From NCBI GenBank assembly GCA_944350365.1, contig CALVOU010000010.1, positions 1 to 37,004 of the forward strand: a DNA stretch of 37,004 nucleotides, given 5' to 3'. A program made the position numbers and the translations under genes. This document shows, in pieces, positions 1-37,004 of the stretch (the stretch's first letter is position 1; each line of letters begins with the position of its first letter). A model generated the notes under the pieces. The model saw only the letters and a program-made list of their open reading frames with translations. It was not told where the DNA came from and did not search any database. The stretch comes from an uncultured Bacilli bacterium. GTDB taxonomy: Bacteria; Bacillota_I; Bacilli_A; RF39; UBA660.

Positions 1-437
1 TTTCGATAGCCATTTATTTTTACTTCTTTTAACTTAGGAAGAGTAATTACTTTTCTTTTTAAATCTACTTTTATATTTTCGTACTTTTTTTCTTTATAAG
101 TACTCGTAATATAATTCGTTCGATAACTTCTTTTTGAACCATACTTTTCTTTAAACTTAGGATAATTGTTTTGATGATTAAAATAACGTTTAAAGGCGTC
201 ATCTAAATCAAATAAACTGCACCTCAAACTACAGGAATCTACCTCTTTCAAAAATGGATATTCTGAATATAAATTAGGGAAATTTCTAATCATATCAAAA
301 CAAGTTAAATGTTCTTTTTTTCTTTTTTCAAGATAATGATTATAAACAAGTCTTGTACAACCAAACGTCTTTTGGATTTGAATAATTTGACTATCATTTG
401 GATAAAGTCGAAACTGATAACTTTTATACATATTCAT
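1..437 (-). CDS. tnpB: TnpB (IS200/IS605 OrfB-type), N-terminal part, runs off left edge
   Basis: The reverse strand from 437 is open to the window edge, so only about 145 N-terminal residues are visible. They begin MNMYKSYQFRLYPNDSQI and continue FGCTRLVYNHYLEKRK, the typical start of TnpB/OrfB proteins (N-terminal helix-turn-helix region, family knowledge). TnpB is the RNA-guided nuclease of IS200/IS605 elements and acts with an omega-RNA made from the 3' end of the element. The catalytic RuvC residues and omega-RNA would lie left of position 1 and cannot be checked. The start at 437 is preceded by a run of seven G (minus strand) 9 nt upstream that can serve as ribosome binding site; ATG at 431 is an alternative. 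A second, decayed copy of the same element type lies at about 25430-25793. Confidence 0.85.
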   Translation of the reverse strand, partial: MNMYKSYQFRLYPNDSQIIQIQKTFGCTRLVYNHYLEKRKKEHLTCFDMIRNFPNLYSEYPFLKEVDSCSLRCSLFDLDDAFKRYFNHQNNYPKFKEKYGSKRSYRTNYITSTYKEKKYENIKVDLKRKVITLPKLKEVKINGYR

Positions 438-570
438 GGTGTCATTCCCCCCCGTTGATGTTCATGGTTAACAAGACTATAGCAAACAAACGTATGCAAA
501 TCAAGCAAATTACAAAATTTTCTATTTTTTATTTTATTTTTCTATACAAAGCAAATTCCTAGTATATAAA
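438..570 (-). mobile_element. Left-end region of the TnpB element
   Basis: Non-coding stretch between the TnpB start and the khpA terminator. Positions 495-575 align with 25715-25793, next to the decayed TnpB copy, at about 80% identity by eye over roughly 78 bases. This marks it as the conserved left end of the element. The alignment stops at the T-tract of the khpA terminator, so the element appears to have inserted just past it. No transposase of the TnpA (Y1) type is visible. Confidence 0.6.
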
Positions 571-575
571 AAATG
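495..575. repeat. Dispersed repeat copy A (TnpB element left end)
   Basis: Same-orientation match to copy B at 25715-25793. Shared blocks include ATTTTCTATTT, CATAC.AAG-type and AAATTC..TA.TATATAAAAA sequences. Both copies lie between a TnpB reading frame and the terminator of a minus-strand gene. Confidence 0.65.
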
Positions 576-610
576 TAATAAGAAGTTTTCTAATACTGCT
601 TATTACATTT
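571..610 (-). terminator. Intrinsic terminator after khpA
   Basis: Perfect 12-bp inverted repeat (571-582 with 599-610, stem AAATGTAATAAG) separated by a 16-nt loop. On the minus strand the stem is followed by a T-rich run, TTTTTTAT. It closes the rpsP-khpA transcript. Confidence 0.8.
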
Positions 611-625
611 CATTTTTCTTGTTTA

Positions 626-874
626 TCAAAAATTATCAATATCAATTCTGATTTTTTTGTTATCCTGTAGATAACTACTTGCTTGAACTAGTGTTCTTAG
701 ACTATTGGCAATCTTACCGTTTTTACCAATAATCCTTCCCATCTCTTCTTGATCAATTAAAACTTGAATTAGGATTGTATTTTCTTCATCGGTTTCAAAT
801 TCTTTCACTGATACATTATCTGTGTTTTTTACTAAAGATTTTACAATAAACTCGGTTAATTCTACAACACTCAT
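626..874 (-). CDS. khpA: KH-domain RNA-binding protein KhpA (YlqC family)
   Basis: An 82-residue single KH domain, the usual size for this family. The signature GxxG loop is GKNG at residues 50-53, inside MGRIIGKNGKIANSLR. KhpA binds RNA in the cytoplasm, usually as a KhpA/KhpB pair, and is linked to cell division and envelope control in streptococci (family knowledge). It starts 3 nt after the rpsP stop codon, with an AAGGAAA-type ribosome binding site, so it is co-transcribed with rpsP as in most Bacillota. The usual next genes rimM and trmD are not present; a terminator and the TnpB element follow. Confidence 0.93.
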   Translation of the reverse strand: MSVVELTEFIVKSLVKNTDNVSVKEFETDEENTILIQVLIDQEEMGRIIGKNGKIANSLRTLVQASSYLQDNKKIRIDIDNF

Positions 875-877
875 ATT

Positions 878-1144
878 CTATTTTCCTTGTTTTTCATCAG
901 CAAACTTTTTCATAATTCCAGCTTTTGATAATAAATTTCTTACTGTATCAGAAGGTTGCGCACCAGTTCTTAGCCATTTAAGAGCTACTTCTTCATTAAT
1001 TTTAGTCTCTTTAGCAATAGGATTATAGGTTCCAATTAACTCTAAATACTCGCCATCACGTTTAGTACGAGAGTCACTAGCCACGATACGGTAAGTAGGT
1101 CTTTTTTTGGCACCCATTCTTGTAAGTCTTAATTTTACTGCCAT
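878..1144 (-). CDS. rpsP: 30S ribosomal protein S16
   Basis: An 88-residue protein beginning [20 protein letters not shown], the highly conserved S16 N-terminus, which helps assemble the 30S subunit. The open frame extends 7 codons upstream, but ATG at 1144 has the canonical start motif and a GGAGGG ribosome binding site 7 nt before it, so I use it. It is the first gene of the rpsP-khpA unit and has a consensus promoter at 1176-1204. ffh, which precedes rpsP in many Firmicutes, is not upstream here. Confidence 0.97.
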
Positions 1145-1175
1145 AATATTTCCCTCCATTTCCATTTACAAGTCC

Positions 1176-1204
1176 ATTATATCTTGTTTTTGCATAACTG
1201 TCAA
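1176..1204 (-). promoter_or_regulatory. Sigma-A promoter of rpsP-khpA
   Basis: Minus-strand TTGACA (1199-1204), a 17-bp spacer and TATAAT (1176-1181): both hexamers match the consensus perfectly. It gives a leader of about 25 nt before the rpsP start, as expected for a highly expressed ribosomal gene. Confidence 0.92.
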
Positions 1205-1398
1205 CGTTTTTTTGTTAACAGTGCAGTACTATTCATTAATTATATTTAATATTAAATAAAATTTAAAAATAGATCATAAATAAAATGAATCCAAACTATA
1301 GGAATAGTATCTAAAGGTTTAAAAACACTATCACCGTTTAATAGAATTAAGAAATCTTTTAGTACTCTGTATTGATAATTAAGTGCAAATAGTCAATT

Positions 1399-1448
1399 TA
1401 TAGAATTGGAAAATAGTATAAATTATAGAATTGGAAAATAGTATAAAT
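1399..1448. repeat. Tandem duplication, 2 x 25 bp
   Basis: Two perfect consecutive copies of a 25-bp unit starting TATAGAATTGGAAAATAG (1399-1423 and 1424-1448), followed by the first three bases of a third. The perfect identity implies a recent duplication or replication slippage. Confidence 0.9.
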
Positions 1449-1620
1449 TATGTATTCGCTTTCTTAAATACTTTCTTAGATTTTTTGATAGCAAATAGCC
1501 ACAAATTAATTATCTGTTCTATCCAAAAGAAAATAGAAATAACGTTGATATTCTATTACTTATTTAAACAATAGTTACAGTATCTCTACTTAACTTACTA
1601 TGAGTGTAGTTTTGTAAATC

Positions 1621-1689
1621 TTATATTTTTGCGATATTAAACATATGAGAATTCTTTACTGCTTTATGGTTATTATAGTAATTATACAT
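1621..1689 (-). other. Possible 22-aa small ORF or gene-remnant start
   Basis: ATG at 1689 is preceded by AAGGAG at ideal spacing. The frame reads MYNYYNNHKAVKNSHMFNIA and stops two residues later (TAA at 1621). The same frame continues past the stop with QNYTHSKLSRDTVTIV before another stop. It could be a small peptide gene or the beginning of a decayed gene. I see no family match. Confidence 0.25.
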
Positions 1690-1896
1690 AGAGTTCTCCT
1701 TTTTGATGGTTGTATTCGATAAATTGTGACACTATTACTTTTCACTTTATTTCAATATGAATGAAATAAAAAAGATAAAATTATATGTAATTAATCAATT
1801 AAGAGAGTTATTCTATTTGAGTTTTTCTTCTTTGAACAAACCTATTTGCCCTTTTTGATAATAGATTCTTTTCTATCAACAAATATCTAAGATGCG

Positions 1897-1904
1897 CATA
1901 CATT
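1897..1904 (+). promoter_or_regulatory. Candidate sigma-E -10 element upstream of cotE
   Basis: CATACATT lies 19 bases before the cotE start and fits the mother-cell sigma-E -10 consensus CATACAnT. The -35 region at the expected distance (about 1876-1883) is a poor match, with an ATAT motif at 1882-1885, closer than usual. B. subtilis cotE is transcribed in the mother cell with sigma-E, which makes the match plausible. Confidence 0.5.
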
Positions 1905-1923
1905 AAACTAGAGGAGGAATATT

Positions 1924-2463
1924 ATGGCTAATTACAAAGAAATAGTAACAAAAGCTATTCTAGGTAAAGGAAAAAAAACTTTCACAACGACAGATGCGAT
2001 TACTCCAGAAATAGTTCCTACTACTATTCTTGGTTGTTGGGTTATTAATCATAATTTTAAAGGGTATAAAAATGGAGATAAAATTAATATTGAAGGAAGT
2101 TATGATGTCAATATTTGGTACTCATGTATGGATGATACCAAAACTGAAGTAGTAAAAAAAAGTACCACTTATTTAGAAAGTGTAGTTGTTCCCAAACGTT
2201 CCGAAGGTGATTTTTCTAATGAAGAAGTAATCATTCGAAGTTTAAAACAACCTACCTGTACAAGAGCAGAAATCATTAATGGAAAAATTGAATATACGGT
2301 AGAAAAAGAACTGGGTATTGAAATTGTTGGAGATACTAAAGTAAAGATTGCTTATGACGAAGAAGAAGATCCATGGGATATTATTCCAGACGATAATACT
2401 GAAGAAATCAATCAAGCAGAAAAAGAAATCGATGAGCAAGTAAATGAAGAATACTTGGATTAA
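1924..2463 (+). CDS. cotE: Outer spore coat morphogenetic protein CotE
   Basis: A 179-residue protein close to the usual length of Bacillus CotE (about 180). Recognisable family blocks are KEIVTKAILGKGKK near the start, TTILGCWVINHNF (about 34-46), EGSYDVNIWYS (about 57-67), TKTEVV, and LKQPTC (about 107-112). The C-terminus (about 145-179) is strongly acidic, as in CotE. CotE assembles at the inner/outer coat interface of the forespore and recruits outer-coat proteins (established in B. subtilis). ATG at 1924 follows a strong GAGGAGG site. The gene faces ymcA-miaB; in B. subtilis the same three genes run in one direction (ymcB-ymcA-cotE-mutS), so the neighbourhood is conserved but cotE is inverted. 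Its presence implies that the organism forms endospores. Confidence 0.9.
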   Translation: MANYKEIVTKAILGKGKKTFTTTDAITPEIVPTTILGCWVINHNFKGYKNGDKINIEGSYDVNIWYSCMDDTKTEVVKKSTTYLESVVVPKRSEGDFSNEEVIIRSLKQPTCTRAEIINGKIEYTVEKELGIEIVGDTKVKIAYDEEEDPWDIIPDDNTEEINQAEKEIDEQVNEEYLD

Positions 2464-2465
2464 TA

Positions 2466-2502
2466 AAAAAGAATCTTGGCTTTTTTAATCAAGATTCTTT
2501 TT
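2466..2502. terminator. Bidirectional terminator between cotE and ymcA
   Basis: Perfect 13-bp inverted repeat (2466-2478 with 2490-2502, core AAGAATCTTG) around an 11-nt loop, giving T-runs on both strands. It ends cotE on the plus strand and miaB-ymcA on the minus strand. It overlaps the last codons of ymcA. Confidence 0.85.
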
Positions 2503-2848
2503 CTTGGTTGAAATCAAAATAACTTTCTAAACGTGACTTTATCTCTTGGCAATACTGATTTAATGTTTCTTGAGTAGTTATCCAGTCTTGATATAGTGGA
2601 ATCTGTTGTAATGTTTCTACTTCTTTATGCCATTTTTCTAATAATTCACTTGTATCTTGATGGAGATGTTCTCGTTTTACTAGTTGTTTTTGAAATTCTT
2701 TTATATGTTGAACACTAGTTTTTATCTTTTGATTTCTTTCTAGTTTTTCTGTTAAATATTTATAGTTTTGAAAATCGTTACTTTTTTTTATTTCTGTAAT
2801 TAGTTCATCGACTTTTTCTAGAATTTGTTCATTCACAGATTTCGCCAT
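2489..2848 (-). CDS. ymcA: YlbF/YmcA-family protein (RicA)
   Basis: A 119-residue, almost wholly helical protein with the YmcA pattern: an N-terminal helix around NEQILEKVDELITEIKKS, then KIKTSVQHIKEFQKQLVKRE and a C-terminal helical segment. In B. subtilis YmcA (RicA) joins YlbF and YaaT in the Ric complex, which promotes processing of several mRNAs by RNase Y and affects biofilm formation, competence and sporulation. Only one cysteine (residue 100) is visible, so a cysteine-rich C-terminal Fe-S ligand set is absent from this subunit. The gene overlaps the end of miaB by 20 nt, as expected for the miaB-ymcA pair. Assignment rests on sequence pattern and synteny. Confidence 0.85.
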   Translation of the reverse strand: MAKSVNEQILEKVDELITEIKKSNDFQNYKYLTEKLERNQKIKTSVQHIKEFQKQLVKREHLHQDTSELLEKWHKEVETLQQIPLYQDWITTQETLNQYCQEIKSRLESYFDFNQEKES

Positions 2849-4244
2849 CCAAACTCCAGGTCTTTGCGTCTGTTACTTTAACGTCAATAATTTTACCTAT
2901 ATTATCACTAGAACCGTTAAAATTAATTAATTTATTCGTTTCCGTATACCCATATAAGTCTGTTTTTCCATTTTCATTCTTTCCTTCAACTAAGACTTTT
3001 TCGATACTTCCTACTTTCTTTTGATTATTTTCTAAGAAATATTGATTCACTAATTGGTTTAATTCCTGCAGACGTCTTTCTTTTACTTCTAACGGTGTAT
3101 CATCAGTTAAACGACTGGCAGGGGTATTTTCTCGTGGAGAATAGATAAAAGTAAAAGCATTATCAAACTTACAGTGCTCAACTAGATCTAAAGTTTCTTG
3201 GAAATCTTCTTCCTCTTCTCCTGGGAAACCGACAATAATATCAGTTGAAATACTAACATTAGGTATTGTTTCTTTTATCTTATCAAATAGTTCTAGATAA
3301 CTTTCTTTGGTATATCTTCGTCCCATTTTTCTTAAAATTCTACTACTACCCGATTGAACTGGTAAATGAATCGCTTTCATAATATTAGGATATTTGGCAA
3401 TTACTTCGATCATTTTATCAGTAAAATCCCAAGGATGGCTTGTCATAAAACGGATTCGTGGAATATTGGTCTTTGCCACATCTTCTAAGAGATCTTCCAT
3501 ACTGTAGTTTTCTTCTAAATCTTTACCATAAGCATTTACATTCTGACCAAGCAATGTTACTTCTTGATAACCTTCTTTTACTAATTCTTCTACTTCTCGA
3601 ATGATATCTTCTTTTCTTCTACTTCTTTGTTTACCACGAGTATAAGGGACAATACAATAAGTACAGAATTTATCACAACCATAAATGATATTCACGTATG
3701 CCTTATAAGGACTCATTCTTTTGACCGGCATTCCTTCAATTAGATTGCCTTCTTTACTGAATACTTCTATTTCTTGATGATTAGTATCCATATATTTCTT
3801 TAAAACAATAGGAAGGCGATGAAGATTATGCGTTCCAAAGACAAAATTTACTTGAGGGTAGCGAGTTAAAATTTCTTGAATTACGCCTTCTTCTTGAGCC
3901 ATACATCCACATAAACCAATGATGATATCTGGTTTTTCTTGTTTTAAGTGTTTTAATCTTCCCAACATACCAAAAGCTTTATTATGGGCGTTCTCACGAA
4001 TAGAACAAGTATTTAGTAAGATTAGATCAGCTTGTTCATAATCATCACATTCTTTAAAACCCATTTCTTCTAACATTGCTTGAATATTCTCACTGTCGTG
4101 TTCATTCATTTGGCATCCATATGTTTTTAGAAAATAAGTTTTGTTCTTACCAAGCTCTCTATCTTCAATAGGAAGTTGATATAATTCTTTTTCTACTCTT
4201 TCTTTATTACGACTACTTGCTTCTTTATAATTTGGTAACTGCAT
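2829..4244 (-). CDS. miaB: tRNA-2-methylthio-N6-dimethylallyladenosine synthase MiaB
   Basis: A 471-residue radical-SAM methylthiotransferase that adds a 2-methylthio group to i6A37 of tRNAs reading UNN codons. The N-terminal UPF0004 domain has cluster cysteines at C44 (YGCQMNEHD), C80 (LLNTCSIREN) and C114 (GLCGCMAQEEG). The radical-SAM motif CDKFCTYC is at residues 190-197, followed by TRGKQRSR. The C-terminal ~60 residues form a TRAM domain (GSIEKVLVEG..., KLINFNG). All key residues are present and the length is typical. ATG at 4244 has an AAAGGA site 8 nt upstream. It is the first gene of a two-gene unit with ymcA. Confidence 0.97.
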   Translation of the reverse strand: MQLPNYKEASSRNKERVEKELYQLPIEDRELGKNKTYFLKTYGCQMNEHDSENIQAMLEEMGFKECDDYEQADLILLNTCSIRENAHNKAFGMLGRLKHLKQEKPDIIIGLCGCMAQEEGVIQEILTRYPQVNFVFGTHNLHRLPIVLKKYMDTNHQEIEVFSKEGNLIEGMPVKRMSPYKAYVNIIYGCDKFCTYCIVPYTRGKQRSRRKEDIIREVEELVKEGYQEVTLLGQNVNAYGKDLEENYSMEDLLEDVAKTNIPRIRFMTSHPWDFTDKMIEVIAKYPNIMKAIHLPVQSGSSRILRKMGRRYTKESYLELFDKIKETIPNVSISTDIIVGFPGEEEEDFQETLDLVEHCKFDNAFTFIYSPRENTPASRLTDDTPLEVKERRLQELNQLVNQYFLENNQKKVGSIEKVLVEGKNENGKTDLYGYTETNKLINFNGSSDNIGKIIDVKVTDAKTWSLDGEICE

Positions 4245-4324
4245 ACTGATCGTCCTTTCTCATCCAATATTTATCTGTATCATATCATATATATTCCATA
4301 ATCTTCTATTTTTTCTAGAAAAAA

Positions 4325-4345
4325 ATAATGCATATTACGCATTAT
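4325..4345 (-). terminator. Terminator after the ankyrin-like gene
   Basis: Stem ATAATGC/GCATTAT (7 bp, 7-nt loop) followed on the minus strand by a T-run. The stop codon of the preceding gene lies in the loop, so the hairpin overlaps the end of the coding region. Confidence 0.65.
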
Positions 4346-5030
4346 CTTCTTTTAATACTCGATTAATAATACTATCCATACATACTGATTTCTGACTAGT
4401 TAATACTTCTTCTTTGATCTTATCAAAGTTATTTTGAATAAAACCAACTAATTTTTTCATCCGTGGTAATAAATCTTTTTCCGTTAAACTATCTAGGATG
4501 ACTTCTAGATTATTAATCTTTGAATATTTCCCGTATCTATTACTTTTGATATAAGTATCATACAAGTTTTTGAACGATACTACATCGATATTATCAAATC
4601 TAGAATCTTCTAATACTTTTACGGTTGTATAGATATAGTTATCATTGATCGACTTATCTAAAATTGTTTCACCCTTATTATTTTTAATATTAGGTAAAAA
4701 GTCTTTATTCTTGGTTAATTTTTTGATGATTTCCATCACATTGACATAGTTAATCGAAACTAGGTAATGGGCAAATGTATTGCCATCTAGGTTTTGATGG
4801 TTGACATCCCAGTCTTTATTCCCCATATGATTAAGTACTACGTCATAATCACCATGCCTTAATAATCTTACTAAGACACTGTTACCTGCATCATCGCAAG
4901 TGTTTATGTCTACTTTCTTTTTCTTTAGTAACCTATCAACAAGTTCAATGTGACCTTCTTTGATAAGTTCAAAAATCAGGGACGGTTCTTCTTCAACTGC
5001 CCTCATTGTCTTATCGACATCATAAAACAT
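4335..5030 (-). CDS. Ankyrin-repeat-like protein
   Basis: A 231-residue soluble protein. Its N-terminal two thirds carry degenerate ankyrin-type repeats: PSLIFELIKEGHIELVDRLL, then DINTCDDAGNSVLVRLLR, DVNHQNLDGNTFAHYLVS and NIKNNKGETILDKSIND, spaced 33-40 residues apart. The C-terminal part (about 140-231) is helical and unrecognised. Ankyrin repeats usually mediate protein binding, and no enzymatic motif is seen. I use ATG at 5030, because it has AGAGG 8 nt upstream, rather than a GTG three codons earlier that overlaps this site. It is a single-gene unit with its own promoter and terminator. There is no signal peptide or membrane segment, so it is probably cytoplasmic. Confidence 0.8.
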   Translation of the reverse strand: MFYDVDKTMRAVEEEPSLIFELIKEGHIELVDRLLKKKKVDINTCDDAGNSVLVRLLRHGDYDVVLNHMGNKDWDVNHQNLDGNTFAHYLVSINYVNVMEIIKKLTKNKDFLPNIKNNKGETILDKSINDNYIYTTVKVLEDSRFDNIDVVSFKNLYDTYIKSNRYGKYSKINNLEVILDSLTEKDLLPRMKKLVGFIQNNFDKIKEEVLTSQKSVCMDSIINRVLKEDNA

Positions 5031-5063
5031 TTTAAACACCTCTTATACACGGGACAGTTAACT

Positions 5064-5092
5064 ATTCTAGCAAAAATAAGTTTATTTGTCAA
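5064..5092 (-). promoter_or_regulatory. Sigma-A promoter of the ankyrin-like gene
   Basis: Minus-strand TTGACA (5087-5092), a 17-bp spacer and TAGAAT (5064-5069), 34 nt before the chosen start. Confidence 0.85.
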
Positions 5093-5446
5093 ATCATCTG
5101 ATTTGGAGATTGATGGATATCTGTTTAAATCAAGCTTAATATTTAAAAAATTCTAATATTATACTCAGTATTTATCACGGATATTTTGTCCAAATTTATA
5201 TTTTATTCATTTAAATCATCTATCCTTAAAAAGAAGGTAATTCCTTTTTACTAGCTTAATCATTTTTTATTAAGGCAATCATCTAAAACATAACTTTTTA
5301 ATTCTTTCACCATTAAATGACTTTCATTACTTAATCATTCGTATATTTTCTTTATTTTTCTCTAAGTTATCTTATTTTTATTTATCACTCTACCTTTTTG
5401 TTTAAATAAGACTATCTTTACTGACTTGTTAGAAAAATTACTAGTA
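5093..5446. other. Intergenic, no feature seen
   Basis: AT-rich sequence between the ankyrin-like gene promoter and the terminator of the 858-aa gene. I find no supported ORF, repeat or RNA in it. Confidence 0.5.
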
Positions 5447-5476
5447 TAAGAAAAGAACTAGACTTTTTCTAGCTCT
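5447..5476 (-). terminator. Terminator after the four-module gene
   Basis: 8-bp stem with one G-U pair (5454-5461 with 5469-5476) and a 7-nt loop, followed on the minus strand by TTTTCTT. Confidence 0.7.
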
Positions 5477-5485
5477 ACTATTTTT

Positions 5486-8062
5486 TTACTTTTTTATTTT
5501 AACGATCTCTGCTTCAATTTCCTCATTACTTGGTAATACAATAATTTTACTACCTACTCGGTCAATATATTCTTCTATTGATGTACATCCTTCCGCAATT
5601 TGTTGCATGATTTTTCGTTGATTACAAATATAGTTCGCTAATTCTTCGATTGACATATTGGCCATATTTTCTAATTCAATTGGTTTTTCCCTTTTTTCTG
5701 TTGAATTAGGATCTTGAAGAATTGGTGTTTGTTGAAGTTGATCGGTTTGATAAGCCATTTTTATTTCATTTACTAACTGATCTACTTGAGATTGTATTTC
5801 TAGATTAGCAAAGTGAATATTTTGGTACTGAGTCATGACTTGATTATAATCTGTTTCATTATCAAATAGACGTAATTCTTCGCCATTTTGTCGTTTTTCT
5901 AACTGTTGATGAATAAAAAAGTCTATTCTAACTACATCTTTTAAGAAGTTTTCTTCTTCAGGTATTACTATCGGTTCATGATTAATAGCACTTTCTGCTA
6001 AATTAGCAAGTGTTTTGGCAACAACTGTTTCCGCCATTTGTTTCTTTTCCATACGTGGATAAGCAACTAGCCATAAAGCTTCTATGTTTTCTTGTAGTTC
6101 GTTTGATGAGGCATCTTTACTAATCTTGGATGCTGATATCAATAAATCGGCTAACTCAACGGCATTAATATCCGCTTCAGGATTTTCATTTAAGAAGGCT
6201 TCTACCCCATGAAAACGATTGGCTAATGCTACTACTTCTTCATTCACTTTTGGGATATCTGGAGTTTCTTGATTATCCTCTTTTGAATTTACTGCAGTTA
6301 CTTTTTCCTGTAAGTCTTTGGTATAAGCAATTTCAATCTCTTTAAATAAACGGTCGGCTAATTCTTGTGTAGTAGGCTCACTGAACTTCGTTTCCTGATA
6401 TGATTCTTTTAATTCGTTGAATTCGGATTCATTGTCATATAAGCGCAAACTTTGACCTTCTTCACGTCTTTTTGACTGTTCTTGGATAAAAGAATTGATG
6501 CCGATAAGTTTTTTTAAATTCTCTTCTTCTTGCGGAGCTACTCTAGATTTTCTTGCTCGAGCTCCTTTATATAAATGAGTTAACATATCTGTTAATGTAG
6601 TTTTCTCCAGATTATTTTTAGATAAACGTGAATACGCTCTCATCCACAGTTTATTTAGGCGAACTGATAAATCTACGCTTATTTTTTTTACTTTAGCGAT
6701 TTCCATGAATAGCTCACTAATATTTCTTGCGTTAATATTTTCCTCTGGATGTGTTGTTAAAAAATCGGTTTCTGATTTGATGCGTTCTTTTAATTTTTCA
6801 AGCGCTACTTTAGTAGGGGGTAAATTTTCTTCATTATTATCTGCTTCAACTTTAACTTCTTCTACTTTCTTTAATTCTGGTGATGAGAATGGTAAGCTAA
6901 TTCCATAAATTTTGTTTTCTGTTTTCGCTTTGGTAATTTCCGCAAATAAACAGTCAGTAATGGTAGCATAGGTTCCTTTTTGATTGTTTTGTTTATACAT
7001 TTCTCTTAGTTTTTTTAATGTTTCATACTCATTATCGTTATCATAAATCTTGTGATTATTATCTGAATTTATACGGTTTTGTCTATCTTCTTGTCTAGTA
7101 AAGAAAGAAATTTTCGCTAGATTTTTAATGTATTCTTCTTCTTTTTCTTCTACCGCGGGTGTTCCAGAAACTGCATTTCCTGTTAGCTGTAAAATCAATT
7201 GACAAAGGGATGAATTCTTTTCTAATTGAAGATCAGTATTTAGTAATCTATTTACTGCAGTTTGACTTAAGTCAATTATTCCATTGATAATTTCTTGCGT
7301 ATCTTTACTTTCGTGGGCTTGGTCCTTTTGAATTACTTTAGCACTATCTAATAAAATTTCTGTAATTTCATTCGCATTAATATCCACATCTTGATGTTTA
7401 GCCAAATAACGATTTAAGTTATCTACTCTATCCTTCAATAGTCTTCTGGTATTGTTATATTCTTGATCATCTGTCAACTGAATAGTTTCTAAAGGGCTAT
7501 AATTCATCGACATATCAGAATTTAACAACATATTATGTCTATTGGCTATTCTAACTTCGATATAAAGTAATTCTGCAATTTTTTGAAGCTCAGGTTCAAT
7601 ATTCTTCTTGCTTACTTTTTCCCTCAACTCTGTTAAAGAACTTAATTCTGTATCATTAGCATGTAATCTTTGAATACTTGCATTCCCTAAGCGACGACTA
7701 CGATCATTTTGATAAATACTTAAAGTTGCAGAAGCTAAAGTACGTAAATAGTCTTTTGTTTCCTTATCGATAGTTACTCTAATGGTTTTAGCATTTTCCC
7801 CCAGATAGACAAGTAATTGATAAAGAGCAGAATTTTCATTGATTCCCAAATCTTTGTTTGTCAGTCTTTCTGTTAATACTTGCTCGTACCGATTAACCCG
7901 TTCAATTAATTCTTTTTTTAATTCCATTTGTTCTAGGTTATTATATTTTCTTCCCTGTTCACTCGCATCAATAAACATCCTGACCGCTTCTTCAGCATTG
8001 ATATCGATGTTAGGATTCTCTTGCAAATACTTTAAAATATTTTCAATGTTTTTTCCAACCAT
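5486..8062 (-). CDS. Unrecognised 858-aa protein with four ~200-residue repeats
   Basis: I do not recognise a family. The protein is hydrophilic and mostly helical, with no signal peptide or membrane segment, so it is probably cytoplasmic. It consists of four diverged copies of one module. Each copy has a motif of the type NPxxDINAxE: NPNIDINAEE (17-24), HQDVDINANE (223-232), HPEENINARN (438-447) and NPEADINAVE (627-636). About 112 residues later each has a second motif: LHANDTEL (133), IYDNDNEYETL (339), LYDNESEFNEL (541), LFDNETDYNQV (732). A C-terminal tail (about 795-858) contains MSIEELANYICNQRKIM and is outside the repeat. ATG at 8062 has GAGGG upstream. A strong promoter and a terminator make it a single-gene unit. 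Confidence 0.9.
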   Translation of the reverse strand: MVGKNIENILKYLQENPNIDINAEEAVRMFIDASEQGRKYNNLEQMELKKELIERVNRYEQVLTERLTNKDLGINENSALYQLLVYLGENAKTIRVTIDKETKDYLRTLASATLSIYQNDRSRRLGNASIQRLHANDTELSSLTELREKVSKKNIEPELQKIAELLYIEVRIANRHNMLLNSDMSMNYSPLETIQLTDDQEYNNTRRLLKDRVDNLNRYLAKHQDVDINANEITEILLDSAKVIQKDQAHESKDTQEIINGIIDLSQTAVNRLLNTDLQLEKNSSLCQLILQLTGNAVSGTPAVEEKEEEYIKNLAKISFFTRQEDRQNRINSDNNHKIYDNDNEYETLKKLREMYKQNNQKGTYATITDCLFAEITKAKTENKIYGISLPFSSPELKKVEEVKVEADNNEENLPPTKVALEKLKERIKSETDFLTTHPEENINARNISELFMEIAKVKKISVDLSVRLNKLWMRAYSRLSKNNLEKTTLTDMLTHLYKGARARKSRVAPQEEENLKKLIGINSFIQEQSKRREEGQSLRLYDNESEFNELKESYQETKFSEPTTQELADRLFKEIEIAYTKDLQEKVTAVNSKEDNQETPDIPKVNEEVVALANRFHGVEAFLNENPEADINAVELADLLISASKISKDASSNELQENIEALWLVAYPRMEKKQMAETVVAKTLANLAESAINHEPIVIPEEENFLKDVVRIDFFIHQQLEKRQNGEELRLFDNETDYNQVMTQYQNIHFANLEIQSQVDQLVNEIKMAYQTDQLQQTPILQDPNSTEKREKPIELENMANMSIEELANYICNQRKIMQQIAEGCTSIEEYIDRVGSKIIVLPSNEEIEAEIVKIKK

Positions 8063-8091
8063 TCTTCTTCCCTCATTTCTTTTCTATTTAT

Positions 8092-8120
8092 ATTATACTT
8101 GGTTTTCTGTTTTCCGTCAA
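8092..8120 (-). promoter_or_regulatory. Sigma-A promoter of the four-module gene
   Basis: Minus-strand TTGACG (8115-8120), a 17-bp spacer and TATAAT (8092-8097), about 30 nt before the start codon. It is near consensus, so the gene is probably well expressed in vegetative cells. Confidence 0.88.
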
Positions 8121-8135
8121 AAATTTATCTATAGA

Positions 8136-8171
8136 AAAAGTAGCTTTACAGTTTTTATACAAGCTACTTTT
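8136..8171 (-). terminator. Terminator after the GtrB-like gene
   Basis: Perfect 11-bp stem AAAAGTAGCTT/AAGCTACTTTT (8136-8146 with 8161-8171) and a 14-nt loop, T-rich on both sides. It lies directly after the stop codon region of the gene at 8178. Confidence 0.85.
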
Positions 8172-8177
8172 GATTAT

Positions 8178-9128
8178 TTATTCATGTTCTTCTTTTTTAT
8201 TTTCTGTTTCTCTAATAATATAGACTGGTCTTTTTTTCGTTTCTAGATAGGCCTTAGCCAAATACTCACCGATAATACCGGTACAAAATAGTTGAATTCC
8301 ACCAACAAAGAACATAATGCAAGCCATACTAGGCCAACCACCTACAGGATCACCCCAAATTAATGTTTTAGCGATAATTACGATAATTAGAATAAAAGAA
8401 ATTAAGCAGAAGATTAATCCAACTAGAGCAGCAAACACTAAAGGCGTAGTCGAAAAAGCAACGATTCCTTCTACTGCATAGGAAAATAGTTTCCAGAAAT
8501 TCCACTTGGTTGTACCCGCTACTCGTTCTTCGATTTGAAAATCAATCCATTTGGTTTTAAAACCAACGAAGCTAAATAATCCTTTAGAATAACGATTATA
8601 TTCTTTCATTGAAGTAATAGCTTCTACCATTTGTCTAGTCATTAAGCGAAAATCTCTAGCGCCTGGTACCAATTCAATATTCGACAACTTACTAATGATA
8701 CTATAAAACCATTTAGTAAATGTTTTTCTAAAAAAAGAGTATCCTTTACGATTAGTACTCTTCGTCGCTACACAATCGTATTCGCCACTTTCTAATAGTT
8801 CAATCATTTCTGCTAATAGCGATGGAGGGTCTTGTAAGTCGGCATCCATAATGGTAACATAATCCCCTTTGGCATGTTCTAATCCAGCAAGCATCGCGGC
8901 TTCTTTTCCAAAATTTCTAGAAAAAGAAATATATCTAACTCGCTTATCCTGTTTCGCTAAATCTTTTAACACAGATAATGTCTTATCTTTACTTCCATCA
9001 TCAATAAATAAAAATTCAAAAACTACCTTGTCTTTTAACTCTTTAGCGGTTTTCACAGTTGTCTCATAGAAAATAGGAAGAGATTCTTCTTCATTATAAC
9101 AAGGTACTACAATAGAAACTTTTTTCAC
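8178..9128 (-). CDS. GtrB/DPM1-type polyprenyl-phosphate sugar transferase (GT2)
   Basis: About 316 residues. A GT2 catalytic domain begins VKKVSIVVPCYNEEESLP, with FLFIDDGSKDKT and the metal-binding DADLQDP motif. Two C-terminal membrane helices follow (around LVFAALVGLIFCLISFILII and ACIMFFVGGIQLFCTGII). This is the layout of GtrB-like enzymes, which transfer a sugar from a nucleotide to undecaprenyl phosphate for later flipping and side-chain addition. I start at GTG 9128 because GAGGAGG sits just upstream; an in-frame start 17 codons earlier lacks such a site and adds a non-conserved tail. It has its own promoter and terminator. A possible partner is the GtrA domain of the protein at 27381-29900. 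Confidence 0.92.
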   Translation of the reverse strand: MKKVSIVVPCYNEEESLPIFYETTVKTAKELKDKVVFEFLFIDDGSKDKTLSVLKDLAKQDKRVRYISFSRNFGKEAAMLAGLEHAKGDYVTIMDADLQDPPSLLAEMIELLESGEYDCVATKSTNRKGYSFFRKTFTKWFYSIISKLSNIELVPGARDFRLMTRQMVEAITSMKEYNRYSKGLFSFVGFKTKWIDFQIEERVAGTTKWNFWKLFSYAVEGIVAFSTTPLVFAALVGLIFCLISFILIIVIIAKTLIWGDPVGGWPSMACIMFFVGGIQLFCTGIIGEYLAKAYLETKKRPVYIIRETENKKEEHE

Positions 9129-9149
9129 GTTGTTTCCTCCTCTTTCTCT

Positions 9150-9179
9150 ATTATAAGTCAAATTAGCAGTATTTACCAA
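9150..9179 (-). promoter_or_regulatory. Candidate promoter of the GtrB-like gene
   Basis: Minus-strand TATAAT (9150-9155), an 18-bp spacer and TTGGTA (9174-9179). The -10 is perfect and the -35 moderate. Confidence 0.55.
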
Positions 9180-9211
9180 TATCTATCTAGAAAATATAAG
9201 TTACTTTACTA

Positions 9212-9766
9212 TTAGTGTAAAATAATCAATAGAAGGATACCAATAACTAATAAGAACACTAGATAAAGAACAATACGGTTATCTTTATGGTTAGTCGCTA
9301 TATAGTTTTCAATTAAATCTAACATTTTTTGATTGCCCTCATGATATTCTTTAGGTTTAAACTGTTTTACTTTAGTCAATACTTTTTTTAAATCTTTCAT
9401 ATCTACTACACTAAGTAGATAACCTTCTTTTTTAAATTCTTCTGCGATTTGTAGTTGATGGTCATTCGTATGTTCTTGATACTCAGCTAGTCTAGGAATT
9501 GCGATAATCTTTTTCTTTTTCTTTAACCCATCCATAATGGAACCGACTCCAGCATGGGTAATTAATAAATCACATTTTTCTATTAATTTTTCTAATTCCT
9601 CTTTAGGAAGATAAGAAAGCACTTTCATATTTTTGCTTTCATAATTTGTATATCCTGCTTGAACGACTACTTCTTCTTGAATCACTTTTTTTTCAATCAG
9701 TTGATCTAAGGCTTTTAGGAGTCTTTCAAAACTCTTATCTTGAGTTCCTAATGTTACTAAAATCAT
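9212..9766 (-). CDS. Alg13/PssE-like catalytic subunit of a split glycosyltransferase
   Basis: 184 residues matching the C-terminal half of GT28/MurG-type enzymes: ILVTLGTQDKSFERLL at the start, ITHAGVGSIMDGL (about 89-101) and IAIPRLAEYQEHTNDHQ (about 108-124), the nucleotide-sugar binding site. It pairs with the upstream Alg14/PssD-like gene, which ends 12 nt before it. Such pairs (Alg13/14, PssDE, EpsEF, Cps14FG) add a sugar, often galactose or glucose, to a lipid-linked intermediate. Unusually, it ends in a hydrophobic helix (about 166-183, YLVFLLVIGILLLIIL), so the catalytic half seems to have its own membrane anchor. The donor cannot be determined from sequence. Confidence 0.88.
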   Translation of the reverse strand: MILVTLGTQDKSFERLLKALDQLIEKKVIQEEVVVQAGYTNYESKNMKVLSYLPKEELEKLIEKCDLLITHAGVGSIMDGLKKKKKIIAIPRLAEYQEHTNDHQLQIAEEFKKEGYLLSVVDMKDLKKVLTKVKQFKPKEYHEGNQKMLDLIENYIATNHKDNRIVLYLVFLLVIGILLLIILH

Positions 9767-9778
9767 ATTTTTCTCTCC

Positions 9779-10252
9779 TCAATAGATCCAACCACCATAA
9801 CGAGCTTTAGGATATAGTTTTAACATACTTGGCCATTGGACGATAAATAAATCGGCAAATGGATAAATTAGTCTTCCCGTTGCGGTTTTGGTTTTGATAT
9901 TGGCTAGTGTTTCTATATAGATAATTTTACTACCAAAAATTTTACCGATACAACACATTGGTCCAGCTGTGTGGGTACCGGTTGTCACAATAAATTCTGG
10001 GCGAATTTTTAAGTATAGATATAAACTTTTAAAACAGTTTGCTAATAATTTAAATGGATAAGTTAGTAGATGATCTTTCGTTCCATAACACAAAAAAGAA
10101 ATTTTTTTAGGATATTTTTTGGTTAAATAAGTTGTGGAAGCGGTTTTTTCAGTAATTATCGTATAATTATATTTTGGAAATAACTTAGATAACATCAATA
10201 ATTCAGATAGGTGTCCACCGGCGCTAGAAATAAACATTACTTTCTTTTTCAT
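9779..10252 (-). CDS. Alg14/PssD-like membrane-associated subunit
   Basis: 157 residues beginning KKKVMFISSAGGHLSELLML, the Alg14 glycine motif, followed by TTGTHTAGPMCC (about 90-101) and a C-terminal KARYGGWIY. This is the length and pattern of the acceptor-binding/anchoring half of bacterial Alg14-Alg13 pairs. I see no classical N-terminal transmembrane helix; the segment around LLTYPFKLLANCFKSLYLYL could associate with the membrane. It lies between a GT4 gene (4-nt gap upstream) and its Alg13-like partner (12-nt gap downstream) in a three-gene unit. Confidence 0.9.
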   Translation of the reverse strand: MKKKVMFISSAGGHLSELLMLSKLFPKYNYTIITEKTASTTYLTKKYPKKISFLCYGTKDHLLTYPFKLLANCFKSLYLYLKIRPEFIVTTGTHTAGPMCCIGKIFGSKIIYIETLANIKTKTATGRLIYPFADLFIVQWPSMLKLYPKARYGGWIY

Positions 10253-10256
10253 CTTT

Positions 10257-11402
10257 TTATCCCTTCTTTTTCAACAATTTATGCCAACTGGTCTTTACTT
10301 GATCCGGAGTATAATTTAGACTAGTCTTTCTTGCATTTTTTCCTAAAAATTGACGTTTCTTCGGATCATCAATCAATTCAATTAGCTTTTCTACCATAAG
10401 ATTAGGATCTCTATTTTCAATTAAATAGCCATTTTGGTCATTTACAATTAAGTCATTGGCCCCTTCTGCCGAAGTATAGGCAAGACAAGGAATACCATAA
10501 GACATTGCTTCGATTAAGACAATCCCAAAAGACTCTGTGTAAGAAGTCATCACATAAAGAGAAGATTGGGACAATAATTTATCGATTTCTTTACGTTTTA
10601 AAAAGCCGTGAACCATAATATGATCTGTTAATTTATATTCATAAATCATATCGACCACTTTATTTCTTTCTGCTCCATCGCCAACGATATCTAAATGCCA
10701 ATCTGGCTTTTTCTCATGTAACAAGCGAAATACTTCAATTAGGTCAGTAAACCCTTTTTCTCTAGATAATCTACCAATAGCAATTATTCTTTTTTCGGAT
10801 AGTGAAGAAAGCTGTTCTGGGATTTTATCTAACATATTGGGAATATAGACGCATTTACATTTATAGTTTCTTTTTTTCATTTCTTTTTTATAAAAACTTC
10901 TTAAGGAGTCAGAAACTAATACTAGAGCATCTAACTTTTTACAAGAAGTCACTACTTTATTGATATAGGTGACATCTTGGTGATGATGATTATGTTCCCA
11001 TCCTATTTTATAGGTCTTCTTTTTTCCATATTCTCCTAGCCATTTATTGAATAAATCCCGAGTTGAGATGATGATATCACTATTACTATTTTTTATTGCC
11101 TTTGTTGTTTTTGAACGTCTTAAAAATAATACTAAAAGTGCTTTATAACTTTCTTTAATAAACGTAATTGGCTTTAATTTTTTTATCGAACGTTTCCATT
11201 CTTCACGATTAGGTTTATATTTTTCAATTAAATACGTTACTTTTACTTTTGGATCGATTTCAAAAGCAGGAGATTGATCTAATTTATAGGTTGATATAAT
11301 CTCTACTTCATAATCTTTGATTAGTAGATTGGCTAGATTCGCAACACTTTTTTCAATCCCACCATAGCCCAAATGAAGGGATAAAATACTTATTTTTTTC
11401 AT
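10257..11402 (-). CDS. GT4-family glycosyltransferase
   Basis: 381 residues with a two-domain GT-B fold. The N-terminal half starts ISILSLHLGYGGIEKSVANL, with the GG acceptor loop. The C-terminal half has IIAIGRLSREKGFTDLI, WHLDIVGDGAERN, and the donor-site EX7E motif in YTESFGIVLIEAMSYGIPCL. A retaining glycosyltransferase using a nucleotide sugar is well supported; the sugar and acceptor are not known. It is the first gene of the unit with the Alg14/Alg13-like pair and has its own promoter. Confidence 0.92.
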   Translation of the reverse strand: MKKISILSLHLGYGGIEKSVANLANLLIKDYEVEIISTYKLDQSPAFEIDPKVKVTYLIEKYKPNREEWKRSIKKLKPITFIKESYKALLVLFLRRSKTTKAIKNSNSDIIISTRDLFNKWLGEYGKKKTYKIGWEHNHHHQDVTYINKVVTSCKKLDALVLVSDSLRSFYKKEMKKRNYKCKCVYIPNMLDKIPEQLSSLSEKRIIAIGRLSREKGFTDLIEVFRLLHEKKPDWHLDIVGDGAERNKVVDMIYEYKLTDHIMVHGFLKRKEIDKLLSQSSLYVMTSYTESFGIVLIEAMSYGIPCLAYTSAEGANDLIVNDQNGYLIENRDPNLMVEKLIELIDDPKKRQFLGKNARKTSLNYTPDQVKTSWHKLLKKKG

Positions 11403-11418
11403 AGTTTCACCTGTATTT

Positions 11419-11447
11419 ATTATAGAATAGATTGCTTTTTTAGTAAA
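11419..11447 (-). promoter_or_regulatory. Promoter of the GT4-Alg14-Alg13 unit
   Basis: Minus-strand TATAAT (11419-11424), a 17-bp spacer and TTTACT (11442-11447). The start codon follows about 17 nt downstream of the -10. Confidence 0.75.
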
Positions 11448-11471
11448 GAAAAAGAACCTTTTCAGATTCTT
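11445..11471 (-). terminator. Terminator after the adhesin gene
   Basis: 7-bp stem (11452-11458 with 11465-11471) with a 6-nt loop containing the adhesin stop codon, followed on the minus strand by TTTCTTT. It overlaps the -35 of the next gene's promoter. Confidence 0.55.
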
Positions 11472-13915
11472 GAACGTTTTATTTTTCGATAACCAAGAAA
11501 GATTCCTATTGATCCTAAGAGAATTAGCGAAGAATAATTTGTTTGTCCTTGAACAGGTGATATTCCCGTTTTGGGTGGTAACTCTATTTTATGATTAGGT
11601 ATGGTAAGCGTATAGGTTTTCTGATTCTCAATAATTTCTAGATAGTGTTCATTCTTATCTCTTTCATAACCAAATGGTGCTTCTTCTTCCACAACGTAAT
11701 AGTTTCCTAAGGGGATATCATAAAAATACGCTTTTCCATCTTGGCTACTATAAACACTGCCTAAATATTCGTTATTTTCGGTATAAAGAGAAAATTTCGC
11801 TTTACCGATCTTTGTTTTTGTATCAGCATCAATTTTTATAATTTCAATATCACTTTTCTTTAATGTGTTTTCAAAAGCTAATGTTAACTTTTGACTATGC
11901 GTGGTTAAATCGACAAAGTATTTATGATTATTTTCATCATATGGTTCTAACTTTTTGGTTTCAACGACATAATACTTTCCTAAAGGTAATTTACTACTTC
12001 TTGTTAACCCTTCTCGGTTAGTGGCTAAAATTTCTACTAATTGATCTTTTTGATAAAGAATGGTACCATCTTTGGTTTTTATTTCTTCACCAGCAAAAAT
12101 GGAAAATTCTACTCCTTCAAGGGGCATCATTCGGAAAGAAAGCCCTCCTGTTGTCATCATTACTTCGCCTTGTTTTTCTATTTCAATAATGCCATAAGCT
12201 CTTTGATTTTCTATTTCGACAAGAATTACTTCGCCATATAATGAATCGGGTAACGTTTCTGATACTTCTGAAATGGTGAACTCAAGAGGTTCTGTTTGTT
12301 GTTGATAACCAAATGGTGCGGATACTTCTTCTAATAGATATGTTCCTGTTAATAGAGGCATATCAGTAATAAAATACCCTTCATCATTCGTTTCAAATAT
12401 AGTCGTTTCACTAGGAATCGGTGTAGTCAGATGACGTACTACATATTCTCCTGTTGTTTTATTCTTAATCTTAAATTTTATTTTATCTTTAATTGGTAAT
12501 TTACTATCCTTATCGAGTTTAATGACTTTAACTCGGTAACCGATTTCTTCATTCTTTAACGTTATTGTTTGTTCCGTATCACTCGTCTCGCTGATTGTCA
12601 CGGTAAACGGTTTACTTAATTCATAGTTTTTCTTTCCTTTTATTTGAATGATTTTGTATGTTCCATAGGGTAATTCTATTTCTACTTTGCCTTGTTTATC
12701 GGTAGTTATTGTCTTGATTAATTCCTCTTTATTATTATAAACTTCGAACTCTGCATTTTCTTCTTCGATATATTCTCCTTTTTCCTTACTACCATAGTAT
12801 TTTTGAAGAATAATTTTCCCTTTATATACCTCGTTATCCCAATTCCAGATCAGTTGATGATCGTTCTTTCCAATAAGTATATAGCGTTCTTGCTCATCTA
12901 ATTTGTATCCTTTTCCTGCTTTTATTTCTTTAATTCTATAGTTTCCAGGTGGCAACTCTATTATATTAGAATAACCATCCTTTTGAATCATTAATTGCTT
13001 CACCAAACTTTTATCTGAATTGGATATTTCGAAGGTAGTTCCTACAAAACTCGCTTCTCCTTGTGGAGTCGAACTGCCAGTTTCTTTATCTCTTTTTTGT
13101 ATTTGAAAAGTACTATATGGTAATTCTACTTCTACTTCACTAGATATTTTATTGAAGCCACCACGAACAATTAAACTTTGACTCTCTAAGTCAACATAAA
13201 GTGTTGTCTTATTGGCTGATTCTTTCGATAGGATAATTTTAGATGTCCCTAATTGTGTAGATTTAACTCTTAGCTCATTCCCTTCTTTTTTTACCGATAA
13301 GTTTTCATCCGCCTGAATGGTAAAATTTTCTAATACTTGATTGGTATCTGTAAGAATATATTCTTCATTATAGGTAAGCTGATACTTCTGATTCACAAAA
13401 CTAGGTAGTTGGTTATGACTATCTACTAAACGTTCTAGTTCCGCAATCTCTGATTGATATTTATCTATTCGATTACCATTTAAAGTACCCGTAAAATAGA
13501 TTGTACTATCCGGTTCTAGTGTCTTCCAGATTAAATATTGGGTAACGGCATACCAATCTAGTGAAGTATGATCCTGATAACCGTAACCATAATAAGCAAG
13601 TAACTCGATTTTTTCCCAGAGTTCTTCCGATAAATTGATGTGATTTAGAAAGTCTTCTTGGTAACCAATGACCGGTTTTCCATCTAGTAATTCCTTCCAT
13701 ATCTCAATACAGTAAGCTACTTGCTGATCAGAGCTTCTTCTAAATACCCGCATTTGTTGATATCTTCCAGTAGATGCTCCCGGCTTAAACTTCTTAATAT
13801 AAGCACCACTAACATATTCTGCTTCATAGAAACTGTCAGTTAATGCTTTTACTTCTGTTATTTCTATCAAACTTAGTGATAGAAGTAATACAACTAATGT
13901 CCATATTTTTTTCAT
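11462..13915 (-). CDS. Wall-anchored thioester adhesin with Cna-B-like repeats
   Basis: An 817-residue surface protein. A signal peptide spans about 1-24 (KKIWTLVVLLLSLSLIE..., cut near VKA). Residues 30-140 resemble a thioester domain: Cys69 in QVAYCIEIW and Gln126 in WYAVTQYLIW fit the C and TQxxIW motifs whose side chains form an internal thioester. About five Cna-B/SpaA-type domains follow (about 266-362, 366-455, 462-570, 574-684, 688-774). Likely isopeptide residues are present, for example K694, E743 and N774 in the last and K466, E529 and N570 in the third. The C-terminus has the sortase motif LPPKTG (779-784; PPKTG also fits the (S/P)PxTG type), a hydrophobic helix and RKIKRSRI. Family knowledge suggests covalent binding to host or surface amines. 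ATG at 13915 follows AGGGGGAG. No sortase gene is in the window. Confidence 0.92.
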   Translation of the reverse strand: MKKIWTLVVLLLSLSLIEITEVKALTDSFYEAEYVSGAYIKKFKPGASTGRYQQMRVFRRSSDQQVAYCIEIWKELLDGKPVIGYQEDFLNHINLSEELWEKIELLAYYGYGYQDHTSLDWYAVTQYLIWKTLEPDSTIYFTGTLNGNRIDKYQSEIAELERLVDSHNQLPSFVNQKYQLTYNEEYILTDTNQVLENFTIQADENLSVKKEGNELRVKSTQLGTSKIILSKESANKTTLYVDLESQSLIVRGGFNKISSEVEVELPYSTFQIQKRDKETGSSTPQGEASFVGTTFEISNSDKSLVKQLMIQKDGYSNIIELPPGNYRIKEIKAGKGYKLDEQERYILIGKNDHQLIWNWDNEVYKGKIILQKYYGSKEKGEYIEEENAEFEVYNNKEELIKTITTDKQGKVEIELPYGTYKIIQIKGKKNYELSKPFTVTISETSDTEQTITLKNEEIGYRVKVIKLDKDSKLPIKDKIKFKIKNKTTGEYVVRHLTTPIPSETTIFETNDEGYFITDMPLLTGTYLLEEVSAPFGYQQQTEPLEFTISEVSETLPDSLYGEVILVEIENQRAYGIIEIEKQGEVMMTTGGLSFRMMPLEGVEFSIFAGEEIKTKDGTILYQKDQLVEILATNREGLTRSSKLPLGKYYVVETKKLEPYDENNHKYFVDLTTHSQKLTLAFENTLKKSDIEIIKIDADTKTKIGKAKFSLYTENNEYLGSVYSSQDGKAYFYDIPLGNYYVVEEEAPFGYERDKNEHYLEIIENQKTYTLTIPNHKIELPPKTGISPVQGQTNYSSLILLGSIGIFLGYRKIKRSRI

Positions 13916-13970
13916 TTATCTCTCCCCCTATCTCTATTATTCTAAGGAAAAGAGAAAACATCTCACTTTA

Positions 13971-13999
13971 TTTTCAAAAATTTTAAAATATTGTATAAT
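13971..13999 (+). promoter_or_regulatory. Promoter of the amidohydrolase-flavodoxin unit
   Basis: TATAAT at 13994-13999 with TTTTCA 17 bp upstream (13971-13976). The -10 overlaps the upstream in-frame ATG at 13998, which rules that codon out as the start. Confidence 0.7.
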
Positions 14000-14015
14000 G
14001 AGTACGGAGGATAGT

Positions 14016-15305
14016 ATGAAAAAAGTAATTAAAAATGGAACTGTAATCACGATGGATACGAATCGTGCTAAATACGAAAATGTAGATATTGTGGTTGAAG
14101 ATCAATATATTTGTGATATATGTAAAAACTATACCGGTCAGTACGATGAATTAATCGATGCGACTGGAAAAATCGTAATGCCTGGTTTAATTAATGGTCA
14201 TACCCATTTAGGAATGAGCATTTTTAGAGCAACCAATGACAATTTGAATTTACAAGATTGGTTAAACAAAAAAATTTGGCCGATCGAAGATAATATGACT
14301 GATGATGATCTTTATTATACCACTTTATTATCTTGTATTGAGATGATCAAAACTGGAACAACAACCGCTAATGATATGTATTTTGGTTGGAGAGGAAGTA
14401 TTCGCGCTTTACAAGAAACTAAAGTTAGGTGTATGTACTCTAGATGTCTAATGGGAAATGGGGATGAGGCATCTATGGAAAGAATTCAAGACTTTATGGA
14501 ACTTTATCAGAGTCACAAAGATTCCCCTCTTCTTACTTTTAGCTTGACACCACACGCAATGTATACTTGTAGTAAAGAATATTTAAAAAAATGTAAACAG
14601 TTAGCAGACGATTTACATTTACCGATTCACATGCATTTTTGCGAAAATGAAAGTGAGGTACAGGGAATTGAACAAGATTACCAAAAGTTACCCGTTGAAG
14701 CTTTAGAGGAACTTGGTTTTTTGGATAACCATTTGATTCTCGCACATGGAACTTTTATTTCCGAAAAAGAGCAAGAAATTTTAAGAGGAAAAGATGTCTC
14801 CATTGTAACCAATCCAATTAGTAATCTCAACTTAGGGTGTGGGATCGCAGACATTAGTAGCTATAGGAAACATGGGATTAATGTTTGTCTAGGTACAGAC
14901 GGACAAGGAAGTGGAAATAATCTTAACTTGTTTTACCATATGTCAGTTACTGATCAACTTCAAAAAGCACTCTATCAAGATCCTACTGTTTTTAGTTCTT
15001 ATGATGTTTTGAAGCTAACTACCATAAACGGAGCAAAAGCGTTAGGATTAGAAGATAAAATCGGCTCAATCGAAGTGGGAAAACTTGCGGATATTATCAT
15101 CCTCGATTATCAGGACATTGAAACTTATCCAACTGTTGATTTAATTACCCAGATCGTTCATAATACTGAGAGTAAGCACGTAGATACTACCATCATAAAT
15201 GGAGAGATTTTGATGAAGAACCACCAATTACTTTTACCAATTAATGAAGAAGAATTAAAAAAGAAAATCACTTCGATTATCGAGCGTCTAGGCGAAGAAA
15301 GATGA
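14016..15305 (+). CDS. Amidohydrolase, MTA/SAH deaminase group
   Basis: 429 residues of the metal-dependent amidohydrolase superfamily. It has the zinc HxH motif (NGHTHLGMSIFR), a further metal-site histidine segment (LPIHMHFCENESE), ILAHGTFIS, and the catalytic aspartate in CLGTDGQGSGNNLNLF. The closest recognisable group is MtaD/SsnA: 5'-methylthioadenosine/S-adenosylhomocysteine deaminases and related aminohydrolases. Substrate is not certain from motifs. I use ATG 14016 because CGGAGG lies just before it and the ATG at 13998 overlaps the promoter. Its stop codon overlaps the start of the flavodoxin gene (ATGA), so the two are translationally coupled. Confidence 0.9.
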   Translation: MKKVIKNGTVITMDTNRAKYENVDIVVEDQYICDICKNYTGQYDELIDATGKIVMPGLINGHTHLGMSIFRATNDNLNLQDWLNKKIWPIEDNMTDDDLYYTTLLSCIEMIKTGTTTANDMYFGWRGSIRALQETKVRCMYSRCLMGNGDEASMERIQDFMELYQSHKDSPLLTFSLTPHAMYTCSKEYLKKCKQLADDLHLPIHMHFCENESEVQGIEQDYQKLPVEALEELGFLDNHLILAHGTFISEKEQEILRGKDVSIVTNPISNLNLGCGIADISSYRKHGINVCLGTDGQGSGNNLNLFYHMSVTDQLQKALYQDPTVFSSYDVLKLTTINGAKALGLEDKIGSIEVGKLADIIILDYQDIETYPTVDLITQIVHNTESKHVDTTIINGEILMKNHQLLLPINEEELKKKITSIIERLGEER

Positions 15306-15820
15306 AAATTGCCATTATTTACTCCAGCCATACTGGAAATACAGAGTGTGTAGCATCCGCAATAAAAGAAGCCTTAAAAGATCAGGAAGTTGTTTATTTT
15401 GGGAAAATTCCTAAAAATCTTTCTGATATTCATGCCGATCTTTATTTTATTGGTTCTTGGACAGATAAAGGCAATTCTTCTTCAGAAACAATTCAGTTGA
15501 TTCAAAAAATGAAAAAGGAAAAGATAGCCTATTTTGGGACTGTCGGATATGGTGGTGATCAACTTTATTATGATCAATTATTCAAACGTATCCAAAAAGA
15601 AATAGATCCATCGAATCAAATACTTGGTTATTTTTTCTGTCAGGGAAAAATGCCTATTCAAATTAGAGATAGATATATACAACTTCTTACTCAAAATTCT
15701 GAAGATGCTAACCTTAAGGTCAGTATCCATAACTTCGATGAAGCATTACCTCACCCTGATGAACACGATTTAGATCATGCCAAAGATTGGGCAAACGATA
15801 TTATCTGTTCAATAAAATAA
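15302..15820 (+). CDS. Flavodoxin-like protein (BilS/flavodoxin_4-like)
   Basis: 172 residues beginning KIAIIYSSHTGNTECVASAI, the FMN phosphate-binding loop of flavodoxins (SSHTGNT). FIGSWTDKGNSSSET (about 53-67) and FGTVGYGGD (about 80-88) correspond to the isoalloxazine loops. Length and pattern fit short-chain flavodoxin-like proteins such as those named BilS beside bilirubin reductase, but no reductase gene is present here. It would act as a cytoplasmic one- or two-electron carrier. The 4-nt overlap with the amidohydrolase gene suggests a shared role, which I cannot name. Confidence 0.85.
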   Translation: MKIAIIYSSHTGNTECVASAIKEALKDQEVVYFGKIPKNLSDIHADLYFIGSWTDKGNSSSETIQLIQKMKKEKIAYFGTVGYGGDQLYYDQLFKRIQKEIDPSNQILGYFFCQGKMPIQIRDRYIQLLTQNSEDANLKVSIHNFDEALPHPDEHDLDHAKDWANDIICSIK

Positions 15821-15837
15821 GGAACTTTCAAAGTAAA

Positions 15838-15865
15838 ACCTATAAAGTTTTTATACTTTATAGGT
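15838..15865. repeat. 28-bp palindrome, copy 1
   Basis: ACCTATAAAG, an 8-base loop TTTTTATA, then CTTTATAGGT. It is identical to copy 2 at 16056-16083. It has no T-tract on the plus strand, so it is not a classical terminator by itself. Confidence 0.95.
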
Positions 15866-15942
15866 CAGAGTGTTGACAAACTACCTATTCTAAAAAACTA
15901 ATATTTTAGTTGGTTTAAAGTGGTAGAAAAATGTCAAAATAT

Positions 15943-15984
15943 GAGCAATTTTAGATAGAAATTTCCTAAAATTGCTCTTTTTTT
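15943..15984 (+). terminator. Terminator of the amidohydrolase-flavodoxin unit
   Basis: Perfect 12-bp stem GAGCAATTTTAG/CTAAAATTGCTC (15943-15954 with 15966-15977), an 11-nt loop and seven T on the plus strand. It lies inside the 246-bp element. Confidence 0.88.
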
Positions 15985-16014
15985 ATACTTTTATGGGGAA
16001 TATAAAAGGCTGTA

Positions 16015-16047
16015 TGACAAAGCCGGTTTGAAAAACCGACTTTGTCA
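16015..16047. repeat. Long hairpin inside the structured element
   Basis: TGACAAAG..CGGTTT paired with AACCG..CTTTGTCA around a short GAAA-rich loop. The outer bases AGGC (16007-16010) and GCCT (16051-16054) can extend the stem. It is not followed by a T-run. Confidence 0.75.
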
Positions 16048-16055
16048 ACGGCCTG

Positions 16056-16083
16056 ACCTATAAAGTTTTTATACTTTATAGGT
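16056..16083. repeat. 28-bp palindrome, copy 2
   Basis: Identical to copy 1 at 15838-15865. It ends one base before the galE stop codon (minus strand), so it would form a hairpin immediately after galE in the mRNA and may protect or end that transcript. Confidence 0.95.
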
Positions 16084-17088
16084 TTATTTCTTATGATGAA
16101 CAATATATTGATAGCTGTCTCTTACCATATCTTCTAAAGTTTTCGTACAAGTAAAATTTAATTCTTGTTTTGCATACGATGGATCAGCATAACATTCCGC
16201 GATGTCTCCTGCTCTTCGCTCTACTATTTGATACGGTATTTTTACATTGTTTATTTTTTCGAAAGTATTTACAATTTCTAAGACACTATATCCATGCCCA
16301 GTTCCTAAATTGTAACAGTCTATTTGATTAGTTTTCATAATCTTTTCAATTGCTTTTATATGACCTTTGGCAAGATCTACTACATGAATATAATCTCTTA
16401 CTCCAGTTCCATCCTTTGTGTCATAATCATTTCCAAAAACATTTAGATGATCAAGTTCTTTCGTTGCTACTTTCACAATGTAAGGCATTAAATTATTCGG
16501 AATTCCATTAGGATCTTCTCCTAATAAATAAGACGAATGTGCACCGATTGGATTGAAATAGCGAAGGATTGCTATACTCCAAGTAGGGTCCGCTTTATAT
16601 AAATCTTTTAACATGTACTCGATAAATAATTTGGTTGATCCATATGGATTGGTAGTTGATAATGGAAAATCTTCTTTAATTGGTAACGATGAAGGATTAC
16701 CGTAAACTGTAGCACTTGAAGAAAATACTAGTTTTTTGCAATTATACTTAGTCATTATTTCTAGTAAGTTCAAAGTGGATACTAAATTGTTCTGGTAGTA
16801 TAAAAGTGGCTTTTTTACTGACTCTCCTACTGCTTTTAATCCAGCAAAATGAATAGTAGCATCAATTTTATTTTCCTTAAATACTTGTTCTAAATCATTT
16901 TGATTACACAAGTCATACTGATAAAACTTAGGTCGTTTTCCAGTTATCTTTTCAATATTATTCAATACTTCTAATTTGGAGTTAATTAAATTATCGACAA
17001 TAATCACTTCATAGTTATTTTCTAATAATTCTACTACCGTATGACTACCGATATAGCCCATACCTCCGGTTACTAGAATAGTTTTCAT
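16084..17088 (-). CDS. galE: UDP-glucose 4-epimerase
   Basis: 334 residues, the usual GalE length. It interconverts UDP-glucose and UDP-galactose, and possibly the N-acetyl forms, using bound NAD. The Rossmann motif GGMGYIG is at 8-14, the catalytic serine region SSSATVYG at 123-130, and the catalytic pair Y149/K153 in NPYGSTK. ILRYFNPIGAH and GTGVRDYIHVVDLA are conserved GalE blocks. A GGAGGGG ribosome binding site lies within the last codons of the upstream GT2 gene, so it is the last gene of the polysaccharide locus and supplies a galactose or GalNAc donor. Confidence 0.96.
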   Translation of the reverse strand: MKTILVTGGMGYIGSHTVVELLENNYEVIIVDNLINSKLEVLNNIEKITGKRPKFYQYDLCNQNDLEQVFKENKIDATIHFAGLKAVGESVKKPLLYYQNNLVSTLNLLEIMTKYNCKKLVFSSSATVYGNPSSLPIKEDFPLSTTNPYGSTKLFIEYMLKDLYKADPTWSIAILRYFNPIGAHSSYLLGEDPNGIPNNLMPYIVKVATKELDHLNVFGNDYDTKDGTGVRDYIHVVDLAKGHIKAIEKIMKTNQIDCYNLGTGHGYSVLEIVNTFEKINNVKIPYQIVERRAGDIAECYADPSYAKQELNFTCTKTLEDMVRDSYQYIVHHKK

Positions 17089-17089
17089 T

Positions 17090-17863
17090 TTATCCCCTCC
17101 TTGTATTATTTTTAGTTTTTGCTTTTAGTACTTGCAAAAATATATTTATAGCACGTAATCCATTTACAAAGAATGGCAATTTAATTTCATTTGCTTTTAA
17201 AACTGTATACCCCTCTTTTAAGCTTTTATAATATCCTTTGAGACCATTTGTGCTTAATCCACCGCTACGCATATGCACAAGTACTTTATTAATATATTGC
17301 ATTTTTAACCTTTGATCTTTCATCACTCTCAACATAAAATCATAGTCTGCTGCGATTTTAAAATCTTGATTATATAAGCCATGCTTTTTATATACTTCCG
17401 TTTTCACATATAAAGTTGGGTGTGGAGGATACCAGCCAAACTTATAATTTCCTTTTTTGGGATCAAAGACCCGTACAACTTTATCTAGTTTTTCGTCTCT
17501 TATTTCCAGTTTTGAATATGTTGCATCGCATTTGTTTTTTTGAAAAGTCTTAACTATAGTTTCTAATACATCATAAGAAGCTAGAACATCATCAGAGTTA
17601 ATAATCCCAATAATATCACCTGTCGCCATTTTTATCCCTTTATTCATTGCATCATATAATCCATTATCAGGTTCAGAAATATATTTTAATCTTTTATTAA
17701 ATTTAGCCTCATACGATTTAACTATCTTTAAGGTGTTATCCTTACTTTTTCCATCAATAATTAAATACTCGTAATTTTTATAAGTTTGTTTTAATACTGA
17801 TTCTAAAGTATCCTGAATTGTTGATTCAGAATTATAGCAAACTGTTATTAATGTTATTTTCAT
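17090..17863 (-). CDS. GT2 glycosyltransferase (WcaA/WcaE-like)
   Basis: 257 residues: GT-A domain starting KITLITVCYNSESTIQDTLE, YLIIDGKSKDNT (about 33-44), EPDNGLYDAMNKG and the metal-binding NSDD (about 89-92). A C-terminal acceptor part has YPPHPTLYVKTEVY and the catalytic-base region AADYDFMLRV. There is no membrane segment. It is an inverting transferase acting in the cytoplasm on the lipid-linked polymer; donor unknown. It starts 2 nt after the SMR-type gene and is followed directly by galE, which may supply its donor. Confidence 0.9.
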   Translation of the reverse strand: MKITLITVCYNSESTIQDTLESVLKQTYKNYEYLIIDGKSKDNTLKIVKSYEAKFNKRLKYISEPDNGLYDAMNKGIKMATGDIIGIINSDDVLASYDVLETIVKTFQKNKCDATYSKLEIRDEKLDKVVRVFDPKKGNYKFGWYPPHPTLYVKTEVYKKHGLYNQDFKIAADYDFMLRVMKDQRLKMQYINKVLVHMRSGGLSTNGLKGYYKSLKEGYTVLKANEIKLPFFVNGLRAINIFLQVLKAKTKNNTRRG

Positions 17864-17865
17864 AT

Positions 17866-18216
17866 TTACCTCTTACCTATTGCTAATAAAACAACTCCAA
17901 TAATTACTAAGACTGCCCCAATAATACTAGCAAAATTCACTTGTTCCTTAAAAAAGCAGACACCAATTATCAGTATTAAAAGTTGGCATATTCCTGTAGT
18001 TATTGGAACAATATAGCTTAAATCAAAAGTGACTACTAATTTTTGCCATAGAAGAAAACTTCCAAGATAAGAAAGGAATCCTAATAAGGTTACAAATCCA
18101 ATTTTAAAGTTTACGCCATTAGTAAAACTTAGTGATAGTGAATCTCCGCCTAATTTCATCAAAAGCATTCCTAAAGTAGTTAAAATAATATAAACTACTG
18201 TTAAAATAATTTTCAT
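17866..18216 (-). CDS. SMR/EamA-type four-helix membrane protein, candidate sugar-lipid flippase
   Basis: 116 residues with four hydrophobic helices (about 2-21, 37-56, 68-88, 94-112), the size and layout of small multidrug resistance proteins and of ArnE/ArnF, which flip undecaprenyl-phosphate-aminoarabinose. The N-terminal helix has an acidic-free face, and the SMR catalytic Glu in helix 1 is missing, which argues against drug export. It overlaps the DUF2304 gene by 4 nt (ATGA) and lies with GT2 and DUF2142 genes, so transport of a polyprenyl-phosphate sugar is the likely role. Confidence 0.8.
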   Translation of the reverse strand: MKIILTVVYIILTTLGMLLMKLGGDSLSLSFTNGVNFKIGFVTLLGFLSYLGSFLLWQKLVVTFDLSYIVPITTGICQLLILIIGVCFFKEQVNFASIIGAVLVIIGVVLLAIGKR

Positions 18217-18566
18217 TTACCTCTTTCCTTTCTTCTTAAATCTTCTAATTCATTTTCTAATATAGCAACATGTTGTGCTAACTCTATAATTTTTTCTTGA
18301 TGCTCAGCAATTTTTTTACTATTTCTAAAATTGATAAATAGCAAAAAGATAATACATAGTACAAATAATAAAGATGGCGGGTAAGCAATATTTAAAAATT
18401 TTGCCAGTCTATCGATTGAATACGGAAAAATTGCTAGAATTAACATTATAAGTGAAGCTATTATCCACCAAAAGCTCTCTTTAATTGAAAACTTCTTTTT
18501 TCTCACTTCATGGACTACATATAATATAACTAAAATTGCTAAAATTATAAAATACATGTTTTTCAT
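18213..18566 (-). CDS. DUF2304 small membrane protein (GacJ-like)
   Basis: 117 residues from ATG 18566, chosen because GAGGG lies upstream; a longer frame begins inside the preceding gene. Three hydrophobic helices (about 5-20, 31-49, 61-78) are followed by a charged coiled-coil tail (IAEHQEKIIELAQHVAILEN...). This is the DUF2304 pattern. Streptococcal GacJ, of this kind, binds the GT2 GacI and raises its Und-P-GlcNAc synthase activity (established). Here the gene directly follows a GT2 of the right type (1-nt gap), so a GacI/GacJ-like pair is likely. Confidence 0.82.
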   Translation of the reverse strand: MKNMYFIILAILVILYVVHEVRKKKFSIKESFWWIIASLIMLILAIFPYSIDRLAKFLNIAYPPSLLFVLCIIFLLFINFRNSKKIAEHQEKIIELAQHVAILENELEDLRRKERGK

Positions 18567-18567
18567 A

Positions 18568-19290
18568 TTATCTTGCCCTCTTTCTTGGGTTTTGTATAAT
18601 GATAAATACAATAGTATATAACATATTGATCATATATTTTATCGGTTTAATAATCCCACCATGCATACTTTCTCCGTTTTCGCGGAGTCTCATTTTGACT
18701 GGAATTTCTTTAATCTTGTACCCCAATATTAACATTTCAATCACTAAATTGGCATCAGGAAACTCCGGATAATTTCCCATTTGGGCATATCTCTCTATTA
18801 CTTTTTTATTTAAGCATTGAAAACCTGATAATGGGTCAGCTATTTTCTTTTTACATATTATTTGAATTATACCCGCAAAAAATTTCGTTCCAATTTTTCT
18901 AAAAAAGGGACAAGGATAACCAGTATCTTTTAAGTATCTAGAGCCGATTACAATATCGCTATCTGAACGTTTTATTTCTTCTAATAATTTTATAGCCTCT
19001 TTTGCTATATGTTGTCCATCAGCATCAAATTGAATTACATAGTCATAATTATTCACGTAAGCATATTTAATTCCAGTTTGTACGGCCATTGCATATTTTA
19101 AATTAAAAATCCCAGTTATACATTTCACTCCATTTTGTTCTACTATTTTTTTTGTATTGTCTTTAGAACAATCATTAATCACTATAACGTCTGCAAAATT
19201 TGCATCATTTTGGATTTCTTTTAATACCTTTTCTATATTCTCTTCTTCATTATATGCTGGTATCACAAATAGTACTTTGCCATTCTTCAC
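18568..19290 (-). CDS. GT2 polyprenyl-phosphate sugar synthase (GacI/DPM1-like)
   Basis: About 240 residues. GT2 blocks are VLFVIPAYNEEENIEKVL, VIVINDCSKDNT, FNLKYAMAVQTGIKYA, the metal motif QFDADGQH and DPLSGFQCLNKKVIE, all typical of DPM1-like enzymes that load a sugar on undecaprenyl phosphate. Only a single C-terminal hydrophobic stretch (MINMLYTIVFIIIQ) is present instead of two TM helices, as in GacI-type proteins that rely on a small partner. I start at GTG 19290, 8 nt after AGAGG; GTG at 19299 overlaps that site. The gene is followed by DUF2304 and SMR-type genes and preceded by a DUF2142 gene. Confidence 0.9.
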   Translation of the reverse strand: MKNGKVLFVIPAYNEEENIEKVLKEIQNDANFADVIVINDCSKDNTKKIVEQNGVKCITGIFNLKYAMAVQTGIKYAYVNNYDYVIQFDADGQHIAKEAIKLLEEIKRSDSDIVIGSRYLKDTGYPCPFFRKIGTKFFAGIIQIICKKKIADPLSGFQCLNKKVIERYAQMGNYPEFPDANLVIEMLILGYKIKEIPVKMRLRENGESMHGGIIKPIKYMINMLYTIVFIIIQNPRKRAR

Positions 19291-19342
19291 ATCTATCACC
19301 TCTATTTAAAAAACATAGTCTTTTAATTTTAATATCATATAA

Positions 19343-19372
19343 ATTATAATAATGTAATATGATTAAATCCAA
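19343..19372 (-). promoter_or_regulatory. Weak candidate internal promoter
   Basis: TATAAT (19343-19348) with TTGGAT 18 bp upstream on the minus strand, at the end of the DUF2142 gene. It could add transcription of the GT2-DUF2304-SMR-GT2-galE genes. The -35 matches only in TTG. Confidence 0.3.
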
Positions 19373-20763
19373 AATCGTGTCATATTTACGATTAAGCTAA
19401 TACTTAGGCAAACAATTGTTACTATTACTGAATAATTAAAATATGTTCTTGAAAAATCCATAATTTTTTTCTTTGCTAAAAATAAATTAGTACTACATAA
19501 TAGCGGAAGCAAAATCAATAACGGAAGAAAGTATCTGCCTTGAACCCCTGTTATTTGATTTCCGCCAACTTGATTGAAAACATCTGCTGTCCAGAAAATA
19601 TACATAGCGGTATACATGCCAACTATTCCGACGATGAATATAGCAATTATCATTATTTTTTGTTTATTAGTAATTTTTATCTTCTCTGAAATACCATCAG
19701 TTACAAAAGTAATTATTAAATTTATTAAAATAATAAAAATAAATAATGGTGGTAAATAAGTATCTAACAGTCCAAAATTTCCTGTCATCCAATAAAGTTG
19801 TGTCCAGAATTGATCTTTTAAATTTACAAGAAGGATTTTTAAATAAGATAGTGGATGGCTTAGTACATACATTAGCTGATCTGATGACAAACTTTCTTTA
19901 GGAGCAACTTCTAATAGCATATTAGGAATTTTAAAAACAATTGTTAGTAAAATAATTGCTGTTCCTAATGCAAAATAAGTTCTCCATTTTTTCCCGTCTT
20001 TAAACTTTTCGGATGGCACAAAAATTAATAACGCTAATAAAGGGGCATAGATTACTTTAATATTTAAGAGGATATAGCCAATAATTGTAAATAAGAAAAA
20101 ACCTTTTTTATCAAATTTAGCTTTTTTATCATAAATTAGTCTCAATATCGTGGCTATACTTAAAAGAGAAATCGAAATTAATAAACTGTCATAGCTTACC
20201 ATACTTCCCAAAAATATAGACATAGGAACTAATAAAATAGTCAACATACTTTTTTTAAATGAAGGAGTAATTTTTATAGCAAAATAACCAATTGTTAAAT
20301 AAGCTAGTAAAGAGAAGAATCTAGCAAAATACAACATTAGTGCTGTCGACGGGGCTCCATTTACAAAAAACGGTGCTAGGATTTTAGAGAAAAATATTCC
20401 TATTGCTGGAATAATATGCGCTATTGGTGTTGACCCTGAAGTAGATACCTCTATTAATGTTTTTTGGGAGAATTCACCAGGCAATAATTGATCGTAGTAG
20501 CAATCATGATAGGTATATTTCCATTCACGATTGCTCATTACTGATACTTTTTCTTGGATATACTCTTGCATAGTATCTGGAATTTTTAATCCTGATATAG
20601 TTCCATTAGTAGAAGCAAAAAACTCTCCTTCTGATATCGCGTAAGCTTTTTTGAAATGACTATCTTCATCTGGAGATTGAAATGGTGGAATTATATATAT
20701 AAATAAGCATCCAACTATAAATCCTATAATAACAAATAATTTTTCTATTGTAATTTTTTTCAT
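19363..20763 (-). CDS. DUF2142 polytopic membrane protein, candidate GT-C
   Basis: 466 residues with about ten hydrophobic helices. The signature PPFQSPDEDSHFKKAY (about 26-41), directly after the first helix, is the DUF2142 motif; an acidic pair at this place is typical of GT-C enzymes that use polyprenyl-phosphate sugars outside the membrane. A large extracytoplasmic loop follows (about 45-125). It is next to GT2, DUF2304 and SMR-type genes, so it is the best candidate to transfer the flipped sugar to the polysaccharide. It starts 1 nt after the double GT-B gene, with GAGGAG upstream. Confidence 0.85.
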   Translation of the reverse strand: MKKITIEKLFVIIGFIVGCLFIYIIPPFQSPDEDSHFKKAYAISEGEFFASTNGTISGLKIPDTMQEYIQEKVSVMSNREWKYTYHDCYYDQLLPGEFSQKTLIEVSTSGSTPIAHIIPAIGIFFSKILAPFFVNGAPSTALMLYFARFFSLLAYLTIGYFAIKITPSFKKSMLTILLVPMSIFLGSMVSYDSLLISISLLSIATILRLIYDKKAKFDKKGFFLFTIIGYILLNIKVIYAPLLALLIFVPSEKFKDGKKWRTYFALGTAIILLTIVFKIPNMLLEVAPKESLSSDQLMYVLSHPLSYLKILLVNLKDQFWTQLYWMTGNFGLLDTYLPPLFIFIILINLIITFVTDGISEKIKITNKQKIMIIAIFIVGIVGMYTAMYIFWTADVFNQVGGNQITGVQGRYFLPLLILLPLLCSTNLFLAKKKIMDFSRTYFNYSVIVTIVCLSISLIVNMTRFWI

Positions 20764-20764
20764 A

Positions 20765-22948
20765 TTACTCCTCAGTATATACTTTTATAATCTCTTCTTC
20801 AATATTTTCCCAACTTCGACTTTTAGCTGTTTCTTGACCATTTTTTATTAATTTTTCTCTTAATTTTTTATCTTTTGTTATATTTTCTATTTTTTGAATA
20901 GCTTCTTCGATGTTTCCTCTTTGATAGAAGAGACAATTTACGCCATCTTGTAAATATTCTACATTTCCATCGTTGGGAACTACAACACATAAACCACCTG
21001 TTGCCATCATTTCTAATGGTGGATAGGAAAAACTCTCTAGAATGCTAGATTTAATTAAAATATCTGCGTCTTGGTAAACTTTAGCTACTTCATCGTATGG
21101 AACGCGGTGCATAAATTTATCTACATAGTACCATTTTTTTGGTGTTCCCTGATAAGATAAAAAATGAATCTCATATTTCTCTTTATCTAATTTTTCTACT
21201 ATTTTAAAACTCTCGTCTACATTTTTATAATAGTCATCGCTGTTCCCTTCAACTAGAATTTTAATTTTTTTGCTAAATTTCCTTTCTTTGTATAGGAACT
21301 GATTTAAATTTAAACCATTTCTAACATAGGATACTTTTCTTCCAAAATCCTCTTCTAACCATTTTTGACACCACTTAGATATAGTGATATATTTCACATC
21401 ATCATAACTATAAGTAGAATTAGCTACAATTCTCGAAAAATCCCCATATTTCATGAAATCAGTTTCAAAGTTTTGAACAAGATAAGCTTTAGTTAATACT
21501 TTGGGATAATTTTTTACATATTCCAAAGTGGCCCAAAGGGAAGCTACCATCATATCAATTTTAGCATCTACTCTACTAATGATATTAGAAACCACTTCAG
21601 TTTCCCCATCTTGATTGATAATATTATCATCCACTTTATCTGAATTAATAATGAATACATTTATTCCCGTTTTTCTTAAAATACTACAGTGTTTTAAAAT
21701 TACATTCACACCACCACTAATATTGGTAGTTGGCAAAACAAAGGCGATTGTTTTAGGAAGTTTACTAGTAATAAACTGGACTAATGGATAGCCAGTATAT
21801 GTAGTAATATTATTTTTTATTACTCGTGAGTAAGCTTCTTCTCCGATTTTTTTCCTTAATTCTTTATTTAAGATTAACTTATCTAAGATAGAAAACCAAT
21901 CTTTTTCATTTTTACAAAGAAAGCCATCCTTCCCATCTACGATCATCTCTTGGAAGGCTCCTATATCAGAAGCAACAGTAGGTACTTTACACAAGGCTGC
22001 TTCTACCCATTTATTTTCTGATTTTGCTCTATTAAATAAACTATCCTCTAAGGATGCCAAATTTATATCTAGAGAGGCAACAATATCCGGCAACTTTTTC
22101 CATGATACAAAGGGCTCTTTGAGAATTCTTTCCGAGAATGGTTTTAGTTCTTCAGGAAGATCTAAAATTCCTACTACTTTTAAATATACATGAGCATATT
22201 TTTTCATTATTTCAGTAATTGTCGGCAAAACAAGTTCAAAATCCGCATTATGAGTAATGCTACCACTCAGATAACCAATCACTACTTTTGAATCATCCTT
22301 TACCCTATTTTTAGTTGCCCTTATCGATAATTCTGCCATTTTTTCTGATGCTACATTTCGATTAATAAAAACTTCTTTTACATATTTTTTTAATTCATTA
22401 GCTAGTGTTGGAGTAGTAGTAATCGCATAATCACATAACTTCAAAGTTTCTCCCATCCTAGTTATACCGTTATAATATAAGTCTAATTCCTCTTTAGACA
22501 TATTATTTAGATGCTTTATTGTTTTCGTATATTCTTTATCGAATACTAAATCATCAATATCATAAAAAATTACTTTATTTTGCATTTTAGCTTTCGTAAT
22601 AAAATCTCTAATAGTATCTGTAATTGGGCATCTAAAAAACACAAACGTTTTATAATATTTTTCCATTTCTAAATCGAGCTTTTCATAAAAAACTAGATCT
22701 GCAGTATAACCATTTGCCAATAATTGCTCAATCTGATGATCTACTCTATATCTTGTTGGATGAGGTAATGTACACCCATTTATAAATAGTACATCTTTAT
22801 AACTTTTTTTGTGATTTACCGAATTTTTCTGGCCTTTGATGTAGCGAAGAGACTTTTTAGCAAATTCTTTGACACCTTCTTCGCTTATGGTCTCTTTAGA
22901 TTTTTCTATTAAGTATTTGATATCTGGCATTTTATCTCTCACTTTCAT
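20765..22948 (-). CDS. Tandem double GT-B glycosyltransferase
   Basis: 727 residues carrying two GT4-like catalytic units. The first (about 50-390) has FINGCTLPHPTRYRVDHQIE, VIFYDIDDLVF, VVIGYLSGS and NKWVEAALCKVPTVASDIGA. The second (about 400-720) has IAFVLPTTNISGGVNVILKH, ITISKWCQKWL, KILVEGNSDD and an EX7E-like site in ILESFSYPPLEMMATGG. Two active units suggest that it adds two sugars or a repeating disaccharide; the architecture recalls large polymer-forming enzymes of rhamnan/O-antigen loci. The start at 22948 overlaps the upstream gene by 17 nt; ATG 22930, 1 nt after that stop codon, is equally possible. The locus around it includes an ABC exporter. Confidence 0.88.
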   Translation of the reverse strand: MKVRDKMPDIKYLIEKSKETISEEGVKEFAKKSLRYIKGQKNSVNHKKSYKDVLFINGCTLPHPTRYRVDHQIEQLLANGYTADLVFYEKLDLEMEKYYKTFVFFRCPITDTIRDFITKAKMQNKVIFYDIDDLVFDKEYTKTIKHLNNMSKEELDLYYNGITRMGETLKLCDYAITTTPTLANELKKYVKEVFINRNVASEKMAELSIRATKNRVKDDSKVVIGYLSGSITHNADFELVLPTITEIMKKYAHVYLKVVGILDLPEELKPFSERILKEPFVSWKKLPDIVASLDINLASLEDSLFNRAKSENKWVEAALCKVPTVASDIGAFQEMIVDGKDGFLCKNEKDWFSILDKLILNKELRKKIGEEAYSRVIKNNITTYTGYPLVQFITSKLPKTIAFVLPTTNISGGVNVILKHCSILRKTGINVFIINSDKVDDNIINQDGETEVVSNIISRVDAKIDMMVASLWATLEYVKNYPKVLTKAYLVQNFETDFMKYGDFSRIVANSTYSYDDVKYITISKWCQKWLEEDFGRKVSYVRNGLNLNQFLYKERKFSKKIKILVEGNSDDYYKNVDESFKIVEKLDKEKYEIHFLSYQGTPKKWYYVDKFMHRVPYDEVAKVYQDADILIKSSILESFSYPPLEMMATGGLCVVVPNDGNVEYLQDGVNCLFYQRGNIEEAIQKIENITKDKKLREKLIKNGQETAKSRSWENIEEEIIKVYTEE

Positions 22949-23777
22949 ATTTCCCGTATTTTTTTCTTTTATAATCTCTTATTCCTAAAAATATACTTCT
23001 TAGTTTTCTATATTTATCTTTTTCATAAAAGACAATTTTAAAAATTAAACCTTTTATTTTCACTAAAACATCACAAAATTCTGGAGCAATATTGCGGTAT
23101 TCTTTTCTGATGTAACGATAATTTCTTGTCATATAATAAATTCTTAGATAATTATGATTATCACACATAAACTCCTTATTGAAAAACTTTCTATAAAATA
23201 TATCTCCTAAATCGTGGGTCAATTCTATTTCATTTAATCTCATTATTTTATAGCCTTCTTTTTTTAGATGTAAGCAATACTCAATGTCTACTCCATCAAT
23301 AAATAAGAAATCTTTGAAGCCTTTTAATTTTTTATAGATTTTTAGATTAATGATATTTCCAGAAGTCATGACATCAAGGGGATAATCTATTTTTTCTTGT
23401 GGTTTTTCTAATTTTAGTTTTGTTTTATGCCAAGGACTAATAATACCTATCTTAGATAGATCCATTCTTTTCACAAGATCCTTCATTTTTTTTAGATCAT
23501 CTTTTTTAAATTTACTGTCTTGATCCATTGTTAGTAAATATAAATACCCTTCACCTAGTGCTTTATTAGCTGTGATATTCAAAGCTGTAGCAATTCCTAG
23601 ATTCTCATGTTGAGAAATGTATTCAATTTTTTTTGAAGTGGGCACTTTATTTTTATTATCTTTTTTTTCGCTATTATCAAAGATGTATAATTTATCTAAT
23701 TCATCAATATAGGATTCAATATTTTTAACATCTTTATCACTAGGATTATACCAAACGACTACGCCTGCCAACTTCAT
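22932..23777 (-). CDS. GT2 rhamnosyltransferase-like protein (RfbF/RfbN group)
   Basis: About 281 residues: KLAGVVVWYNPSDKDVKNIE at the start, YIFDNSEKKDN, ISQHENLGIATALN (about 52-65), and the metal motif MDQDS, characteristic of RfbF/RfbN-type rhamnosyltransferases. The acceptor part has FLFIDGVDIEYCLHLKKEGY. ATG 23777 is chosen because GAGG lies 8 nt upstream; a start 6 codons earlier overlaps the permease gene. Rhamnose as donor is a family-based guess, and no dTDP-rhamnose genes are in the window. It lies between the ABC permease and the double GT-B gene. Confidence 0.85.
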   Translation of the reverse strand: MKLAGVVVWYNPSDKDVKNIESYIDELDKLYIFDNSEKKDNKNKVPTSKKIEYISQHENLGIATALNITANKALGEGYLYLLTMDQDSKFKKDDLKKMKDLVKRMDLSKIGIISPWHKTKLKLEKPQEKIDYPLDVMTSGNIINLKIYKKLKGFKDFLFIDGVDIEYCLHLKKEGYKIMRLNEIELTHDLGDIFYRKFFNKEFMCDNHNYLRIYYMTRNYRYIRKEYRNIAPEFCDVLVKIKGLIFKIVFYEKDKYRKLRSIFLGIRDYKRKKYGKYESER

Positions 23778-23778
23778 A

Positions 23779-24561
23779 TTATAATTCCTCGGCAAAACCT
23801 TTTTCTAATTTTCTAAATATCCGCAATCCTATATAGAATAAGATAATCGATGCAACTAGTACAAGTAACAACATCTGTATATCTGGCATAACCTGATAAT
23901 AGAAAATATCCCTATAGGCATTTATGATAACCGCCATCGGGTTTATCTTAATTAACCACTCTACTGCGCTACCAGCAAACATATCTGCCGAATATAAAAT
24001 GGGTGTTGCATAAAATAGCATATTTACAAAAAAATTAATGATATACTCTGAATCTCTGACATATACATCTATTGCACTAGTGATAAAGATAACTGCTTGT
24101 TGAATAATAAATTGTGTTAATACTACTAATGGAAAAAAGATAATTAGCCAACTAAAACCAATCCCACTAAAAATTAAAAATAAACACATGACTAAGCAAG
24201 AAATTAGAAAATTAATTACTCCACTTAAGTTCACAGAAATTGGGAATATTTCACGTGGGAAATAAACTTTTTTTAATATCCCCCCATTTCCCAAAATCGT
24301 TGTAGTACCTTGACTAATTACCGTGGTAAAATAATTCCAAGGTAAAATTCCAATTACTAGGTAAGTTACATAATGTGGCTCGGTATTCTTTAAAATTAAT
24401 GGAAACACAATTGCATAAACTAAGGTCATCAAGAGGGGATTGACAAATGACCAGAGTACTCCTAAAAAGGAGCCTTTATATTTTCCCCTTATTTCTTTTT
24501 GAACATTACTTTTTAATAACTGTCGATATGAATATAAATTATTTATCATTTCTTTCATCAT
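23779..24561 (-). CDS. ABC-2 polysaccharide exporter permease (Wzm/TagG/RgpC type)
   Basis: About 260 residues with six hydrophobic helices and the ABC-2 pattern: KEIRGKYKGSFLGVLWSFVNPL (about 20-41) is the conserved cytoplasmic entry of Wzm/TagG/RfbA proteins. It forms a homodimer channel that moves a finished lipid-linked polymer across the membrane. ATG at 24561 (or 24558) follows the ATPase stop codon by 1 nt; a GTG start within the ATPase gene is less likely. It is directly downstream of its ATPase partner. Confidence 0.93.
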   Translation of the reverse strand: MMKEMINNLYSYRQLLKSNVQKEIRGKYKGSFLGVLWSFVNPLLMTLVYAIVFPLILKNTEPHYVTYLVIGILPWNYFTTVISQGTTTILGNGGILKKVYFPREIFPISVNLSGVINFLISCLVMCLFLIFSGIGFSWLIIFFPLVVLTQFIIQQAVIFITSAIDVYVRDSEYIINFFVNMLFYATPILYSADMFAGSAVEWLIKINPMAVIINAYRDIFYYQVMPDIQMLLLVLVASIILFYIGLRIFRKLEKGFAEEL

Positions 24562-24562
24562 A

Positions 24563-25321
24563 TTATCCACACACCTTCAAGTATTCTTCCACTACTTTAT
24601 CCGTTTTTCCATCCATTCTAATTTCACCATCATAAATCCAAACGGCACGGTCGCATAACTCTCTTATTGAATCAAGAGCGTGACTAACAATTACGATTGT
24701 CTTTCCACTTTTTTTTAGTTCTTGTAATTTGGCAAAACATTTTTCTTGGAAATGTTGATCTCCAACGGCTAGGATTTCATCAATTAGTAAAATTTCAGCA
24801 TCTACATTTATTGCAACAGAAAAAGCAAGACGCATATACATACCTGACGAATAAGTCCTGACCGGATTATCAATGAAGCTACCAAGCTCAGAAAATTCAA
24901 TGATATCTCCTACTCTTTTATCAATTTCGGCAGCAGTCAATCCAAAGATAGAAGCATTAAAATAAATGTTCTCTCTTCCTGTAAAATCAGGATGAAATCC
25001 TGCTCCTAACTCTAATAGTGATGTCAACTTACCATTTATTTCAATGCTGCCACTTGTGGGGTAAATAATTTTTGTCATTAACTTTAACAATGTACTTTTC
25101 CCACTGCCATTTACTCCTATTAAAGCAACGGTTTCTCCTTTTTTGATATTTAAACTAACCCCATTTAATACTTGATGTTTTCCTACTTTTGTTTTATTCC
25201 AAAAAACTAATCTTTCTTTTAATGTAAAAGGCTTATCATAAATCAATTTAAACTCTTTTGAAACATTCTTTATCTTTATAGCAAAATCCTTTGAAGAATT
25301 TTTACTAGATACTTTAGGCAT
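24563..25321 (-). CDS. ABC exporter ATPase (Wzt/TagH/RgpD type), no C-terminal sugar-binding domain
   Basis: 252 residues. Walker A GVNGSGKST (69-77), ABC signature YSSGM (157-161), Walker B EILLIDE (176-182) and the switch histidine in SHALDS (about 214) are all intact. ELGAGFHPDFTGRENIY is typical of polysaccharide and teichoic acid exporters. The protein ends just after the nucleotide-binding domain, so the C-terminal carbohydrate-binding domain that E. coli O9a Wzt uses to recognise a capped chain is absent. It heads a new sub-unit after the decayed TnpB region, and the permease follows. Confidence 0.94.
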   Translation of the reverse strand: MPKVSSKNSSKDFAIKIKNVSKEFKLIYDKPFTLKERLVFWNKTKVGKHQVLNGVSLNIKKGETVALIGVNGSGKSTLLKLMTKIIYPTSGSIEINGKLTSLLELGAGFHPDFTGRENIYFNASIFGLTAAEIDKRVGDIIEFSELGSFIDNPVRTYSSGMYMRLAFSVAINVDAEILLIDEILAVGDQHFQEKCFAKLQELKKSGKTIVIVSHALDSIRELCDRAVWIYDGEIRMDGKTDKVVEEYLKVCG

Positions 25322-25445
25322 TATCTCACTTCTTTCTACTGTATGTCGTTTTTCGTATAATATAAGTATAACAAAAAAAGTTAAATAGGCATATATTTTT
25401 TGATGATTTTAACTTACTATAAAGCAAAATGGAAAATAAAAGTTT
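25322..25445 (-). promoter_or_regulatory. Leader region of the ABC exporter gene, weak promoter only
   Basis: A -10-like TATTAT at about 25358-25363 on the minus strand has a T-rich -35 region (TTTAAC, 17 bp upstream). It is the only candidate I see between the oxidoreductase terminator and the ATPase start. If it is weak, the exporter may depend on read-through. Confidence 0.3.
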
Positions 25446-25449
25446 CGTA

Positions 25450-25533
25450 TTTTAGGCGTTAGCTCCTAAGTTTTTGCCTCATAAATAAGGCCGTCTTTAT
25501 TCTAAGACTTAACCTGTGATAAGTCGCTACTCT
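25450..25533 (-). ncRNA. Possible relic omega-RNA (right end of TnpB element)
   Basis: Three consecutive hairpins on the minus strand, at 25493-25508 (GTCTT/AAGAC), 25476-25491 (GCCTTAT/ATGAGGC) and 25452-25469 (TTAGG/CCTAA), follow AGTAGCGACTTATCACAGG. This compact fold at the 3' side of a TnpB relic fits an omega-RNA scaffold. Without the intact copy's right end, which is outside the window, it cannot be confirmed. Confidence 0.4.
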
Positions 25534-25714
25534 AGTTTTTTTTCTTTCGTTTTGTATCTATTTCTTTTTTTATTCTCTTTTCTGCAACTTTACTTTTTTG
25601 AACTATGATGATTTTGTCGCTTGATAAAGAAAAATCTGATAACTATCAGTTATCTCCATCATATCTATTTTCCTCTTTTGTTAATAATTCATAAACCTTC
25701 ATCAAATATTTGCA

Positions 25715-25793
25715 TGTAAATCAAATAAATTATAACATTTTCTATTTCTTATTTTAATCCTCCATACTAAGTAAATTCTTAATATATAAAAAT
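25715..25793. repeat. Dispersed repeat copy B (TnpB element left end)
   Basis: Partner of copy A at 495-575, same orientation, about 80% identical by eye. It ends in ATATATAAAAA at the T-tract of the adjacent terminator. Confidence 0.65.
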
Positions 25794-25819
25794 GGCAGAT
25801 AAATAAAACTTTATCTGCC
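25787..25819 (-). terminator. Terminator after the FAD oxidoreductase gene
   Basis: Perfect 10-bp stem GGCAGATAAA/TTTATCTGCC (25794-25803 with 25810-25819) with a 6-nt loop, followed on the minus strand by ATTTTTAT. It ends the upstream half of the polysaccharide locus. Confidence 0.85.
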
Positions 25820-25827
25820 CTATAAGA

Positions 25828-27372
25828 CTACTTTTTCTCTTCATGATACTCTTTATCAGTATTCACATTCCAAATATTATCTTTTTTCTTTTCTCCACTT
25901 AAGATATTCTTTACTGTTTCAAATGAAGTTACCATTGAATGATCCATGTTGTTATACCTGTGTTGACCATTTCTACCAACACAATATAAATTACCAAATT
26001 TATTTAAATATTTTACTAACTGATCAATTTCACTATAGGTATCAAAATAAGCAGGATATGCTTTCTTTACTTTTTCGCGGTGAGAGTCTAATACGTCTTT
26101 TTCTTTGATAATTCCCATAGAAACTAATTCTTTTGTCGCAAAGTTGATGCATTCTTTGTCACTCATATTCCAGAAATCATCGTTTTCATTACAGAAGTAT
26201 TCCAAGCCAATCCATACCGTATCTTCAGGTTTTTTTACCATGTATGGACTCCAGTTATTAAAAATTTGAATTCTGCCTAATTTTACATCTGGTTCTTGGA
26301 CATAAATCCAACAATCAGGGACAATATTTCCCAAGGTTTTAATCTTAGTCTCATTTTTCAAATTTAATTTTTTCACTAATAACCCTACTGTTACGAAATC
26401 ACGATAAGGAAGTCCATGGGCAATTTTTTGAATTTTCTTTGGTACTTCACCATTTAAATCTTCTACCAAATCTTTTAATGGCATCGAGGAAATAAAGATA
26501 TCTCCTTTGATTGTTTTTTCTTCGCCATTTACCTCACAGATTACAGAAGTAATCTTATTATCTTTAAAATTGATTTTCACTACTTTATGATTTTTCTCTA
26601 AAGTACCACCCATTTTTTCAAATTCTTCGGCGACGGTTTCCCATAACTGTCCAGGACCATATTTTGGATAAATAAATTCTTCGATTAAAGAAGTTTCTTT
26701 TTTCCCTTTGTTTAAATGTAACATATCCTTTAATACCGCACTAATCGATAAGCCTTTTACTCGTTGACTACCCCAATCTGCTGATATTTCACTAGGATGT
26801 CTACCCCATAATTTTTCGGTGTACCCTTCAAAAAACATACTGTATAATTTTTTGCCAAACCGATTGATATAAAAATTTTCTAAAGAGTCTTCTTTTTTCT
26901 TAATTACCATACTTTTTAAGTAACTACATCCACTGACAAAAGTTCTCTTTAAACCCATATTTTGAAAAGTTTCTTTTTTCATACTGATTGGATAATCAAA
27001 GAATTTTTTTAAATAATAGATCCTAGAAACACGATGTCTAATCAACATAACTCTATCTTCTTTTTCGGGATCCGGTCCACCTTCTTTTAAAGGCTTTTCT
27101 CTGTTTAATTTTTTATCATCATAAGATGGTTTTCCTTGTAATGGCATAATTTCTTCCCAAAAAGTCATGACATCTTGGTCTTTAGAAAAGAAACGATGCC
27201 CCCCAATATCCATTCTGTTTCCTTTATATCTTACGGTTCTAGAAATCCCACCAATTTCTTTAGTCTCTTCTAGAATAGTCACTTCATACTTTTTACTCTT
27301 TTTTAACAATTCATATCCGGCAGTAAGTCCAGCTGGACCAGCTCCTATAATAATTACTTTTTGTTTTTTCAT
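25828..27372 (-). CDS. FAD-dependent oxidoreductase (amine oxidase / UDP-galactopyranose mutase-like fold)
   Basis: 514 residues. The N-terminal FAD-binding motif [20 protein letters not shown] is followed by the ribose-binding [13 protein letters not shown]. Further typical blocks are [10 protein letters not shown] (about 55-64), [20 protein letters not shown] and the C-terminal FAD segment [19 protein letters not shown]. The fold is that of protoporphyrinogen oxidase/UDP-galactopyranose mutase relatives often found in surface-polysaccharide loci. Canonical UGMs are about 370-400 residues, so this longer protein is probably a different subgroup, and I do not assign a substrate. It is 8 nt downstream of the GtrA-fusion gene and shares its transcript. 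Confidence 0.82.
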
Positions 27373-27380
27373 ACTTTCAC

Positions 27381-29900
27381 CTACTTTATTATTTTATAAA
27401 ATACTTTTCTAGCTACAAAATTCCAAATAAATACTATCATCGTAGATATAATCTTACTGATTAAATAATAGATAGATAATCCAGATGTAAATCCCCATAT
27501 TAATCCTGTATCTATTCCTAAACCAATTATACCAATTATTGCGTAAATGATAAATTCTTTCATTCGATTCATTGTTACTTTTTCTTGGAAAACAAATTTT
27601 TTACTTAGAATATAATTAACTAGTAATCCTAGAGTAAAAGATAAGACATTGGAAAATAAATAATATAAATGGAGTATATCTGTAAATACGTATAACATTC
27701 CGATATTCACTATCGCAGCTATTCCACCTACCCATATATATCTAAAAAATTGAATTAACGTATTATTTGTTTTGGTTCTAAATAGTTTTTTAGTATCCAT
27801 TTTCATTAGGGCTTTAAAAAATTGTCTGACATTTTTGTTTTTTGCATTGGCTAAATTCTTCATGACTTTATTCAAAAAAAGATCTATTATATCCTGTATC
27901 AATAAAAAGATTGCTGACATTATAAACAGATTCAATAAGCCATTACAACTAGCTATATATCCTTGGACATCTACCATGAAGGCATTCACATATCCTAATC
28001 CAATTAGAATAACCGTCGTTGCTCCAAGTATCGCAGATAGAAATAACCATCTATCAAACTTGTTGGCCTTTTTCTTTATTGAATTAACAATCATGTAAAT
28101 TGTTAGTCCAAAGTAATACATTAAACTTAATAGCAATGATATTACTCCTGTGGAACTGTATAGATTTTTAATATTGTTTGCGACTGTTACGTACCGTATA
28201 GCTTTAGCTTCCATCGGGTCATTCTCTATTTTTAAACCACTTTGTTGGTGATCAACAATTGAATTATAATTATCATCTAAATAAAATTCATTTAAATCCA
28301 TTAAATTATAAGAATTAATTACTTCACCATTTTCGTTTCTAGCGACTATATATATGTTTTCATTATTTTCTGGTTCTAATTCTAAATAGTCAACATAACG
28401 ACATTTCTTTGCTTTTTCGTATTCTTCATTCTCTGTTTCTTTATAGTAATCATAAATATCTGGACTATCACTAAAGAGAATTTCCTTTAATAATTGTCCG
28501 TTTTCGTCTTCAAATCCTATTGTTATTTCTTCGTCATTATCCTTGGAAAAAATACAACCGTTTGCTACTACTTTTTTTGTATCACTTCTAACAATATATC
28601 CACCACTTATAGTTTCGTATCTTCGATTTACACTTTCACTTAGGCTTGATTTATTAACTGCAATTATACTATTTTCATATTTAGCTGCACGTATATATAA
28701 TTCTCCTATAGAACTAATCAATCGTTTTAGGCTATCTTCTTTTTGTGGAAAAGGTATTAAAGAACGGGATGGTAAGATTGTTCTCGTTTCTAAATCACCA
28801 TTATCAATAGCTATTTTTATTTCGTCATATACCTTACCCCAAAATGTTTCAGCTGTTTTCGCATCTTTATAATACCCTAAGGCACTAGCTGCTCCTGTTA
28901 ATGTCCAGGTAATTAGATCTTCATTTATTTCTCCATTATCTTCTTCAGCCATGACTAACCCGGTTTTATTTATATAGTCATTTTCAATAATGTCTTTCAG
29001 TTCAGCTAAAGTAGGACTAACTTCATATAATCTTAGTAATGTTTCACGAGTGATTGTCACATGTTCGATCTCTTTTTCAGGTTTTACTTTCATCATTAAC
29101 ATTACTGCTTTAGTATAATTGGAATCATTTAATTGATTAGTTGTATAAATTCCATAATTTCTATAATTAACTGCTGAAATTACTTGAATACTTAGAAACA
29201 ATAGAATAAAAGGTAATGTTATTATGGCTATTTTTTGAATTAACTTTTTTCTATTTGTTTGTTTCTTTTTCTTTGTTATTATGGTTATTAATAACACTAT
29301 CCAAGTAACTATCACAACAGGTAAAGACCATATAGAATCTTCACGAGTGTGCCACATAAATATCCAACTAAAGGAAGCTAAAATTATCCATAATAAGCTT
29401 CTTTTCGTATTTACTTTTATATTATAATATACCATCATCAAGCTAGAAACCAGCAGAATTGATTGGGGAAGTATCAGCATATTCCGATACACTAACTGGA
29501 CATTATTGTCAAAAGTAGCAGGACAAAAGAGAATTGCGATAAATAATATGAATTGTAGGAATTTATTTTTTATCATTTTTCTCAGTGGAATCAAAGCAAC
29601 TAATGATGCAAATGAATAAAAAATACTGTACAAGGATAAGTATGATATACCTATCTTATAGGCTAGAGTTAAAAACAGTGGAAAGCCAATTCCCTTGACA
29701 AGAGTTAAATAATTATAGGGACCTAAGTACATTCCTTTTATCAAATTTTCTGCTTGATACAGCATTAAATATTCATCGGCGCCGATTTCATCTCTTGCAT
29801 AGACTGGTAGATTAATCGTTAAAATGTGTTTAATGATAATCGCTATCACTATAGCTATAACAAAAGCGTGTTTTTTTATAAAAACAAGTGTCTTATTCAT
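27381..29900 (-). CDS. Polytopic GT-C-like protein fused to a C-terminal GtrA domain
   Basis: 839 residues. The N-terminal half has many membrane helices. After the first helix, [16 protein letters not shown] (about 33-48) gives acidic residues where GT-C enzymes keep their catalytic acid, and WHTREDSIW follows later. A long soluble extracytoplasmic region (about 255-590) is followed by more helices. Residues 715-839 are a complete four-helix GtrA domain ([35 protein letters not shown]). GtrA proteins flip polyprenyl-phosphate sugars made by GtrB. The fusion suggests that flipping and transfer happen in one polypeptide. A GAGGAG-like site (TTTAGGAG) precedes ATG 29900. Confidence 0.82.
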
Positions 29901-30044
29901 ATTTTACTCCTAAATTTTTCTAGCAGTTTCATGCTTAGAACTGTTTTTTATTTCATAAATTTGTATTATTTTGGTTATTGTATCTTCTATTTCCTAAATA
30001 CTACAGGTAGTCTATTCTTGAAATCTAGTTCTTTTTTAATAACA

Positions 30045-31061
30045 TCACCCCTCCCAATTTTTTAGATATTTACTTATGTATATTAGAAAGGGCTTTTTTC
30101 CAAATAAGCTTGGAAGAATTCTTTTATAAACATCTATATATGTAATATTGGCAGGTGTCGTGTGGTCTATTACCATTTGATCTTCATTTATTTGATCTGT
30201 TTTATTAAAAATTACTATTTCGTTTTCTTTTTTGCAAAGGATTAAATTATGGGAAATATTTCCCGACATCATAGATATCGTTTTTGCATGGTTTAAATAG
30301 TATATTTGATCGGATAATGATAATTTTTCTAGATAAATTATTCTATAGCCTTTTTTTCGTAAATATTGCTTGAGCTTTTGATCGTAATGATCAATGTTGT
30401 TGTTTGTTTCGGATACATGATCAACTAGGTAAATTTTATCTGGACATCTTTTTATATGCCTTCTTGCATTCTTTACAATCGTAGCTGTTAACTTTTCAAA
30501 CTCCTCAGAATAATATTTCTTTGCTACAAATGAACATTCAGGAATAATTATTTTTTTAAACTTCGTCGGTTTTTGGATATTAATTAACTGTTCCTTTTGA
30601 ATGCCTAATAATTCAAATAATTCTAAATACTTACCAGATATATCTGTTATTCCTTGATTCCAATTCCAACCACAATATACTATTTTATATTTTTTAGGAT
30701 CATCAATTACATACCACAATCTACTTATCTGATTGCATAGAAACTTTTCCCATTCCTTGATAAACGGTCCAAAGAAAACAACTTCTTCGTCGCTCTTATC
30801 TATATAATCTTCATTATATTCGTATTCTCCGCCAAATAAATCGCCAGAAGCTGATTCTTCTACGAAATTATTGTTTTTATCCATTATGCCACCAATTGCC
30901 CATAATTTGGGTTCTATACTGAAATCTTGCTTAGCTGGTAATATAACAGCATCTTCAACGATTTTAACACTCATTTTAGTTTTTGTTTTATACTGTTGTT
31001 TTTCATACTTTATATAAATTGGTTTTTGATTTGATTTCATATACAAACTTCTATACTTCAT
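30045..31061 (-). CDS. GT61-family (DUF563) glycosyltransferase
   Basis: 338 residues resembling capsular-polysaccharide GT61 proteins: VVFFGPFIKEWEKFLCNQISRL (about 95-115) corresponds to the family's HWGHF/RLW segment, IIIPECSFVAKKYYSEEF follows, and a C-terminal YLEKLSLSDQIYYLNHAKTI leads into SGNISHNLI, where this family has its conserved S-G-x-x-x-N acceptor/donor site. There is no membrane segment. ATG 31061 has AGGTG upstream; ATG 31040 is an alternative. Donor sugar unknown. It lies between a short GT2 and the GtrA-fusion gene. Confidence 0.75.
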   Translation of the reverse strand: MKYRSLYMKSNQKPIYIKYEKQQYKTKTKMSVKIVEDAVILPAKQDFSIEPKLWAIGGIMDKNNNFVEESASGDLFGGEYEYNEDYIDKSDEEVVFFGPFIKEWEKFLCNQISRLWYVIDDPKKYKIVYCGWNWNQGITDISGKYLELFELLGIQKEQLINIQKPTKFKKIIIPECSFVAKKYYSEEFEKLTATIVKNARRHIKRCPDKIYLVDHVSETNNNIDHYDQKLKQYLRKKGYRIIYLEKLSLSDQIYYLNHAKTISMMSGNISHNLILCKKENEIVIFNKTDQINEDQMVIDHTTPANITYIDVYKRILPSLFGKKPFLIYISKYLKNWEG

Positions 31062-31068
31062 ATTACAC

Positions 31069-31980
31069 CTATATTAAAAATATATTAGACGTTTTCTTTT
31101 TAACTAATACACACGACTTATCTAATAATGCCGGGTTCATATATTGAATGATATTTCTATTCTTAGGAAAAAACAGAACCTGTTCGGACGCAATAGTAGC
31201 CATTCTTTCCTTTAATTCTGGATAATAAGTAGTATTCTTTACCACACTGACATCTTCTTTAAAAAATATAGTAGAAACTGCTTTATCATCTATAATTGGC
31301 CTAATGGCTTGATAGATCCAATATTTACTATCGATTACCCTATTTTGATCAATGAAAACTACATATTTACCATGTATACTAGATAAACTTCGTTCGTAAA
31401 TTTCATCGTTAGTTAATTGGTTATCTTTTACATAGATGATTTTAGCTTGAGCTTTTCTGGCATAGTTTAGTGTATTATCCGTACTTCCTCTATCAATAAT
31501 GATAATCTCGATATTTTCTAATAATTTTTGGTTGCTTAAATTTTTAAGTTGAACAGTAAATTCTTCCCCAGCATTGTAGGTAAATATAAGGATAGATACT
31601 TTTTCTTTTACAGGTACAAAGTCTTTTATCATAGAAAGTTCCTGTACAAATTGGTAATTGTCTTTTTTCATTTTCCGTTTTACTTTTCGAGAAACAATTC
31701 TAAATGGTATAGTGATTTTCCACCAAAAAGAGTTTAATAAATAATTTATATATTCGTTATCGATCATAATCGTTCTAACTAGTTTGGCATTTTCATCATT
31801 TAGCCTTTTATTTTCGGCAAGCAAATTATCTTTGTCTGCATATTGATTCACCAGAAAATCTTCTTGGGCTTTTAGTAATGTTTGAAGGGCTTGATTGTTT
31901 ATTAAATCATTGTTGTTTTGCTCTTTAAATATAGCTTTCTGATCTCTATCTATAATTTTAGTAGTGGGATTTTTTGGCAT
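31069..31980 (-). CDS. Short GT2-like protein with N-terminal coiled coil, possibly inactive
   Basis: About 303 residues from ATG 31980, 1 nt after the epimerase stop codon, with AGGTGA upstream. Residues 30-75 form a coiled coil (ENKRLNDENAKLVRT), then LLNSFWWKITIPFRIVSRKV, a basic amphipathic segment common in Firmicutes polysaccharide enzymes. The GT2 domain begins KVSILIFTYNAGEEF with IIIIDRGSTDNT. The usual DxD place reads FIDQNRVID, so the second metal aspartate is missing. Only about 180 residues follow the GT2 start, and no catalytic-base motif is visible. It may be a truncated or non-catalytic partner rather than an active transferase. Confidence 0.75.
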   Translation of the reverse strand: MPKNPTTKIIDRDQKAIFKEQNNNDLINNQALQTLLKAQEDFLVNQYADKDNLLAENKRLNDENAKLVRTIMIDNEYINYLLNSFWWKITIPFRIVSRKVKRKMKKDNYQFVQELSMIKDFVPVKEKVSILIFTYNAGEEFTVQLKNLSNQKLLENIEIIIIDRGSTDNTLNYARKAQAKIIYVKDNQLTNDEIYERSLSSIHGKYVVFIDQNRVIDSKYWIYQAIRPIIDDKAVSTIFFKEDVSVVKNTTYYPELKERMATIASEQVLFFPKNRNIIQYMNPALLDKSCVLVKKKTSNIFLI

Positions 31981-31981
31981 A

Positions 31982-32905
31982 TTAATCACCTGACTTATTT
32001 TCTTTTTTTCTGCTGATTATTTTTTGGATTCCTTGTTCTAGAGTTATTTCTGGCTGCCATCCTGTTTCATGCACTATTCGATCAATATCTAAAACATTGT
32101 TTCTTACATCACATTTTCTAGCATTGGCATAAGATACGGTAACACTTGTATCCATTTCCTTTTGAAGCAATTTTAATAAATCATTTATAGAACATCCAAT
32201 TCCTGTACCTACATTAAATACATTTTCTTCTCCTTCATATTCAATTACTTGAATCATGGCATTAATCGCATCTTCTATATATATATAATCTCTAATATCA
32301 TTGCCATCTCCCCAAATTTTTACTGTTTCTCCTTTTATTATTTGGTCGATTAGAATAGGGATTATTCCTTGTTTTTTTCCCTTTTTTACCACTTCACTAT
32401 ATGGATTAGCTAGACGAATTATACGGTAATTTAAATTGTAATAAAGATAATATAATTTTAGATATTTTTCGATTAGCTCTTTTATAATTCCGTAGTTACA
32501 AATTGGTTCTTTTGCTTCATCTTCTGAAATTAGTGCCTCACTATGTTCTCCATAAACAGTACCACCTGATGAAATAAAAACTATTTTCGGGGTATGACAT
32601 TTTACCATATTTTCTAATAATCTAATCGTTGGGAATACGTTTTCACTGATCTCCTTATTAATATTTTCTGTTTTTTCATTAGGGCCTATTGTTGATATAA
32701 GGTGAATGACTACATCAATATCTTCTAAGTATTCGCTGAAATCTTCACAATTAACAAAATCTAACTTCTTGTATTGGATGTTTTCGTGTTCTTCGGCATG
32801 CTCTATATTATAATCGGCGACAATCACTTTATTATTGTTTGCTAAACGTTCGGTGATATATCTTCCTATAAATCCATTCCCACCTAATATTAAGTACTTC
32901 TTCAT
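31982..32905 (-). CDS. NAD-dependent sugar-nucleotide epimerase/dehydratase
   Basis: 307 residues of the extended SDR family. Rossmann motif GGNGFIG (8-14), ISSGGTVYGE (serine of the catalytic triad) and NYGIIKE (catalytic Tyr and Lys), then NPYSEVVKKGKKQG and RDYIYIEDAI. The pattern is closest to UDP-GlcNAc/UDP-glucose 4-epimerase-type and related WcaG-like enzymes. The substrate cannot be fixed; it is clearly distinct from the galE at the other end of the locus. Its start overlaps the GT4 stop codon by 4 nt, so the genes are translationally coupled. Confidence 0.9.
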   Translation of the reverse strand: MKKYLILGGNGFIGRYITERLANNNKVIVADYNIEHAEEHENIQYKKLDFVNCEDFSEYLEDIDVVIHLISTIGPNEKTENINKEISENVFPTIRLLENMVKCHTPKIVFISSGGTVYGEHSEALISEDEAKEPICNYGIIKELIEKYLKLYYLYYNLNYRIIRLANPYSEVVKKGKKQGIIPILIDQIIKGETVKIWGDGNDIRDYIYIEDAINAMIQVIEYEGEENVFNVGTGIGCSINDLLKLLQKEMDTSVTVSYANARKCDVRNNVLDIDRIVHETGWQPEITLEQGIQKIISRKKENKSGD

Positions 32906-34215
32906 TTTAATTCCTCCTGTATTAACTGCATAATTTTTCTTTCAAAGATTCCGATTTCAAAATAGTTCTCATATATCTGTCTTCCTTTTCTCTTTATCTC
33001 TTCTAAGTCTGTTTTATAATCAATGATGTATATAATTTTTTTATACAGTTCATCACTATTATCACTTTGAAACACAAACCCATTTTCTTTATCTTCAATA
33101 TAGTAGGAGGTGCCTGTCCTATTTGAACATAGACAGATATTTCCCAACATAAAATTTTCCGTTGCAACAACTGGCATAGGATCATCTATCGAAGCTAATA
33201 CCAATACATCGATAGCATCGTATATTTTATATAGCTCTGTTCTAGAAACTGATTTATACAGTTTAACATTAGCATGTTCTTTTGCGTATTCTTGAATTTC
33301 TTGTTTTATATTCATGCCTTCTAAATCATTTTCATATGGATCACCTATGAAAATGAATTCAGATTTGTTTTGGTATTTTTTTTCCAATTTTTGAATTGCT
33401 TTTAATAATACGAGTTGCCCTTTCCTCTTTCCAATTGTACCCGCTAATAGAAAACGTACTTTATTATTATTTTCACTTGATTTTTTACTCAATTCAGCTT
33501 CATCAAAAACGCCATAGTTTAAAACATTGGGATAATAATGGTATCCACGTATAGCCAATTGATCAGCCGCATATTGTCCTCCACAAAATACTTTGATATT
33601 AGGGGTTATATTTTTTGGCATACCAGAATCTAAGATATTATAGGATTCTGATCCTTCATGAATCCACCAAAAGATTCTTTTTCTTGTATTAAAATATCGG
33701 CGAACAAAATTGTATAAGGTAGCTGTCACCATGATGGTAATATCAAAGTTGTTTACAAATATATCTAGATCCATTTTATCAAAAAAATGACATGTTTCTG
33801 ATCTCAAATATTGAACATATTTCATCTGTGGCATAATGATAACTGGAGCACCAATATTTAAAAACTCTTCCATTAACGGTCCATCTTTTAGTGAAATAAC
33901 TGTGACAAAATAATTATTTTTCACTAGAACTTTGGCAGTATCTAAAACGACAATAGGTGCGCCCGTTCTACTTAGTTCATGAGTAACTAAAAGAATATTT
34001 TTCGAATTATTCGTAAGACTTTTGGATGGATAATAAATATAGTTGATACTACTTCTATATAGTGGCTCATGTATTATTTTTTCTTCATTTATATGATTGT
34101 TTATTAATTTTTTTAAATCTTTTATAAAATTATCTGATGGGATATTATTTTCATTATTAAAATACTTTTCCATTGAAAATTCATCCTGCTTCACATTACT
34201 ATTTTCGCTGTTCAT
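32902..34215 (-). CDS. GT4-family glycosyltransferase
   Basis: About 437 residues. A poorly conserved N-terminal extension (about 1-70) precedes the GT-B fold: ILLVTHELSRTGAPIVVLDT, WWIHEGSESY, FLLAGTIGKRKGQLVLLKAI (donor domain), and an EX7E-like site around IDDPMPVVATENFMLGN. The start at ATG 34215 is preferred because GGTGAT lies 4-9 nt upstream; ATG 34227 is possible. It is the second gene of the locus, after the methyltransferase-kinase gene, and overlaps the epimerase gene. Confidence 0.9.
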   Translation of the reverse strand: MNSENSNVKQDEFSMEKYFNNENNIPSDNFIKDLKKLINNHINEEKIIHEPLYRSSINYIYYPSKSLTNNSKNILLVTHELSRTGAPIVVLDTAKVLVKNNYFVTVISLKDGPLMEEFLNIGAPVIIMPQMKYVQYLRSETCHFFDKMDLDIFVNNFDITIMVTATLYNFVRRYFNTRKRIFWWIHEGSESYNILDSGMPKNITPNIKVFCGGQYAADQLAIRGYHYYPNVLNYGVFDEAELSKKSSENNNKVRFLLAGTIGKRKGQLVLLKAIQKLEKKYQNKSEFIFIGDPYENDLEGMNIKQEIQEYAKEHANVKLYKSVSRTELYKIYDAIDVLVLASIDDPMPVVATENFMLGNICLCSNRTGTSYYIEDKENGFVFQSDNSDELYKKIIYIIDYKTDLEEIKRKGRQIYENYFEIGIFERKIMQLIQEELK

Positions 34216-34235
34216 CTTTATCACCATTCACTATA

Positions 34236-36359
34236 TTATTTTTTTAGTTTCCTAATCTTCTCTAGCATCCTCCATCCTTTACTATTCAGTAATTCTTTTA
34301 GTTCTTTATCTAAATTTTCTTTCTCTTTAGATAATTTTCTATTATATTCTTTTAGTTTTTTGTTTTCTTGTTCTAAGTTTTCTTTTTCTTGAAAGAATTG
34401 TTTCTGTTCAATAGCAGATAATTTCTCTAATTTTATACTTATGGTTAGCTTTTCCTTATTGTATGGGAAAACAATATACGGATGTTCTGCTGTTAATATC
34501 TTTTTGTGATTAAACGAATTGATATTGTATTCATCATAGTCAATCCTTCGACCATTTATTTTTATATCACTAAAATACATTAATTTGTTTCCCATTATTA
34601 TCGGATCAAAACGAACTCTTAAAACTTTCTTGGGTAGTGTAAAATCAACTATATATTCATCAGTTGTTTTACCAGTTTTATATTTATTTATTAGTTTGTT
34701 TTTTTCACAAAAATCGTTACCATCATCATAATAAATAACAGTTAAGAGTTCTTCTTTATCAGATTGACTATTTCTACAACCATCTAAAATATGTTTCTTG
34801 TTTGTGTTTATCACCCGTTGGTATTTTGTAAAATAATATTTTTCTATTTGATTAAACAATGTTCTTTTATTATTCGTAATCCCATATTTTTTATAAATAC
34901 GCTCAATGGATAGATGTTTAGATATTAAATTATTTGTACTAAAAATATAAGCTAATGAATAATATATTAAATACTCTGTTGGCAACTCTTTATCTATTTC
35001 CCATTCTTGATCTATAAATACATATTCACCTTTTTGATTTTTTATAATATTGGAAGCATTTCCATCCATGAGAGCTAATTTCATCACGTACGTTTCGCTT
35101 TTATAGGTCGTTTTTACTTCGTCAATAATTGGGTTGGTAATTTTCTTTTTAACAGAAATAGAATAGTAAAAAGACACTAGATTATCTATTTCTTTTTCGA
35201 CAAGTTCCCATTGATTTCTCTTAGATAATTCAATGATATATTCAGCAACATTTTCTCCTTTAATCCGTTCTATTAGATATTTCCCATTTTGTTCTTCAAT
35301 ATCACATATTTTAATATTCAACGCTTTTACTTTTTTATGAATTTCAACTAATTTATCTAAATGTAATTTGGCTTTGGGGTTATCAGGAATTTTATAGATA
35401 TTATGTTTTTCATCTTCTAGGGTAATCGTCTTAAAATCTAAATTTCTATAATCCAGATTCCTAGCGTAAATAATATTTGATAGTGTCGAGCTATCAAAAC
35501 CAAACTCAATTAAAAATGAATTTGAAAAAAAGCCAAAAGCCTCATTTTCGACTAAACCGCTTATCGTTTTTAAAACATCAAAATTTATCTTGCTTCCGTA
35601 TGGGTAAATTGGTATTGAAGATATTTCATTTTCTTTTGGCAATCTTTTATCTGTATATACAATCGTAGGTAATTTATAATCGGGAAATGGGTAATAAAAT
35701 TTATTTTTTGTAAAGCCGTGTTTCGTTATTAAGTTAATTAGTTCTTTTTGTCCAAAAGTTTGTACCTTATATGTCTCATATCCTTCTAATCCTACATAAG
35801 GCTTAACGATATGATCTTCATTCGCACCAGCCCAATATTTAATACCATATCTGTTTTCTATAGCTAATAATACTTTGCCAGTTGATTTTAGTAATTTTTT
35901 GATTTTCTCTAAAAATTCATCAAACGGATTGTTAGAATCAAAAAATAATTTTGCGTATTCAAAAACTCCAATCAAAATAATGTAATCAAATTTTTGTTTA
36001 ATTTTAATATCATTAAAGTTTCCTGCATATACTTCTAAATTATCTTTATTTTGATGGCGATAATAAGTAATTTCTGCTCTTCTTTTTGATCCTTCAACGC
36101 ACACTACGTTTTGGCACTTTTCACAGAGGGTACCCGTTAAAGTACCACAACCACATCCTATTTCTAATACTTCGTCTTGTTTAGTAAACGGATACCAATT
36201 TAAGATATTCTTTCTTACATCTGTAACTAAGTAAAAAATATCTTCCTTAGTTTGATCGAGTGGTTTTCCACTTTTATAATGTTCTAATAATTTTTCTTCA
36301 ACATTACCATCATTGTAAATGTTTTTTCCGTCATAATATTTTAAGTTTAATTTTGCCAT
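34236..36359 (-). CDS. Methyltransferase-kinase-coiled-coil protein, WbdD-like layout
   Basis: About 707 residues, first gene of the polysaccharide locus. (1) A SAM-dependent methyltransferase at about 40-240, motif I VLEIGCGCGTLTG (about 65-76), then IILIGVFEYA. (2) A kinase-like domain at about 280-530 whose catalytic loop reads LMDGNASNI and whose metal-binding motif is FIDQEW (about 449-453), as in choline/aminoglycoside kinases. (3) A beta-rich module (about 540-645) with VRFDPIIMGN. (4) A C-terminal coiled coil (about 650-690) ending in LLNSKGWRMLEKIRKLKK. E. coli WbdD has the same order of methyltransferase, kinase and coiled coil and caps O9a chains to stop growth. Homology beyond layout is unproven. 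ATG 36359 has AGGGG 7 nt upstream. Confidence 0.85.
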   Translation of the reverse strand: MAKLNLKYYDGKNIYNDGNVEEKLLEHYKSGKPLDQTKEDIFYLVTDVRKNILNWYPFTKQDEVLEIGCGCGTLTGTLCEKCQNVVCVEGSKRRAEITYYRHQNKDNLEVYAGNFNDIKIKQKFDYIILIGVFEYAKLFFDSNNPFDEFLEKIKKLLKSTGKVLLAIENRYGIKYWAGANEDHIVKPYVGLEGYETYKVQTFGQKELINLITKHGFTKNKFYYPFPDYKLPTIVYTDKRLPKENEISSIPIYPYGSKINFDVLKTISGLVENEAFGFFSNSFLIEFGFDSSTLSNIIYARNLDYRNLDFKTITLEDEKHNIYKIPDNPKAKLHLDKLVEIHKKVKALNIKICDIEEQNGKYLIERIKGENVAEYIIELSKRNQWELVEKEIDNLVSFYYSISVKKKITNPIIDEVKTTYKSETYVMKLALMDGNASNIIKNQKGEYVFIDQEWEIDKELPTEYLIYYSLAYIFSTNNLISKHLSIERIYKKYGITNNKRTLFNQIEKYYFTKYQRVINTNKKHILDGCRNSQSDKEELLTVIYYDDGNDFCEKNKLINKYKTGKTTDEYIVDFTLPKKVLRVRFDPIIMGNKLMYFSDIKINGRRIDYDEYNINSFNHKKILTAEHPYIVFPYNKEKLTISIKLEKLSAIEQKQFFQEKENLEQENKKLKEYNRKLSKEKENLDKELKELLNSKGWRMLEKIRKLKK

Positions 36360-36416
36360 TTCCACACCCCTGTCACTATAGTTTTTTTATTATTCTGTCT
36401 CAATTGATTAATTTCT

Positions 36417-36445
36417 ATTATATAAAAAATGGAAGATTATCTCAA
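36417..36445 (-). promoter_or_regulatory. Main promoter of the polysaccharide locus
   Basis: Minus-strand TTGAGA (36440-36445), a 17-bp spacer and TATAAT (36417-36422), about 58 nt before the first start codon. This near-consensus sigma-A promoter is the only strong one found for the right-hand locus. Confidence 0.85.
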
Positions 36446-37004
36446 GTGATATTCAATTATTCAGTAAAAAAGAAAATTTATGTGAGAATAAATTTTACGA
36501 ATAAATAGAATCATTTTACTCTTATGGTAAAGTTTTTGTTTGCTTTTTAGCAGCTATTTAAATCTATATGAAATAAAAGTGTTTTTCATGTAATGATATA
36601 ACTATTTTCCAGAAGTTTATTATCTATCTACCTTTTAAAAAACAATGATATCTCATTTCATTTATTCATAGTTCCAAAAATTCAAGCAATACTTTCTACA
36701 CATAGCTTGTATATAATATAAAAATATCATTTATTTTGATAATGAGCAAGTTTAACACATAAATTTTTTCAATAAAAATACGAAATTGTGAATCTTGCTT
36801 TAATCGTGATAATTGTATTTCATTCCGATGTATAAAAGAGGGATTTTCTATTTATTATATCATTTTTGCTAGAAACAAAAAGAAGATGAACAATATATCT
36901 TTTACTTATCTTTTTTTAAATAATAATTTTACGCTATGTTGTAGTTTTTAAGGGATAAAACCGTAGTCTGAATAGATCTCATTAAAATCGAAGATACTAT
37001 GATT
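36446..37004. other. Intergenic up to right edge, no gene seen
   Basis: About 560 bases, very AT-rich, without a supported ORF, tRNA or repeat on either strand. A TATAAT-like string near 36711-36716 on the plus strand has no convincing -35. Confidence 0.5.

What the first reader, a model, noticed from the sequence alone, without database searches (positions are those of the whole stretch)
34236..36359. WbdD-like chain-capping candidate in a Gram-positive polysaccharide locus
The first gene combines a methyltransferase, a choline-kinase-like phosphotransferase domain, a beta module and a C-terminal coiled coil. This order matches E. coli WbdD, which methylates/phosphorylates the chain end and uses its coiled coil as a length ruler. 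It sits in the same locus as an ABC-2 exporter. If functional, it would be a length-control system for a wall polysaccharide in a spore-former.
Basis: partly seen in the sequence, partly recalled or inferred. Interest (0 to 1): 0.72.

Follow-up and report, generated by a model that had tools for sequence, protein, structure and literature searches.

The report
O7-type glycan-capping enzyme in gut Bacilli
A gene in a spore-forming gut bacterium encodes a two-headed enzyme (kinase plus methyltransferase) of a type known to put a methyl-phosphate cap on the end of growing surface sugar chains in Klebsiella O7; the same enzyme family turns out to be present in about half of sampled Lachnospiraceae genomes, but here the exporter lacks the part that normally recognises the cap.

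Summary
In detail: window 34236-36359(-) encodes a SAM methyltransferase, an unannotated domain with an APH/choline-kinase fold, a beta module, and a short coiled coil with a basic tail. Catalytic positions are conserved (D434 and N439 in 34/34 relatives, D452 in 33/34, K325 in 32/34). The protein works like WbdD in outline but belongs with a different family, the methyltransferase-kinase terminator of Klebsiella pneumoniae O7 (ORF6-N, PMC11231755), which has this domain order and caps chains with methyl-phosphate. All six published SAM-site residues map onto the window protein. The family is widespread in Gram-positives: 179 of 348 Lachnospiraceae genomes have it, and 164 of these also carry Wzt_C, the transporter domain that reads caps (11 genomes have Wzt_C alone). 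In this window's genus the pairing is broken. Wzt has no Wzt_C domain, lies 9 kb away, and is conserved in 14 of 17 genomes, whereas the capping gene is in only 4. The coil is about 64 A, against about 200 A in WbdD. Best reading: a real capping enzyme in a swappable glycan cassette, with export probably not cap-gated and the ruler role unproven.

The parts
34236..36365 (-). methyltransferase-kinase gene (MTK); GTG at 36365 or, likelier, ATG at 36359
   Evidence: 93% identical copy in G012/L002
35493..36365 (-). SAM methyltransferase domain, residues 1-291; G70, G72, E91, Y17, Y45, Y137 match the SAM-site residues published for Klebsiella O7 ORF6
   Evidence: CgnL 7pd7 Z 16.0; natural gene breaks in relatives fall at its end
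34821..35486 (-). kinase domain, residues 294-515, APH/choline-kinase fold; K325, D434, N439, D452
35064..35066 (-). codon of invariant catalytic-loop Asp434, equivalent by alignment to D441 of O7 ORF6 (D441A inactive, PMC11231755)
   Evidence: literature
34422..34751 (-). beta module, residues 539-648, at the place of the Ig-like CBM of O7 ORF6
   Evidence: moderate confidence; position compared with PMC11231755
34287..34415 (-). short helix/coiled coil, residues 651-693, six heptads, about 64 A
   Evidence: heptad pattern p=0.018
34239..34286 (-). basic C-terminal tail GWRMLEKIRKLKK, helical, probable membrane or partner contact
   Evidence: function inferred
32902..34227 (-). GT4 glycosyltransferase, next gene of the cassette
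31982..32905 (-). NAD-dependent sugar epimerase/dehydratase
31069..31989 (-). GT2 glycosyltransferase
30045..31061 (-). GT61-family glycosyltransferase
24563..25321 (-). Wzt, nucleotide-binding domain only (252 aa), no Wzt_C cap-reading domain
23779..24570 (-). Wzm, ABC-2 membrane component

Best explanation
The protein is a bifunctional terminator of the Klebsiella O7 ORF6-N kind. Its APH-like domain phosphorylates the non-reducing terminal sugar of a lipid-linked glycan on the cytoplasmic side, its methyltransferase then methylates the phosphate, and the methyl-phosphate cap stops elongation; the beta module may hold the glycan, and the short coil and basic tail may keep the enzyme near the membrane and the glycosyltransferases. 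Wzm-Wzt then exports the chain without reading the cap, because this Wzt lacks the cap-binding domain. Shown here: predicted domain folds, conservation of catalytic residues, homology across the family, family-wide pairing with cap-reading Wzt and its absence here. Inferred: phosphorylation and methylation of a glycan end, termination, cap-blind export.
For: Same domain order as O7 ORF6-N, shown in vitro to add phosphate then methyl and inactivated by D441A (PMC11231755). Published residues Y28, Y66, G91, G93, E112, Y158 fall at exactly the same numbers in a Pseudomonas plasmid relative and map to Y17, Y45, G70, G72, E91, Y137 here. D434 and N439 invariant in 34/34. Kinase fold nearest to APH enzymes, as the paper found for O7. 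In 348 Lachnospiraceae genomes the enzyme and Wzt_C co-occur: 164 both, 15 enzyme only, 11 Wzt_C only, 158 neither; 47 of 49 loci inspected have a full-length Wzt upstream on the same strand within about 3 kb, mostly adjacent. Window Wzt has no Wzt_C and no cap-reading domain is found elsewhere in the window or genome. Ten of the 14 genus genomes with this Wzt lack the enzyme.
Against: No activity data for any Gram-positive member. The O7 ORF6 sequence was not held, so membership rests on published residue numbers and a plasmid relative. In two proteobacterial relatives the N-lobe lysine column holds H or R, and in one D452 is E. All characterised terminators work with a cap-reading Wzt (PMC11231755), which is absent here. 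The glycan structure is unknown.
Confidence: 0.55

Rival explanations
1. It is a decoration enzyme: it phosphorylates and methylates a side chain or the end of a short branch, giving antigenic variety but not setting the length of the main chain.
For: The exporter core is conserved without it in most of the genus, and the gene sits in a variable cassette. The coil is short and Wzt cannot read a cap.
Against: Elsewhere the family is tied to cap-reading Wzt, which fits main-chain ends; the characterised member is a terminator (PMC11231755).
Confidence: 0.25
2. It is a true WbdD-type system: cap, long coiled-coil ruler and cap-gated export.
For: Same broad domain order; Foldseek lists WbdD 4ax8 and 4azt for the whole model.
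Against: Extra beta module; coil of 43 residues (about 64 A) against about 200 A; no Wzt_C; sequence and profile searches of the PDB do not list WbdD among the hits shown; kinase model nearest to APH enzymes.
Confidence: 0.08
3. The kinase domain is inactive and the protein only methylates the glycan end, as in E. coli O8 WbdD or Geobacillus WsaE.
For: The catalytic loop lacks the usual HGD histidine (LMDGNASN here); methyl-only caps are known in a Gram-positive spore-former (WsaE, PMC2943079).
Against: K325, D434, N439 and D452 all present; O7 ORF6 is an active kinase needing D441 (PMC11231755); conservation is strong across the family.
Confidence: 0.1

Closest known systems
Klebsiella pneumoniae O7 ORF6-N methyltransferase-kinase terminator (PMC11231755)
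   Same: Methyltransferase, unannotated APH-like kinase, Ig-like beta module, coiled coil in that order; SAM-site residues and the catalytic Asp align; CgnL and aminoglycoside-phosphotransferase folds are the near neighbours in both.
   Different: No fused GT2 modules; short coil; Gram-positive host; partner Wzt has no cap-binding domain and is not adjacent.
E. coli O9a / K. pneumoniae O3 WbdD
   Same: Methyltransferase then kinase then coil in a protein of about 700 residues, ABC-exported glycan.
   Different: Different kinase family by the O7 authors' account; no beta module in WbdD; coil about 200 A; export gated by a cap-reading Wzt.
Geobacillus stearothermophilus WsaE (PMC2943079)
   Same: N-terminal methyltransferase thought to cap an ABC-exported glycan in a Gram-positive spore-former.
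   Different: Methyl cap only, no kinase, fused to rhamnosyltransferases.
C. difficile SLCT-11 S-layer glycan (PMC6254364)
   Same: Gram-positive, ABC-exported glycan ending in a phosphorylated rhamnose proposed to end synthesis.
   Different: No kinase was named in the text read; cyclic phosphate rather than methyl-phosphate; whether its locus holds this family was not tested.

Membership tests
K. pneumoniae O7 ORF6-N type terminator | Methyltransferase SAM-site residues (Y28, Y66, G91, G93, E112, Y158) | tested here: met
   Map to Y17, Y45, G70, G72, E91, Y137 through a Pseudomonas plasmid relative with identical numbering
K. pneumoniae O7 ORF6-N type terminator | APH-like kinase domain with essential catalytic Asp (D441) | tested here: met
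   Fold. D434 and N439 invariant in 34 relatives; equivalence to D441 is by alignment position (D443 in the Pseudomonas relative)
K. pneumoniae O7 ORF6-N type terminator | Ig-like beta module after the kinase | tested here: inconclusive
   A beta module is predicted at the right place, but its fold was not searched alone
K. pneumoniae O7 ORF6-N type terminator | Coiled coil beyond the catalytic domains | tested here: met
   Helix 651-693 with heptads, p=0.018; short
K. pneumoniae O7 ORF6-N type terminator | Direct sequence similarity to ORF6 of O7 itself | not tested
   The O7 sequence was not in the collections reached
K. pneumoniae O7 ORF6-N type terminator | Transfers phosphate and methyl to a glycan end | not testable with these tools
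   Needs an enzyme assay
Terminator systems with cap-gated ABC export | Cap-binding C-terminal domain on Wzt (Wzt_C, PF14524) | tested here: not met
   Window Wzt is 252 aa and matches ABC_tran only; full-length Wzt query matches only the nucleotide-binding part in the genome; none in six frames of the window
WbdD | Kinase homologous in sequence to WbdD | tested here: inconclusive
   No WbdD chain among listed sequence or profile hits; Foldseek lists 4ax8 and 4azt at whole-model level
WbdD | Long coiled-coil ruler (about 200 A) directly after the kinase | tested here: not met
   Beta module intervenes; coil about 64 A (PMC5082667)
WbdD | Phosphate-handling residues His132, His133, Arg203 in the methyltransferase | not tested
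   No residue-level superposition was available

The most novel reading that the evidence does not exclude
A cap-writing terminator works with a cap-blind transporter: in this genus chain ending by methyl-phosphate is uncoupled from export, so the enzyme is an exchangeable module of a wall-glycan cassette rather than an export licence.
Probability: 0.35. Interest if true: 0.6.

Novelty: new member of a known kind. Interest (0 to 1): 0.5.

Why it matters
Methyl-phosphate terminators of the O7 kind were reported from proteobacteria and cyanobacteria (PMC11231755). Finding the family in 51% of sampled Lachnospiraceae, tightly paired with cap-reading Wzt, predicts phosphate-capped surface glycans across dominant human gut Gram-positives. 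It also offers a candidate type of enzyme for phosphate-ended glycans such as the C. difficile SLCT-11 S-layer glycan, and the window's genus is a natural case of writer without reader that can test whether capping and export are separable.

Tried and rejected
Pfam and NCBIfam gave only the methyltransferase. The VIA-align list for the whole model was filled by methyltransferases, so it says nothing on the kinase; WbdD is not among the 50 rows shown for the kinase-only model, which excludes nothing. Two scans of viral contigs found no relative; two records labelled phage (L038, L039) carry it, but L038 at least is plainly a bacterial polysaccharide locus. E. coli genomes gave no match to the Citrobacter gene. 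The beta module did not match the Wzt cap-reading domain (hhalign probability 0.4%). A search of papers found nothing on this family in Lachnospiraceae, within an incomplete library.

Full report
What is there. Residue numbers below count the GTG as 1. Pfam sees only a class I methyltransferase. AlphaFold2 on a 31-row alignment gives a methyltransferase (1-291), a kinase-like domain (about 294-515), a beta module (539-648), a helix (651-693) and a terminal helix (mean pLDDT 81.5). The kinase region folded alone (pLDDT 81.7) is closest to aminoglycoside phosphotransferases: APH(3')-Ia Z 12.8 over 192 residues at 4.0 A, choline kinase LicA Z 10.1, with Bud32 and RIO kinases also listed. From memory, the spacings D-N of 5 and D-D of 18 are those of APH(3')-IIIa.

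What family. A literature search led to Kelly et al. 2024 (PMC11231755). In K. pneumoniae O7 the N-terminal part of ORF6 is a methyltransferase, an unannotated 223-residue kinase closest to the aminoglycoside-type kinase AmiN, an Ig-like module and a coiled coil. It adds phosphate, then methyl, to the terminal rhamnose; D441A is dead; the authors call it distinct from WbdD. A Pseudomonas plasmid relative of the window gene has Tyr, Tyr, Gly, Gly, Glu and Tyr at exactly the six published SAM-site numbers, and these map to Y17, Y45, G70, G72, E91 and Y137 here. CgnL, the paper's nearest fold for the methyltransferase, scores Z 16.0 here. In about 20 relatives the methyltransferase and kinase are two adjacent or overlapping genes, broken at the same domain boundary, which supports the domain cut and shows that the two parts need not be one chain.

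Spread and pairing. With the profile, 179 of 348 Lachnospiraceae genomes have the family. With a profile of the Wzt C-terminal domain (Pfam Wzt_C; its solved relatives are ABC-transporter Wzt domains), 175 have that domain, and 164 have both (odds ratio 157; p about 1e-65, not corrected for shared ancestry). In 47 of 49 loci read, a full-length Wzt of about 420-600 aa lies upstream on the same strand within about 3 kb, mostly directly adjacent. The same arrangement occurs in Bacilli G299 and G296, Blautia, and the two proteobacterial plasmids. This is what a cap writer and a cap reader should look like.

What is odd here. The window's Wzt is 252 residues, nucleotide-binding domain only, 9 kb from the enzyme, and no cap-reading domain was found in the window or, with the full-length Wzt as query, in the genome. 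Fourteen of 17 genomes of the genus have this short Wzt but only four have the enzyme, one as a fragment at a contig end. In relatives the Wzt-Wzm core stays at 70-98% identity while the neighbouring glycan genes differ; among the relatives examined, the block from the enzyme to GT61 is shared only by the window and G012. G003 has a 36% identical enzyme without the beta module, also far from a short Wzt. So the exporter evidently does not need a cap in most of the genus, and the enzyme belongs to a variable cassette. Some genomes are incomplete, so single absences are soft.

Length ruler. The coil is 43 residues, about 64 A, with a heptad pattern at p=0.018; WbdD holds its active sites about 200 A from the membrane (PMC5082667). 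Most Lachnospiraceae members end after the beta module without a coil by a crude scan. A ruler is possible here but not supported.

How it most likely works: as in Best explanation, with chain capping as the favoured role (0.55) and side-chain decoration as the main rival (0.25). Known Gram-positive precedents are the methyl cap by WsaE in Geobacillus (PMC2943079) and the phosphorylated terminal rhamnose of the C. difficile SLCT-11 S-layer glycan, whose authors proposed a capping role (PMC6254364). Capping of ABC-exported glycans in Gram-positives is therefore not new; the O7-type enzyme there, its spread, its pairing with Wzt_C and the broken pairing in this genus appear new within the papers I could search.

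Noticed in passing
L134-L139, L141-L151, L012, L038, L068, L071: The methyltransferase and kinase are often separate adjacent or overlapping genes, split at the same domain boundary, many with one in-frame stop (TAA, TAG or TGA) followed closely by a new start; repeated gene fission or translational coupling.
   Followed up: partly
window 23779-25321; L093-L104: Short Wzt without a cap-reading domain and its Wzm are a conserved core in 14 of 17 genomes of the genus, surrounded by exchanged glycan genes.
   Followed up: partly
window 11462-13915: Large surface protein with a thioester (TED) domain and five SpaA repeats beside the glycan genes; in G003 a similar SpaA-like protein and a probable sortase lie directly upstream of the capping gene (L087 12854-15635).
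   Followed up: no
window 5486-8062: 858-residue open frame without any Pfam match between glycosyltransferase genes and an ankyrin-repeat gene.
   Followed up: no
L008 record title: The closest named genome is called Candidatus Scybalousia intestinigallinarum; NCBI taxonomy now places that species in Bacilli as Alloscybalousia, while Scybalousia itself is a Bacteroidales genus.
   Followed up: yes
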